From Methylovorus glucosotrophus (lineage in GTDB: Bacteria; Pseudomonadota; Gammaproteobacteria; Burkholderiales; Methylophilaceae), in contig NZ_VMSE01000001.1 in the NCBI RefSeq assembly GCF_009858335.1, positions 62,001 to 126,000 of the forward strand: 64,000 nt of DNA. Direction: 5' to 3'. Positions 1 to 64,000 of this stretch are shown piece by piece; position 1 is the stretch's first letter, and each line of letters opens with the position of its first letter. The notes below the pieces were generated by a model. That model saw only the letters and a list, made by a program, of their open reading frames with translations. It was not told where the DNA came from and made no database searches. The position numbers and the translations under genes were made by a program.

Positions 1-2
1 TC

Positions 3-1136
3 CGCATGATGCGCGACGCCCATGTGAATGCCATCCGCGTGCATGCCCATATCGCATCGGCAGCGTTTTACGACGCCTGCGATCGCAATGGCATGCTGGT
101 GATGCAGGATTTCCCCCTGCTCTGGGGATATAGCGATGACGAGGCTTTTCATCGTACCGCACGCGCGCAGGCGGCAGACATGGTCCGCACCCTGTACCAC
201 CATCCCTCAGTGGTTTCCTGGACCATGCACAACGAACCGCCCTGGGATTCCCCATGGATGGTGAGCAAGTATCCGGACTATCGCGCTGATCAGAATCTCG
301 CGCTGGATAATGCGCTTTATCAGGACGTGCGGGCGCTGGACGACACCCGCATCACACGCCGCGAATCCGGCACCAAGGAGCATGAATGGCTGGGCTGGTA
401 CTCGGACAACTGGCATGCCTTCGCCCGCCCTGCTCCTAACCCATGGATTACCGAGTTTGGTGCGCAGGCATTGCCCGTTATGAGCAGCCTTCAGCGCCTG
501 TTTACAGATGCAGAGATGTGGCCGCAAACGGAGCCACAATGGGAAAAATGGCAATTCCATAACTTTCAGCCACATGAAACCTTCAATATTGCCCATGTGC
601 CGCGCGGCAACAATGTGCAGGAGCTGATGGAAAATACCCAGGCGTATCAATCGCGTCTGATTCAGTTTGCTGCCGAAAACTACCGGCGACAGCGCTATGC
701 CCCGGTATCCGCCATTTTCCAATTCATGTTTGTAGAAAACTGGCCTTCCATCAACTGGGGGGTCGTGGATTACTGGCGCCAGCCCAAACCCGGCTATGAG
801 GCCCTGCGCACGGCTTTTCAACCCGTGCTGCCCAGCCTGCAATGGGTGAAAGACCAATACGCGAGTGGTGAAACCATCATCATTGGTTTATGGGCCATTA
901 ACGATCTTTGGCAGCCATACCCGCAGGCGAAGTACACCATCAGCCTGTTGCGAGATGGTCAGGCCGTAGATCAACGCGAATGGATGCTGGATATGGCCGC
1001 CGATAGCGGCAAAAAGCTGGAAGATTACCGCCTGGAACAAGCCAAACCAGGCCAGTACGAGCTGCAGGCAGAGTTACAGGATAGCCAGGGCAAGCGGCTC
1101 GGCAGCAACCGCTACCGGTTTACTGTCGCCCCTTAG
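3..1136 (+). CDS. Glycoside hydrolase family 2 protein, C-terminal part (5' end cut by window)
   Basis: The frame is open to the window edge, so the true start lies upstream. What remains is the catalytic TIM barrel and C-terminal domain of a clan GH-A, family 2 type enzyme (beta-mannosidase, beta-galactosidase or beta-glucuronidase like). Visible signatures, counted from the first ATG at 6: the acid/base glutamate in MHNEPP (Glu77) and the likely nucleophile in WITEFGAQ (Glu150). The last ~100 residues look like a beta-sandwich domain. The enzyme would hydrolyse a beta-glycosidic bond, but substrate and cellular location cannot be judged without the N-terminus. It converges on mqo with only 16 bases between the stops. 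Confidence 0.8.
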   Translation, partial: RMMRDAHVNAIRVHAHIASAAFYDACDRNGMLVMQDFPLLWGYSDDEAFHRTARAQAADMVRTLYHHPSVVSWTMHNEPPWDSPWMVSKYPDYRADQNLALDNALYQDVRALDDTRITRRESGTKEHEWLGWYSDNWHAFARPAPNPWITEFGAQALPVMSSLQRLFTDAEMWPQTEPQWEKWQFHNFQPHETFNIAHVPRGNNVQELMENTQAYQSRLIQFAAENYRRQRYAPVSAIFQFMFVENWPSINWGVVDYWRQPKPGYEALRTAFQPVLPSLQWVKDQYASGETIIIGLWAINDLWQPYPQAKYTISLLRDGQAVDQREWMLDMAADSGKKLEDYRLEQAKPGQYELQAELQDSQGKRLGSNRYRFTVAP

Positions 1137-1152
1137 GAAGCCGCCTGACTGA

Positions 1153-2664
1153 TCAAGCTTTCAGCTTGAGAGTGTGCAAGGTGCGAGTACGCACTTGCGC
1201 AAGCAAGTCCGCATCCTCAATCAAAGACTCGCCCCAGGAAGGCACCATGGCTTTCAATTGCTGTTGCCATGCCGTATCTTGCAGGCGCGCCTTGAAACAG
1301 CGCTGCAGCACATCCAGCATGGCCTGTACCGAGGTGGATGCCCCAGGGGAAGCCCCGAGCAATGCTGCCAGCGTACCGTCGGCCGAGGCGACTATCTCCG
1401 TGCCGAATTCAAGCTTGCCGCCTTTATCTTCACAGCGCTTGATGATCTGCACGCGCTGACCTGCCTTGGCGAGCGTCCAGTCTTCATCACGCGCTTGCGG
1501 GTAAAACTGGCGCAACGCTTCGACGCGTTTGCTGTGTGACTGAAACACCTCGCCTATCAGATACCGCGTCAGGTCAAGATTGTGCCGACCGGCCCCCAGC
1601 ATGGATTTGAGATTGCGTGGCTTCACCGAGGCCGGCAGGTTCAACCAGGAGCCTTGCTTGAGAAACTTGGTGGTGAACCCGGCATATGGACCAAACAGCA
1701 AGGCGGGCTTGCCATCAATATAGCGGGTATCCAGATGGGGTACCGACATGGGCGGCGCGCCCAGCGGGGCCTTGCCATAGACCTTGGCCTGATGCTGACG
1801 AATGATCTCCGGCTTGTTGCACACCAGCCATAAACCACTGACCGGAAAACCGCCATAGCCACGTGCTTCGGGAATGCCTGACTTCTGCAACAAAGGTAGC
1901 GCACCGCCGCCCGCACCCAGAAATACAAAGCCAGCCTCCACCACCTGGCTATTGGCGGCTTGCTTGCCTTTCAGTTGCACGCGCCAGCGGCCACTCGACA
2001 GCTGACGCAGACTTTTCACGCTGGTATGGGTCTTGAGCTCAAACCCTGTACGCGTTTGCAGCGACTGCACCAGCTGGCGGGTCAGTGCACCAAAATCAAT
2101 ATCGCTGCCATAGGCCACGCGCGTAGCAGCTACTGGCTGCGAGGCCGGGCGATCACGCATGACCAATGGCATCCACTCCGCAATCACGCGAGGATCATCG
2201 CTGAACTCCATATCCTTGAACAAAGGGTGCTGGCTGAGCGCCGCATGGCGCTGACGCAGAAATTCGACGTTCTCCGCGCCCCAGACAAAGCTTTCATGCG
2301 GGGTGGGACGAATAAACTGCTGGGGCTCAGGCAATAGCTTGTTTTCGACCAGCCAGGACCAGAATTGCAAGGAAACTTCAAATGCCGCATTAATGCCAAG
2401 GGCGCGCTTGATCTCCACCTTGCCATCCGGCAATTGTGGAGTGTAATTGAGCTCACAATAGCCTGCATGGCCGGTACCGGCATTATTCCAGCCATCCGAG
2501 CTCTCGGCGGCGACCTGTGGCAGACGTTCCACCATCAAGATGGTCAAGGTGGGATCCAGCTGTTGCAGCATGGTGCCCAGGGTGGCGCTCATCACACCCC
2601 CGCCTACCAACAATATATCAACCTGCCTGTCTGCCACGTCTCTCCCCAAGCGCTTGATGCGCAT
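1153..2664 (-). CDS. mqo: Malate:quinone oxidoreductase
   Basis: FAD-dependent, membrane-associated enzyme that oxidises malate to oxaloacetate and passes electrons to quinone, serving the TCA cycle in place of NAD-linked malate dehydrogenase. The N-terminus carries the dinucleotide-binding motif DILLVGGGVMSATLG, followed by the family stretch ESSDGWNNAGTGHAGYCELN around residues 54-73. Length (503 aa) is normal for the family. Start choice is uncertain: the ATG at 2664 has no clear ribosome binding site, while a GTG at 2637 (giving MADRQVDIL) has GGGGAGA just upstream and may be the real start. It appears monocistronic. Confidence 0.93.
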   Translation of the reverse strand: MRIKRLGRDVADRQVDILLVGGGVMSATLGTMLQQLDPTLTILMVERLPQVAAESSDGWNNAGTGHAGYCELNYTPQLPDGKVEIKRALGINAAFEVSLQFWSWLVENKLLPEPQQFIRPTPHESFVWGAENVEFLRQRHAALSQHPLFKDMEFSDDPRVIAEWMPLVMRDRPASQPVAATRVAYGSDIDFGALTRQLVQSLQTRTGFELKTHTSVKSLRQLSSGRWRVQLKGKQAANSQVVEAGFVFLGAGGGALPLLQKSGIPEARGYGGFPVSGLWLVCNKPEIIRQHQAKVYGKAPLGAPPMSVPHLDTRYIDGKPALLFGPYAGFTTKFLKQGSWLNLPASVKPRNLKSMLGAGRHNLDLTRYLIGEVFQSHSKRVEALRQFYPQARDEDWTLAKAGQRVQIIKRCEDKGGKLEFGTEIVASADGTLAALLGASPGASTSVQAMLDVLQRCFKARLQDTAWQQQLKAMVPSWGESLIEDADLLAQVRTRTLHTLKLKA

Positions 2665-2741
2665 CCGTCGATTGCATGATGAATAGCGGCGCTATTATAA
2701 CTGCTTGGGGCTTGGCCTGCTCGGTGCAGACCGGCGTATAA

Positions 2742-2771
2742 AGGGCTGCATACCTTGCAGCATGCAGCCCT
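2742..2771 (-). terminator. Hairpin downstream of the glycine-zipper gene
   Basis: Perfect 9-bp inverted repeat AGGGCTGCA / TGCAGCCCT with a 12-base loop, 27 bases past the stop of the leftward gene at 2798. On the minus strand it is followed by only a short T stretch (TTTATA), so it is a weak rho-independent terminator at best. It also lies just upstream of mqo. Confidence 0.45.
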
Positions 2772-2797
2772 GATCATGTAGCGCTAGATAAATGCGC

Positions 2798-3310
2798 TCA
2801 GTAGTACCCTGGCGGAGGGGGTGGAGGTGGATAGTAAGCAGGTTGCGGGGGACTGTAAGTCTGCACCACACGGCGTTGATTTGCTTCGCTAGCCGCCACT
2901 GGCACCTGATGTCCCTTGGCGTACATGCATTGCAAATACGCATTATCGTAGCGTTGCTGCACAGTATAAGAGGAGGCCTGTGCCGCATCTGCGCCAGCTG
3001 CTGTGCCTACCAGCAAGCCGGTGCCTGCACCGAAGGCTGTGGCGCCATGCCCACCGATGGCAGCACCCAGCACCGCACCTACCGCCGTACCCACAGCCGC
3101 ACTTTTCACCATGCTATCGTTGCCAGCTTGCTTTGCCGAGGCTCCGCTTTGTTCCAGACCATATTGACGGCAACTGGCGTCATCGGCGCGGAATTGGTCA
3201 AATGTTTTGGTACTGCCAGGCAAAGCCATACGGCTAGGACCATCCGGTACGGTCACGCAACCACTCACCACCAGGCTACCGCCGAGCAATAAACATAATG
3301 GAATCTTCAT
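2798..3310 (-). CDS. Glycine-zipper lipoprotein of unknown function
   Basis: 170 aa exported protein. Residues 1-18 form a signal peptide ending in a lipobox (VSGC, Cys18), so it is probably a lipoprotein. Residues ~75-115 are a Gly/Ala-rich helical pair (AVGTAVGAVLGAAIGGHGA and following), the glycine-zipper pattern seen in many small envelope proteins. The extreme C-terminus is a proline/tyrosine tail (YYPPPPPPPGYY). It lies 12 bases after the gene at 3323 on the same strand and is likely cotranscribed with it. An envelope role is inferred; no enzymatic motif is visible. Confidence 0.8.
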   Translation of the reverse strand: MKIPLCLLLGGSLVVSGCVTVPDGPSRMALPGSTKTFDQFRADDASCRQYGLEQSGASAKQAGNDSMVKSAAVGTAVGAVLGAAIGGHGATAFGAGTGLLVGTAAGADAAQASSYTVQQRYDNAYLQCMYAKGHQVPVAASEANQRRVVQTYSPPQPAYYPPPPPPPGYY

Positions 3311-3322
3311 GATGTTCTCTCC

Positions 3323-3748
3323 CTACTTGGCGGGTGCAGGGGGTTGTGGAGCCACCTTTTGCCAGCCTTGTGGGCATTCCTTCACATAAGGGTAATAGCC
3401 TTCGGGTTGCGCGCAGTGATACCAGTAATTATCCGTAGCAGGGGCTGCGGGCGCCTGAGCCGGTGCGGGAGCAACCTGGGCTTGTGGTTGCTCCACATAC
3501 ACTTCAGGCTGAGGTGCTGGACGCACAATCACAGCAGGAGGCAAGGGATAAGGATAATAGAAAGGATCGTAGTAATACGGCCGGGGATAATAAGGACCCC
3601 AGCCAGGTCCCCAACCGGGACCAAAACCCGGACCGACATAAACACCTACACTCCCGTGAAAATGTCCACGATCAGCCAATGCGACTCCGCTGCCCAGCAA
3701 ACCTGCAGCCACACTTAATGCCAAGATGATATTTTTAAAGCCATGCAT
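3323..3748 (-). CDS. Small exported Pro/Gly/Tyr-rich protein
   Basis: 141 aa. A signal peptide is clear (cleavage probably after ALA near residue 25). The mature part starts Gly/Trp/Pro-rich (GPGFGPGWGPGWGPYYP), continues with many tyrosines and a Gln/Pro/Ala-rich linker, and ends in a more ordered segment with two cysteines (YHCAQPEGYYPYVKECPQGW). That ending resembles C-terminal tails of other proteobacterial hypothetical exported proteins, in which the two Cys could form a disulphide. Function unknown. It is the first gene of a probable two-gene unit with the glycine-zipper lipoprotein downstream; both share proline/tyrosine tracts. Confidence 0.75.
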   Translation of the reverse strand: MHGFKNIILALSVAAGLLGSGVALADRGHFHGSVGVYVGPGFGPGWGPGWGPYYPRPYYYDPFYYPYPLPPAVIVRPAPQPEVYVEQPQAQVAPAPAQAPAAPATDNYWYHCAQPEGYYPYVKECPQGWQKVAPQPPAPAK

Positions 3749-3929
3749 ATTGTTAATCCTGTCTACCCGTCGAAATGCGGGTTACTCATAAGACTGGATT
3801 GCGGAATATGCAGTTCTTGTTCCCCGTGTAAAGTTGTGTAAACAATCCACCTATAAATCATCAACTTATGAAGTGATTAATCGCTTTTTTGAATATTTCT
3901 GCGTTCGCGGCTTTATCCGGTTCGACAGT

Positions 3930-3958
3930 TAGATTTTTTCCCAGCCGACGGCTATACT
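3930..3958 (+). promoter_or_regulatory. Probable promoter of the fluoride riboswitch-crcB transcript
   Basis: A good -10 box TATACT (3953-3958) lies just before the riboswitch aptamer. The -35 region is weak (TTAGAT around 3929-3934). A start site near 3964 would place the aptamer at the very 5' end of the RNA, as is usual for this riboswitch. The preceding part of this 349-base gene-free stretch (3749-3929) is AT-rich and must also hold the leftward promoter of the gene at 3323; nothing else was recognised in it. Confidence 0.4.
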
Positions 3959-3961
3959 ACA

Positions 3962-4045
3962 GGCGGTGGAGATGGCATTCCTCCCTTAACCGCTGCCTTG
4001 CAGCTGATGATGCCTACGATAACACCCTGGCCAGGGTGCGTAGGT
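3962..4045 (+). promoter_or_regulatory. Fluoride riboswitch (crcB motif)
   Basis: Positions 3962-4018 match the crcB-motif aptamer: GGCGGTGGAGATGGCATTCC, then TCCCTTAACCGCTGCC, then the conserved 3' part GCTGATGATGCCTACG. The aptamer senses fluoride and normally switches expression on when fluoride is bound. The expression platform is visible: CCTACG (4013-4018), the 3' end of the aptamer, can pair with CGTAGG (4039-4044), enclosing the perfect hairpin CACCCTGG/CCAGGGTG (4023-4038). The two folds exclude each other. There is no U-run after the hairpin, so control may act on translation or through a non-classical terminator. The genes downstream, crcB and DUF190, are the expected targets. Confidence 0.93.
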
Positions 4046-4097
4046 ACACGCCCCCTGTCCCGGCTTTGCAATCTGCCAATCCTGAAGGACAGTTTTC

Positions 4098-4481
4098 ATG
4101 ATTAACTCTATTTTCGTTATCGGCCTCGGTGCGGCATTAGGGGCTATATCGCGCTGGTGGCTGGGCTCGACACTCAATGCCCTTTTTCCGGCCATACCGC
4201 CAGGTACACTGGCTGCCAACCTGATTGGTGGCTATCTGATCGGTTTGCTTCTGGCGCTGTTTGCCAGCCTGCCGCAGTTGTCTCCCGAGTGGCGCTTGTT
4301 TGCCATCACTGGTTTTTTAGGTGGACTCACGACTTTCTCCACTTTTTCTGCCGAGGTAACTGCCTTGCTGCAGCAGGGTCGCCTTAGCTGGGCCGGCGCT
4401 GCCATTCTGCTGCATGTGGTGGGCTCGATCAGCATGACACTGCTCGGCTTTGCCACCATCAACGCGATCAAATCGCTTTAG
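4098..4481 (+). CDS. crcB: Fluoride ion channel/exporter CrcB (Fluc)
   Basis: 127 aa inner-membrane protein with four predicted transmembrane segments. It works as a dual-topology dimer that lets fluoride out of the cytoplasm. Family signatures: an early [13 protein letters not shown] segment, [12 protein letters not shown] in the second helix, and the hallmark [15 protein letters not shown], which contains the Na+-site and pore phenylalanines. It sits directly under a fluoride riboswitch and 16 bases before a DUF190 gene, with which it should be cotranscribed. Confidence 0.96.
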
Positions 4482-4497
4482 AAAAGAGGAGCCCGCC

Positions 4498-4809
4498 ATG
4501 CAAGGATTTCAACTCACGTTTTACACCGCACAAAACCGCCATCATGAACAGCGGCCCATGCACGACTGGTTGCTGGATGAAGCACGCAAGCTGGGGATCA
4601 AAGGTGCCACTATTATTCCTGCCAGGCAGGGTTATGGACATGATGGCGTTTTGCATGCCGCGCATTTTTTTGAACTGGCAGATCAACCGGTACTGGTGGT
4701 CATGATTGTTCAAGCTAGCGAAGCTGACCAGCTTTTTGCTGTTTTGGCGCAACATGCGCTTTCCCTGTTTTACGTCAAAACCCCGGTTGAATTCGGTACC
4801 ACGGGTTAA
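4498..4809 (+). CDS. DUF190 family protein
   Basis: 103 aa soluble protein starting at the ATG at 4498, preceded by the ribosome binding site AAGAGGAG. The frame continues upstream but would overlap crcB. The sequence fits the DUF190 family, ferredoxin-like small proteins resembling PII-like folds and often encoded next to crcB. Typical features are the IKGATIIPARQGYGHDG stretch around residue 40 and the FELADQPVLVVMIV strand. A role in fluoride resistance, perhaps modulating the channel, is inferred only from gene association and the shared riboswitch. Confidence 0.85.
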   Translation: MQGFQLTFYTAQNRHHEQRPMHDWLLDEARKLGIKGATIIPARQGYGHDGVLHAAHFFELADQPVLVVMIVQASEADQLFAVLAQHALSLFYVKTPVEFGTTG

Positions 4810-4849
4810 CACGCTACCCGCAAGTTTGCCGGGGCGCTTGCAGCCCCGT

Positions 4850-5737
4850 ATGATGGGGCCAATGAAACCTCCCAAACGCCTGGAGCCCCTGATTGAAGAT
4901 GGGCTGATTGATGAAGTGCTGCGCCAGCTCATGAGTGGCAAGGAAGCCACCGTTTATGTGGTGCGATGCGGCGATGATGTCCGCTGTGCCAAAGTCTACA
5001 AGGAAGCCGATAAACGCAGCTTTCGCCAGAGTGTGGATTACACCGAGGGCCGCAAGGTTAAAAGCAGCCGCCAGGCCCGTGCCATGGGCAAAGGTTCGCG
5101 CTATGGGCGCAAGCTGCAGGAAGAAGCCTGGCAGAGTGCCGAGGTCGACGCGCTCTATCGCCTCGCGGCGGCTGGCGTACGCGTACCCCAGCCATACAAT
5201 TTTTACGAGGGTGTGCTCCTGATGGAGCTGGTAACGGATGCCGCGGGCCACGCCGCTCCTCGCCTCAACGATGTCGAATTCACCGAGCAAGAAGCGCTGC
5301 AGCATCACCAAAGCTTGCTGGTGGATGTCATCCGCATGCTGAATGCGGGTATCGTGCATGGCGACCTTTCCGAATTCAACATCCTGTTGGGTATTGATGG
5401 CCCCGTGATCATCGATTTGCCGCAGGCTGTAAATGCAGCTGGTAACAACCACGCCAGCAGCATGCTGGAGCGCGATGTGGATAACCTGGCTGCTTATTTC
5501 GGCCGCTTTGCCCCTTCGCTACTCGGCACGCAATATGGCAAGGAAATTTGGTCCCTGTATGCGCATGGCGACCTGAGCACCGAATCCTCACTTAGCGGGC
5601 AGGTAGCTCCAGATGCTATACCGGTGGATTTGAAGAGCGTGCTGCGCGTGATTGATGATGTGCGCAAGGAAGAAGAAAAAAAGCAGGCCCGCGCCACCGA
5701 AACACCCGCACATAAAATTCGACCACAACATAGTTAA
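4850..5737 (+). CDS. RIO1-like serine/threonine protein kinase
   Basis: About 295 aa kinase-like protein of the bacterial RIO family. Signatures: the flexible P-loop MSGKEATVYVVRC, the ATP-binding lysine in CAKVYKE, the catalytic loop IVHGDLSEFNILL with Asp and Asn, and the metal-binding IIDLPQAV. These indicate an active ATPase or kinase; bacterial substrates are not known to me. The start is ambiguous: in-frame ATGs at 4850, 4853 and 4862 follow a GC-rich hairpin (4830-4848) that would sit over the ribosome binding site of the first two. The frame stays open upstream but overlaps the DUF190 gene, so an earlier start is unlikely. Confidence 0.85.
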   Translation: MMGPMKPPKRLEPLIEDGLIDEVLRQLMSGKEATVYVVRCGDDVRCAKVYKEADKRSFRQSVDYTEGRKVKSSRQARAMGKGSRYGRKLQEEAWQSAEVDALYRLAAAGVRVPQPYNFYEGVLLMELVTDAAGHAAPRLNDVEFTEQEALQHHQSLLVDVIRMLNAGIVHGDLSEFNILLGIDGPVIIDLPQAVNAAGNNHASSMLERDVDNLAAYFGRFAPSLLGTQYGKEIWSLYAHGDLSTESSLSGQVAPDAIPVDLKSVLRVIDDVRKEEEKKQARATETPAHKIRPQHS

Positions 5738-5805
5738 TAACATTTTTCCCAATACGCATTTCTGATCGCTCAGGCGATTTTTTTCAAGGCACCCTACCCC
5801 TGACT

Positions 5806-7140
5806 ATGCAAACAGAAGTAAAAGACGCTCCAAAGTACGCCATTGTCGCCTCCGTGCAATTACCCAGTGTCAGCGACATTGAGTTTGAGGCATCCCTCAC
5901 CGAACTGCGGGAACTTGCCAAAACGCTGGGCTACCATGTGGTCCATACCTTTGTGCAAAAGCGCGGCAGTTTTGATACCACGGCTTATCTCGGCATCGGC
6001 AAACGTCAGGAAATCCAGGCCTGGGTCAGCCATGAAAACGAAATCGCCGAGCAGGAAGACGCTCCCGCAGATAGCCATCTCATCGAGGCTATTCTGGTTG
6101 ACCATGAAATCTCGCCCTCCCAGGCGCGCAACCTGGAAAAAGAAACGGGCTGTGAAGTCATGGACCGCACGATGGTGATCCTGGAAATCTTCCATCGGAA
6201 TGCCCGTTCCCGGGCGGCCAAAGCCCAGGTAGAGATTGCACGCCTGGGATACATGGCACCCAGACTGCGTGAAGCCGCCAAGCTTGCTGGGCCACAGGGC
6301 CGCCAGCGTAGCGGTGTCGGCGGCCGCGGTGCGGGGGAATCCTCTACTGAGCTGGACCGCCGCAAGATACGCGACCGCATCGCCGAGCTACAGCTGGAAA
6401 TATTGGCGATGGAGGCTGAACGCAAAACACAGCGCGCGAGGAGGCAGCAGCGACAAGGCCTCACCAGCGTTGCGCTCGTAGGCTATACCAATGCCGGCAA
6501 ATCTACCCTGATGCGTGCCCTTACCGGCAGTGAAGTGCTGGTGGCCAACAAACTTTTTGCCACACTCGACACCACCGTACGTACGCTCTATCCGGAAAGT
6601 GTGCCGCGCGTGCTGGTGAGCGATACCGTAGGCTTCATCAAAAACCTGCCCCACGGTCTGGTCGCGTCCTTCAAATCCACACTGGATGAAGCGCTGGATG
6701 CCGCCCTGCTGCTACATGTGATCGACGCCAGCGACCCCGGTTTTGAACGCCAGCTGGAAATAACGGACAAGGTGCTTGAGGAAATCAACGCCGATGATGT
6801 CCCGCGCATTCGCGTCTTCAATAAAATTGACCATGTAGGCGATGCAGCAGCGCAGGCCGAGCGCGAAGCCGCCCTCAAAGCCCAATACCCTGACTGTGTG
6901 GTCATGAGCGCCCGTCGGCCTGACGATGTCGCCAGGCTGCACAAGATGATCGTGGCGTTTTTCCAGCGTGACCTGATTGAGACGGAAATTTTTGTTCCCT
7001 GGGCCCAGCAACAACTGTTAGGCGAAATCTATGCGACCTGCCAGGTTAGGGGCGAGCGATCGGATGAGCAAGGAACATTCTTCCAGATATGTGGTGAAGC
7101 TTCGGTATTGGAAAGATTGCAGCAAAAACTGTCTGACTAG
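5806..7140 (+). CDS. hflX: Ribosome-associated GTPase HflX
   Basis: 444 aa GTPase that binds the large ribosomal subunit and splits stalled or stress-arrested ribosomes. The N-terminal HflX domain covers residues ~1-215, with the family segments TAYLGIGKRQEI and the glycine-rich GVGGRGAGESSTELDRR linker. The G domain has G1 GYTNAGKSTLM, G3 DTVGFIKNLP and G4 NKID. In many bacteria hflX follows hfq; here it follows the RIO kinase with a 68-base gap, so it may have its own promoter. It converges on gyrB across a shared terminator. Confidence 0.95.
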   Translation: MQTEVKDAPKYAIVASVQLPSVSDIEFEASLTELRELAKTLGYHVVHTFVQKRGSFDTTAYLGIGKRQEIQAWVSHENEIAEQEDAPADSHLIEAILVDHEISPSQARNLEKETGCEVMDRTMVILEIFHRNARSRAAKAQVEIARLGYMAPRLREAAKLAGPQGRQRSGVGGRGAGESSTELDRRKIRDRIAELQLEILAMEAERKTQRARRQQRQGLTSVALVGYTNAGKSTLMRALTGSEVLVANKLFATLDTTVRTLYPESVPRVLVSDTVGFIKNLPHGLVASFKSTLDEALDAALLLHVIDASDPGFERQLEITDKVLEEINADDVPRIRVFNKIDHVGDAAAQAEREAALKAQYPDCVVMSARRPDDVARLHKMIVAFFQRDLIETEIFVPWAQQQLLGEIYATCQVRGERSDEQGTFFQICGEASVLERLQQKLSD

Positions 7141-7162
7141 TTCTATCAATAGTACTGAACGT

Positions 7163-7190
7163 AAAAAAGCGGCTTTTAGGCCGCTTTTTT
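7163..7190. terminator. Bidirectional rho-independent terminator between hflX and gyrB
   Basis: Stem GCGGC/GCCGC (7169-7173 with 7180-7184), flanked by A6 on the left and T6 on the right, so the hairpin has a U-run on either strand. It lies between the convergent stops of hflX and gyrB and should end both transcripts. Confidence 0.92.
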
Positions 7191-7213
7191 AATGGCTAAA
7201 TCAAGCTAAGTGC

Positions 7214-9625
<2,412 letters not shown>

Positions 9626-9629
9626 TCAA

Positions 9630-9645
9630 AGTTTCACGTGAAACA
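9630..9645. promoter_or_regulatory. parS-like centromere site (one mismatch)
   Basis: AGTTTCACGTGAAACA holds the perfect 14-bp palindrome GTTTCACGTGAAAC, the core of the bacterial parS consensus TGTTTCACGTGAAACA; only the outermost base differs. It lies between dnaN and gyrB, about 6.9 kb from the perfect site near mnmG, and is a probable ParB-binding site. Confidence 0.8.
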
Positions 9646-9688
9646 CTTAAATCTAATGAAATCTACTGCAAGTCTCTAAACCGATGAT

Positions 9689-10792
9689 TTAAATTCGCAT
9701 CGGCATAACAACGTATTTGTAGGTTTCGTCATCTGCTACCGTTACCAGGCAGCTGCTGTTTGCGTCCGCAAACGAGAAAGTCACGCTATCGCAATTCACA
9801 TTATTCAGCACATCAATCATGTAGGTCACATTGAAGCCGATGTCCAGTGAATCTCCTGCGTAGGCAATCTCCAGTTCCTCTTCTGCCTCTTCCTGCTCGC
9901 TGTTCGTGCTGATCAAACGCAGACTGTCGCTTCCAAGCACCATGCGAATACCACGATACTTTTCATTTGACAGAATGGAGGCACGTTGCATGGCCAGCAG
10001 AATGGTCATGCGATCAACGTTAAAGCTGTTTTTGTGCCCTACCGGAATTACGCGTGTGTAATCAGGGAATTTGCCATCAATTACTTTGGAGATGAGTTTG
10101 ATATCACCAAACGAAAAATTCACCTGCCCACTGGCAATCTCAATAGTGACATCTTCTTCGCTGTCATCCAGCAGTTTGATTAACTCAATCACTGTCTTGC
10201 GTGGGAGGATAAGCTCTTGTTTTTCGTAGCTTTGTGCGAGCTCCGTTGAGGTAAAACTCAATCGATGGCCATCTGTACCCACGACATTCAGGCGATTACC
10301 GTTGACCTCGAACAGTAATCCATTCAGATAGTAACGTATATCTTGCTGCGCCATGGCAAATTCTACTTGCTTGAATAAGCGCTTGAGCGATTTCTGATCG
10401 ATGGTTACTACGGTGTATGTCGTACCGGTCGCTTTCGTCATGACCGGATAATCAGCAGCAGGCAAGGTTTGCAGGTTAAACCGGCTTTTCCCTGTTTTTA
10501 CCTGGATACGGCTATCTGCCGTTGCCATCGTGATCTCGGCATTCTCTGGCAAGGATCTGCAGATATCCAGCAATTTTTTGGCGGATATGGTGGTGGACAA
10601 CTCGCCACCTACAGGAGTTTGTAAGGCTAGCGATATTTGCATTTCCAAGTCAGTTGCGGTCAGAACGATCTTCTCGTCCTTTGCTTCCAGCAAAAGGTTG
10701 GAAAGTATAGGCAACGTATGCCTTCTTTCTACGATGCTCGTCACAGAAGACAGGGGTTTTAACAAGGTATCGCGATTTATTTTGATGTTCAT
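9689..10792 (-). CDS. dnaN: DNA polymerase III beta subunit (sliding clamp)
   Basis: 367 aa clamp that forms a ring dimer around DNA and tethers polymerase III and other replication proteins. The sequence is full length with the three-domain clamp layout and the ending typical of the family (YKYVVMPMRI), which forms part of the partner-binding pocket. It follows dnaA leftwards with a 248-base gap that holds DnaA boxes, so it may be transcribed both from dnaA and from its own promoter in that gap. Confidence 0.97.
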   Translation of the reverse strand: MNIKINRDTLLKPLSSVTSIVERRHTLPILSNLLLEAKDEKIVLTATDLEMQISLALQTPVGGELSTTISAKKLLDICRSLPENAEITMATADSRIQVKTGKSRFNLQTLPAADYPVMTKATGTTYTVVTIDQKSLKRLFKQVEFAMAQQDIRYYLNGLLFEVNGNRLNVVGTDGHRLSFTSTELAQSYEKQELILPRKTVIELIKLLDDSEEDVTIEIASGQVNFSFGDIKLISKVIDGKFPDYTRVIPVGHKNSFNVDRMTILLAMQRASILSNEKYRGIRMVLGSDSLRLISTNSEQEEAEEELEIAYAGDSLDIGFNVTYMIDVLNNVNCDSVTFSFADANSSCLVTVADDETYKYVVMPMRI

Positions 10793-11040
10793 GTTTTATA
10801 ACAATCTAAATAATAAATTCTGTAGTAATAACAATAATGGTGTGAACTTCTGTTGATAACTCGTTTTTTTATAATTAAATCAATTTATTATTTAACTTTT
10901 ATGTCTGCGTAAAACTAGCAATACTGCTGTGGATAAAATGTTACTTATTCTACCCTTTTATTAAAATCGCGCCTAACCTGCATTTACATACACAACTTAT
11001 CCACGGCTTAACTTAGCTCAGATCACCCTACTCTATCGCC
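10793..11040. other. Candidate replication origin region between dnaA and dnaN
   Basis: This 248-base gap holds three 9-mers that match or nearly match the DnaA box TTATCCACA: TGTTGATAA at 10851 (one mismatch on the other strand), TGTGGATAA at 10928 (perfect, reverse) and TTATCCACG at 10997 (one mismatch). Between the first two is a very AT-rich stretch (10861-10910, with TTTTTTTATAATTAAATC) that could be the unwinding element. This and the gene context support oriC, although the dnaA-rpmH gap also has two perfect boxes. Confidence 0.65.
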
Positions 11041-12450
11041 TTAATCACGAATCACCTGGGTAAGAAAAGCGATATCTCGTGCAACATTGGGGTCATTCTG
11101 GCGTAACTGCTCAACTTCTTCACATGCGTGCATGACAGTCGTGTGATGCCGACTACCAAAGGCTTCTCCTATTTCTGGAAAGCTGTGGTTGGTCAGTTCC
11201 CGAGCGAGTGCCATGGCGATCTGCCGGGGACGTGCAAAGTTGCGTGAGCGCTTTTTACTATACATTTCAGCAACTTTGATCTTGTAGTAGTCGGCGACGG
11301 TTTTTTGGATATTCTCCATCGTGATCTGACGCCCACGTACCGCAATCAGGTCTTTCAGCGCATCTTTTGCCAGGTGAACATCAATCGGGTTACCAGTAAA
11401 GTTGGCCATGGCCACAATCCGGTTTAACGCCCCTTCCAGTTCGCGCACACTGGATCTTACTTGCTTCGCAATAAAGAAGGCGACGTCCTCGTGCAGTACA
11501 AACTTCGCTTCCTCGGCCTTTTTCAGCAGGATGGCAACACGCATTTCCAGTTCCGGAGGCTCTACCGCGACGGTCAATCCCCAGCTGAAGCGGGTGCGCA
11601 AGCGTTCATCCACATCCACGATTTCCTTGGGATAGGTATCGCAGGTAATGATGATCTGCTTTTTCGCTTCAATTAATGAGTTGAATGCATAGAAGAACTC
11701 TTCCTGGGTCCGGCTTTTCTTGGCGAAGAATTGAATATCATCGATCAATAGCAGATCCAGTGAATGATATTGGCGTTTGAATTCATCAAACGCTTTCAGT
11801 TCATAGGCTTTAACCACATCAGACACATAACGCTCCGCATGCAGATAACGGATCTTGGCATCCGGGCGATTCATTTTCAGATGGTTGCCTATCGCTTGCA
11901 GCAAATGCGTTTTACCCAAGCCCACGCCACCGTAGATGAATAAAGGGTTATAGGCAGTCCCGGGATTTTCCGCCACTTGCAGGGCGGCTGCGCGCGCTAA
12001 CTGGTTGGCACGGCCCGTCACAAAGTTATCGAAATTGAAGGCGCTGTTGAGACCGCTAGGATTACCGTGCGGTTTGCTTTTTTTGGACTCAACATTTTTC
12101 GCAGCGGGTTTTTTTGCAGGGGTTTCCTGAAGGAACGGCGCTGCAGCCTCTTCTACCTTAAGGTCAGCAGAGGAAGTCTTAACGACTGGGGCTGCCATTT
12201 GCTTCTTCATTGAGGGGTCTTGCAGCCCCAGTTCGATTTCAACGGGATGCTGTATCAGCTCTTCGGCGAGATTCTGGATACGAGGTAGAAAGCGGTCTTT
12301 CACCCATTGCTGGACGAAGCGATTCGGCGCAAATAACCGCAAGGTATGGTTATGCGTCTCAAAATGTAACGGCTTGATCCAGGTATTGAATTGCTGAGCT
12401 GACAGTTCCTGCTCAAAGCGGCCCAGACAGATAGACCAAAAATTTTCCAT
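11041..12450 (-). CDS. dnaA: Chromosomal replication initiator DnaA
   Basis: 469 aa AAA+ ATPase that binds DnaA boxes and opens oriC. Domain I (residues 1-75) begins MENFWSICLGRFEQELS. A linker of low complexity (~80-135, Lys/Ala/Pro-rich) follows. The AAA+ domain has Walker A GGVGLGKTH (Lys180) and Walker B LLLIDDIQFF. The C-terminal helix-turn-helix ends with the signature FGSRHHTTVMHACEEVEQL. It is divergent from rpmH. DnaA boxes lie on both flanks, suggesting autoregulation. Confidence 0.98.
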   Translation of the reverse strand: MENFWSICLGRFEQELSAQQFNTWIKPLHFETHNHTLRLFAPNRFVQQWVKDRFLPRIQNLAEELIQHPVEIELGLQDPSMKKQMAAPVVKTSSADLKVEEAAAPFLQETPAKKPAAKNVESKKSKPHGNPSGLNSAFNFDNFVTGRANQLARAAALQVAENPGTAYNPLFIYGGVGLGKTHLLQAIGNHLKMNRPDAKIRYLHAERYVSDVVKAYELKAFDEFKRQYHSLDLLLIDDIQFFAKKSRTQEEFFYAFNSLIEAKKQIIITCDTYPKEIVDVDERLRTRFSWGLTVAVEPPELEMRVAILLKKAEEAKFVLHEDVAFFIAKQVRSSVRELEGALNRIVAMANFTGNPIDVHLAKDALKDLIAVRGRQITMENIQKTVADYYKIKVAEMYSKKRSRNFARPRQIAMALARELTNHSFPEIGEAFGSRHHTTVMHACEEVEQLRQNDPNVARDIAFLTQVIRD

Positions 12451-12593
12451 CGGTTGCCCGATTCCTCAACTGATAGCAAATATGGAATTTGCCCGAATGC
12501 TTGTATTCTTGTTTTCGAGCACCAGAGCCGCCACTGGCACCGATTGGAGACGGCGTGACGGCAAGGGATTCATTCTAGCGGGTTTAATTAAAC

Positions 12594-12628
12594 TTATCCA
12601 CAAGCAATCCATAAGCAAATGTGGATAA
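12594..12628. promoter_or_regulatory. Two perfect DnaA boxes in opposite orientation upstream of dnaA
   Basis: TTATCCACA at 12594-12602 and its reverse complement TGTGGATAA at 12620-12628, separated by 17 bases, in the 270-base dnaA-rpmH gap. Both are exact consensus. They may serve autoregulation of dnaA or be part of a split origin. The rest of the gap (12451-12590) shows no recognisable element. Confidence 0.85.
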
Positions 12629-12648
12629 GGATTAACTTGAAATAAACA

Positions 12649-12678
12649 TTGACAGGGTGCTGTTATATCAGGTTAAAT
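12649..12678 (+). promoter_or_regulatory. Probable rpmH promoter
   Basis: A perfect -35 box TTGACA (12649-12654) is followed after 18 bases by a -10-like TTAAAT (12673-12678), 43 bases upstream of rpmH. It sits just beyond the second DnaA box. Confidence 0.5.
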
Positions 12679-12720
12679 TACGCCCTTTGTTTAGAAACGC
12701 ACAGAAGTCGGAGATTCACA

Positions 12721-12855
12721 ATGAAACGTACATACCAGCCTTCGAAAGTTCGTCGCGCTCGCACTCATGGTTTCTTGGTGCGCATGAAAACCCGTGGTGG
12801 CCGTGCAGTAATTGCAGCGCGTCGTGCCAAGGGTCGTGCTCGTCTAGCTGTATAA
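12721..12855 (+). CDS. rpmH: 50S ribosomal protein L34
   Basis: 44 aa basic ribosomal protein, starting at the ATG at 12721 ([20 protein letters not shown]) and ending ARLAV. The full-length match to the L34 pattern fixes the start, although the frame is open further upstream. L34 lies at the base of the large subunit. It is the first gene of the conserved rightward rpmH-rnpA-yidD-yidC-mnmE group. Confidence 0.98.
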
Positions 12856-12859
12856 GTGT

Positions 12860-13261
12860 GTGACGATATCGGTTAATCCAGTTTTGGCTAAGCCAAAGTT
12901 TGGTTTTCCTAACCGAGTTAGAATTATTAAAACGGATGATTTTTCATCCGTTTTTAATTTCCGCAAGCGTATTTCTGGTCATTATCTCGCCATACATTAC
13001 CAATATAATTCCCTGAACACGCCAAGGCTTGGCCTGATTGTAGGCAAGAAAATAGCCAAGCGCGCTGTAGACAGAAATTATATGAAGCGCGTTCTTCGAG
13101 AGCAGTTTCGGCTACATCAGCACGATATTGCTTCTCTGGATCTGGTCGTGCGAGTCCAGCGTGCCTATGAACCAGGCGATTACCCTAGCCTTGTTGGTGA
13201 GTTTTGCGAGTTGCTGCAAAAACTGGGAAAACAGATCGAAAAGCGGAAATCAATGTCATGA
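12860..13261 (+). CDS. rnpA: Ribonuclease P protein component
   Basis: 133 aa basic protein that assists the RNase P RNA in cutting tRNA 5' leaders. The conserved region runs from FPNRVRIIKTDDFSSVF to the RNR-type motif KIAKRAVDRNYMKRVLRE, the family signature. The start is a GTG at 12860, 4 bases after the rpmH stop. The ~13 residues before FPNRVR are less typical, so an internal start is possible. The 3' end overlaps yidD by 4 bases (ATGA). Confidence 0.95.
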   Translation: MTISVNPVLAKPKFGFPNRVRIIKTDDFSSVFNFRKRISGHYLAIHYQYNSLNTPRLGLIVGKKIAKRAVDRNYMKRVLREQFRLHQHDIASLDLVVRVQRAYEPGDYPSLVGEFCELLQKLGKQIEKRKSMS

Positions 13262-13476
13262 GCTTACTGGCGAAAGCCTTGGTCGCTATCATTCGGCTTT
13301 ACCAGGTAGCCTTAAGCCCTTATTTTGGGCAACAGTGCCGGTTCAGCCCGACATGTTCTCAATATACGATAGAGGCGATTAATAAGCACGGTGCTTTATC
13401 CGGCTTAGCCTACGGTGTCCGTCGTATCGGAAAATGCCATCCCAGGCATCCAGGTGGGCATGATCCTGTGCCCTGA
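13258..13476 (+). CDS. yidD: Membrane protein insertion efficiency factor YidD
   Basis: 72 aa, start ATG at 13258 overlapping the rnpA stop. It has the family core IRLYQVALSPYFGQQCRFSP followed by TCSQY and GVRRIGKCHPRHPGGHDPVP, with the three conserved cysteines. YidD is a small amphipathic, membrane-associated protein that helps YidC-dependent insertion. The longer upstream frame overlaps rnpA and was not used. Confidence 0.95.
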   Translation: MSLLAKALVAIIRLYQVALSPYFGQQCRFSPTCSQYTIEAINKHGALSGLAYGVRRIGKCHPRHPGGHDPVP

Positions 13477-13533
13477 TATTTGCAGGAAATCAAGCAAGTC
13501 ATTCATGCATTTCAACATTAAGATAAGTGAGTT

Positions 13534-15183
13534 ATGGATACCAAGCGTCTGATTTTATTTGTTATTTTCTCTTTCTCTATCCTGATGTTGTGGGATGCGT
13601 GGCAACGCGAGCATACGCCGCCGCCCGAGACGGTGACAGCTGAAGCGGCCACCGACAATAGTGTTCCCCATGCTGAAAAATTACCAGGCGCCAAAGCGGC
13701 GGCTGATATGCCTAAAGAGTCCGGTTTCCGTCTGCAAACAGCAGATCGTATTCAAGTGGAAACGGATGTTTATAAAGCGGTCATCGACACTACTGGCGGA
13801 GATTTGCGTCGTCTGGAGTTGCTGAAGCACCGTGCTGATAATTCCACGACAGAAAACTTTGTGCTGCTGGATGACCGTGCGGCTCCTATGGTCTATGTTG
13901 CGCAGAGTGGCTTGATTGGTCAGGGCTTGCCTAATCACAAAACGGTATTTACTGCCGAAGCTAGCAATTACCAACTGGCAGCGGGTAGCGATACGCTTGA
14001 AGTACGTTTGACGGCGGCGAGTGCCGATGGCGTCAAGGTCGACAAAATCTATACCTTCCACCGTGACAGCTATGTCATCAATCTGCGTTATGAAATTCAT
14101 AACGAAAGCGCCAGCCCGATTGATCCTACGGTTTACTACCAGGTGGTGCATGACACGGAGTCCAATCAGGGCTCACACATGATGCCTACCTTTACCGGTG
14201 GAGCTTATTTCACCCAAGCTGACAAATTCAAAAAGCTATCCTTCAAGGATATGGGCAAGAACGACTTGTCCAAGACTACCAGTGATGGCTGGGTAGGCTT
14301 GTTGCAACACTATTTCGTGAGTGCCTGGATTCCCAAGGAAGGCGTGACACGTCAGTTTTACAGCAAGAAGCTGGCTGACAATATCTATTCTATTGGTACC
14401 AAAAGTGATATCGGTGTGATTGCTCCAGGAGCTAGCGCCGAGGTTGAAGCCCGCTATTACGCCGGCCCACAAAATCAGGAAGTCATGAAGCAAGTTGCCC
14501 CTGGTCTTGAATACACGGTGGATTACGGTTGGCTTACGATCATTGCATCCCCGCTATTCTGGATTCTGTCCAAGATTGAGAGCGTGGTGCACAACTGGGG
14601 TGTCGCGATTATCCTGCTTACCGTCATGATCAAGCTCGCATTCTATCCTCTCTCTGCGGCCAGTTATCGCTCCATGGCGCACATGCGTGAACTTGCACCT
14701 CGCTTGCAACGCCTGAAAGAGCAATACGGCGATGACCGCCAAAAGATGCAAGTTGCCATGATGGAACTGTACAAGACGGAGAAGATCAATCCGATGGGCG
14801 GCTGCTTGCCCATCCTGGTGCAAATTCCTGTGTTTATCTCCCTTTACTGGGTACTGTTGGGTAGTGTGGAAATGCGGCATGCTCCTTTCATGCTGTGGAT
14901 ACATGACCTCTCCGCCATTGATCCTTACTATGTGCTGCCTATCCTCATGGGCGCCACCATGATTATCCAGACGCGCTTGAACCCGACACCTACGGATCCG
15001 GTCCAGGCCAAGGTCATGATGATCATGCCTATCGTATTCAGCGTCTTCTTCTTCTTCTTCCCGGCAGGTCTGGTGCTGTACTGGCTGGTAAATAACGTGT
15101 TGTCGATTGCTCAGCAATGGCATATCAATCGTAGTACGGAGCGTGCCACTGCGCTGAAGAAAAAAGGAAATGGCCGTCGTTGA
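13534..15183 (+). CDS. yidC: Membrane protein insertase YidC
   Basis: 549 aa inner-membrane insertase of the Gram-negative type: an N-terminal membrane anchor ([17 protein letters not shown]), a large periplasmic beta-sandwich domain (residues ~60-340), then the conserved five-helix core. Family signatures: LREKY-like segment [39 protein letters not shown], and [20 protein letters not shown]. It inserts membrane proteins such as F0 subunits, alone or with SecYEG. The 3' end overlaps mnmE by 14 bases. Confidence 0.97.
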
Positions 15184-16510
15184 TACGATAGCCGCCATTG
15201 CCACTGCCCCTGGTTCTGGGGGCATAGGCGTGGTTCGCATCTCCGGCCCGGCCTCCGCACAGATTGCTGCTGCGGTGCTGGGCCACTGCCCTCCCCCCCG
15301 GCATGCTGCCTATCTGCCATTTAAAGAAGCAGATGGCCAGCTAATCGATAGTGGCATCGCTATCTTTTATGCAGGGCCTCACTCCTACACGGGAGAAGAT
15401 GTGCTTGAGTTGCAGGCCCATGGCGGCCCCGCGCTCATGCAGCTTCTACTGCTTCGTTGCTTGCAATTGGGCGCACGTCAGGCTGAACCCGGGGAATTTA
15501 CCCGGCGCGCATTCCTGAATGACAAGCTTGATCTGGCACAAGCTGAAGCGGTTGCTGACGTGATCAATGCCGCTACTGCAGAAGCAGCCCGAAGTGCTGT
15601 TCGTTCTCTTTCTGGCGAATTTTCCCGCTATATTCAAGATCTTCTCGAGTCGCTCATTAATCTGCGCATGTACGTAGAAGCCTGCCTGGACTTTCCCGAG
15701 GAGGATATCGATTTTATAAGCCAAGGCCGTGTTGCAGAAAAACTGCAAAACATTGCCGATGCACTTGAACTGGTTTTCAAAGGGGCACGCCAAGGGAATC
15801 TGCTGCGCGAAGGAATACAGGTAGTACTGGTAGGTCAGCCGAATGTCGGTAAATCCAGTTTGATGAATCAATTGGCTGGGGAAGAAGTCGCGATTGTTAC
15901 CCCTATTGCTGGTACGACCCGTGACACTATAAAGAATGTGGTGCAAATTGAAGGTGTTCCCCTGCACCTGATTGATACCGCCGGCCTCCGCGAAACCGAA
16001 GACGAAGTCGAAAAGCAGGGAATTGCGCGAACATGGCGAGCTCTAGAAAACGCGAATGCCGCATTATTATTGGTCGATGCAGCCCATGGTATTACCGAGA
16101 CAGAAAAATCGATTCTAGAGCGATTGCCAGCGAATTTACCCAAAATATGGGTCCACAACAAAATTGATCTGCATTCGGAGCAGCCTCGCCAGCGAGAGCA
16201 CGAGGGTGAGCTGCATCTGTATATCTCGGCCAAGCTGGGCTTGGGGCTTGATGCCCTTAAGGCACATTTGCTGAAGATTGCAGGTTGGCAACCCGCGGGT
16301 GAAAGTATTTTTATGGCACGCACTCGTCACTTGCAAGCCTTGCAAATGGTGCAAGGCCATTTGCAAAACGCAGCTGTATATCTGGAGCAGCCAGAATTAT
16401 TAGCGGAAGAGTTGCGCCTTGCTCAGCACGCGTTGAGTTCAATTACGGGGGAATTTACACCGGATGATCTATTGGGCGAAATTTTCAGCCGTTTCTGCAT
16501 AGGCAAGTAG
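15170..16510 (+). CDS. mnmE: tRNA modification GTPase MnmE
   Basis: 446 aa GTPase that, with MnmG, places the (carboxymethyl)aminomethyl group on U34 of certain tRNAs. The N-terminal folate-binding domain starts [21 protein letters not shown]. The inserted G domain has G1 [13 protein letters not shown]3 DTAGLRE and G4 NKID. The C-terminus ends FCIGK, the conserved CxGK motif with the required cysteine. It starts inside the end of yidC, so the two are translationally linked. Confidence 0.97.
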
Positions 16511-16565
16511 ATTTTTTGTAAATAAATCAAAAATATCTTTAGTATCATGGTGATATATCGCATTC

Positions 16566-16582
16566 ACAAATGATTCATTTGT
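16566..16582. repeat. Palindrome abutting parS
   Basis: ACAAATGA-T-TCATTTGT, a perfect inverted repeat with 8-base arms and a single central base. Its last base is the first base of the parS site. It lies in the 149-base AT-rich gap between mnmE and mnmG. It could be an operator for mnmG or part of an extended centromere; I do not recognise the protein that would bind it. Confidence 0.7.
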
Positions 16583-16597
16583 GTTTCACGTGAAACA
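16582..16597. promoter_or_regulatory. parS: Perfect parS centromere site
   Basis: TGTTTCACGTGAAACA is the exact 16-bp consensus recognised by chromosomal ParB. It lies between mnmE and mnmG, 3.4 kb before parB, which is typical for parS near oriC. ParB loads and spreads from here for chromosome segregation. Confidence 0.96.
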
Positions 16598-16659
16598 TCC
16601 TGACATTGCATGTGCGAATGCGGTATCATTGCCAGCATATTTGCAACTCTCGGATTCTC

Positions 16660-18555
16660 ATGCAATTCCCTGAAAAATTTGATGTTATTGTGGTTGGTGG
16701 CGGTCATGCTGGCACCGAAGCCGCACTAGCTAGCGCACGTATGGGTCAAAAAACCTTGCTCCTTACCCACAATATCGAAACCTTAGGCCAAATGTCATGC
16801 AACCCGTCCATCGGTGGCATAGGCAAAGGCCATTTGGTGAAGGAAGTGGATGCGCTGGGCGGCGCCATGGCGGCCGCAACAGATGAAGGTGGCATTCAGT
16901 TTCGCATCCTAAATTCAAGCAAAGGCCCTGCGGTCAGGGCCACTCGAGCACAGGCTGACCGCGTGCTGTACAAGGCCGCCATTCGCCGTCGCCTGGAAAA
17001 TCAAGCTAATCTGTGGCTATTTCAACAAGCTGTTGACGATATTATTCTGGATGGAACGCGCGCTGCGGGTGTGGTCACCCAACTAGGATTGCGATTTGAA
17101 TCCAAAGCAGTAGTGCTGACGGCAGGCACATTTCTGGCTGGTCTGGTGCATGTGGGCTTGGCCAACTATCAGGCCGGCCGTGCCGGGGATCCGCCTGCAG
17201 TCTCTTTGGCAGCCAGGTTGCGTGAAATTGGTTTGCCGGCTGGACGCTTGAAAACAGGCACTCCGCCACGCATTGATGGGCGCACCATCGACTACAGTGT
17301 GATGCTTGAGCAGCCTGGAGATGATCCAGTTCCTGTGTTTTCCTTTCTGGGCAACGCCAGTCAACACCCCGCCCAACTGCCCTGCTGGATTACCAGCACG
17401 AATGAACGCACGCATGACATCATACGCAGCGGTCTGGATCGTTCACCGATGTACACCGGCGTTATTGAAGGGGTGGGTCCGCGATACTGCCCTTCCGTCG
17501 AAGATAAAATCCACCGCTTTGCCGACAAGGAATCTCACCAGATTTTCCTCGAGCCTGAAGGCTTGACGACCAACGAAATCTATCCAAATGGCATCTCGAC
17601 AAGCTTGCCATTTGATATTCAATATCAATTGGTTAGATCTATAAAAGGCCTGGAAAATGCGCATATTTTGCGGCCTGGCTATGCGATTGAATACGATTAT
17701 TACGACCCGCGAGGTTTAAAAAATTCGCTGCAAACCAAGGCTGTTCAAGGCTTGTTCTTTGCCGGTCAGATTAACGGCACCACAGGCTATGAAGAAGCCG
17801 CTGCTCAGGGGCTGTTGGCGGGCGCAAATGCGGCACTCTATGCGCAAGAAAAAGATAGTTGGTGCCCAGCGCGTGATCAAGCCTATCTTGGGGTTTTGGT
17901 GGATGATCTGATTACCCGCGGTGTGAGTGAGCCCTACCGTATGTTTACCAGCCGCGCAGAATACCGGTTGATGCTGCGTGAAGACAATGCCGATATGCGC
18001 TTGACCGAAGCCGGTCGCAAGATAGGGTTGGTAGATGATGCGCGTTGGGAGGCCTTCTCCCGCAAACAGGAAGCCATACTGCGCGAACAGGAGCGGCTGC
18101 GTAAAACATACGTGCATCCGGGCCAGGTGAGTGCGGATGTCATGGAAAAAGTGTTGGGAAAGCAAATCGATCGAGAGTATTCGATGTTCGAGCTTTTGCG
18201 TCGCCCGGAAGTGAGTTATGAGGCTTTGCTCACGCTGGCAGAAGGGGATGGTGAGCAGGATGAGCAAGTACGTCAGCAGATTGAAATAGCTGCCAAATAT
18301 CAAGGCTATATAGACCGTCAGGCGGATGAAATTGAACGTCAGCGCGGTCAGGAGGATACCCGTCTCCCTGCCGATATGGATTACCGCGAAGTGCATGGGC
18401 TTTCCATTGAGGCTCAGCAGAAGCTCAATGCACAAAAGCCAGAAACCGTTGGGCAGGCCAGTCGCATTTCGGGGATAACCCCAGCAGCCATTTCCTTGCT
18501 GTTAGTGCATCTCAAGCGTCGCAATCGTAGCAAAAAGTCGGACGTCGCCGCATGA
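16660..18555 (+). CDS. mnmG: tRNA U34 modification enzyme MnmG (GidA)
   Basis: 631 aa FAD protein, partner of MnmE. The start chosen is the ATG at 16660 ([20 protein letters not shown]), because the dinucleotide-binding motif begins at residue 8 as in relatives; the 18-codon upstream extension is unlike the family. Signatures: [20 protein letters not shown] and the C-terminal [11 protein letters not shown] region ending in [17 protein letters not shown]. It overlaps rsmG by 4 bases. Confidence 0.97.
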
Positions 18556-19211
18556 GTCAGGCGGAAATACTAGCCTCAGGCATAGCAAATGCCGGATGGG
18601 ACGTCTCACAGGCCACACAGCAGAAGTTGCTTGATTACCTGGCGCTTTTGCAAAAGTGGAACAAGGTCCATAACCTCACTGCTGTGCGGGATCCAGATGA
18701 GATGGTTACCTTGCATTTGCTTGATAGTCTATCGGTATTGCCTCATGTTCAGGCGCTATCACCATCGCGTCTCCTGGACGTGGGCAGCGGCGCTGGTCTG
18801 CCTGGCATCATACTCGCGCTTTGCATGCCGGATCTGAAAGTCACCACCATTGATGCCGTGCAAAAAAAAGCCAGTTTCATGCGGCAGGCCAAGGCTGAAT
18901 TGGGCATTGCCAATCTGGAGGTGATAGCCGGTCGGGTCGAGCAGCATCGGCCTTCGCAAGCTTACGACATTGTGATTTCACGCGCCTTTTCAGAAATTGC
19001 CCTGTTTATTAAATTGACGCGCCATTTGATAGCAGAAAGTGGTCAATGGCTTGCAATGAAAGGCGTAAATCCGGTTGAAGAGTTAGAAGGAATAGGCATG
19101 CCAGAAGCCAAGGTGACTCCTTTGCTTGTACCGGGTCTGGATGCGCAGCGACATCTGGTGACCTTGCCTGCCCGGGAAATGAAATTCACACCTCTTAGCA
19201 GAACGGCTTAA
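18552..19211 (+). CDS. rsmG: 16S rRNA m7G527 methyltransferase RsmG (GidB)
   Basis: 219 aa SAM-dependent methyltransferase acting on G527 of 16S rRNA. Visible: [18 protein letters not shown] before the fold, SAM motif [17 protein letters not shown], and the late [14 protein letters not shown] with the conserved SRAF. It is translationally coupled to mnmG (ATGA) and followed 3 bases later by parA. Confidence 0.96.
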
Positions 19212-19214
19212 ATA

Positions 19215-19997
19215 ATGCGGATTTTAGCGATAACGAATCAAAAGGGTGGCGTGGGGAAAACCACGACTTCCGTTAACCTGGCAGCCAGCTTGGCGGCGAC
19301 CAAGCGTCGTGTGCTGTTGATCGATTTGGACCCTCAGGGAAATGCGACGACGGGTAGTGGTATCGATAAGTCCGCTGTTAAAAATACGGTATACCACGTG
19401 CTGATCGGGCAGAAATCCCTGAAAGAGGTTATCCAGCGCTCGGAAAAGGGCGGATTTGATGTCGCCCCGGCCAATCGCGATCTGGCAGGTGCCGAAGTCG
19501 AGCTGGTAAGCGAAATCGCCCGCGAGGTACGTCTCAAAAATGCGCTGACATTGCTGGATGGCGAATACGACTATGTGTTGATTGACTGCCCTCCTTCCCT
19601 GAGTTTGACCACCGTGAATGCACTGACAGCAGCGCATGCCGTCATGATCCCCATGCAGTGTGAGTACTACGCGCTCGAAGGTTTGTCGGATCTGGTTAAC
19701 ACCATCAAAAAAGTACGGGCTTATCTAAATCCAACATTGGAAATCGAAGGTTTGTTGCGTACCTTGTTCGATAACCGCAATATGCTGGCCCAGCAGGTAT
19801 CTGCCGAGCTCGCCAAGCATTTTGGCGACAAAGTCTACAGAACCGTGATCCCGCGTAATGTCAGGCTGGCTGAAGCTCCTAGCTACGGCGTTCCTGTGCT
19901 GTTCTATGACAAAGCCTCCAAAGGGGCAAAAGCCTACCTCGCTCTTGCAGGTGAAATCATCAATCGTAAGCCGACTGCCAGTCCGGCTGTAAGTTAA
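19215..19997 (+). CDS. parA: Chromosome partitioning ATPase ParA (Soj)
   Basis: 260 aa Walker-type ATPase of the small ParA class with no N-terminal helix-turn-helix, as in chromosomal Soj. Deviant Walker A KGGVGKTTTSVNLAASLA, then IDLDPQGNATTG, and Walker B YVLIDCPPSLSLTT. ATP-bound dimers bind DNA nonspecifically, and ParB at parS triggers hydrolysis to drive origin segregation. It lies between rsmG and parB with 3- and 9-base gaps, so it is in the same transcript. Confidence 0.97.
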   Translation: MRILAITNQKGGVGKTTTSVNLAASLAATKRRVLLIDLDPQGNATTGSGIDKSAVKNTVYHVLIGQKSLKEVIQRSEKGGFDVAPANRDLAGAEVELVSEIAREVRLKNALTLLDGEYDYVLIDCPPSLSLTTVNALTAAHAVMIPMQCEYYALEGLSDLVNTIKKVRAYLNPTLEIEGLLRTLFDNRNMLAQQVSAELAKHFGDKVYRTVIPRNVRLAEAPSYGVPVLFYDKASKGAKAYLALAGEIINRKPTASPAVS

Positions 19998-20006
19998 GGA
20001 ATTCCC

Positions 20007-20858
20007 ATGGTAAAACACAAAGGTCTGGGGCGCGGCCTGGATGCATTATTGTCAGGCGATATGGAAACGGTACGCGATGCCGATACCTTGCGTTCCCTCA
20101 AGGTCGGGCAACTGCAGCCCGGCAAATATCAGCCGCGGACACATATGGATCAGGAGTCACTCTCCAGTTTGGCTGACTCGATTAAGGCGCAAGGCATCAT
20201 GCAGCCTATCGTCGTGCGTTTGTTGAGCGATGAGCATTACGAAATTATTGCCGGTGAGCGTCGTTGGCGCGCTGCCCAGTTGGCTGGTCTGGAAGAGGTT
20301 CCTGTGCTGGTGCGGGAAATTGCGGATGAAGCCGCGCTGGCAATGGCGCTGATCGAGAATATTCAGCGCGAAGACCTGAATCCTCTTGAAGAATCCAATG
20401 GCATCAAGCGCCTGATTGAAGAGTTCAGCATGACACATGAGGCTGCCGCTCAGGCGGTTGGCCGGTCGCGTAGCGCTGTTACCAATCTTTTGCGGCTGCA
20501 AAACCTGCATGGCAATGTGCAGGAGATGCTGATGATAGGCAAGCTGGATATGGGGCATGCGCGTGCCCTCCTCACCTTGCCCGAGGTGAAACAAATTACA
20601 GTGGCTGAGCATATTGCCCAGAAAAGCCTGTCGGTGCGTGAGGCTGAGCGCCTGGTAAAGCAGATGCTCAGTGAGCCAAAAGCCAAGCCTGAAAAAACGG
20701 TTGATCGTGATGTGCTTGCCTTGCAGGAGGAGGTTTCGCAATCCCTTGGTGCACAGGTTGAAATCAAAGCGAGCAAAAAAGGTGCCGGATTTGTGAAAAT
20801 CCATTACGCCAATCTGGATCAGCTGGATGATTTTCTAAAACGTCTGAAAGCAGGCTAG
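20007..20858 (+). CDS. parB: Chromosome partitioning CTPase ParB (Spo0J)
   Basis: 283 aa. N-terminal ParA-activating stretch (KHKGLGRGLDALL), then the CTP-binding motif GERRWRAAQLAGL and ALIENIQREDLNPLEE. The helix-turn-helix is around HEAAAQAVGRSRSAVTNLLR, and the C-terminal dimerisation domain ends DFLKRLKAG. It should bind the two parS-type sites found at 16582 and 9630. It ends 106 bases before atpI. Confidence 0.97.
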   Translation: MVKHKGLGRGLDALLSGDMETVRDADTLRSLKVGQLQPGKYQPRTHMDQESLSSLADSIKAQGIMQPIVVRLLSDEHYEIIAGERRWRAAQLAGLEEVPVLVREIADEAALAMALIENIQREDLNPLEESNGIKRLIEEFSMTHEAAAQAVGRSRSAVTNLLRLQNLHGNVQEMLMIGKLDMGHARALLTLPEVKQITVAEHIAQKSLSVREAERLVKQMLSEPKAKPEKTVDRDVLALQEEVSQSLGAQVEIKASKKGAGFVKIHYANLDQLDDFLKRLKAG

Positions 20859-20870
20859 TCGTAATTTAGC

Positions 20871-20899
20871 TTGACTTGCAGCTGATTAAACAAGAAAAT
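20871..20899 (+). promoter_or_regulatory. Possible promoter of the atp operon
   Basis: TTGACT (20871-20876), 17 bases, then GAAAAT (20894-20899), in the 106-base gap between parB and atpI. The -35 is good and the -10 moderate. The position is the expected one for atp transcription. Confidence 0.4.
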
Positions 20900-20964
20900 C
20901 TTGGGTTTTTATGGTCAGGCGCAGCGTGTCTGGCACATAAGATGCTAATGCAGGGTTACGTCGT

Positions 20965-21336
20965 ATGGATGCAGTGCTCAGTCAGATGATAAAAAGGCAG
21001 GTAGTGGCGACTGCCCTGGTTGCACTGGTGGCTTACTTGCTCATCGGTTTGCATGGTGCCCTTTCGGCGTTGGCAGGTGGTGGCGCCGCCATATTGGGTA
21101 GTTTGGCTGCTGCAAAAAAACTGCAATCCAGCACTGCTAAAAATACGGCAGGTTCCGCATTGGCTAATTTACTGGTGGCAGAAGTCATCAAAATCGCGGT
21201 GATTGCCATCGCACTGTTGCTTGTATTCACGCTCTACCGGAATTTGATACCGTTGGCCTTGATTTTTGGTCTGGGCTCAGCGGCGATCATGTCGGGAGCA
21301 GCAATTTTTACTTTAAACGAAAAGAATAACCTTTAG
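20965..21336 (+). CDS. atpI: ATP synthase assembly protein I
   Basis: 123 aa membrane protein with four hydrophobic segments, matching AtpI of proteobacteria in size and position (first gene of the atp operon). AtpI helps assemble the c-ring and may aid Mg2+ uptake; it is not part of the finished enzyme. The sequence is weakly conserved, as usual for this protein, so the call leans on context. The start was chosen at the ATG at 20965, although a ribosome binding site is not striking. Confidence 0.85.
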   Translation: MDAVLSQMIKRQVVATALVALVAYLLIGLHGALSALAGGGAAILGSLAAAKKLQSSTAKNTAGSALANLLVAEVIKIAVIAIALLLVFTLYRNLIPLALIFGLGSAAIMSGAAIFTLNEKNNL

Positions 21337-21345
21337 GTTGACGCA

Positions 21346-22149
21346 ATGGCTGCAGAAAAACTTACCCCATCAGAATATATCGGTCACCATCTGTCATTCA
21401 ATGCCAAGTCCGTAGGCGACGGCAGCTTCTGGGTATTGCATTACGATACCCTGATCATGTCAGCCATCCTGGGTGTGGTCGTGTTTGGCTTCCTTTGGTG
21501 GGTAGTGCGTGGCGCTACTTCTGGCGTACCTAGCAAGCGTCAGGCATTTGTTGAGCTTGCAGTCGAGTTCGTTGATGATCAGGTCAAAAGTATTTTCCAC
21601 GGCAACCGTCATGTATTTCTGGCGCCGCTGGCACTGACGGTGTTTGTATGGGTCCTGTTCATGAATGCCATGGACTTCCTGCCTGTCGACATCATGGCCA
21701 AGTTTTATCATGTAATCGGCCTTGAGCACTGGCGTAGCGTCCCTACTTCCGACATCAATGCAACATTTGCGCTCGCGTTGTCGGTCTGGGTGCTGATGAT
21801 TTTCTTCAGTATCAAAGTCAAAGGCCTGGGTGGCTGGATACACGAACTCTTCTGTTCCCCCTTTGGTACCAACCCTCTGATCTGGCCAGCCAATCTGGCG
21901 TTCAACCTCATCGAATACATTTCCAAACCTCTTTCTCACTCACTGCGTCTGTTCGGTAACATGTACGCGGGTGAAATCATTTTCTTGCTGCTGGGTATGT
22001 GGGCGGCAACGGGCTTGGCAGGTACCTTCTTTGGTGCATTGCTGGGCGCTGGCTGGGCGATCTTTCACATTCTGATCGTTGTGCTGCAGGCATTTATCTT
22101 CATGATGCTGACCGTTGTCTACATTTCGATGGCGCATGAAAGTCACTAA
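21346..22149 (+). CDS. atpB: ATP synthase F0 subunit a
   Basis: 267 aa membrane subunit that forms the proton half-channels. It contains the essential arginine in [13 protein letters not shown] and the partner segment near the C-terminus, with [18 protein letters not shown]. Five or more transmembrane segments are visible. It lies 9 bases after atpI and is followed by atpE. Confidence 0.97.
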
Positions 22150-22201
22150 GTCTTTAAACGTTTTAATCAACTACAACTCTCGAAAGCCGAAAGGAAATTA
22201 A

Positions 22202-22477
<276 letters not shown>

Positions 22478-22524
22478 CGTTTGATAGTTAATAAGCGGAT
22501 TGAACTAACAGCTCGGGAGCAAAT

Positions 22525-22995
22525 ATGAACATCAACCTGACACTATTTGCGCAGGCCGTCTCCTTTGCCATTCTGATCTGGTTCACAGTGAAGTTTGTCT
22601 GGCCTCCTCTTTTGAAGGCTATTGAGACGCGTCAAAAGACCATCGCGGATGGTCTGGCTGCAGGTGAACGTGGTAAACAAGAGCTTGAAGCCGCAACGCA
22701 GCGTTCGACAGCTGCTGTTGAAGAGGCAAAGCTGAAGGCATCTTCGATCATCGCGCAGGCTGAAAAGCGTGCAACTGACATCATCGAAGAAGCGAAAAAC
22801 AACGCTAAAGCTGAGGGTGATCGCATCCTTGCTGGTGCCAAGGCAGAAATCGATCAGGAAGTTAACCGTGCGAAGGAAGGTTTACGCGCTCAGGTTTCAG
22901 CATTAGCTGTTGCCGGTGCGGAAAAAATCCTGCGCAAGGAAATCGATGCCAAGGTTCACGCAGACATGCTGAACACCATCGCTAACGAGCTGTAG
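22525..22995 (+). CDS. atpF: ATP synthase F0 subunit b
   Basis: 156 aa peripheral stalk subunit: one N-terminal membrane helix ([19 protein letters not shown]) followed by a long charged, Ala-rich coiled coil that ends at the delta subunit. Length equals the E. coli protein. It precedes atpH by 7 bases. Confidence 0.96.
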
Positions 22996-23002
22996 GAAGA
23001 TC

Positions 23003-23539
23003 ATGGCTGAAGCGATAACCATTGCAAGACCTTATGCCGTAGCGGCTTTCCGCTTGGCAAAGGAAAAGAACGCACTCGCGAATTGGTCTGACATGCTGAA
23101 TTTCGTTGCGCAAGTCGTAGCGAATGAGCAGATGAAGGCTTATATCGATGATCCGAAGGTCAATGCAGCTGATATTGAAAAGGCTGTACTGACCGTGGCC
23201 GGCGGCAAAATTGATGACCAGGTAACTAACCTGATCAAGCTGCTGGTGGAATATCGTCGCCTGGCTGTCATGCCAGACATCGCCGCTGCGTTTGATGAAC
23301 TGAAAGCGCAAGATGAAGGCGTGCTTGAAGCTGAAATTACCGCCGCATCCCAACCTAGCGACGCCGATATTGCCGGCGTGGTGAAGCGTCTGGAAGCCAA
23401 GTTTGGTAAGAAGGTCGAAGCAAGCGTTAAAGTGGATCCGGAATTATTAGGCGGCATCAAGATTGTAGTCGGCGATACGGTAATAGACGCATCCGTACGT
23501 GGCCAATTACAACAGTTGGCCTACACGCTGAAAGGTTAG
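23003..23539 (+). CDS. atpH: ATP synthase F1 subunit delta
   Basis: 178 aa subunit linking the b stalk to the top of F1. It starts MAEAITIARPYAVAAFRLA, the usual N-terminus, and ends with the conserved strand region LLGGIKIVVGDTVIDASVRGQL. It is in operon order between atpF and atpA, with a 9-base gap to the latter. Confidence 0.96.
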   Translation: MAEAITIARPYAVAAFRLAKEKNALANWSDMLNFVAQVVANEQMKAYIDDPKVNAADIEKAVLTVAGGKIDDQVTNLIKLLVEYRRLAVMPDIAAAFDELKAQDEGVLEAEITAASQPSDADIAGVVKRLEAKFGKKVEASVKVDPELLGGIKIVVGDTVIDASVRGQLQQLAYTLKG

Positions 23540-23548
23540 GAGAGAATT

Positions 23549-25090
23549 ATGCAGTTATCTACATCAGAAATCAGTGAGCTGATTAAGAGCAGGTTAGAGA
23601 ATTTCTCCACCAGTGCCGAAGCGCGTACTCAAGGTACGGTTATCTCGGTGACTGATGGTATCGTTCGTATTCATGGCCTTTCCAATGTGATGGCCGGTGA
23701 AATGATCGAATTCCCTGGCAACACGTACGGTCTGGCTTTGAACCTGGAGCGTGATTCTGTGGGTGCCGTGGTTCTGGGTGACTACGAAAAGATTACCGAA
23801 GGCGACATCTGCAAATGTACAGGTCGCATTCTGGAAGTGCCAGTAGGTCCTGAACTGGTTGGTCGCGTGGTGAATGCATTGGGCCAGCCTATCGATGGCA
23901 AGGGTCCTATCAATGCCAAGCTGACAGACAAGATTGAAAAGGTTGCTCCTGGCGTTATTGCCCGTAAGTCGGTTTCGCAACCCGTACAAACCGGTCTGAA
24001 GTCTATCGACTCCATGGTGCCAGTTGGCCGTGGTCAGCGCGAGCTGATCATTGGCGATCGTCAGACAGGCAAGACCGCTGTTGCCGTTGATGCCATCATC
24101 AATCAAAAGGGTCAGAACATGACCTGTATCTACGTTGCGATCGGCCAAAAGGCTTCCACTATCGCCAACGTGGTACGCAAGCTGGAAGAGCACGGCGCAA
24201 TGGAATACACCATTGTTGTAGCCGCTTCTGCTTCTGACTCTGCCGCCCTGCAATTCCTGGCACCATACGCTGGTTGCACCATGGGTGAATACTTCCGTGA
24301 CCGCGGTCAGGATGCACTGATTGTGTATGATGACTTGACCAAGCAAGCTTGGGCCTATCGTCAGATTTCCCTGTTGCTGCGTCGTCCACCAGGCCGTGAA
24401 GCTTATCCAGGTGATGTGTTCTACATCCACTCCCGTCTGCTTGAGCGTGCAGCTCGCGTGAACGAAGATTACGTAGAGAAGTTCACCAACGGTGAAGTCA
24501 AGGGAAAAACAGGTTCCCTGACCGCTCTGCCTATCATTGAAACCGCAGCTGGTGACGTTTCCGCGTTCGTTCCTACCAACGTAATTTCGATTACCGATGG
24601 TCAGATCTTCCTGGAAACTGATCTGTTCAACGCTGGTATCCGTCCTGCGATCAACGCTGGTATTTCGGTATCCCGCGTAGGTGGTGCAGCCCAGACCAAA
24701 GTTATCAAGAAGCTGGGCGGTGGTATTCGTCTGGCACTGGCTCAATACCGTGAACTGGCAGCGTTTGCGCAGTTTGCTTCCGATCTGGATGAAACCACTC
24801 GCAAGCAGCTGGAGCGTGGTCGCCTGGTGACCGAGTTGATGAAGCAGGCTCAATACGCCCCGCTCAACATCTCTGACATGGCCGTAACCTTGCTGGCAGC
24901 CAACAAGGGATACTTCGATGACGTGCCGGTTGCCCGTGCACTGGCATTCGAATCCGCCTTGCATGCTTTCCTGAAGTCCAAGTACAAGAACCTGCTGGAT
25001 AAGATTGAAACTACCCAGGATCTTGGCGGTGACGACGAGAAGGCTGTGGAAGCCGCAATTAAAGACTTCAAAGCAACGAATGCTTACTAA
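23549..25090 (+). CDS. atpA: ATP synthase F1 subunit alpha
   Basis: 513 aa non-catalytic nucleotide-binding subunit. P-loop [15 protein letters not shown] and the alpha signature [17 protein letters not shown] are present. The length is standard. Codon use is strongly biased, as expected for a highly expressed gene. That bias leaves a long open antisense frame, which is not a gene. Confidence 0.98.
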
Positions 25091-25133
25091 GCCTTTGGCG
25101 ATTTAAGTATTCACGAGACAGGCAGACGAGACA

Positions 25134-25997
25134 ATGGCCGGTAGCAAAGAAATTCGTACCAAGATCAAGAGTGTTGAAAATACACGCAAGATCACCAAGG
25201 CGATGGAAATGGTCGCCGCATCCAAAATGCGCAAAGCGCAGGAGCGGATGCGGGCTGGTCGTCCTTACGCTGAAAAGATCCGCAATGTGGCGGCTCACCT
25301 TTCTCATGCAAACTCTGAGTACAAGCACCCTTTCCTGATTCAGCGCGCTGAAGTCAAGAATGTGGGGCTGATTGTGGTCAGCTCCGACAAGGGCTTGTGC
25401 GGTGGTTTGAATACCAACGTACTGCGCTTGTCGCTGAATCAGATGAAAGCATGGGAATCGGCTGGCAAGGGTATTGCGGTAAGCGCGATTGGCAACAAAG
25501 GGTTCGGTTTCATGAACCGTGTTGGGGCCAACGTTAAATCGCATATCACTGGCTTGGGTGATGTTCCTCACCTGGAAAAGCTGATCGGTACGATCAAGGT
25601 CATGCTGGACGCCTATGTGGCTGGTGAAATCGACCAGTTGCACATCTGCTTTACGCGTTTCATCAATACGATGAAACAGGAGCCGGTCATGGAGCAGTTG
25701 CTGCCATTGAACGGTGAGCAGATGGGCACCGCACAAGGCCACTGGGACTATATCTACGAGCCTGAAGCACGTGAAGTCATTGATGAGTTGCTGACGCGTT
25801 ACATCGAGTCGCTGGTATATCACGCTGTTACCGAAAACATGGCATCCGAGCAAAGCGCCCGGATGGTAGCGATGAAGGCCGCATCCGACAACGCCAAGAA
25901 CGTCATCGGCGAGCTGAAACTGGTTTACAACAAGGCCCGCCAAGCTGCGATTACCAAAGAAATTTCAGAAATTGTCGGTGGTGCGGCTGCCGTTTAA
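25134..25997 (+). CDS. atpG: ATP synthase F1 subunit gamma
   Basis: 287 aa central rotor shaft. N-terminal helix [20 protein letters not shown], and the family signature near the C-terminus [15 protein letters not shown]. The mid-part [14 protein letters not shown] is the standard gamma motif. It lies between atpA and atpD. Confidence 0.98.
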
Positions 25998-26013
25998 GGC
26001 AGCAGCGGTGTAA

Positions 26014-27441
<1,428 letters not shown>

Positions 27442-27464
27442 GCTAGTCTTAAGGAAACTTAAAT

Positions 27465-27890
27465 ATGGCATCCACAATACATCTAGACGTCGTCAGCGCA
27501 GAAGCTTCCATTTTTTCGGGTGAAGCCGAATTCGTGGTGGCTCCTGCGAAGCTGGGTGAGGTTGGTATTTACCCCAACCACACTCCGCTGATTACGACGA
27601 TCAAGCCTGGCGTGTTGCGCGTCAAGGTGGCAAACGAGGCTGAAGAGCAGGCGATTTATATTTCTGGCGGCATGCTGGAAGTGCAGCCTGGCATTATTAC
27701 TGTCCTTGCTGACACTGCGATTCGTGGTCATGATCTGGACGAAGCCAAGGCCGCTGAAGCCAAGGCAGCAGCAGAAGAAGCAATGAAAAACAATGCTTCT
27801 GAAATCGATTATGCCCGCGCCCAGGCTGAACTGTCAGAAGCCATGGCACAGCTCCACGCCATTGAGCGTTTGCGCAAGAAGTCGCATTAA
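27465..27890 (+). CDS. atpC: ATP synthase F1 subunit epsilon
   Basis: 141 aa. An N-terminal beta-sandwich ([29 protein letters not shown]-like [15 protein letters not shown]) and a C-terminal helical hairpin that can inhibit hydrolysis. It is the last gene of the atp operon and is followed at 27914 by a strong terminator. Confidence 0.97.
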
Positions 27891-27913
27891 AGAGCAACGC
27901 GAGTAGCTCACGG

Positions 27914-27939
27914 AAAGGCAGCCTCTGGCTGCCTTTTTT
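27914..27939 (+). terminator. Rho-independent terminator of the atp operon
   Basis: Stem GGCAGCC/GGCTGCC (27917-27923 with 27927-27933), a three-base loop TCT and then T6. It lies 27 bases after the atpC stop, and separates atp from glmU. Confidence 0.95.
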
Positions 27940-27974
27940 GTTTATACTTGAAACATCAGAAATCACACTCCACC

Positions 27975-29333
27975 ATGCTGAATATACTCATACTGGCCGC
28001 GGGTAAAGGCACCCGCATGCATAGTGACTTGCCTAAAGTCCTGCATCCCGTCGCTGGCAAACCGATGCTGGCGCATGTAATTGAAACCGCCAAGCAACTC
28101 TCTCCCAGCAAGATTCTGGTGGTATATGGATTTGGCGGCGATGCAGTGCCTGATCAGTTTCGCGATGAAAACATTCACTGGGTACAGCAGGCTGAGCAAT
28201 TGGGCACGGGCCATGCGGTAATGCAGGCTCTGCCTTTCCTTGACCCAGATGCCAAAACCTTAATCATGCTGGGCGATGTGCCATTGATCAGCGTGCAGAC
28301 TTGCCAGGAACTGCTGAAGAATCAAGTCAAGCTGACTTTACTGACCTTTGCCAAGGCCAATCCTTCAGGTTACGGTCGTATCGTGCGGAATGCGCAGGAC
28401 GAGGTAGTGGCGATTGTTGAACACAAGGATGCCAGCGAAGAGCAGCGCCAAATCAATGAAATCAATACTGGCATCATGGCAGTGGACAATCATGCATTGT
28501 CGGAATGGCTGAAAAACCTTGGCAATGACAATGCCCAAGGCGAATACTATCTGACCGACATAGTCGGCATGGCAAGCCAGCAAGGCATCGCTGTTGGTGG
28601 TGTATTGGCACCCAATGAGCCAGAAATTACAGGAATAAACAGTAAGTCAGATCTGGCGGCGATTGAGCGCTGTTATCAACAGCAGCAGGCTGCGCAGTTG
28701 CTGCAGCAAGGGGTTACCCTGAGCGACCCTGCCCGAATTGATATACGCGGAAAGCTGAGCGTTGGGCGTGATGTCAGCATCGATGTGGGTTGTGTGTTTG
28801 AGGGTGAGGTACACCTCGCTGATAGCGTGCGGATTGGTCCATACTGCGTTATCCGCAATGCCAGCATTGGCGTTGGCACCGCAATTGCGGCTTTTACACA
28901 TATTGATGATGCTGAGATCGGCAAGCAAGCCAAGATTGGCCCATACGCGCGCCTGCGCCCTGGCACGGTTCTGCAGGACGAAACGCATGTCGGCAATTTT
29001 GTTGAACTCAAAAACGCTCAGGTCGATGTGGGTAGCAAAATCAATCATCTTAGCTATGTAGGCGATACCACCGTAGGTAAACAGGTGAACATCGGTGCTG
29101 GTACCATTACCTGCAATTACGATGGTGTTAACAAATTCCGCACGGTGATTGGCGACAATGCCTTTATCGGCTCGGATTCGCAGCTGATTGCGCCCGTCAC
29201 CATAGGCGCTGGCGCCACTATAGGGGCAGGCTCTACCATCAGCAAAGACGCCCCAGCGGGCGAGCTCACAGTCGCGCGCGGTCGCCAAGTCACGGTCAGC
29301 GGCTGGAAACGCCCGGAAAAAATCAAGAAGTAA
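27975..29333 (+). CDS. glmU: Bifunctional GlmU: GlcN-1-P acetyltransferase / GlcNAc-1-P uridylyltransferase
   Basis: 452 aa enzyme making UDP-GlcNAc for peptidoglycan and lipopolysaccharide. The start is the ATG at 27975 ([20 protein letters not shown]), because the pyrophosphorylase motif must sit at the N-terminus; the nine codons before it reach into the atpC terminator region. The C-terminal half is a left-handed beta-helix with hexapeptide repeats and the acetyltransferase active-site region [15 protein letters not shown]. It ends 22 bases before glmS. Confidence 0.97.
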
Positions 29334-29355
29334 CCCACCACAAGGAAAGCAAGTC

Positions 29356-31185
29356 ATGTGCGGTATCGTAGGTGCAGTAGCCAAACGCAATGTAGTGCCA
29401 ATATTGATTGAAGGCTTGAGTCGGCTTGAATATCGCGGATACGATTCAGCGGGTATTGCTGTGCTGAATCAGGGCATACAGCGTGTGCGCGCCGTGGGCC
29501 GGGTGAGTGAAATGCAGAACAAAGCCAATGCGCAACAGCTGAGCGGCTTTGTGGGCATTGGGCACACGCGTTGGGCTACACATGGTGGCGTTACTGAATC
29601 CAATGCCCACCCGCACGTATCCAAAGGCGAAATCGCCGTTGTACATAATGGCATCATTGAAAACCACGATGAGCAACGGCAGCGCTTGACCGCATTGGGC
29701 TATCTCTTCGAATCGCAGACGGATACCGAAGTCATTGCCCATCTAGTGCATTACCACCATGCACAAGGTAAGTCTTTACTATCGTCAGTACAGGCTGCGG
29801 TAAAGGGGTTAACCGGAGCCTTTGCAATCAGCGTTATCTCTATCAACGCACCAGAGCTGATGATTTGCGCCCGCCAGGGTTGCCCATTGTTGATTGGTCT
29901 TGGTCAAGGCGAAAACTTCATAGCTTCCGATGTGTCGGCTGTATTGTCGGTAACCCGTAGTGTGATCTACCTTGAAGACGGCGATGTTGGCGAGATCCGT
30001 GAGGATGGTGTGACTATCTATGATGGCGCCGGGCAGGTGGTAGACCGCAAAGTTCATATGAGCGACGTTTCCCTGGCTTCCATGGAACTGGGCCCCTTCT
30101 CGCATTTCATGCAAAAAGAGATACACGAACAGCCCCGGGCGCTGACAGATACGATAGAGGCACTGATAGACGATGCCAGCTTTTCGCCTGCCCTGTTTGG
30201 TGAGGGAGCGGAAGAAGTATTCGCTGAGGTCGAGAGTGTACTGATACTGGCGGCAGGGACCAGTTATTATGCGGGACTTACAGCCAAGTACTGGCTGGAA
30301 AGCATTGCACAGGTTCCCACCTCGGTAGAGATCGCCAGTGAATACCGCTATCGCCGATCCGTGCCCAACCCCAAGCAGCTGATCGTGACAATTTCACAGT
30401 CAGGGGAAACGCTGGATACCATGGAAGCGCTGAAGCATGCCAAAACCCTGGGTCATACGCGGACATTGGCAATATGCAATGTACAGGAAAGTGCTATCCC
30501 ACGCGCATCGCGCCTTATCCTGTATACCCGCGCAGGGGCTGAAATTGGCGTCGCCTCCACCAAGGCATTCACAACCCAGTTGGTGGCCTTGTTTACCTTG
30601 GCTGTGACGCTGGCCAAACAGCATGATCGCCTGGCAGACGGCCAGGAACAGGATTATCTGGATGCTTTGCGTCATTTGCCGGGCAGTGTGCAGTACGCGC
30701 TTAATCTTGAGCCGCAGATCCGCGAATGGGCCACGTTCTTTGCCAACAAGCAGCACGCCCTGTTTCTCGGTCGTGGCATTCATTACCCCATCGCCCTGGA
30801 AGGCGCTCTCAAGCTCAAGGAGATCTCTTATATCCACGCCGAGGCCTACCCTGCGGGCGAATTGAAACACGGCCCACTGGCCCTGGTAGATCGCGATATG
30901 CCGGTAGTTGTTATTGCACCGAATGACGTGCTGCTGGAAAAAGTAAAATCCAATATGCAGGAAGTGAAAGCGCGCGGCGGCGAGTTGTTTGTATTTGCCG
31001 ATGCCGATAGCCACTTCACGGAAAGTGAAGGCGTGCATGTTATTCGCACGCCACGTCATGTGGGCGTGCTCTCCCCTATTCTTCACACTATCCCCGTCCA
31101 GCTACTGGCTTATCACGCTGCCTTGCTTAAAGGCACCGATGTGGATAAACCCAGAAACCTGGCCAAATCCGTCACGGTGGAATAG
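29356..31185 (+). CDS. glmS: Glutamine:fructose-6-phosphate aminotransferase (isomerising)
   Basis: 609 aa enzyme making glucosamine-6-phosphate. Cys1 of the class II amidotransferase domain follows the initiator Met ([12 protein letters not shown]). Two SIS domains follow ([40 protein letters not shown]), and the C-terminus ends [12 protein letters not shown]. It is in operon with glmU. No glmS ribozyme-like leader fits the 22-base gap. Confidence 0.97.
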
Positions 31186-31222
31186 TCTCACCACGGAGCT
31201 TGCTTCCGTCTCACCTCGCATG

Positions 31223-31275
31223 CTGGATCAACATTGGGCAATCAGTTCAGGAATAGTGCCCGTACGTTGATCCAG
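31223..31275. repeat. Long imperfect hairpin downstream of glmS
   Basis: CTGGATCAAC (31223-31232) pairs with GTTGATCCAG (31266-31275), and inside it GGGCA (31236-31240) pairs with TGCCC (31257-31261), leaving a 16-base loop. It starts 38 bases past the glmS stop. There is no T-run directly after it, so it is not a classical terminator; it may act as an RNA end-stabilising stem or be a relic of a mobile element. Confidence 0.6.
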
Positions 31276-31595
31276 TATGAAGGACGTTTTAGTTCATCTT
31301 CCCCAGATCAGCTCACACTGATCGGCATGCAGATTGCTTGCTGAATAAGATATGCCCGGCTTTAAACGATGCACTTTGGTTTATAGCGCGATCATTATTG
31401 GCAGATGTATTGCCAAGGCTCATCCAGCAGAATAGGCTTTGTATCGCCATCTTCGGGATCAGGCATGCATATACCCCGGTAATCGCGGTTTGCCTGGATG
31501 GAGGGCAGGAATATCTTGTCATTGGGATAGGCCCAATAAAGAGTGCTAGCGCGAGCGCCAGCAGAACGACAATCAGGGCAAGTGGCGCACTAAAC

Positions 31596-34445
31596 ATGAG
31601 CAGGCTTGAAATACACACTGATGCAGGGGACGCGGTGGATATTCCCGCCATATTGAGCTTCGCTCTCAATAAGGTGACGGAGTCCATATTCCTGATCGAT
31701 GCTTCCTCCCGGATCCGCTACGTCAATCAGGAATGTTGTCGCACCCTGGGGTATAGTCAGCAGGATTTGCTTGCCATGAGGGTCGCTGACATTGATCCCA
31801 CTGTGGACCAAACGGTCTGGCGTGATCATTGGCAAGCGCTCACAGCAGAAATTTCGCTCACATTCGAAAGCCGGCACCTTACCAGGCAAGGCAAACTCCT
31901 GCCGGTAGAAATCAATGCCAATTACTTTGAATACGCGGGAACCGCATACAACCTCGCGCTGGTCAGGGATATTTCAACACGCAAGAACCTGCAGGACCAA
32001 CTGGAGGCGAGTGAAGCTAAATTTCGCGATCTGGTCGAGCACGCCCCGGATATTTTTATCCGCTATGACCGGGAGTGTCGTCGGATTTTTATCAGTCAGG
32101 CCTATGAAGAGGTGTATGGCATACCCTTAACCCAAGCGCTGGGCAAAAAGCCCACTGAGGTGTGGGGCAAAGCATGGATGACGCCCGCAGAATACGAACG
32201 TCAGCTGCAAGAGATCATGCGCTCACGCAAGCCCGGCAATATCGAATTGCAGTGGGTGGCCGATGACGGGCAGTATGTCTGCAAGTCATTGCAGATAGCC
32301 CCGGAGTTCGATGCAAATGGCGATGTGGTCAGTGTGCTCAGCATTACGCGGGATATTTCGCAACGGCGGGCCGCCGAGAATGCCTTGCGCTTGCGCGATG
32401 AATATCAGCGTGCACTTATCGATAATTTCCCCTTCATGGTCTGGCTGAAAGATCGTCAGAGTCACCTGCTGGCAGCCAATACGGCCTATGCCGAGTGGGC
32501 ACAAGCCGCGTCTACCCGGGATGTGGATGGCAAAACCGACTTTGATCTCTTTCCGGAGGAAATTGCCAAAGCGCATATTGCCAGTGATCAGGTAGTGCTC
32601 GAAAGCGGCAAGCCATGGCATGCGGTGGACCAGGTGAAAGACCAGCATGGTCGCCAACGCTGGATGGAAATCTACAAATCGCCAGTGCGTGTGAATGACG
32701 AACTGAAGGGTATTGTGGGCTATGCCCGTGATGTGACCGAGGCCAAGCTCAACGAATTGGAGATCGTGCATCGCGAAATTGAGCTGCGCACGCTCATTGA
32801 TAATACCCCTGATGCGATTACCCGATTTGATCGCGACGCCAGGCGCATCTTCGTCAATAATCGCAAACTGGAAAAACTGGGCATGGAGCGCGATGCCATT
32901 CTCGGTAAAAAACCTTCCGAATACCCTGGCGGCACTGTTTTTTCTCAATACGAACAGAAAATACTGGATGTGGTCGCTACCGGTCAGCCGGGATTCATGG
33001 AAATGACCGGCACTACCCCTGAAGGAGAAACCTGGCATTCCCATATCCGCATTGTGCCGGAGCTGGATGAACAGGGGCAGGTGCAACATATTCTGGCGGT
33101 GGAGCGCGATATTACCGAACTGGTGGCCTATCGCGAGCGGGTCTACTATCTTGCCTACTATGATTCACTGACCAATCTGCCCAATCGCACCCTGTTCAAT
33201 GACCGCATCAGCCAGGTGCTGATGGAAGCGCAGTGGAGCAAACAGAAGTTCGGCGTGATGGTGCTCGATCTCGACCATTTCAAGAGCATCAACGACAGTC
33301 TCGGGCACCTGGTTGGCGATGAGTTATTGTGCGCCACGGCGGATCGCCTGCAGATGGCCATCCGCACCTATGACACCGTCGCGCGCATGGGTGGCGACGA
33401 GTTTGCCATTCTGTTACCCGATATACGCAAGCCAGACGATCTGGCCACCATTGCCAATAAAATCGTGCAGGTGATTGCGCAGCCTTTCCACATTCAGGGC
33501 AAAGAGCTGTTTATATCAACCAGCGTTGGCATTGCCACTTATCCGCTTGATGGGGAGGATCAGGAGGCATTGTATAAATGTGCAGACGCGGCGATGTATC
33601 ACGCCAAGAGCATGGGGCGGAGCAACTACCAGTTCTACAGTCATGATCTGGGCTCAAAAGCATCGGAATACATTGCGATTGGTACGTCGTTGCGGCAGGC
33701 ATTGCGCAACAACGAGTTTGTCCTGCATTTTCAGCCACAGATGGATCTCCTCACTGGCAAGCTATTGGGCGCAGAAGCTTTGCTCCGCTGGAACCACCCC
33801 CTGCGTGGCCTGTTGCCGCCTGATGATTTTATAGGGGTGGCGGAAGAAAGCGGATTGATTGTCGAAATTGGCGAATGGGTGCTGGAAAATGCCTTTAACG
33901 CCATTGTCGAATTGAACCGGCTACGCGACGATAAACTCACCGTTGCCATCAATCTTTCTGCACGACAGTTTCTCTATAACGACTTGCTGGCAGCGGTGAG
34001 CCGCCTCTTGGAGAAAACCGGTTGTTTACCCGCATGGGTGAAGCTGGAAATCCGCGAAAGTCTGCTGCTGGAAGAAAATCCCGACGTCATGGCGGTGCTC
34101 AATGCCTTCAAGGCCATGGGCATCACTATCGCGATTGATGATTTTTGCACGGGCTATTCAGCACTCAGTTATCTGGGGCAGTTCCCGGTACGTCAGGTCA
34201 AGATTGACCGCTTGTTCATGCAGGATGTGGTGCAGCAGCAAGACAGGGCCGAGCTGGTGAATGCGATTATCCGGATTGCCCAGGCGCTGCATCTGGAGCT
34301 GGTGGCAGAAGGGGTAGAGAGTGCCAGTCAGCTCGCCTTTTTGCGTGAAAAAGGCTGCACCATGGCGCAAGGGTTTTTCCTGGGGAAACCCATGCTGCTG
34401 GAAGAATTAAAGCAACTCAGGCCTGAGTTGCTGGGCATCGCTTGA
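31596..34445 (+). CDS. Multi-PAS sensor with GGDEF and EAL domains (c-di-GMP turnover)
   Basis: About 949 aa from the ATG at 31596 (MSRLEIHTDAGDAVDIPAIL). The frame is open back to 31338, but those 86 residues do not look like a domain. Order, numbered from 31596: four PAS domains (~18-130, 138-255, 268-385, 390-510), GGDEF (~515-680) and EAL (~695-945). The cyclase signature is intact (MGGDEF, near residue 599), and an RxxD inhibitory site, RTYD, stands five residues before it. EAL signature EALLRW is intact, as are the DDFCTGYS and VKIDRLF motifs. It could thus both make and break c-di-GMP. No transmembrane segment is seen in the PAS part, so it is likely cytoplasmic. Confidence 0.9.
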   Translation: MSRLEIHTDAGDAVDIPAILSFALNKVTESIFLIDASSRIRYVNQECCRTLGYSQQDLLAMRVADIDPTVDQTVWRDHWQALTAEISLTFESRHLTRQGKLLPVEINANYFEYAGTAYNLALVRDISTRKNLQDQLEASEAKFRDLVEHAPDIFIRYDRECRRIFISQAYEEVYGIPLTQALGKKPTEVWGKAWMTPAEYERQLQEIMRSRKPGNIELQWVADDGQYVCKSLQIAPEFDANGDVVSVLSITRDISQRRAAENALRLRDEYQRALIDNFPFMVWLKDRQSHLLAANTAYAEWAQAASTRDVDGKTDFDLFPEEIAKAHIASDQVVLESGKPWHAVDQVKDQHGRQRWMEIYKSPVRVNDELKGIVGYARDVTEAKLNELEIVHREIELRTLIDNTPDAITRFDRDARRIFVNNRKLEKLGMERDAILGKKPSEYPGGTVFSQYEQKILDVVATGQPGFMEMTGTTPEGETWHSHIRIVPELDEQGQVQHILAVERDITELVAYRERVYYLAYYDSLTNLPNRTLFNDRISQVLMEAQWSKQKFGVMVLDLDHFKSINDSLGHLVGDELLCATADRLQMAIRTYDTVARMGGDEFAILLPDIRKPDDLATIANKIVQVIAQPFHIQGKELFISTSVGIATYPLDGEDQEALYKCADAAMYHAKSMGRSNYQFYSHDLGSKASEYIAIGTSLRQALRNNEFVLHFQPQMDLLTGKLLGAEALLRWNHPLRGLLPPDDFIGVAEESGLIVEIGEWVLENAFNAIVELNRLRDDKLTVAINLSARQFLYNDLLAAVSRLLEKTGCLPAWVKLEIRESLLLEENPDVMAVLNAFKAMGITIAIDDFCTGYSALSYLGQFPVRQVKIDRLFMQDVVQQQDRAELVNAIIRIAQALHLELVAEGVESASQLAFLREKGCTMAQGFFLGKPMLLEELKQLRPELLGIA

Positions 34446-34491
34446 TGCTCACTACGCCCTAGGCATGCGTTAAGGCCATCACTGCTACTAT

Positions 34492-35310
34492 TTATTCCAC
34501 GTCTATCCGCGCCTTGTGCGGGGCGCGGCGCATCAGGCCATCCCACAGCCAGCACGGCAATATTCTCAGCAAACGCGCGACCCAGCCCATCTGCCAGGGA
34601 ATCACCACAAAGCGCTTTCTGGCGGCAATCGCCTGTGCGAATTTGCTGGCGGCCACATCCACATCCATCAAAAACGGCATGGGATAGGTGTTTATATCGG
34701 TCATGGGGGTGCGGATATAGCCTGGTGCAATCGTAGTCACGGCAATCCCATGCGGCAGCATTTCGATGCGCAGGCTTTCCAGATAAGCAATTGCGGCCGC
34801 TTTGGAGGCGCTGTAAGCGCCTGCCCCGGGCAGGCCGCGGATTCCGGCTACACTGGCAATGCCCACCAGCTGGCCTTGACCACGCTGCTGCATAGCGTTG
34901 ATAAACGGTTGAAAGGTATGTACCAGGCCTTGCACATTAATCGCCATGACGGCGGCAAATGCCGTGCTGTCTTCCTTGATCGCCGTGAGCGTGCCCCGGC
35001 TGACGCCGGCATTGCCAATGACGATATCGGGTACACCATGCTTGCTGATGAAGTCAGTGGCAGCCTGTGCCAAGGCGTCAGCATCGCGCACATCCACCGC
35101 ATAGGTTTCACAAGCGCCCGCGTACTGATCGCGGAATGCCAGCAAGGGCTCCGCGCGTCGCGCCACCAGGCCCAGTGTCGCCCCCAGCCCGGCATAGTGC
35201 TGTGCCAGCGCCATGCCGATACCGCTGGATGCGCCGGTGATGAAGACGTTTAAAGTATCAGCCCGCCGGGCGGGAGCCGTGGCGGGCTGTGAAATAAGCG
35301 TGGAACTCAC
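34492..35310 (-). CDS. Short-chain dehydrogenase/reductase
   Basis: 272 aa NAD(P)-dependent oxidoreductase of the classical SDR family. Cofactor motif VFITGASSGIGMALA, NNAG-equivalent IGNAGVSRGT, catalytic Ser in IASVAGIRG and YxxxK in YSASKAAA. The C-terminal hydrophobic region (MGWVARLLRILPCWLWDGL) may be membrane-associated. Substrate unknown. It starts 8 bases after dsbA and is likely the last gene of an argS-SPOR-dsbA-SDR unit. Confidence 0.88.
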   Translation of the reverse strand: MSSTLISQPATAPARRADTLNVFITGASSGIGMALAQHYAGLGATLGLVARRAEPLLAFRDQYAGACETYAVDVRDADALAQAATDFISKHGVPDIVIGNAGVSRGTLTAIKEDSTAFAAVMAINVQGLVHTFQPFINAMQQRGQGQLVGIASVAGIRGLPGAGAYSASKAAAIAYLESLRIEMLPHGIAVTTIAPGYIRTPMTDINTYPMPFLMDVDVAASKFAQAIAARKRFVVIPWQMGWVARLLRILPCWLWDGLMRRAPHKARIDVE

Positions 35311-35318
35311 GGGCTAGA

Positions 35319-35951
35319 TTACTTGCCGCCGCGTTCCTGCTTGGCCTTGGCGATCAGGAAATCAGCCACGCGCAAAGCCTGGTCATTGCCACCGGCCATG
35401 CTGCTGGAAGTGATGTATTTGCCATCCACAATCAGCGTGGGAACGCCAGTTGCGCCAGAAGCACGGAATACCTGGATGGCGCGCATGATTTTGGTGTTGG
35501 TGGAGAAGGAGTTATAGGCTTCTTCTACTTTCTTGCGATCCAGGCCGCTTTGCTTGACCAGCCAGTCTACAAAGGCTTTTTCGTCGTCAGGACGGAAAGC
35601 ATGTTGTTTGTGGATGGCTTCGAACAAAGGGCTATGCAGTTTTTCCAGTACGCCCAGGGATTCCATGGCGTAATAGGCTTTGGCCATGGGCGCCCAGTCA
35701 GGGCGTGGCACACCAGGGATACGCTTGAACACCACATCGGCGGGCAGCTTCTTTACCCAGGCGTTGATGGAAGGCTCCATCTGATAGCAGTGCGGGCAGC
35801 CATACCAGAACAACTCAATAACTTCGAGTTTGCCGTTGCTATCGCTGGGGATGCTTTGCACCGTCAGGTTGTAATCGGTGCCGGCTTGCGGGTCTGCTGC
35901 CATGACATGGGTGGAAACCAGGAGCAGCAAAGCCGCCAGGAATTTTTTCAT
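35319..35951 (-). CDS. dsbA: Periplasmic thiol:disulphide oxidoreductase DsbA
   Basis: 210 aa with an N-terminal signal peptide (ALLLLVSTHVMA) and a thioredoxin fold with an all-helical insert. Active site CPHC in FWYGCPHCYQMEP, and cis-proline loop GVPTLIVDGKY. It oxidises cysteine pairs in exported proteins and is normally re-oxidised by DsbB. It lies between the SPOR gene and the SDR gene on the same strand, an order seen in other betaproteobacteria for argS-SPOR-dsbA. Confidence 0.95.
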   Translation of the reverse strand: MKKFLAALLLLVSTHVMAADPQAGTDYNLTVQSIPSDSNGKLEVIELFWYGCPHCYQMEPSINAWVKKLPADVVFKRIPGVPRPDWAPMAKAYYAMESLGVLEKLHSPLFEAIHKQHAFRPDDEKAFVDWLVKQSGLDRKKVEEAYNSFSTNTKIMRAIQVFRASGATGVPTLIVDGKYITSSSMAGGNDQALRVADFLIAKAKQERGGK

Positions 35952-36018
35952 GATTCGAATCCTTGTTGATGTAAGTTGTAATCGACTAACGCATTAAGCT
36001 GGTTGCGGCTGACAGGCT

Positions 36019-36624
36019 TTATCCAGGCGTACTGCTATTCACTTTGATCAGGTCAACCTTAAATCCGTTCTGCACCAGCTCTTCACGGGATTTATTTATT
36101 TGGTCGACATTGGCAAACGGGCCAACACGCACGCGGTGCCATACCCCCTTGTTAGGGATGGTGGCGGTTTGCACGATGGCTTCCAGCCCCAGCAAGGCCA
36201 GCTTGGCTTTCATGTTGTCGGCTTCCTGCTCGGTCTGAAACGCGCCCACTTGCAGGAAGTAGCTTTCCTGTACTTTGGTGGCTTCTGGTGCCGCCGGTTT
36301 CTGCTTGATTTCCTGTTCCGTTACCTGGGTTTCGCTGCCAGGCAGGATGGTATAGAAATCAAAGCGTGGCTTTTCAGGGGTATCGGCATTCTTTTCGGCC
36401 TTGGGCAAGGCGCTGGTATCTGCCTTGGCGGTTTCTTCTGGCGCTTTTTCCGTAGCACGGCTGACAAACGGACTGTCACTGCCTTTGACCATGATCGCTA
36501 CTGCGACCGACAGGCCAACGCCCAGAACCAGCCCAACCAGCAGACCGGAAAAGAACGGGCTGCCCTTGGACTTGCTGCCGCTCTTGCTGGATGGGGCGCT
36601 GCGGGGTTTGTAATCTCTGCTCAC
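36019..36624 (-). CDS. SPOR domain protein (FtsN-like layout)
   Basis: 201 aa. A basic cytoplasmic tail (SRDYKPRSAPSSKSGSKSKG), one membrane helix (~residues 23-47), a charged low-complexity linker, and a C-terminal SPOR domain of ~75 residues (ESYFLQVGAFQTEQEADNMK to FKVDLIKV). SPOR domains bind denuded peptidoglycan at the septum, so a role in division or envelope is likely. The layout resembles FtsN. It lies 29 bases after argS. Confidence 0.9.
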   Translation of the reverse strand: MSRDYKPRSAPSSKSGSKSKGSPFFSGLLVGLVLGVGLSVAVAIMVKGSDSPFVSRATEKAPEETAKADTSALPKAEKNADTPEKPRFDFYTILPGSETQVTEQEIKQKPAAPEATKVQESYFLQVGAFQTEQEADNMKAKLALLGLEAIVQTATIPNKGVWHRVRVGPFANVDQINKSREELVQNGFKVDLIKVNSSTPG

Positions 36625-36653
36625 ATTATCTCCTTGCTTGCTTTCTATATGGC

Positions 36654-38312
36654 CTACATTTTTTCCGGAGCGCTCACGCCCAGAAGATCAAGGCCATTTT
36701 TTAATACCTGGCGCGTAGCGCTGATCAAGGCCATACGGGCGAGCTTGAGTGCGCTATCTTCTACCAGGAATTGCTGTGCGTTGTAATAGCTGTGCAGATC
36801 GCTTGCCAGCTCTTTCAGGTAATTGGCGACCATGTGCGGAGCCAGTTCATCTGCCGCATTTTTCACAACATCGCTGAACTCATCCAGACGCTGCAGCAAC
36901 GCTGCCTCGTGCGGTGCATCCAGGCGGCTAAGGTTTGCGCCAACCAAGCTGCTTTCGTCGCCGCCCCATTGCCCCAGCACGCTGCAGATACGGGCATGCG
37001 CATACTGGATGTAATACACCGGGTTGTCGTTGGTTTGTGCCCGTGCCAGATCGATATCGAATACCAGTTGCGAATCAGCACGACGCGCAGCCAGGAAATA
37101 GCGTGTGGCATCGCAGCCTACCTCTTCGATCAGGTCGCGCAGAGTGACATAGCTGCCCGCACGCTTGGACAGTTTGACCTCTTCGCCACCGCGCATCACG
37201 GTCACCATCTGGTGCAGGACATAATCTGGCCAGCCTTGCGGAATGCCGATGTCGAGTGCCTGCAAACCTGCGCGCACACGGGTAATGGTGCTGTGGTGAT
37301 CGGCGCCCTGCTCGTTGATCACGCGCTCAAAACCACGTTTCCATTTTTCCACGTGGTAGGCCACGTCAGGCACAAAATAGGTATACCCGCCTTCGCGCTT
37401 GCGCATGACGCGGTCTTTGTCGTCGCCAAAGTCGGTGGTCTTGAGCCAGAGCGCGTCATCCTGCTCATAGGTGTGGCCACTGTTGATCAGGGCTTGTACA
37501 GTGCTTTCCACCTTGCCTTCGGTATAGAGGCTGGATTCAAGTGAGAACACATCAAACTTGATCTGGAATGCCTGCAGATCAAGATCCTGCTCATGCCGCA
37601 GGTAAGCCACGGCAAAGCGGCGTATGGATTCCAGATCATTGACGTCACCGCTGGCAGTTACCTGCTGGTCATCTGCCACCACGGTTTCACCTGCCAGGTA
37701 GGCCTTGGCAATGTCGATGATGTATTCGCCACGATAACCTTCTTCAGGGAAAGTCGGGTGCTCGGGGGTGAGCCCTTGCGCACGCGCATGGACGGACTTG
37801 GTCAGATTGTCGATCTGCGCCCCAGCATCGTTGTAATAGAATTCGCGCGTGACATCCCAGCCGTTGGCTGCCAGCAGCCGCGCCAGACAGTCACCGACTG
37901 CCGCACCACGGCCGTGGCCGACATGCAATGGCCCCGTGGGGTTGGCGGAGACAAACTCCACTTGTACCTTGCGCTGCTGCCCTGCGTTATTGTGACCGAA
38001 ACGGTCACCCTGCTCGCGTATCTGCGCAATCACGCCATGGCGTGCCTGGCCATTCAGGAAGAAATTGATAAAGCCAGCGCCTGCGATTTCTACCTTGGCA
38101 ACATACTCAGAGGCAGGCAGTGCCTGGATCAGGCTCTCTGCAATAGCACGTGGGTTCTGGCGCAGGGGTTTGGCCAGCATCATGGCCAGATTGGTGGCAA
38201 AATCGCCGTGGTCGGCAGACTTCGGGCGTTCCAGCTGAATCGAAAGACTTGCGCTATCGACCCCCAGGCTTTTTGCGGCCTGGGTCAGTAATTCGGTAAG
38301 ATGTGCTTTCAA
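36654..38312 (-). CDS. argS: Arginyl-tRNA synthetase
   Basis: 552 aa class I synthetase. An N-terminal tRNA D-loop recognising domain, then the HIGH-type motif [16 protein letters not shown] and the KMSKS-type region [13 protein letters not shown]. The C-terminal anticodon-binding domain ends with the [19 protein letters not shown] tail typical of ArgS. It is somewhat short but complete. Divergent from priA with 87 bases between the starts; first gene of the argS-SPOR-dsbA-SDR unit. Confidence 0.97.
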
Positions 38313-38399
38313 GAGAGTGAAGTCTATACAATATGACGAAAGTCGCTATTCTAACCCATTGACCAACAACGCTCACCACCCGATTCAATATCTGTTTCA

Positions 38400-40610
38400 A
38401 TGATCCCTACCCCACCTCCCATGGGCATCCTGCAAGTCGCACTGGATGTGCCTATCGACAGCCTGTTTGATTACCTGGACGGTGGCCTTGATGTCGCCGT
38501 GGGGCAGCGCGTGGTAGTGCCCTTCGGCCGTCGGCGGCAAATTGGCATTGTGGTGGGCAAGATCGCGGTCAGCGAGGTGCCTTCTGCCAAACTGAAGGCG
38601 ATCGAAACGGCGTTTGTTGATGAACCACCGCTGGATCCGGATACCTTTGCCCTGTTGCGCTTTTGTGCGGATTATTACCAATACCCGTTGGGACAAGCTT
38701 TGCTGGCCAGTTTGCCTGGGCGTTTACGCCAGACCGAGCCTGCGGTGTCACGCAAGCAATATGCTTTTCGCCTGTCGGCCGTGGGCCTGGCCGCCGATAT
38801 TGAGCAATTACCCCGGCGCAAGCTTATCCAGCGCAAGCTATATGCCGCCTTGCGGGAGCATGGCGTACTGCATGAAAGCGCGTTGCCGGAGATTTCTGCC
38901 AGTTGGCGCGGCGCCATGCAGGGCTTGCAGGAGTCTGGCTGGGTAGAAGCGGATGAGGTGCTGGCCGGGTTGTCGGCTTCGGTGTCAGCCGCCGTACCGC
39001 CGCCGCCATTGAACGAAGACCAGACTGCTGCCCTGCAGCGCATGCAGGCCAGCGAGGGATTCAAGGCATGGCTGCTGCATGGCATCACCGGCAGTGGCAA
39101 AACCGAGGTTTACATGCAGTGGCTGCAACAGATGCTGGCGGACAATGATGGTCAGGCGCTGGTGCTGGTGCCTGAAATCAATCTGACCCCGCAGCTGGAA
39201 GCGCGCTTTCGCAGCCGTTTGCCGCATCTGCCCATGGTGGCGTTGCATAGCAACCTCGGTGAGGCCGAGCGCTTGCAGAACTGGCGTCTGGCCCAGTCTG
39301 GCATCGCCCGTATCGTGGTGGGCACCCGCCTGTCTGTATTTACCCCTCTGCCCAAGCTGCGGCTGGTGATTGTGGATGAAGAGCACGATGGCTCTTACAA
39401 GCAGCAGGACAGCATGCGCTACCATGCCCGTGATGTGGCCATGGTGCGGGCGCAACGGGCGAAAGTGCCCATCGTGCTGGGGTCGGCAACGCCATCCCTG
39501 GAAACCTGGCACAACACGCAAACCGGCAAATATGGCTTGCTGACGCTGCAAAACCGGGCTGTCGCCAAATCGCAGTTGCCCCGTATCGGTTGCATCGATA
39601 CCAATCGCGTTGAATTGCAGGATGGGTTATCGCCCGCTCTGATCGAAGCGCTGCGCCAACGCCTGGAGCGCAAGGAGCAAAGCCTGCTGTTCATCAATCG
39701 GCGTGGCTATTCGCCAGTGCTGTTGTGCAATGCCTGCCACTGGATAGCCTCATGCACCCGCTGTAGCAGCCGGCTGGTGGTGCATCTGCGGCAGAGCCGC
39801 TTGCGATGCCATCACTGCGGACATGAGCAGAAGATCGTGCGGCAGTGCCCAAGCTGTGGCAATGCGGATTTGCACCCTACCGGCCATGGTACGCAGCGTC
39901 TGGAAGAAACCCTGGCGCGCCTGTTCCCCACGGCACGCATTCAACGGGTGGATCGCGACAGCACGCGGCGCAAGGAAGCCCTGGCAGATATCCTGCAGGC
40001 GGTGCACGCCGATGAGATTGATATTCTGGTGGGCACTCAGATGCTGGCCAAAGGCCATGACTTTCCCAATCTGACGCTGGTGGGGGTGGTAGATACCGAT
40101 AGTGCGCTATTCAGCCCGGACTTTCGGGCGGCTGAACGCCTTTTTGCCCAATTGATGCAGGTCTCTGGTCGGGCGGGTCGGGCTGACAAACCAGGTGAAG
40201 TGCTGATACAGACCACCTTCCCCGAGCACAATCTATTCAATGCTCTGCGTAAGCACGATTATGTGGCATACGCAGATTCACAGCTGCAGGAACGGCAGCT
40301 CGCGCAATTTCCGCCCTATGCTTTTCTAGCCCTGCTGCGTGCTGAGGCCAATCAGTATTCACTAGTGCAGGATTTCCTGAATGATGCGTTGGTATTGGCA
40401 AGGCAGCTGAGTGAGCATGTGCTTACATATGATCCCGTGCGGCCCCAGATGGAAAAATTGAAGGGTATGGAGCGGGCTTACTTGCTGATGCAAGGCGAAA
40501 GCCGTTTGCAGATTCAGCAATTATTGCGACAGCTGGTACCGCAATTGCGCGCCCATCCATTAGCCAGCAAGCTGCGCTGGACGGTCGATGTAGACCCCCT
40601 GGAGTTCTAG
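38400..40610 (+). CDS. priA: Primosomal helicase PriA
   Basis: 736 aa superfamily 2 helicase that restarts stalled replication forks. Walker A GITGSGKTEVYMQ, Walker B VIVDEEHDGSYKQQ, and a cysteine-rich zinc-binding insert at ~445-490 (CNACHWIASCTRCSS ... CHHCGHEQ ... CPSCGNADL). The N-terminal DNA-binding domain begins ILQVALDVPIDSLFDYL. An alternative start at the ATG of MGILQV would lose only seven residues. Confidence 0.97.
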   Translation: MIPTPPPMGILQVALDVPIDSLFDYLDGGLDVAVGQRVVVPFGRRRQIGIVVGKIAVSEVPSAKLKAIETAFVDEPPLDPDTFALLRFCADYYQYPLGQALLASLPGRLRQTEPAVSRKQYAFRLSAVGLAADIEQLPRRKLIQRKLYAALREHGVLHESALPEISASWRGAMQGLQESGWVEADEVLAGLSASVSAAVPPPPLNEDQTAALQRMQASEGFKAWLLHGITGSGKTEVYMQWLQQMLADNDGQALVLVPEINLTPQLEARFRSRLPHLPMVALHSNLGEAERLQNWRLAQSGIARIVVGTRLSVFTPLPKLRLVIVDEEHDGSYKQQDSMRYHARDVAMVRAQRAKVPIVLGSATPSLETWHNTQTGKYGLLTLQNRAVAKSQLPRIGCIDTNRVELQDGLSPALIEALRQRLERKEQSLLFINRRGYSPVLLCNACHWIASCTRCSSRLVVHLRQSRLRCHHCGHEQKIVRQCPSCGNADLHPTGHGTQRLEETLARLFPTARIQRVDRDSTRRKEALADILQAVHADEIDILVGTQMLAKGHDFPNLTLVGVVDTDSALFSPDFRAAERLFAQLMQVSGRAGRADKPGEVLIQTTFPEHNLFNALRKHDYVAYADSQLQERQLAQFPPYAFLALLRAEANQYSLVQDFLNDALVLARQLSEHVLTYDPVRPQMEKLKGMERAYLLMQGESRLQIQQLLRQLVPQLRAHPLASKLRWTVDVDPLEF

Positions 40611-40665
40611 CGCTTGTTTGTCACGGCAATGCCGCGTTAGCAGGAACCCAGGGCGTCTTCTTGAT

Positions 40666-41730
40666 TTAAACGTGGTACTGCGGGCTCAGGGCCTTCACGG
40701 CCTTGATCATGGCTTCCGCATTTTCTGGCGGGGTATGCTGCGTGATGCCGTGGCCGAGGTTGAACACATGGCCGTGACCATGGCCGTAACTCGCCAGTAT
40801 GCTGGCGACTTCTTTTTCAATCGCTTCCGGGGTCGAGAGCAGGATGGCCGGGTCCATATTGCCTTGCAGCGCCACTTGGCCGCCTACACGCTTTCTTGCC
40901 TCGCCAATATCCACCGTCCAGTCCAATCCCAATGCATCCGCGCCGATGGCCGCTTGCGTTTCCAGCCACAGGGCGCCGCCTTTGGTGAATACAATGCTGG
41001 GCACAGGGCTGCCGTCGCGTTGCTTGATCAGGCCCGCGACAATTTTTTCCATGTAAGCCAGGGAGAATTCGCGGTATGCGTTATGCGAGAGCGCGCCACC
41101 CCACGAGTCAAATATCATCACAGCCTGGGCGCCCGCTTCAATCTGGGCATTGAGGTACAGCGTGACGGTTTGCGCGGTGATATCCAGCAAATGGTGCAAG
41201 AGCGCAGGCTCGGCATAGGCCATCTTCTTGATGGTGAGGAAGTCGGTGCCACCCTGGCCTTCGACCATATAGGTGGCGAGCGTCCAGGGGCTGCCGGAAA
41301 AGCCGATGAGCGGTACGCGGCCATCCAGCGTTTTGCGTATCTGGCTGACCGCATCCGTGACATAACCGAGATCAGTGGCGATATCCGGCACATGCAGCTT
41401 GTGAATCGCGGCGGCGTCGCGCACCGGGCGTTCAAACTTCGGGCCTTCGCCTTCGACAAAATACAGCCCCAGCCCCATCGCATCGGGGACTGTCAGGATG
41501 TCGGAAAACAGGATGGCAGCATCCAGCGGATAGCGATCCAATGGCTGCATGGTGACTTCGGTGGCAAAGTCGGTGTTTTTGCACAAGCTCAGGAAACTGC
41601 CGGCATTCTTGCGCGTGGCACGGTATTCCGGCAGATAGCGTCCAGCCTGGCGCATCATCCAGACGGGGGTGTAATCGGTAGGCTGCCGCAGAAGTGCGCG
41701 TAAGAAGGTGTCGTTCTTGAGAGCTGTCAT
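40666..41730 (-). CDS. hemE: Uroporphyrinogen decarboxylase
   Basis: 354 aa enzyme converting uroporphyrinogen III to coproporphyrinogen III in haem synthesis. The N-terminal signature [16 protein letters not shown] includes the substrate-binding arginines. The conserved [10 protein letters not shown] and GNMDPAIL regions are present. It is cofactor-free. It follows gltD by 66 bases on the same strand. Confidence 0.97.
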
Positions 41731-41796
41731 GGTGGGGGCTTTTCAAAAAAATGAGGGGATACCAGCGGTATCCCCTTGTGTCATGCCTGGTTAGCC

Positions 41797-43224
41797 TTAT
41801 CTTGGCAGGGTGGACGATCCCATCAGGAACTCATCCACAGCGCGCGCGCATTGGCGACCTTCGCGGATGGCCCATACCACCAGGGATTGACCGCGGCGCA
41901 TATCGCCAGCAGCAAATACCTTGGCAGACGAGGTTGCATAGCAGCCTTCGCCATCGGTGCTTGCCTTGGCATTGCCGCGCGCATCTTTCTCAACGCCAAA
42001 TGCGTCCAGTACCTTTTGTACCGGGCTGACAAAGCCCATAGCCAGCAGCACCAGATCCGCCTTGATGGTGAATTCGGAACCTGGAATCTCGACCATTTTG
42101 CCGTCTTTCCACTCTACACGTGCGCCCTTGAGTGCGACGACTTTGCCGTTTTCACCAATCAATTCCTTGGTGGTGATGGACCAGTCGCGATCACAGCCTT
42201 CTTCATGGGAGCTGGAAGTGCGCATCTTGAGTGGCCAGTTCGGCCAGACCAGTTCCTTGTTTTCCTTTTCAGGCGGTTGTGGCATCAGTTCAAATTGCGT
42301 GATGGAAGCAGCACCATGACGGTTGGAAGTCCCCACGCAATCGGAACCGGTATCACCGCCACCAATCACGACGACATGCTTGCCGGTTGCCATGATTTGG
42401 TTGGGGATGGTATCGCCTGCGACCACTTTGTTTTGTGGCGTCAGGAAATCCATGGCGAAATGCACACCGTCCAGTGCACGGCCAGGCACTGGCAAGTCGC
42501 GAGGATATTCGGCGCCGCCCGCCAGAATGACCGCGTCAAATTCCTTGGTGAGCTCATCAGCGCTGACGTTTTCGCCCACATTCTGACCTGTGCGGAATTC
42601 AACGCCTTCCGCGCGCATTTGCTCCATGCGGCGATCAATATGGCTTTTTTCCATCTTGAAGTCAGGGATGCCATAGCGCAACAGGCCACCAATGCGGCTT
42701 TCCTTTTCCAGCACCACCACGTCGTGGCCTACGCGAGCCAGTTGTTGTGCCGCTGCCAGGCCTGCCGGGCCGGAGCCAACGATGGCGACTTTCTTGCCGG
42801 TTTTGCTGGCAGGAACCTGAGGCTTCACCCAGTCGTTTTCCCAAGCCTTGTCGATGATGGCGTGCTCAATCGACTTGATGCCAACGGCATCAGCGTTGAT
42901 GTTCAGCGTACAGGCCGCTTCACAGGGTGCGGGGCAGATACGGCCAGTAAACTCCGGGAAGTTATTGGTGGAGTGCAGCACGTCAATCGCATTGCGCCAA
43001 TCCTGGCGATACACCAGGTCGTTCCAGTCAGGAATGATGTTGTTGATCGGGCAGCCGCTCATACAGAACGGAATGCCGCAATCCATGCAGCGAGCGCCCT
43101 GAGTCTTGGCCTGGTCATCGCTCAGGTGAAGAACGAATTCCTTGTAATTCTTGACCCGGTCATTGACTGGCAGGTTGGCCTCGGACAGACGGCCATATTC
43201 CATAAATCCTGTTACTTTGCCCAT
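41797..43224 (-). CDS. gltD: Glutamate synthase small subunit
   Basis: 475 aa NADPH-oxidising subunit that feeds electrons to GltB. An N-terminal ferredoxin-like region has the cysteine pattern [14 protein letters not shown]. Two dinucleotide motifs follow: the FAD site [18 protein letters not shown] and the NADPH site [13 protein letters not shown]. It begins at the base after the gltB stop, with no gap. A long antisense frame over it is a codon-bias artefact. Confidence 0.97.
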
Positions 43225-46200
43225 TTATGCGGCTTCCTTCTTTTCTGCAGCAGCCAGTTCATTCAGAACGCGCTTGTATTCATTAGGCAGCACCTTGATG
43301 AACTTGGCGCGTGCCTGATCCCAATCTGCCAGTATTGCCTTCGCGCGGCTGCTACCGGTGTATTCGGCGTGCTTTTCAATCAGTGATTTCAGCGTGGCTT
43401 CGTCGTGCTGACCCATGTGGTGACCGGCACCAGCAGGCGCGTGACCCGCGGCTTCCACGGCTTCCAGGCTGACCATGCTCATGTTGCAACGCTTGGCGAA
43501 CATGCCATCGATGTCGTAAACATAAGCTACGCCACCCGACATACCCGCTGCAAAGTTGAGGCCAGTCTGCCCCAATACAACGACTGTGCCGCCCGTCATG
43601 TATTCACAGCCATGGTTACCCACGCCTTCAACTACCGCGGTGGCACCCGAGTTGCGCACACAGAAACGCTCGCCTGCCACGCCATTGAAATAGCTCTGGC
43701 CGGAGGTGGCGCCATACATCACGGTATTACCCGCGATGATGTTGTCTTCCGGTACACCACGGAACGCCTTGGGCGGCTTGATCACAATGCGGCCGCCACA
43801 GAGGCCCTTGCCCACGTAATCGTTGCCTTCGCCGGTCAGTTCGAAAGTGATGCCTTGCGTCAGGAAGGCAGCAAAACTCTGCCCTGCGGTGCCGCTCAGC
43901 TTCACGGTGATGGTGTCGTCAGGCAAGCCTGCACGGCCATAACGGCGGGCAATTTCGTGCGAAAGCATGGTGCCCACGGTACGGTTGGTATTGACGATAG
44001 CTGTCTCGATGACGGTCTTCTCGCCTTTTTCCAGCGCGTTGCCTGCCTGGGCAATCAGCTTGTTGTCCAGCGCCTTTACCAGGCCGTGATCTTGCGTCTC
44101 GTTGTTGCGACGGGACACGGTTTCATCAACCTTGGGCTGGTGGAATACCTTGGTGAAATCCAGGCCACTGGCCTTCCAGTGGTCAATGCCTGCTTGCATA
44201 TCCAGCAGATCAGCACGACCGATCAGGTCTTCAAACTTGCGGATACCCATGCTGGCCATCAGTTCACGTACTTCTTCAGCAACGAAGAAGAAGTAATTCA
44301 CGACGTGCTCAGGCTGGCCGGTAAATTTCTGGCGCAGGACGGGATCCTGGGTAGCCACACCGACCGGGCAAGTGTTCAGGTGACACTTGCGCATCATGAT
44401 ACAGCCCTCAACCACCAGCGGTGCCGTGGCAAAGCCGAACTCATCGGCACCTAGCAGGGCGCCTATCATGACGTCACGACCGGTTTTCATCTGGCCATCC
44501 ACTTGAACAACCACACGACCGCGCAACTGGTTCAGCACCAGGGTCTGCTGTGTTTCGGCCAGGCCCAGTTCCCATGGGGTGCCGGCATGCTTGATGGAGG
44601 AAATCGGCGATGCGCCGGTACCACCGTCATGACCTGCAACCACGATATGGTCAGATTTTGCTTTTGCTACACCGGCGGCAACGGTGCCGATGCCGGTTTC
44701 CGATACCAGCTTGACCGATACTGAAGCCTTGGGATTGGCATTCTTGAGGTCATGGATCAGCTGAGCCAGATCTTCAATCGAGTAAATGTCATGGTGTGGT
44801 GGTGGCGAAATCAGGCCAACACCTGGCACCGAGAAGCGCAACTGGGCGATATAGGAACTAACCTTGTGGCCTGGCAGCTGACCGCCTTCGCCCGGCTTGG
44901 CACCTTGCGCCATCTTGATCTGAATCTGGTCAGCATTCGCCAGATATTCTGCGGTAACACCGAAACGACCAGACGCAACCTGCTTGATGCTGGAACGCAG
45001 GGAGTCGCCTGCCAGCATGGGCACGTCTTTCTCAATGCGATCCTTGCCCAGTACTTCTGCCAGCGAGCTGGCCTTGGCCACCGGGATGAAACGCTTGGGA
45101 TCCTCACCACCCTCGCCGGTGTTGGAGCGACCGCCAATACGGTTCATGGCGATAGCCAGCGTGGCATGGGCCTCGGTAGAGATGGAGCCCAGGGACATGG
45201 CGCCAGTGGCAAAGCGCTTGACGATTTCCTTGGCGGGTTCCACTTCTTCCAGCGGCACAGGTGCACCGGCTGACTTGATATCGAACAGGCCGCGCAGCGT
45301 CATGTGACGGCGGGTCTGATCGTTGATCAGCTTGGCGTATTCCTTGTAAGTGCTGGCACTGTTGGTGCGAGTGGCATGCTGCAGCTTGGCAATGGAATCA
45401 GGCGTCCACATATGCTCTTCACCGCGTACACGGAAGGCGTACTCGCCGCCTGCTTCCAGCGCATTGCTCAGAACCGGGTCGTTACCAAACGCCGATTGAT
45501 GCTGGCGCAGGCTTTCTTCGGCCACTTCATTCAGGCCTATACCTTCAATGGTGGTGGCTGTGCCGGTAAAGTACTTGGCGATGAACGGGCTGTTGAGGCC
45601 GATCGCTTCAAAGATCTGCGCGCCACAGTAGGATTGGTAAGTGGAAATGCCCATCTTGGACATGACCTTATGCAGGCCCTTGCCAATCGCCTTGACGAAT
45701 TTCTTGTGACCTTCCTTGATGTCGCCGCCTTTGCCTTCTGCGCTCAGCATGTTGCTGATGGTTTCAAAAGCAAGCCATGGGCAGATTGCTTCGGCGCCAT
45801 AGCCGCCCAGCAGCGCGAAATGATGCACTTCGCGGGCAGAGCCGGTGTCGATGACTAGGCCGGTATTGGTGCGCAAGCCAGCGCGTACCAGAGACTGGTG
45901 GGTCGCAGAACAGGCCAGCAATGCCGGGATGGCGATACGGTCAGGACTTACCTGACGGTCAGACAGGATCAGCAGGTTGAAGCCGTTGTGCACGGCATCC
46001 GCCGCAGCTTTGCACAGAGATTCAATCGCGGCAGCCATGCCTTGCTTGCCTTGTGCGGCAGCATAGGTGATGTCCAGCGTCAGCGTGCGGTAACGGCCCT
46101 GGGTCAGGCTGTCGATCGCTTTCAGCTGTTCGAGCTCGTCCAGCGTCAATACAGGCTGGCTCGCTTCCAGGCGGATAGGCGGGTTGGTTTCATCAATACC

Positions 46201-47901
46201 CAAGAGGTTAGGCTTGGGGCCAATGAAGGTGACCAGCGACATGACCAGCTCTTCGCGGATCGGATCGATAGGCGGATTGGTGACCTGCGCAAACAGCTGC
46301 TTGAAGTAGGTGTAGAGTGGCTTGGGCTTGTTGGACAGCACTGGCAGAGCGCTGTCGTTACCCATGGAGCCTGCACCCTCTTCACCATTGGTGATCATGG
46401 GTTGCAATACAAACTTCAGGTCTTCCTGCGTGTAGCCAAAGGCTTGTTGCAGGTCGAGCAGGTTGGCATTCAGCTCCAGCTTGGTTTCTACCTTGGGCAG
46501 ATCGCCCAGGAAGTAACGGGATTTTTCAATCCACTCACGGTATGGCTTGGCTTGTGCCAGGCTTTGCTTGACTTCAGCGTCGTCGATAATGCGACCTTGT
46601 TCCATGTCGATCAGGAACATCTTGCCGGGTTGCAAACGCCATTTCTTGACGATTTTTTCTTCCGGGAAGGTCAGCACACCCATTTCGGATGCCAGCATGA
46701 CGTGGTCATCATCGGTAATCAGATAACGGGCGGGGCGCAGGCCGTTACGGTCCAGCGTGGCGCCTATCATGCGGCCATCGGTAAAGGCCACGGCGGCAGG
46801 GCCATCCCATGGCTCCATCAGCGCAGCGTGGTATTCGTAGAAAGCGCGACGGTCTTCGTCCATCAAGGTGTTGCTGGACCAGGCTTCCGGAATCAGCATC
46901 ATCATGGCGTGCGGCAATGAATAGCCACCAGCGACCAGCAGTTCCAGCGCATTGTCGAATGCAGCGGAGTCGGACTGGCCTTCCACGATCAGTGGCCACA
47001 GTTTTTCCAGGTCTTCACCCATCAGGGCGGAGCGCATGGACTCGTGGCGGGCAGCCATCCAGTTGACGTTACCCTGCATGGTGTTGATTTCACCATTGTG
47101 GGCAATCATGCGGAATGGGTGCGCCAGATCCCAGGCTGGGAAGGTATTGGTCGAGAAACGCTGGTGTACCAGTGCCAGGGCGGACACCATGGTCTCGTCC
47201 TGCAGGTCCTGGTAATAGATGCCGACTTCATTTGCCAGCAGCATGCCCTTGTAAACCAGGGTGCGTGAGGACAAGGAAGGAATGTAGAACTGGTTGCCGT
47301 CTTCCAGCTTCAGGGCGCGAACGGCATGTTCAACGCGTTTGCGAATAACGAACAGCTTGCGCTCGAAGGCGTTCTGGTCGGCTGTGGCCGGGCCGCGCGC
47401 AATGAATACCTGACGCATGACAGGTTCAACCGCACGCGCTTGATCGGCGATATTGCTGTTATCGCGTGGCACATCGCGCCAGCCCAGCAGGGTCTGGGCT
47501 TCTTCGTGCACGATGCGGGCAATGATCGACTCACAGGCTTCGCGACCGTTTTGCGATTGCGGCAGAAACACGATGCCACAGGCGTACTCGCCTTCGGCAG
47601 GCAGCGTGATATTGAGCTTGGTGGCTTCCTTGCGCAGGAAGGCATCGGGCAACTGAATCAGGATGCCAGCACCGTCGCCCAGCTTGGGGTCGTAGCCGGT
47701 GGCGCCACGGTGGGTCAGGTTAGCCAGAATCTGCAGGCCCTGCTCCACGATCTTGTGGCTTTTTTTGCCCTTGATGTGCGCGATCATGCCGACGCCACAG
47801 GCGTCGTGCTCATTGCCCGGATTGTAAAGGCCCTGCATTTCAGGGTTCGTCACTGTTGCTGTTTCATTCATTGGCGTATTCACTCGCGTTACCAAACTCA
47901 T
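43225..47901 (-). CDS. gltB: Glutamate synthase large subunit
   Basis: 1558 aa. A class II glutamine amidotransferase domain whose catalytic Cys35 ([10 protein letters not shown]) becomes the N-terminus after a propeptide is removed. A central domain, an FMN-binding synthase domain, and a 3Fe-4S cluster site ([15 protein letters not shown]) follow; the C-terminal beta-helix GXGXG domain has the usual glycine repeats. With GltD it makes two glutamates from glutamine and 2-oxoglutarate. The start may be Met11 instead ([14 protein letters not shown]). The 256-base gap upstream to hemL should hold its promoter. Confidence 0.97.
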
Positions 47902-48113
47902 GTCTCCATCTCATCTTTCGACACTGCTGCATCTTTGTAAGGCACTAATTAGAACCGGGCGCCTTGTTCTTCCCTCATCCCGTCGCGCTAATCGAGGGGG
48001 TTCGTGGAGTTTTTTATTGGTGCTTGCTGTCCTGCGTGGCCGAAATTATCGCTGGGCCATAAAATATTTAGCGGAACCTTCAATGTTACCGTTAAAGGGT
48101 TATAAGTTCAATC

Positions 48114-48145
48114 ACATAGGGCTAAAAAAGCATGAAACCCTATGT
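48114..48145. repeat. Hairpin in the hemL-gltB gap
   Basis: ACATAGGG (48114-48121) pairs with CCCTATGT (48138-48145) around a 16-base loop, 12 bases past the hemL stop. It may terminate the hemL transcript, but there is no following T-run on the minus strand. The rest of the 256-base gap is moderately AT-rich and gave no clear promoter. Confidence 0.45.
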
Positions 48146-48157
48146 AGTTAAAGCGGC

Positions 48158-49444
48158 TTACTTTTTCCAGCTGGCAAAAATCTTTTCTGCAGCGGCGATG
48201 CTGAGGTCGATTTCCTTGTCGCCATGCGCTGCTGATACAAACCCAGCCTCAAACGCTGAAGGTGCCAGATAAACGCCCTCATCCAGCATGGCATGGAAGA
48301 AGCGGTTGAAGGCTTCTTTGTCAGACTGCATCACGTCAGCATAGCTTTGCGGCACCTCGGCGCTGAAATACAGGCCGAACATCCCGCCCACACTTTGTGC
48401 ACTAAATTCAATATCGTGCGCTTTTGCTGCATTTGCAAGGCCCTGCACAAAACGCTGGGTGCTGGCTTCCAGCGCTGCGTGGAAGCCAGGTGCCTGTATC
48501 AGTTTCAGCGTGGCCATGCCCGCAGCAACGGCCACCGGATTGCCAGATAAAGTGCCTGCCTGGTAAACCGGGCCAACGGGCGCCAGACACTGCATGATGT
48601 CGCGTCGACCGCCGAAAGCCCCTACGGGCAGGCCGCCACCAATGACTTTGCCCAGTGTTGTCAGGTCCGGGGTAATGCCATAGCGCGCCTGTGCGCCACC
48701 CAGCGCCACGCGGAAACCGGTCATCACTTCATCAAAAATCAGCACTGCACCGTGCTGGGTACATTGCGCCCGCAATGCTTCCAGAAAACCGGCTGCCGGG
48801 GCGATCAGATTCATGTTGCCCGCAACCGGCTCTACGATTACACAAGCAATTTCGTTGCCAATCTCCGCAAACAGCTGTTCGACGGCGGCGATGTTGTTGT
48901 ATTCCAGCGTCAGCGTATGCGCGGCGACTTCAGGTGGCACGCCTGCCGAGCTTGGGGTACCAAAGGTCAACAGACCGGAGCCCGCCTTCACCAGCAGGGC
49001 ATCGGCATGGCCGTGATAGCAGCCTTCAAACTTGACGATCTTGCTGCGGCCCGTGAAGCCACGCGCCAGGCGAATGGCGCTCATGGTGGCTTCGGTGCCG
49101 GAGCTGACCAGCCGTAACTGCTCCATGCTGGGGACCAGCTTGCTTACCAGCTCGGCCATATCCAGCTCGCGCGCAGTTGGCGCACCAAACGACAGGCTGT
49201 CGCCCGCAGCCGTGCGCACGGCCTCGATCACTTGCGGATGGGCATGGCCCAGTACCATAGGGCCCCAGGAGCCCACATAATCCACATAGGCTTTGTCATC
49301 TTCATCCCACAGCCAGGCGCCAGCGCCGCGCTTGAAAAATACCGGCGTGCCGCCGACAGAGCGAAAAGCACGAACGGGCGAATTGACGCCGCCGGGAATG
49401 AGTTTTTGGGATTGTTCGAAGAGTTGCTGGTTACGAGAGGTCAT
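48158..49444 (-). CDS. hemL: Glutamate-1-semialdehyde 2,1-aminomutase
   Basis: 428 aa PLP enzyme forming 5-aminolevulinate in the C5 pathway. PLP-binding lysine in [17 protein letters not shown]; the N-terminus [13 protein letters not shown] motif is [15 protein letters not shown]. The start overlaps the thiE stop by 4 bases, making it the last gene of a thiD-thiE-hemL unit. Confidence 0.97.
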
Positions 49445-50076
49445 GATGAGCTCGGTCCATTGTAAAGTCGGGAAAATTGTTGCGCGGTACGGCGGATATC
49501 GGAGGATCCCCAGAGGCTGCCAATCACCGCCAGCATGTCGGCACCGGCGGCAACGGCCTGAGGCGCGTTGTCCAGCGTGATGCCGCCGATGGCAACCTTG
49601 GGCACGGTCAATGCCGGATTCATATTGAACAGGCTGAGGGCCGCTTCTGGCGCCTGGGGTTTGGTTTGCGAACTGAAACAGGCACCAAATGCGACATAGT
49701 CTGCGCCGGCCGCTTGTGCTTGCAAGGCAAGGTCAATGCGGTTGTAACATGACGCGCCCAGTAGCTTGTTGCCGATGCGCTGGCGCGTGGCCGCAATATC
49801 GCCATCGGTACCGCCGATGTGCACGCCATCAGCATCCAGCGCCAGGCAAAGCTTGACGTGATCATTGATGATCAGGGGTACGCCATGTTGCCTGCAGATG
49901 GCGAGCAAGGCTTGCGCCTGCGCAATGCGCAGCACGTGTCCAGCCTGTTTGTTGCGGTATTGCACCAGCGTCGCACCGCCGAGAATAGCCTCGGTGACTA
50001 TCTCGCAGAGGCGCTCCGTATCGTCCAGGTCCGGGGTGACAGCGTACAGCCCTTTAATTGGCGTCATCCTCTTCAT
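49441..50076 (-). CDS. thiE: Thiamine-phosphate synthase
   Basis: 211 aa TIM-barrel enzyme joining HMP pyrophosphate and thiazole phosphate into thiamine phosphate. Motifs: [31 protein letters not shown], and the phosphate loop [12 protein letters not shown]. It overlaps thiD by 23 bases upstream and hemL by 4 bases downstream. Confidence 0.95.
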
Positions 50077-50884
50077 CCCTTGCCCAGAACATGCGATCAG
50101 GAATGTATTGGCCCATGCCCGGACGGAATCCGTATTTCAGGGTTTTCCAGGTGTATTCCTGTGCTTCCAGAATGGCTTCTTCAATGGACAAGCCATGAGC
50201 GATGCACGCAGCAATCGCGGAAGTCAGGGTGCAGCCGGAGCCATGGTAGCTGCCCGGCAGGCGTTCCCAGTTATAGGCCTTGATCAGGCCGCTTTCGCCG
50301 TACAGCGTATTGATGACTTCCTGTGAGCGTTCGTGGGTGCCGGTGATCAGCACGTATTCGCATCCCATGCCGAGCAGGCGGTCGGCGCTTTCGTCCAGCG
50401 AGGCATGTTCGATGGCATCGGAATCATCATCGTGAAACGCCAAGCGACGTGCTTCCAGGCTATTCGGCGTAATCATGGTGGCCTGGGGGAACAGCAGGTC
50501 TATCATGGCTGCCTGCATTTCTTCGTTTGCCAGTTCGTCGCCACGGCCAGAGGATAAAACCGGGTCGATCAGCAAAGGCACATCCGGGTAATCAGCCACG
50601 ATTTCGGCAATGACGGCGACATTTTCCACGCTACCCAGCATGCCGATTTTAAAGGCGGAAACCTGCATGTCTTCCAGGATGGTGCGCGCCTGGTCATTGA
50701 CCCAGTCGGCATCAAACATCATGACATTTTCGACGCCCACGGTATCCTGTACAGTAATTGCTGTTACAACAGAAAGCGGGTGGCAGCCTATGCTGGCCAA
50801 TGTCAGCAGATCAGCCTGCAAGCCTGCGCCACTGCTGGGATCGGTAGCGGCAAAGGTCATCACGGTAGGGGGCATCAGATTCAT
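50054..50884 (-). CDS. thiD: Hydroxymethylpyrimidine / phosphomethylpyrimidine kinase
   Basis: 276 aa ribokinase-like enzyme phosphorylating HMP for thiamine synthesis. The N-terminus PTVMTFAATDPSSGAGLQAD is the substrate-binding motif; the C-terminal GSGCTLTSAIAACIAHG has the anion hole and catalytic region (HGSGCT). I chose the ATG at 50884 (MNLMPPTV); an upstream in-frame ATG at 50914 would add ten atypical residues. Divergent from rubredoxin. No TPP riboswitch was recognised in the 136-base leader. Confidence 0.95.
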   Translation of the reverse strand: MNLMPPTVMTFAATDPSSGAGLQADLLTLASIGCHPLSVVTAITVQDTVGVENVMMFDADWVNDQARTILEDMQVSAFKIGMLGSVENVAVIAEIVADYPDVPLLIDPVLSSGRGDELANEEMQAAMIDLLFPQATMITPNSLEARRLAFHDDDSDAIEHASLDESADRLLGMGCEYVLITGTHERSQEVINTLYGESGLIKAYNWERLPGSYHGSGCTLTSAIAACIAHGLSIEEAILEAQEYTWKTLKYGFRPGMGQYIPDRMFWARDEEDDAN

Positions 50885-51020
50885 GGTGTTGGTTCCGGGT
50901 GTTGACCGTATCAAGGTGGGCGGTGAGATGCTTAGAGGCGCTGACAGAGCGCTGGTTCTGCTATCAAGAATGCTATTTTAACTTAAATTACCCGCTAACA
51001 ATAAACGAGGAGAAAAGCCC

Positions 51021-51185
51021 ATGAAAACATGGATGTGCAATATTTGCGGCTGGCTGTACGAAGAAGAAAAAGGCTGTCCGGAAGATGGCATTCCGCCTGG
51101 CACACGCTGGGAAGACGTGCCCCCCAACTGGACGTGCCCGGAATGCGGCGCCCGCAAGGAAGACTTCGACATGATCGAAATCTGA
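51021..51185 (+). CDS. Rubredoxin
   Basis: 54 aa. Iron ligands in two CxxC motifs: CNICGW (Cys6, Cys9) and CPECGA (Cys39, Cys42). The typical aromatic core residues and the PEDGIPPGTRWEDVP stretch are present, and a strong ribosome binding site GAGGAG lies upstream. Rubredoxins carry one electron on a single iron in the cytoplasm; the partner cannot be told here. Divergent from thiD and 94 bases before the next rightward gene. Confidence 0.97.
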   Translation: MKTWMCNICGWLYEEEKGCPEDGIPPGTRWEDVPPNWTCPECGARKEDFDMIEI

Positions 51186-51279
51186 GCATGCTGAACTTGC
51201 CTGCGCTGGTGAAATCTCATTGCCACCACTGTTCACCAGCCGCTACGCTAGCCGTGGTGGGGCATATGCGCAATCTTTC

Positions 51280-51576
51280 ATGACCGATATACAAAACAGC
51301 TTTCAGCTGGAGTTTGTTGCTTATTTTTCCATGCATCTGGAAAACATCCACTTGCAGATAACCGGCAGCAAAGACACCAGGCAACGCGACCGCTACATGC
51401 AGCTGATCGAGATGATCAACCAGGCGCCGTTTGATCTGGCCTTGCAGAAATACCAGCAAATTGCCCTGGCGGATGCCGACATCACCATGTTTTCAGACTC
51501 GATGATCAAAACCGCCAAACGCCTCGCCTGCCAGGAGCTGGGCTTGCCCGAGACTTCTGCCGACCGTATTGAATAA
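51280..51576 (+). CDS. Small protein of unknown function
   Basis: 98 aa from the ATG at 51280 (MTDIQNSFQLEFVAYFSMHL). The frame is open upstream to 51220 without a good start. It is mainly helical and charged, has one late cysteine (RLACQELG), and lacks a signal peptide, membrane helix or known motif. It sits between rubredoxin and the exonuclease gene, which begins 16 bases later, so it may be cotranscribed with either. I do not recognise the family. Confidence 0.65.
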   Translation: MTDIQNSFQLEFVAYFSMHLENIHLQITGSKDTRQRDRYMQLIEMINQAPFDLALQKYQQIALADADITMFSDSMIKTAKRLACQELGLPETSADRIE

Positions 51577-51592
51577 GGATTAGCTCGCCCGG

Positions 51593-53122
51593 ATGTTACC
51601 TGCTTACGTATTGCTCGACCTGGAAACCACCGGTGCCACGCCGCTGGTGGACCGTATCACCGAAATCGCCCTCATCCGCTTTGAAAACGGCCAGGAAGTC
51701 AGCCGCTGGCAAACGCTGGTGAATCCCGAGACCGCCATTCCGCCGTTTATTCAACGCTTGACCGGCATAGACGATGGCATGGTGGCAACCGCTCCGCACT
51801 TCAGGGAAGTGGCAGGTGAGCTGCTCGACCATCTCGAAGGCGCCGTGCTGTGTGCGCACAATGTCCGCTTTGATCACGGCTTCCTTAAAAATGAATTCAA
51901 GCGCATCGGTATAGACCTGCGGCAAAAAGTGCTGTGCACGGTCAAGCTGTCGCGCAAACTTTACCCGCAACACCGCAGCCACAGTCTGGATAGCATCATC
52001 GAGCGCCACTCCCTGCAATGCGGCGCCCGCCATCGCGCCATGGGTGATGTTGTGGCGCTGGTGGATTTTCTTCGTGCAGCGGAAGCGGAGTTGGGCCCGG
52101 TAGTCATCGCGCAAGCCGCACGCGAGTTGCTCAAAGGCCATACCCTGCCCAGCGGGATTGACGCCAGCATCCTGGAGGATATTCCCGAAGGCCCCGGCGT
52201 TTATCTGTTTTATGGCGATAACCAGATGCCTTTGTACATCGGCAAAAGCATCAATATCCGCAGTCGTGTGCTATCGCATTTCAGTGGTGATCATGCCTCC
52301 ACCAAGGAGATGCGCATCTCGCAAGAGGTCAAGCATATTGAGTGGATAGAAACCGCAGGTGAGTTTGGTGCCCTGATGCTGGAGTCGCGTCTGGTAAAAG
52401 AACGCCAGCCCATCTACAACCGTCGGTTACGTCGGGAGCGTCAGCTATGCTCCTGGCGACTGGCAGCCAGTCATGACGCCAGGCCCCTGCTTACGCTGGT
52501 ACGTGAAGAAGAAATTGATCCGCCAGAGCTCGGGCAACTGTTTGGCACCTTTCGCAGCAAGCGCCAAGCGGTAGAGGTGTTGCGGCAGATTGCCGAGAAC
52601 CATGCCCTCTGCCCGAAAGTGCTGGGTCTGGAAAGCGGCAAAGGCCCCTGCTTTGCCCACCAGCTCCGCAAATGCAAAGGGGTATGCGCAGGCAAGGAAG
52701 CGGCAGAACTGCATTACCTCCGTCTGCAGCAGGCGCTGGCCGCGCATCGCATGAAAACCTGGCCCTACCCGGGCAAGATCGGCATTCATGAGCGAAATCC
52801 CCTCACCGGACAAAGCCAGCTGCATGTGTTTGAGCATTGGTGTGCGCTGGGTAGCGTTGACGATGAAGCCAGCCTGCACAGTCTCGCCAGTTCAAAGGCG
52901 GATCTGATGTTTGATCTGGATACCTACAAGCTTCTGCTGAGAGAGCTGGCCAAAGCCACTGCTAATATCAAATGTCTGGTGACAGGCACAACCATGGTGT
53001 CTTCAAGCGTGCAGTCAAGGGAATATTGGGTGGAGCTGCAGCCAGCTGTTCTGGCATGTGAGGGGCAGAAAACTGGAGCGGGCGACGGGAATCGAACCCG
53101 CGTATCGAGCTTGGGAAGCTAG
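51593..53122 (+). CDS. DnaQ-like 3'-5' exonuclease fused to a GIY-YIG nuclease domain
   Basis: 509 aa. Residues ~1-170 are a DEDDh exonuclease: ExoI LLDLETTG (Asp9, Glu11), ExoII CAHNVRFDHGFL, ExoIII HRAMGDVVAL. Residues ~195-280 are a GIY-YIG domain: GVYLFYGDNQMPLYIGKS, then the Arg helix IRSRVLSHF and the catalytic Glu in LMLESRLVKE. This UvrC-like half resembles Cho, so the protein may cut near DNA lesions and trim ends. A third region with a cysteine cluster (CFAHQLRKCKGVC) follows. The last ~16 codons (GDGNRTRVSSLGS) are antisense to the tRNA-Gly gene at 53074. Confidence 0.9.
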   Translation: MLPAYVLLDLETTGATPLVDRITEIALIRFENGQEVSRWQTLVNPETAIPPFIQRLTGIDDGMVATAPHFREVAGELLDHLEGAVLCAHNVRFDHGFLKNEFKRIGIDLRQKVLCTVKLSRKLYPQHRSHSLDSIIERHSLQCGARHRAMGDVVALVDFLRAAEAELGPVVIAQAARELLKGHTLPSGIDASILEDIPEGPGVYLFYGDNQMPLYIGKSINIRSRVLSHFSGDHASTKEMRISQEVKHIEWIETAGEFGALMLESRLVKERQPIYNRRLRRERQLCSWRLAASHDARPLLTLVREEEIDPPELGQLFGTFRSKRQAVEVLRQIAENHALCPKVLGLESGKGPCFAHQLRKCKGVCAGKEAAELHYLRLQQALAAHRMKTWPYPGKIGIHERNPLTGQSQLHVFEHWCALGSVDDEASLHSLASSKADLMFDLDTYKLLLRELAKATANIKCLVTGTTMVSSSVQSREYWVELQPAVLACEGQKTGAGDGNRTRVSSLGS

Positions 53123-53147
53123 CGTTCTACCATTGAACTACGCCCGC
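53074..53147 (-). tRNA. tRNA-Gly (anticodon CCC)
   Basis: On the minus strand: acceptor GCGGGCG, D arm GTTCAATGGTAGAAC, anticodon loop TTCCCAA, T arm CGGGTTCGATTCCCG, and an encoded CCA at 53076-53074. It closely resembles the known bacterial tRNA-Gly(CCC). The anticodon stem CTAGC/GCTCG has one U-C mismatch at the 28-42 pair. The gene overlaps the 3' end of the exonuclease frame on the other strand. Confidence 0.95.
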
Positions 53148-53247
53148 ATGGGGTCGTATTCTAAATGGCGGGCTGGTGTCGTTGCAAACGAATCCTGCAT
53201 ATTTATCGGCTGGGCTCACGCTTGGCGTGTATTCCATGATGATGGAC

Positions 53248-53775
53248 TCAGCTTTTGCCGTAGCGTTTTTTTGCCTGTTCGCGACAGGCATTCTGTTCGT
53301 TGCCACTCAAGGCTGAACATTTCTTGAGGGCATCATCCAGCTGGGCTTCGGTGCGGTTGTCGGGCATGCGTTCGGCAGCGATGGCGGTAAATGCACTGTC
53401 GCGCTCACCCCTCGCCTTGCTGATGCATACGCGCTTGGTGTCCTCTTCTATCATGCCCTGGCAGGTTTGCTTGGCCACGTTGTAATTGGACTCGGCTTTT
53501 TCCTGCTCGGCTTCTATCCATGCCGCCTGACTGCCTTTGAACTGCGCTTCCAGCTCGGTGAGCTGAATATTGCGGTTGGCGCGCGCCTGCTCAAGGCAGA
53601 CTTCGCTGTCATTGCCACTAACGTGGTCGCACAGGGCTTTCTCTTGTTGATAAGCTTCCTGCACCCGCACTTTGCCCGCTTCGTAATTGGGTTTGCTGAT
53701 GGGGGCCGCATGGGCGACCGCGCCAATCAGCAACAGGAGCAGGCTGGCATGGCGAATCAGATGATGAGTCTGCAT
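53248..53775 (-). CDS. Exported protein with three cysteine-pair repeats
   Basis: 175 aa with a signal peptide (LLLLLIGAVAHA, cleavage near residue 23). The mature part is highly charged and helical. It carries three related units: CDHVSGNDSEVCLEQARANR, CQGMIEEDTKRVCISKARGE and CSALSGNEQNACREQAKKRY. Each has two cysteines about ten residues apart followed by an (A)R/K-rich segment; the pairs probably form disulphides in the periplasm. Function unknown. It lies 16 bases after the CsbD-like gene on the same strand. Confidence 0.8.
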   Translation of the reverse strand: MQTHHLIRHASLLLLLIGAVAHAAPISKPNYEAGKVRVQEAYQQEKALCDHVSGNDSEVCLEQARANRNIQLTELEAQFKGSQAAWIEAEQEKAESNYNVAKQTCQGMIEEDTKRVCISKARGERDSAFTAIAAERMPDNRTEAQLDDALKKCSALSGNEQNACREQAKKRYGKS

Positions 53776-53791
53776 GCACGCTCCTTACGGC

Positions 53792-53998
53792 TTAATGCCA
53801 GGTAGAGTCCCGGCTAAAGCTCTCAATCTGTTTTTCGGCTTCTTCCTTGGAAATGCCATAGAGCTCCTGCAACTTGCCTGACAGCATTTCGCGGTTGCCC
53901 TTGATCTGTTCAAACTGGTCGTCGGTGAGCTTGCCCCACTGCTGACGCACCTTGCCTTTCAGTTGTTTCCAGTTACCTTCTACTTGGTCCCAGTTCAT
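53792..53998 (-). CDS. CsbD-like stress protein
   Basis: 68 aa. It begins MNWDQVEGNWKQLKGKVRQQ, the classical CsbD/YjbJ opening, and has the DDQFEQIKGNREMLSGKLQ helix. These small hydrophilic proteins are induced by general stress; their molecular role is not established. A strong ribosome binding site (AAAGGAGATCAGC) precedes the start. A 159-base gap separates it from the glycan cluster end, with only a weak hairpin (54128-54153). Confidence 0.93.
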   Translation of the reverse strand: MNWDQVEGNWKQLKGKVRQQWGKLTDDQFEQIKGNREMLSGKLQELYGISKEEAEKQIESFSRDSTWH

Positions 53999-54157
53999 GC
54001 TGATCTCCTTTGCTTTTAATGAGAGAGGAATACTGCTTGGTGAGTGTTCAGATTAGAGGGCGCGAGCGCAGGGAGGTAGTCGGAGCGGACTGAATTAATT
54101 GTCGGAGAATCCTTACATAGCCTGCCTGGTGCTAGGCAAGCCGGTACAGCACCAGTG

Positions 54158-55261
54158 TTATTCGAGCGGTTGCAAGCGCGCGTATGTCTTACGAAAATCG
54201 GAAACCCGCTGTTCTATGATCTCGCCAGGGATGGATGGCCGTGTAGCCTGTGCCGACCCTTGCTGGGTGCGCTCACATGCCAGCTTGTCTTCCTGAAAGA
54301 TAAGATGGGTGAAGTGTATGTTTTCCTTCATGATGGACTGCATGATGATTTTGCCGCGTGGCGTTTGATTATCGAATTTGGCAGAAAATATCTTGGAATA
54401 GACGGTGGTGGAGTCAACGCCATTCGGGCGGAAATGCTGGACGTGAAAACTGTATCCCAGAAAAGAGGTAACGGTCAGATTGGGAAATACCAGTCTATGT
54501 ACGTAGTGCTCGAACATAAAAGGCCATTGGCCTATGTCGTTCTGGTAGCGCGACCAGCGTTCCAGCCACTTTTTATTCGCCTTGTTATTGACGGAGCTGT
54601 GACCGGTCGGCGGCATAAATTCCAGCGAGTCTTCATTCTCCTGGCTGAACTGTATTTCGGTGGCTTTTGCCAGACTGGAGCGATGCACCAGGGGTACGTG
54701 ATATCCCTCCAGGGAGTTTTCGATCACGATTTTCCAGTTCGCCTGAATATGGGATTCGTGGGTATCAATACATTGATCGAGCCCCGCCGATACCTTGGTC
54801 AGGAAATCATAGGCATCCCCCAGAAACGTGGGCAGGTCGGAGTCTCCCGGGTTCATGCGCACGAACACAAAATCCCCCGCCTTTGCTACTTCCAGTTTTT
54901 GCAGATTGAAGGCCTGAGGATTGGCGGTGACGGCAGGAAACGCTTTTTTGCACGGAATGCCGACCGGGGTGCCTTCTGCGTTGTAGTGCCAGCCATGGTA
55001 TGGGCAGGTCAATGGCCGATTGCCACAGGGGGTGTCATGGATGATGGAATGCCGGTGGCTGCAGACATTGATAAAGGCATGCAGGTCGCCATGAAGATTC
55101 TGAATGATGACATCACGCCCGGCCAGATTTACCCGCACGAAATCGTTGTGCGTTGCCAGCTCATGCGTCAAACCCGCATATAGCCATTGCTGGGCGAAAA
55201 GCTCGGCTTGCTCGCGGGCAAAAATGGCAGGATCGCAATAGATGTGAGGGGCGTTTGTCAT
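54158..55261 (-). CDS. Rieske-type non-haem iron oxygenase (Glu-bridge variant)
   Basis: 367 aa from the ATG at 55261 (MTNAPHIYCDPAIFAREQ); a start at 55333 would overlap the upstream gene and adds atypical residues. The Rieske cluster ligands are Cys67, His69, Cys86 and His89 (CSHRH, CPYHGW). The mononuclear iron site is ENSLEGYHVPLVH, with His188 and His193. The bridging position between the two sites is Glu185 rather than the usual Asp, as in carnitine oxygenase CntA and relatives. It would oxygenate or demethylate a substrate. It needs a reductase, and none is encoded in the window. Last gene of the cluster, 31 bases after the acyltransferase-like gene. Confidence 0.9.
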   Translation of the reverse strand: MTNAPHIYCDPAIFAREQAELFAQQWLYAGLTHELATHNDFVRVNLAGRDVIIQNLHGDLHAFINVCSHRHSIIHDTPCGNRPLTCPYHGWHYNAEGTPVGIPCKKAFPAVTANPQAFNLQKLEVAKAGDFVFVRMNPGDSDLPTFLGDAYDFLTKVSAGLDQCIDTHESHIQANWKIVIENSLEGYHVPLVHRSSLAKATEIQFSQENEDSLEFMPPTGHSSVNNKANKKWLERWSRYQNDIGQWPFMFEHYVHRLVFPNLTVTSFLGYSFHVQHFRPNGVDSTTVYSKIFSAKFDNQTPRGKIIMQSIMKENIHFTHLIFQEDKLACERTQQGSAQATRPSIPGEIIEQRVSDFRKTYARLQPLE

Positions 55262-55292
55262 GGGAGCGATTAGCGTGTCGAAAGAGGCGTCA

Positions 55293-55931
55293 TTATTTTT
55301 GGAAAAAATAGACCGGGGCCCGAAAGCGGGCATCCAGGAACACGGCGTTTGGGGGCGATGCGGTTAGCGTGGTTGGATAATGGATGGTGGACCATGTGGG
55401 TAACACCACGCCGGGGCCAATGACGACGCCCTGAGCCAAGGTGCAGTTCTTGCCGATGCTGGCGCCTTCTGAAATGACGCTCTGCGCGCCTATCCAGCAC
55501 GAACTGCCAATCTTGGCCTCCGCATCAATCTGGGCTCCCTGCATAATCCAGGTATTGGCGCCTATATTGGCGGGGGCGAGAACGCGTGCGCCATGGTCAA
55601 TGAAGACATTTTCGCGCAGCTTCACGCCATCTGAGATTGATGCCGTGGAGCTGCAGATGGCCGCAATCGCATAGCCCATCCGTTTGACATCCATATAAGC
55701 CGCCAGCCGTTGCTGGTTGAGATGCTGCTCATCCCCGGCAATAAAGGCACTGACGTCTTGCTTGTCGAAGGCAGGCAGTGTGGCCAGGGTATACAGCGGG
55801 ATGCCATGTCGCGTTGCCGTGGTGGCATTCTCGACCACGATGCCCACGATGTCGTATAAAGCCGCGTGCTTTATTTCATGGACAAGGCGGGCGAGTGAAG
55901 GACTTTCACCAAAAATCAGCAGTTTTTTCAT
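55293..55931 (-). CDS. NeuD/PglD-like left-handed beta-helix protein, likely lacking the catalytic His
   Basis: 212 aa. The N-terminal Rossmann-like part begins LLIFGESPSLARLVHEI, without the usual GxSGxG-type nucleotide loop. Hexapeptide repeats follow (IGANTWIMQGAQIDAEAKIG and on). Aligned to PglD, the catalytic base His in the HDxxIG-type motif is replaced by Gln (QGAQIDAEAKIG). It may be a non-catalytic partner, or an acyltransferase with another mechanism. It overlaps the Rieske gene upstream by 4 bases and precedes the second one by 31, so it is wedged between the two oxygenases. Confidence 0.8.
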   Translation of the reverse strand: MKKLLIFGESPSLARLVHEIKHAALYDIVGIVVENATTATRHGIPLYTLATLPAFDKQDVSAFIAGDEQHLNQQRLAAYMDVKRMGYAIAAICSSTASISDGVKLRENVFIDHGARVLAPANIGANTWIMQGAQIDAEAKIGSSCWIGAQSVISEGASIGKNCTLAQGVVIGPGVVLPTWSTIHYPTTLTASPPNAVFLDARFRAPVYFFQK

Positions 55932-57058
55932 CGAGTAGTGCTGGGCTCGGAGGCGCCTGTCTGGGCCAGATAGGCAGCATGAAAATCAAGAATACCCGTT
56001 TCATAAGCCCCGTGGATGAAATCACTATCGCTGGACGCCAGATTGCGCTGCAAAGCTTCCAGGCACTCGATGTCCTCCTGCAAAACGGTCATGTCACTCA
56101 GCAAGTGTTCCCACAGCACGACCGGCTTGTGCGGGAAGTCTGCCAGGGGGCGGGTTAATGCCACCATCATGTGCATTTCTGTTTTGTCAGCAGCGAGTGG
56201 GTTATAGGTTTGAATCGCAAACGAGGTGCCATCCACGATCATGAGGTTGACATTGGGGAACAGATGGAAGGTCTGGTAGCGCCCCTTGCTATCCAGATGC
56301 GCGACCAGGGTTTGCCAGTCCAGCTCGGGGGCAGACTGCATGGCAATGCCGCCTATGGTGGTGGCTTGCGGCAAGCTGGCGTTCTGCGACTGGTAAATGG
56401 CGTCCTTGCCCTGAATGGACGGGTCACTGGGGATATCGACCCGAAAATGCTTGGGAAAGGTGGATTTATGCAGGCAGGGCACATGCAAAGCATCCTTGAT
56501 ATTTTCCATGCCGGTTTTCCAGTTGAAGTCACCTTCATACCGCGTGTAAATGAACGCAGAATCCATTTGTCCGGTATAGGTCTCCAGCAGCGATACGGTG
56601 TGCGCATCAAACTGCTCTTCCATCGGCAAAGGGTCTTCACTGAGATTGACGAAAATCAGGCTGCCAATCACTTTTACCGGGTATTGCGCGAGCCGGATGT
56701 CTTGCGTTTCCTCCGCGGCAAAATTGAATACCTTGGGATCTTTGTGCGTATGCGTAAGCTGGCCATCCTGGTTATAACACCAGTGATGGTAAGGGCACAC
56801 CAGGCCGCGGTTGCCAAATTCTTCTGACTGTATGCGTGCCATGCGATGACGGCAGATATTGGAAAACGCCCGTATCACCCCGCCATGGTTTTGCAGCACG
56901 ACAGGCTTGCCAGCGAGGGTGAGCGTTCGATAATCAAGATGCTTTTGCAGCATGGGGGTAACGCCAGCCAGGAGCCACAGACGATTGAAAATCGTCTTTA
57001 GCTCCGTGTCGAACCATGCTTTCGACGTGTAATGCTGTGGGCTTAATAAAGGGCGCAT
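55928..57058 (-). CDS. Rieske-type non-haem iron oxygenase (Asp-bridge)
   Basis: 376 aa. Rieske ligands: Cys69, His71, Cys88 and His91 (CRHRM, CPYHHW). Mononuclear iron site MENIKDALHVPCLH with His192 and His197; bridging Asp189. It differs clearly from the oxygenase at 54158, so the two are not a recent duplicate. The third iron ligand is likely in LQEDIECLEALQ. Substrate unknown; cluster context suggests a sugar or acyl-sugar. It needs an external electron donor. It starts 28 bases after the FkbM gene and overlaps the next gene by 4. Confidence 0.9.
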   Translation of the reverse strand: MRPLLSPQHYTSKAWFDTELKTIFNRLWLLAGVTPMLQKHLDYRTLTLAGKPVVLQNHGGVIRAFSNICRHRMARIQSEEFGNRGLVCPYHHWCYNQDGQLTHTHKDPKVFNFAAEETQDIRLAQYPVKVIGSLIFVNLSEDPLPMEEQFDAHTVSLLETYTGQMDSAFIYTRYEGDFNWKTGMENIKDALHVPCLHKSTFPKHFRVDIPSDPSIQGKDAIYQSQNASLPQATTIGGIAMQSAPELDWQTLVAHLDSKGRYQTFHLFPNVNLMIVDGTSFAIQTYNPLAADKTEMHMMVALTRPLADFPHKPVVLWEHLLSDMTVLQEDIECLEALQRNLASSDSDFIHGAYETGILDFHAAYLAQTGASEPSTTR

Positions 57059-57086
57059 GCTGGCACGATATCCTCTTGAGGCAAGA

Positions 57087-58310
57087 TCACACGCCGTAGA
57101 TGCATAACACGCCCGGCTCCAGGGACTGGTGACGGAGCGATAACTGGTAATCCAGCCCGGTTTCTTCTATGTACTTGAGCAGATCAGGGAAATCGGTTGC
57201 CTTGTGATAGGCAGATACGGTCAGGGTCGGCCGGTTTTTCAAAATCAGCTGGTTGGCGCCGTGCAGGGCTTCCAGTTCAGCCCCCTCAATTTCGAGGCGC
57301 AAGTGGGTCAGCTCGTCCAGCATATCGTCCAGGCGGCACACATGCAGGCCAAAACCGGAGGAGGAAGCCTGATCCGTTATGGTGACACCAGAGTCATAAC
57401 CTTCGGCATACAGATAGGCATTGCGATCAAACACCCCGAGCTCATGGCAGTAAATTGGCTTGGCGCCATGACGTGCCGTGTAGTTGGCGATATTGTTGGA
57501 GAGATTGATAAAGTTGGTGTGGTCGGGCTCAAAGGCGTGTACTGCCTTGAATTGGTGTTTAACCCGCTCGGCAAAAATCAGGACTTCCTGACCATCATGT
57601 GAGCCGCAGTCGGCATAGACGGTCTGTGCATTCAATTTGAGATCAATGTCAGGCGAAAAGTAACGCTGGCGATAATCACCGCAGTGGAAAGCAAAATACT
57701 GGTGATTCATGCTGATGAAGGCGGCGAGCGTGTAGTAGTAAGTCTGCAGCGAAAGATCATCGACCCAGTGGCGTTCCAGCGCCAGGAACTCATCAAAGCG
57801 CTCCAGCATGACATCCGCATGCAGGCGATAAGAGCCACCCGCGGCTTCCAGCCCCGGTGCATTGAGGAATTGCTCAACGCGCAATACGGTAAAGCCCGCT
57901 TGCTTGAGCCGGACTTTGTAGCGGATGCCCGGATACCAGGTGCAGGTGCGGTCAACAATCAGGCAGCCTTTGTATGCTTCCGGATTGGCAAAAAAAGTAT
58001 CGGCGTTCAGCTGGGTATATCCGGCGATATGCGGATTTTGCAGGTTGTCCTTGTCATCTACGTCATGCACCAAGGCTTCAATGCGCCCCCCTTTCAGGCG
58101 CACTGCCGCTTCAATCTGGTCCAGCTGCTGGCAAAAGCCCAGGCCGCGGGTACTGAAGACAATCACGCGCATTTCGGCGGTATTGTTGATCAATTCCCCT
58201 GCCGTTTCCGGGAAGTAGGCATGCCGGTCTTCCTGGCAGCGGGCATGGATCTTCAGCAGGTTATCGCGGGCCAGCTGGGTGGCGTTATCGGGTTTTGGTA
58301 ATGCGCTCAT
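57087..58310 (-). CDS. FkbM-family methyltransferase with a long N-terminal region
   Basis: 407 aa. Residues ~225-400 are an FkbM-type SAM-dependent methyltransferase: motif I VYADCGSHDGQE (231-240), AFEPDHTNFINL, and the LRLEIEGAELEALHG segment typical of the family (canonical IKIDVEGAE). FkbM proteins usually O-methylate sugars. The N-terminal ~220 residues resemble nothing I recognise; they include VIVFSTRGLGFCQQLD and a CTWYPGIRYKVRL segment, and may bind the acceptor. It overlaps the NeuD-like gene by 4 bases. Confidence 0.85.
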   Translation of the reverse strand: MSALPKPDNATQLARDNLLKIHARCQEDRHAYFPETAGELINNTAEMRVIVFSTRGLGFCQQLDQIEAAVRLKGGRIEALVHDVDDKDNLQNPHIAGYTQLNADTFFANPEAYKGCLIVDRTCTWYPGIRYKVRLKQAGFTVLRVEQFLNAPGLEAAGGSYRLHADVMLERFDEFLALERHWVDDLSLQTYYYTLAAFISMNHQYFAFHCGDYRQRYFSPDIDLKLNAQTVYADCGSHDGQEVLIFAERVKHQFKAVHAFEPDHTNFINLSNNIANYTARHGAKPIYCHELGVFDRNAYLYAEGYDSGVTITDQASSSGFGLHVCRLDDMLDELTHLRLEIEGAELEALHGANQLILKNRPTLTVSAYHKATDFPDLLKYIEETGLDYQLSLRHQSLEPGVLCIYGV

Positions 58311-59038
58311 AGGGCTTTGCTTTCGCTATTGGTTTCCGGTTTCCAGTCGAATCGATGGGCTGGATTTCCGATAACCGTGGTATTGGCAGAAACATGTTTG
58401 AAGACAACACTGCCCGCCGCGACGACGGCATTTTCCCCTATACGGGATTTGGCAGTAACGACTGAGCCTGGATGAATGCGGGCGCCGCTGGCAATGCTTA
58501 CATTCCCTGCAATCAGGCAGTGGGCGCCGATTTCCACCCAGTCGGCCACATCGGTATCGTGGGCAATCGCGGTGTAGCTGCTGACGGTCACATGCTGGCC
58601 GATGCGGCTATCCGGCGACAAACTGGCATAAGGGCCGATGATGCTGCCTTTGCCAATCGCGGCAAAGGTGGAGACTGCTGCCAGCGGATGCACCAGCCGG
58701 ATAAATTGTGCGCCTTTTTCAATCAGGGGTTCCGTATATTTTCGACGATCCGCCGGGTTGCCTATGGCGCACAAAAACACATCGTCTGCTTCTGGTACAT
58801 AACTCAAGGGATCCCCCAGCACCGGGTAATCACGCCGGTAACGCAGCCGTTTTTCTTCCGTATAGTCCATGGCGTCAGGCAATTCTGCCGCGTGTGTTGC
58901 AAAGCCATCCAGAATGCCGGGGCGGTTATCCAGAAAGCCTTTGATAACCCAGTCCAACTGGTGGGATGGGTTATCAATGGCCATCATCAATACTTCTCTA
59001 CCGAATCCACTGGCGCCAATAATGATTAAATTTTTCAT
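58307..59038 (-). CDS. NeuD/PglD-type sugar acyltransferase
   Basis: 243 aa. An N-terminal nucleotide-sugar domain (LIIIGASGFGREVLMMAI), and a left-handed beta-helix with the catalytic His in AIAHDTDVADWVEIGAHC, as in PglD. Such enzymes N-acylate amino sugars, using acetyl-CoA or, in some clusters, an acyl-ACP. Because an ACP and KASIII sit just upstream, an acyl-ACP donor is plausible here. The start lies 19 bases after the second SDR gene. Confidence 0.88.
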   Translation of the reverse strand: MKNLIIIGASGFGREVLMMAIDNPSHQLDWVIKGFLDNRPGILDGFATHAAELPDAMDYTEEKRLRYRRDYPVLGDPLSYVPEADDVFLCAIGNPADRRKYTEPLIEKGAQFIRLVHPLAAVSTFAAIGKGSIIGPYASLSPDSRIGQHVTVSSYTAIAHDTDVADWVEIGAHCLIAGNVSIASGARIHPGSVVTAKSRIGENAVVAAGSVVFKHVSANTTVIGNPAHRFDWKPETNSESKAL

Positions 59039-59057
59039 GCGCTAGGTCAGCTCATCA

Positions 59058-59813
59058 TCAGTGGGTGATCCCGCCATCCATGATCAGCGTGGTACCGGTG
59101 ATCCAGCGACTGGCAGGCGAGAGAAAGAAAATGGCGGCATTGGCGACATCTTCCGGCGTCCCCAGACCCAGAGGATGAATGGCCCGCTGCTGATCCAGCC
59201 ATTCGCCAGTAGGCATATTGGCGCCGGAACCATGCAGCATGGGGGTTTCCACCAGGTCGGGTGCCAGGCAGTTCACCCGGATACCACGTTTGGCGGTTTC
59301 CAGGGCCAGGCAACGGGCGGCGGCAATCAGGGCGGCCTTGGTACCGGCATAAATACTGGTGCCGTGCACGCCTCGCACGGCTGCTGTGGAGGACATGAAG
59401 AGAACGGCGCCATCCTTGTTGATCTTGTTCTTCGCCAGCAGCTGGTTGGTGAGCAATTGCGGCGTGAACACATTGATGTTGTAGAGGCGCTCTATGAATT
59501 CGCGTTTGGCCATGCGGGCTGGCATGGGGATGGAAATACCGGTGCAATGCACCACGCCGTCGATGTTGCCAGCCTGCTCGACGGTGGCCGTGATCGCATC
59601 ATCAGTGGTCAAGTCGCCGAGTATGGTGACGTGACCGCTGCCTGCCAGTTGGCTCAGGGTTTCCTGCAGGCGTTCCGGATTTCTGCCACAGATAATTAGC
59701 GTGGCGCCAGCCGCTGCACAAGAAATGGCAATCTGTCGGCCCAGGCCCGATGAGGCGCCGGTGACCAGAATGCGTTTGTTCGCCATGGAAAAAGGATTGT
59801 TGATCTGGGTCAT
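59058..59813 (-). CDS. Short-chain dehydrogenase/reductase (FabG-like), second of a pair
   Basis: 251 aa. Cofactor motif ILVTGASSGLGRQIAIS, catalytic Ser in FMSSTAAVRG, and YxxxK in YAGTKAAL. It closely resembles the neighbouring gene at 59816 but is clearly distinct. The pair could reduce ketoacyl-ACP intermediates, or one could act on the sugar. It starts 2 bases after the first SDR stop. Confidence 0.9.
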   Translation of the reverse strand: MTQINNPFSMANKRILVTGASSGLGRQIAISCAAAGATLIICGRNPERLQETLSQLAGSGHVTILGDLTTDDAITATVEQAGNIDGVVHCTGISIPMPARMAKREFIERLYNINVFTPQLLTNQLLAKNKINKDGAVLFMSSTAAVRGVHGTSIYAGTKAALIAAARCLALETAKRGIRVNCLAPDLVETPMLHGSGANMPTGEWLDQQRAIHPLGLGTPEDVANAAIFFLSPASRWITGTTLIMDGGITH

Positions 59814-59815
59814 GA

Positions 59816-60586
59816 TTATTGGGCACTAATCTGGCAAGTCAGGCCGCCATCTACATACAGGGTGGCGCGCGTAATCCAGCGCGAAGCCGGGGCGAGCAGG
59901 AACACGGCGCTGTTGGCGACATCTTCCGGCACGCCTTTCCCCAAGGGTGGTTCGGTTACGGTCGCCATGCTGCCGCCCATGCCTTGTTCAGCCAGGCGTT
60001 TCAGCATAGGCGTTTCAATGTAGCTCACCGCCATGTAGTTCACGCGTATCTGTTGTTTGGGCCCCACTTCCAGAGCAAGGGCACGCCCTGCGGGACGCAA
60101 TGCAGCCTTGCTGGCGGAGTAGATGCTGGACCCTTTGGTGCCGATATGGGCAGCAATGGAGCCTATGAAAACGATGGAGCCTTCTTGGGCAATTTGTTTC
60201 TTGGCCAGTAATTGCTGGGTAAGAAGCAAGGGTGCATCCAGATTGATGCTGAAGTCGCGATGGATGAAGTCTTCATCAATCTGCCGGAATAGCCGCACGG
60301 CGGCTGTGCCTGCACTATGTACCAGGCCATCAATCACGCCCGCCTGGCTTACCAAGGCTGCACGCTGCTCGGCGCTGGTAAGGTCAGCCGCCACGCAGAT
60401 ATGGCCTTCACCCGTCATGGCGGCGCGTGTTTCTTCCAGGCGTGCGCTATCGCGTCCGGTGAGCACTACCTGGGCGCCAGCGGCGGCGACGCCAATCGCC
60501 ACGGCTTGTCCTAGTCCGGACGAAGCGCCTGTGACCAATACCCGCTTGCCATGCAGGCTGAATGCTTCAAGGTTGAGTTCGCTCAT
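59816..60586 (-). CDS. Short-chain dehydrogenase/reductase (FabG-like), first of a pair
   Basis: 256 aa. Cofactor motif VLVTGASSGLGQAVAIG, catalytic YSASKAAL, and Ser in IGSIAAHIG. The C-terminus has the WITRATLYVDGG ending usual in FabG-type reductases. It is probably the 3-oxoacyl-ACP reductase for the product of the KASIII gene upstream, which it overlaps by 4 bases. Confidence 0.9.
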   Translation of the reverse strand: MSELNLEAFSLHGKRVLVTGASSGLGQAVAIGVAAAGAQVVLTGRDSARLEETRAAMTGEGHICVAADLTSAEQRAALVSQAGVIDGLVHSAGTAAVRLFRQIDEDFIHRDFSINLDAPLLLTQQLLAKKQIAQEGSIVFIGSIAAHIGTKGSSIYSASKAALRPAGRALALEVGPKQQIRVNYMAVSYIETPMLKRLAEQGMGGSMATVTEPPLGKGVPEDVANSAVFLLAPASRWITRATLYVDGGLTCQISAQ

Positions 60587-61638
60587 ATTTCAATCAAGGG
60601 TGGAAGATAAGCGTTCTCAATGTTCAGAATGCAGGATGCCCAGGATAATCCGACGCCAAACCCAGACAGCAAGAGGCGCTGAGGGCCTTGGGCCAGCGCT
60701 TCTTGCAGGCGCGTGTTGATGGTGACCGGAATTGATGCCGAACTGGTGTTGCCAAAATCCTTGAGCGACATGGGGACTTTTTCGGCTGGCAGGCCCAGTT
60801 TTTTACGTATGGTTTCGTTGATCATGCGGTTGGCCTGATGGAAAACAAAATAATCAATGTCTTCCAGGCTGAATGGCGAGAATTCAACCAGTTGTGCGAC
60901 CGAGACAGGTACTTCGCGTATCGAGAAATTGAGAATGGAAGGACCATCCAGAATCACGTCAGTGCCTTTGCGCGAGATACCATCGGCACCGGGCAGGCGC
61001 TCCAGATGGTGCGGCTGTATGGGCACGCGTTGACCACCGGCTTCGATAATGATGGCTTTATGGCCGCTGCCATCGCTCCCCATATTGAAATACATGGGTT
61101 GGGCTGTTTCATCAAACTCAAGGGCGGTGGCGGTAGCAGCATCGCCAAACAGCGAGAGCAGGCCGTTGTCCAGCGACAGCGGGTTGGAGGATTTATCGCC
61201 CACCAGCATGATGCCGCGTTTCAAGCCATGGGCAGACAGCATGGAGCCCAGGGTAAACAGGCCATAGGCGTATCCTGAGCATCCCAGGTTGATATCAAAT
61301 GCGATGGTGCTATGTGGCAGGCCAAGCTTGTCCTGCAGAATGATCGCCGTGGCCGGAATCGGATAATCCGGCGATTGTGTCACCACAATCAGGGCGTCAA
61401 TCGATGACTTTTCCCACCCCAGGCCGGCAATCAGTTTTTCAGCAGCGACCAGGGCCAAATCGGAAAATACCACGCCCTCCAGGCAAACCCGACGGGTTTC
61501 TATCCCAATATTGCGAACCAGGCGTTCACGTTCAGAGCGTTGCTCCGGCGGACAATCCTGCACATTGGAGAAAGCACGTTCCGGGACACATGTGGTAAGT
61601 CCACGGTAGCGGACATTGTGGAGGACGGATTGAGCCAT
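60583..61638 (-). CDS. 3-oxoacyl-ACP synthase III (FabH-like)
   Basis: 351 aa condensing enzyme. The catalytic triad is present: Cys120 in NLGCSGYAYGL, His267 in VFHQAN, and Asn297 in DFGNTSSASIP. It would condense an acyl-CoA starter with malonyl-ACP. It lies in a glycan cluster and not next to fabD/fabG/acpP, so it is a secondary, pathway-specific FabH. It starts 3 bases after the ACP stop. Other KASIII-type proteins transfer acyl chains instead; the sequence does not decide this. Confidence 0.92.
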   Translation of the reverse strand: MAQSVLHNVRYRGLTTCVPERAFSNVQDCPPEQRSERERLVRNIGIETRRVCLEGVVFSDLALVAAEKLIAGLGWEKSSIDALIVVTQSPDYPIPATAIILQDKLGLPHSTIAFDINLGCSGYAYGLFTLGSMLSAHGLKRGIMLVGDKSSNPLSLDNGLLSLFGDAATATALEFDETAQPMYFNMGSDGSGHKAIIIEAGGQRVPIQPHHLERLPGADGISRKGTDVILDGPSILNFSIREVPVSVAQLVEFSPFSLEDIDYFVFHQANRMINETIRKKLGLPAEKVPMSLKDFGNTSSASIPVTINTRLQEALAQGPQRLLLSGFGVGLSWASCILNIENAYLPPLIEI

Positions 61639-61641
61639 GGC

Positions 61642-61866
61642 TTAGGCAACCAATTTATAAATATCGGTGATGGTCTGGCAGTTGGAAAGATCATTGCCGG
61701 TGATGGTTTTTTTGTATTCCATATCGCACATCACGATTACCCCCAGCGCTGCGAGCGAATCCCATTCGGGCAAGGTTTCCAGTCTGGTATCTGCCGATAC
61801 CTCGACAGGCTCCTGAAAATCCACTGCTTCATTGAATTTTTCGATGAATGTTTCAATTGTGCTCAT
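61642..61866 (-). CDS. Acyl carrier protein, pathway-specific
   Basis: 74 aa. The phosphopantetheine attachment site is Ser37 in LPEWDSLAALGVI, a DSL motif. It is acidic and helical, as expected for an ACP. It is the first gene of the nine-gene run that includes KASIII, two reductases and acyltransferases. It is probably loaded by the housekeeping transferases. Confidence 0.93.
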   Translation of the reverse strand: MSTIETFIEKFNEAVDFQEPVEVSADTRLETLPEWDSLAALGVIVMCDMEYKKTITGNDLSNCQTITDIYKLVA

Positions 61867-61912
61867 AGCGACCTTTATACGATTTATAGAGTGAGAAGGA
61901 AGAGTCTGAATT

Positions 61913-61944
61913 TATTGTCGTCTTTAAATTTGTTATCGACAATA
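61913..61944 (-). promoter_or_regulatory. Inverted repeat and possible promoter upstream of the ACP operon
   Basis: TATTGTCG (61913-61920) and CGACAATA (61937-61944) form an exact 8-base inverted repeat, 46 bases upstream of the ACP start. The minus-strand reading gives TTGTCG (61942-61937), 17 bases, GACAAT (61919-61914) as a possible -35/-10 pair that lies on the two arms. It could be an operator covering the promoter. The rest of the 204-base gap shows nothing further. Confidence 0.4.
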
Positions 61945-62070
61945 TACCGGATTTATTTAGGGGTATTTGAGCGGGTGCCTTGTGGAACGTGCCTTTGAAG
62001 GCCATGCCCGTCGACGCAAAGCGTTCGGTTTCATGAAAACCCTGGCCGTGGATGCGCTTGATTGGCAGGC

Positions 62071-63213
62071 TCATGCGGTCACCGCCATGGCCACATGCTG
62101 GCTCACTTCTGCCATTTGCCCCCTGGTCAGCATGGGGAAAAATGGCAGGCCAATCAGGTCTGCACTTACCGCTTCTGCCGTGGGGGTGGGCAGGTGGACA
62201 ATCGGGCCCACCTTGGCCGCATGCTGATGCAACAAGGGTTGATACCAGCGTCGCGTGCTGATCCTGCTGACGGCGCATAACTGCTCAAGCTTGCTGCGAC
62301 GCCCACTGCTCCCCAGCCGCACGCTGAATGTCGTGGGAGCGGCGGGAGCGGGCCCCTGTTGCCAGATCAATGCATCGCCACACGCTTGTTGCAGGGTTTC
62401 CCGGTATTGCAGAAACACGGCATGCCGCAGGTCCGCCTGGGTTTGCCAGCTATTCAGGCTGGCAAGCCCGACTGCTGCGTGATATTCGGATAGTTTGGCA
62501 TTGGTGCCGGCGTAACTGAGGTGGCCCACCGGATGATCCGTATCCGGACTGAGGTTAATGCCGAAATTGCTCAATTCCTTGATCATGCGGCGCTGGCCGG
62601 GCTGGCCCGTCACCACAAAGCCGCCTTCCCCTGCCGCCAGCGATTTAGTGGCATGCATGCTGAAAACGACTGGAATATCCACCGCCTCTACCCATTGTGA
62701 TCCATAGGCCGCTGCGGCATCGATTATCACCCTTACGCCATGGCGCTGCTGCCATGCACTCCAGGCTCGCGTGTCCTGCGCCTGGCCGAAGGTCGCCACC
62801 GCAATGACGGCCTGGCAATCGCTTTCCCGCATGCAGTCGTCCGCAATGTCTGGGGTCAATAACCAGTTGTCCGGATCAATATCGCAAATCACCGGCAGAT
62901 GACCCGCGCGCAAAATGGCGGTCAAGCTGGCGACAAAGGTGAGCGCCGGCACCAGCACACGTGACCCCGGCGGTAACTCCAGGCTGCTCAGTGCCAGCTC
63001 AAGTCCCGCGGTTGCGCTGCTCACGGTCACCACCTCAAGGGGCAGCGATGCGTGGGTGGAATAGTCTGTCGCCAGGCGTTGTTCCAGCTCTTGTACCAAG
63101 GGACCAAAATTGGAGTAGTGGCGGCTAAGATCTATCCTGTCCAGAAAGGGTTGCAGTGCCAGCCGGTCGGGCAGTTGGGGAACCAGTAATGGGATGCCTT
63201 GGGGATGGGACAT
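62071..63213 (-). CDS. DegT/DnrJ/EryC1-family sugar aminotransferase
   Basis: 380 aa PLP enzyme that usually aminates a keto-sugar nucleotide. PLP-binding Asp165 in IIDAAAAYG, and catalytic Lys190 in FSMHATKSLAAGEGG. The YSNFGPLVQELE start and the AKLSEYHAAVGLASL stretch are typical. It would supply the amino group that the acyltransferase later acylates. It follows the glycosyltransferase by 3 bases. No sugar 4,6-dehydratase is in the window, so the substrate must come from elsewhere. Confidence 0.9.
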   Translation of the reverse strand: MSHPQGIPLLVPQLPDRLALQPFLDRIDLSRHYSNFGPLVQELEQRLATDYSTHASLPLEVVTVSSATAGLELALSSLELPPGSRVLVPALTFVASLTAILRAGHLPVICDIDPDNWLLTPDIADDCMRESDCQAVIAVATFGQAQDTRAWSAWQQRHGVRVIIDAAAAYGSQWVEAVDIPVVFSMHATKSLAAGEGGFVVTGQPGQRRMIKELSNFGINLSPDTDHPVGHLSYAGTNAKLSEYHAAVGLASLNSWQTQADLRHAVFLQYRETLQQACGDALIWQQGPAPAAPTTFSVRLGSSGRRSKLEQLCAVSRISTRRWYQPLLHQHAAKVGPIVHLPTPTAEAVSADLIGLPFFPMLTRGQMAEVSQHVAMAVTA

Positions 63214-63216
63214 GCA

Positions 63217-64000
63217 TTATCCTTTGGCAGGGCTGCCACTGGCCCGCAATGCCGCCATTTTTTCTTCCTGCGCGGGGGTCGCCACCTGAAAGTCCTGAAA
63301 CAGGTGTTCACCCAGCAGGTAGTTATGCCAAAGCCTGCGATAGGCTGTTTCCAGCTCGGTGCAGCGTGTCTGGTAATCCATCAATACACTGCCCAGCATG
63401 CGCTCGCGAATAACGCTTCGCATGGAGGCAAGCTGCTCGGGGTCATCCAGTAATCTCAGTATGATCTCGATATAGTCGTCATCGCTTTGGGCGATCCAGT
63501 CGCTGAACCCCAGGCCGGTCAGGGTGCATGCCGTGGCGGAAGAGACTGCTTCGTCTGCATCCAGCGTTACCACCGGCAAGCCCATCCAGAGTGTATGCAG
63601 GGTGGTGGTGCCACCTGACACCGGCGCAGTATCCAGCGCTACATCTACCAGGCTCCCACGTTCCATGAACTCATCCAGCGGTACCATGGGCGATACGATA
63701 ATCCGATCCAGCGGCATATCCAGCTCGACCAGACGTGGCTCTATGGTGTGGATAGCATCGTCGATGGTGTTTTCCTGCACATGCAGCAGAAGCTGGATGT
63801 CAGGGCGTCGTTCCATGATGCGTTTCCATAATCGCAGCATGTGATCGGTGACTTTACGCGAGCTGTTGAGGCAGCCGATGGTGGGCGGATTGCCCTGCAA
63901 CATGGGTGGGGTTTCCATCAAAGGGGCATGGGCTGGCGGAATATAGCTGGCCATGCATGCCAGGCGATACAGCTTTTCCAGGTAATAGGATTCATGCCCA
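63217..64000 (-). CDS. OGT/SPINDLY-like glycosyltransferase, C-terminal part (cut by window end)
   Basis: At least 260 codons; the frame stays open to base 64000 (GHESYYLEKLYRLA precedes the first internal Met). It has the GT41-type features: NSSRKVTDHMLRLWKRIM, PLDEFMERGSLVDVALDT, and the nucleotide-binding SGGTTTLHTLWMGLPVVTL. Bacterial members often have TPR repeats and modify flagellin or other surface proteins. The N-terminal part is outside the window. The 3' end is 3 bases before the aminotransferase gene. Confidence 0.85.
   Translation of the reverse strand, partial: GHESYYLEKLYRLACMASYIPPAHAPLMETPPMLQGNPPTIGCLNSSRKVTDHMLRLWKRIMERRPDIQLLLHVQENTIDDAIHTIEPRLVELDMPLDRIIVSPMVPLDEFMERGSLVDVALDTAPVSGGTTTLHTLWMGLPVVTLDADEAVSSATACTLTGLGFSDWIAQSDDDYIEIILRLLDDPEQLASMRSVIRERMLGSVLMDYQTRCTELETAYRRLWHNYLLGEHLFQDFQVATPAQEEKMAALRASGSPAKG

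What the first reader, a model, noticed from the sequence alone, without database searches (positions are those of the whole stretch)
54158..64000. Packed glycan-decoration cluster with its own ACP/KASIII, two Rieske oxygenases and an OGT-like glycosyltransferase
Eleven leftward genes, most with gaps under 35 bases or overlaps of 4. Seen in sequence: GT41-like transferase, DegT aminotransferase, ACP, KASIII, two SDRs, NeuD/PglD acyltransferase, FkbM methyltransferase, two Rieske oxygenases and a second beta-helix protein. From known pathways: flagellin of Pseudomonas syringae carries a 4-(3-hydroxybutanamido)-4,6-dideoxy-2-O-methyl sugar, and ACP/KASIII/SDR genes occur in Pseudomonas flagellin glycosylation islands. 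The aminotransferase, acyltransferase, methyltransferase, ACP, KASIII and SDRs fit such a product. The two oxygenases do not and suggest an extra hydroxylation or oxidative demethylation. Inference: an oxygenated acyl-amino sugar on flagellin or another surface polymer.
Basis: partly seen in the sequence, partly recalled or inferred. Interest (0 to 1): 0.78.

Follow-up and report, generated by a model that had tools for sequence, protein, structure and literature searches.

The report
Flagellin sugar-decorating cluster with Rieske oxygenases
A packed set of eleven genes in a methylotrophic bacterium probably builds an acylated amino sugar for its flagella and then oxidises it with iron-sulfur oxygenases, enzymes better known from pollutant breakdown.

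Summary
In detail: eleven leftward genes, 54158-64000; the last runs on to 64929. Most likely it is an acyl-amino-sugar pathway for flagellin glycosylation with oxygenases as an optional tailoring part. Local neighbours (thiG, thiDE) say nothing about flagella; relatives do. The window's GT41 falls in a clade (100/100) whose four members outside the family lie beside motAB and/or fliC. In a separate draw of 299 genomes the Rieske occurs in two, both clusters beside fliC. Xanthomonas has the same order in its flagellar cluster, which I saw in print only as table rows (PMC3826837). NeuD's best solved relative is VioB. New to me: of 34 clusters compared, the 28 with Rieske2 all hold a NeuD-like beta-helix partner and 26 two SDRs; the 6 without hold neither. 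The partner lacks the NeuD GNPA motif (0 of 29) and mostly its catalytic His (5 of 29), so it may not be an ordinary acyltransferase. Limits: no chemistry tested; 11 of 20 named clusters have neither flagellar nor pilin neighbours and some lie beside pilin genes; no flagellar-type promoter found in this genome. New variant of a known kind.

The parts
63217..64000 (-). GT41 (OGT-like) glycosyltransferase with TPRs, cut by the window end; complete gene C1:125217-126929, 570 aa (window 63217-64929)
   Evidence: Pfam PF13844 and TPR; clade with flagellar-locus GT41s
62071..63213 (-). DegT-type sugar-nucleotide aminotransferase, VioA-like role
   Evidence: PF01041; best NCBIfam DesI, below its cut-off; best PDB 2po3, labelled '4-dehydrase'
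61642..61866 (-). acyl carrier protein with EWDSLAA motif
   Evidence: sequence; D[SA]L motif in 28 of 29 compared; no Pfam or NCBIfam hit
60583..61638 (-). KASIII-type 3-oxoacyl-ACP synthase (VioS-like role)
   Evidence: PF08541/PF08545; best PDB 4efi
59816..60586 (-). SDR of the 'first' clade, which goes with Rieske2 and its beta-helix partner
59058..59813 (-). SDR of the general type, probably the 3-oxoacyl-ACP reductase (VioR-like role)
   Evidence: role inferred
58307..59038 (-). NeuD/VioB-type N-acyltransferase with His at the catalytic position
   Evidence: TIGR03570 over cut-off; best PDB VioB 7txp; column count
57087..58310 (-). FkbM-family methyltransferase
   Evidence: PF05050 and TIGR01444 over cut-off
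55928..57058 (-). Rieske oxygenase of subfamily 2 (NIKDALHVPCLH)
   Evidence: model pLDDT 80.6; fold search
55293..55931 (-). left-handed beta-helix protein, companion of Rieske2; NeuD/PerB fold without conserved catalytic His or GNPA
54158..55333 (-). Rieske oxygenase of subfamily 1 (NSLEGYHVPLVH); start may be at codon 25

Best explanation
A flagellin-glycosylation cluster of the viosamine type with an oxygenase tailoring module, sited at the thiG locus in Methylophilaceae. Proposed working: RmlB (found elsewhere in the genome) and RmlA (assumed, not searched) supply dTDP-4-keto-6-deoxyglucose; DegT makes the 4-amino sugar; ACP, KASIII and the general SDR make a short 3-hydroxyacyl-ACP; the VioB-like NeuD puts it on the amino group; FkbM O-methylates; Rieske2, with its beta-helix partner and the extra SDR, oxidises sugar or acyl; Rieske1 adds a second oxidation, perhaps on the acyl; the TPR-GT41 enzyme transfers the sugar to flagellin. 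Shown: gene content, intact motifs, recurrent order, co-occurrence, flagellar neighbourhoods of relatives. Inferred: every chemical step, their order, and the acceptor in this organism.
For: GT41 tree (36 rows): the window's GT41 is in a 15-row clade (100/100); its four rows from outside the family (L076, L077, L092, L162) lie beside motAB and/or fliC, and no pilin-locus row is inside. Of 20 named KASIII+Rieske loci, 6 have flagellar and 3 pilin genes, against 0 of 58 Rieske loci without KASIII (caveats in the full report). Separate draw: 2 of 299 genomes had the Rieske at E <= 1e-60, both clusters beside fliC, fliD and fliS. Xanthomonas: same order next to FleQ (L096) and in a printed table XCV2007-2013 below fleQ (PMC3826837). 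All 10 family genomes with the thiG-locus cluster have flagellin, against 63 of 140 others. G043, without detected flagellin or cluster, keeps only a long-branched GT41. NeuD's best PDB hit is VioB. Tested precedent in P. syringae: PMC3927599. RmlB over cut-off in the genome.
Against: No flagellar or pilin gene in the window or to C1:180000 by tblastn with 24 flagellar and one pilin query. 11 of 20 named clusters have neither flagellar nor pilin neighbours in the stretch held. Four related clusters lie beside pilin-like genes: L079 (Pfam-confirmed), L082, L083, L163 (tblastn only). G015, without flagellin, carries three divergent Rieskes in a polysaccharide region. A FliA-type motif lies upstream of GT41 in 4 of 11 family genomes, not in this one. 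No reductase for the Rieskes is in the cluster. Counts over related genomes are not independent.
Confidence: 0.7

Rival explanations
1. Same kind of sugar, other acceptor: type IV pilin or a surface polysaccharide rather than flagellin.
For: Clusters beside pilin-like genes in L079 (both sides), L082, L083, L163; a pilin-adjacent GT41 in a family member, L169; Rieske and LbH-like genes in a polysaccharide region of G015, which has no detected flagellin.
Against: The four pilin-locus GT41 rows in the tree lie outside the window's clade; all ten thiG-locus genomes have flagellin.
Confidence: 0.17
2. Chemistry rival: the Rieskes are oxidative O- or N-demethylases that remove or convert a methyl group, not hydroxylases.
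For: Best fold hits of Rieske2 are stachydrine demethylase (4quq), with CntA (6zgp) close behind; best NCBIfam for both is glycine betaine monooxygenase, far below cut-off; 21 of 28 Rieske2 loci show an FkbM gene.
Against: 7 of 28 show none by tblastn, though divergent ones can be missed, as in L073 where Pfam finds one. Fold neighbours at about 20% identity do not fix the substrate.
Confidence: 0.2
3. A small secondary-metabolite or lipid pathway unrelated to surface glycans.
For: KASIII, ACP and Rieske genes also occur in such pathways (general knowledge); in L095 a Rieske relative follows a 2832-aa protein that looks like a polyketide synthase by eye.
Against: No elongating synthase, dehydratase or loading enzyme among the eleven genes; GT41, DegT and VioB-like genes; flagellar and pilin neighbourhoods in relatives.
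Confidence: 0.04

Closest known systems
Viosamine island of Pseudomonas syringae pv. tabaci 6605 (vioA, vioM, vioT, vioS, vioB, vioR, acp; PMC3927599)
   Same: Aminotransferase, ACP, KASIII, SDR reductase, VioB-type acyltransferase and a methyltransferase; mutants change the flagellin glycan by mass spectrometry.
   Different: Its seven listed ORFs include no Rieske and no beta-helix partner, and one reductase; VioT has 1173 aa and adds to rhamnose. Here: two Rieskes, beta-helix partner, two SDRs, a 570-aa GT41.
Glycosylation genes in the Xanthomonas flagellar cluster (XCV2000-2013, PMC3826837; probably the gigX island, my inference)
   Same: Order aminotransferase, ACP, KASIII, SDR, SDR, acetyltransferase, Rieske, then a 'hypothetical'; in L096 the beta-helix partner stands at that place.
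   Different: Inside the flagellar cluster next to FleQ; no Rieske1-type gene in L096, whose contig ends soon after; FkbM after, not before, the Rieske.
Burkholderiales clusters beside flagellar genes (Xylophilus ampelinus L076, Pseudorhodoferax soli L077)
   Same: Closest relatives of Rieske2 (69%) and close ones of FkbM (66-69%) and NeuD (67-69%); also a Rieske1 type (39-42%) and GT41 (47-51%).
   Different: Lie beside motAB or fliC; Rieske1 sits between SDR and NeuD.
Quaternary-ammonium Rieske monooxygenases (CntA, stachydrine demethylase)
   Same: Overall fold and iron motifs.
   Different: About 20% identity and other gene context; substrate unknown here.

Membership tests
Viosamine-type flagellin glycosylation island | aminotransferase, ACP, KASIII, SDR and VioB-type N-acyltransferase together | tested here: met
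Viosamine-type flagellin glycosylation island | VioM-type methyltransferase | tested here: inconclusive
   An FkbM methyltransferase is present; VioM sequence not at hand
Viosamine-type flagellin glycosylation island | VioT-type transferase (1173 aa) acting on rhamnose | tested here: inconclusive
   The transferase here is a 570-aa GT41; VioT sequence not compared
Viosamine-type flagellin glycosylation island | mutants change the flagellin glycan by mass spectrometry | not testable with these tools
   needs bench work
Rieske-bearing flagellar-cluster island (Xanthomonas/Burkholderiales) | DegT-ACP-KASIII-SDR-SDR-NeuD-Rieske-LbH order | tested here: met
   in the window FkbM stands between NeuD and Rieske2
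Rieske-bearing flagellar-cluster island (Xanthomonas/Burkholderiales) | located in or beside flagellar genes | tested here: not met
   no flagellar gene in the window or to C1:180000; so filed as a variant at another locus
Rieske non-heme iron oxygenases | C-x-H...C-x2-H cluster motif and H-x4-H iron site with acidic bridge | tested here: met
   both proteins
NeuD/PglD acyltransferases (for the beta-helix gene 55293-55931) | catalytic His (PerB H141 position) and C-terminal G[NV]PA motif | tested here: not met
   His in 5 of 29 partners against 22 of 30 NeuDs (PerB alignment); motif in 0 of 29 against 30 of 30
GT41 (OGT-like) glycosyltransferases | Glyco_transf_41 domain with TPRs | tested here: met

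The most novel reading that the evidence does not exclude
Rieske2, its histidine-less NeuD-like partner and the extra SDR form a new kind of nucleotide-sugar oxygenation unit: the beta-helix protein no longer acylates but holds the NDP-sugar for the oxygenase, so that glycans of surface appendages are diversified by Rieske chemistry.
Probability: 0.2. Interest if true: 0.75.

Novelty: new variant of a known kind. Interest (0 to 1): 0.52.

Why it matters
Flagellin glycans bear on filament assembly and on recognition by hosts (general knowledge), and their chemistry is mapped in few species. If right, a subfamily of Rieske oxygenases works in sugar decoration of flagella and perhaps pili, and its reaction can be read from mass shifts of one abundant protein. 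The pairing with a NeuD-like protein that has lost its catalytic histidine and GNPA motif gives a concrete biochemical question.

Tried and rejected
Rejected or weakened: (1) flagellar genes just beyond 64000: none in the window or to C1:180000 (by eye). (2) 'No Rieske in G017': an artefact of my greedy ORF picker; tblastn shows a Rieske1 type there. The same picker gave many antisense ORFs in GC-rich loci, so later counts rest on tblastn. (3) A sigma-28-type promoter upstream of the window's GT41: not found; the pattern is in 4 of 11 family genomes only (consensus recalled, not from a call). (4) Foreign origin by composition: G+C 0.554 in the cluster, 0.539 in the rest of the window, no signal. 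(5) Class-wide draw with the Xanthomonas Rieske: only the own genome of 369 matched at E <= 1e-50. (6) Paper searches: (10 papers listed; 1; 15 listed of 59; 5; 1) combined Rieske or dioxygenase with flagellin, pilin, glycosylation or sugar terms; I judged listings by title and opened only PMC3826837. Searches (8 listed of 17; 2) gave nothing on this cluster by title; passages of a survey of enterobacterial flagellin islands (PMC4875605) name ACP and FabG genes; the terms 'rieske' and 'oxygenase' do not occur in its main text. (7) In the SDR tree L045 was entered with one of its two SDRs and so mislabelled 'single'. (8) L181's gap between KASIII and SDR does not look like an SDR (by eye).
Full report
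Observation. The order is GT41 > DegT > ACP > KASIII > SDRb > SDRa > NeuD > FkbM > Rieske2 > LbH2 > Rieske1, with gaps of 3, 204, 3, -4, 2, 19, -4, 28, -4 and -41 bases. The window is C1:62001-126000 of a 2.9-Mb genome. The cut gene ends at C1:126929; then comes divergent thiG, with a short thiS-like frame between (my reading of the sequence, not scanned). In the window and on to C1:180000, 24 flagellar and one pilin query find nothing by tblastn at 1e-5, while the flagellar stretch L038 is found. The two flagellins lie about 2.1 Mb away among ordinary flagellar genes.

Organism. So the window is from a Methylovorus. In 150 genomes of the family the cluster-type KASIII occurs in 12 at E <= 1e-40. 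Ten have it beside thiG with a closely related GT41 (G000, G010, G016, G017, G030, G035, G052, G054, G061, G070; in G061 the script listed an antisense ORF at thiG's place). The other two, G015 and G120, have a divergent KASIII (40-44%). Downstream parts vary: G054 has no Rieske in the stretch, G017 only a Rieske1 type, G016 two Rieske2-LbH pairs. In G070 Rieske and NeuD genes are broken. So the core is stable and the oxygenases are optional.

Core pathway. NeuD's best solved relative is VioB, E 7e-23 against 6.7e-17 for the next; a VioB entry is titled as a complex with TDP-4-amino-4,6-dideoxyglucose (title cut). For DegT the best NCBIfam model is DesI (dTDP-4-dehydro-6-deoxyglucose aminotransferase), below its cut-off, and the best PDB entry 2po3 is labelled '4-dehydrase'. 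RmlB is elsewhere in the genome; RmlA was not searched. In P. syringae the seven-gene viosamine island makes dTDP-N-(3-hydroxy-1-oxobutyl)-2-O-methylviosamine for flagellin; vioR and vioM mutants were read by mass spectrometry (PMC3927599, two of five parts read). The window's core fits this; the transferase and the oxygenases differ.

Acceptor. I left out L075 and L087, which repeat family genomes already held. Of the other 78 loci, 20 hold KASIII (>= 40% identity) near a Rieske and 58 do not. Among the 20, six have flagellar genes at >= 30% identity (L076, L077, L081, L088, L092, L096), three have pilin-like genes (L079, L082, L083) and eleven have neither; among the 58 none has either (Fisher 9e-7; for loci of at least 15 kb 8 of 16 against 0 of 30, 5e-5). 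Caveats: the FleQ query came from L096 and the pilin query from L079, so L096 counts only through its own gene (L079 also has a second hit of 45%); without L096 the count is 8 of 20. A 24% FliA hit in L085 was dropped by the identity limit. Pfam confirms flagellin (L081), FliS (L077), MotB (L092), FleQ and sigma-54 (L096), sigma-70 and SRP54 domains (L088) and pilin (L079); the FlhG-like protein of L088 gave no hit. The pilin-like genes of L082, L083 and L163 were not scanned.

A separate draw of 299 genomes from one Burkholderiales family found the Rieske2 type in two at E <= 1e-60. Both clusters lie beside fliC, fliD and fliS with a 47-48% GT41; G843 has the window's order up to NeuD. Two further loci came from the order search with Rieske1 (4 of 300 genomes, two of them Methylovorus): L162 beside fliC and motA, L163 beside pilin-like genes.

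The GT41 tree (36 rows) puts the window's enzyme with the ten other thiG-locus copies, sister to four copies from other families that lie beside motAB and/or fliC (15 rows, 100/100). The four pilin-locus rows lie outside, and so do nine other flagellar-locus rows. G043, with no detected flagellin and no cluster KASIII, keeps a lone GT41 at the locus on a long branch (0.86 against 0.14 for its neighbour), as a relic would. All ten cluster genomes have flagellin against 63 of 140 others (p 5e-4, not independent). A FliA-type pattern (recalled consensus) lies upstream of GT41 in G010, G030, G052 and G054 but not in the three Methylovorus genomes, G016, G061, G070 or G043. It occurs 11 times in 370 kb searched on both strands: these four, one upstream of fliC, three in the flagellar stretch L160 and three elsewhere. 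I read this as modest support for the locus and none for this genome.

Oxygenases. Both have intact metal motifs. In a 75-row tree Rieske2-type genes form a 31-row clade (100/99) and Rieske1-type genes an 8-row clade (96/85), each made only of genes from KASIII loci; 33 other Rieskes and three long-branched rows from KASIII loci (one of L088, two of L163) fall outside. Across 34 KASIII loci, window included, 28 hold Rieske2. All 28 hold the LbH partner and 26 hold two SDR stretches; of the six without Rieske2 (L048, L073, L097, L098, L162, L163) none holds either (L077 and L181 have one SDR). In 18 of the two-SDR loci put in a tree, the SDR next to KASIII falls in one clade (100/98) and the eight true single SDRs fall outside it, so the extra SDR is the one next to KASIII. 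Rieske2 is directly followed by LbH in 29 of 30 cases in the rows (L040 broken, L047 divergent and L087 duplicate left out; window not in the list, where it also holds); in the two later loci L181 agrees and L180 has an FkbM gene between. Rieske1 sits between SDR and NeuD in L076 and L077 but is last in the window; this hints at the acyl part as its substrate.

The LbH partner. Its model (pLDDT 85.6) matches perosamine N-acetyltransferase PerB best (TM 0.83). Yet at the PerB H141 position it has His in 5 of 29 sequences, while NeuD has His in 22 and Tyr in 8 of 30. The C-terminal G[NV]PA motif is in 30 of 30 NeuDs and 0 of 29 partners. Invariants among 19 aligned partners are F63, N72, R75, G86, N108 and W146. 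A non-standard acyltransferase, perhaps acyl-ACP dependent (LpxD is the next best profile hit), and a sugar-nucleotide-binding partner of the oxygenase are both open. The eight NeuDs with Tyr suggest that loss of the His alone need not end acyl transfer.

In print. Of the listings I saw, the one relevant hit I opened is PMC3826837 (passages): a table row XCV2007 'Rieske 2Fe-2S family protein' next to XCV2008 acetyltransferase, in a run up to XCV2013 aminotransferase and XCV2014 FleQ, with a glycosyltransferase and FliE on the far side. A review (PMC8657755, passages) says gigx1-gigx10 are flagellin-glycosylation genes under RpoN2/FleQ; the primary paper is not held, so that the Rieske belongs to gigX is my inference. 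Hence a new variant of a known kind. What I did not meet in these searches is a description of the Rieske2-LbH-SDR module or of the lost NeuD histidine.

Electron supply. No reductase is among the eleven genes; five PF00970 genes lie elsewhere in the genome, two of them of ferredoxin-reductase type by eye.

Noticed in passing
L043 494-6801, L044 12741-19109, L045 11245-17618: Methylobacillus-type relatives extend the cluster with a cytidylyltransferase, a 2-hydroxyacid dehydrogenase, a protein with metallo-beta-lactamase and GT2 domains and an SDR (Pfam-scanned in L043 only); the Xanthomonas flagellar cluster table also lists a cytidylyltransferase, XCV2003.
   Followed up: partly
L040 7261-12208 (G070): Broken Rieske1, Rieske2 and NeuD genes in an otherwise syntenic cluster.
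   Followed up: no
between GT41 and thiG, beyond window base 64929, and its counterparts in ten relatives: A strongly conserved non-coding element (TATTTTACGTAGGTT ... AATTAGCAAAC) in the eleven aligned upstream regions, probably belonging to thiSG.
   Followed up: no
L046 8336-10782 and L047 5210-6298 (G015): Three divergent Rieske genes, some with LbH-like neighbours, in a polysaccharide region of a small genome without detected flagellin.
   Followed up: partly
window 53248-53998: A 175-aa secreted-looking orphan (no Pfam hit) and a CsbD-like gene lie just downstream of the cluster; look-alikes of the orphan are near the locus in L039, L041 and L048 by eye.
   Followed up: no
L166, L167, L169-L172: In other family members distant GT41 genes (28-33%) lie beside fliC, in one case (L169) beside a pilin gene.
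   Followed up: partly
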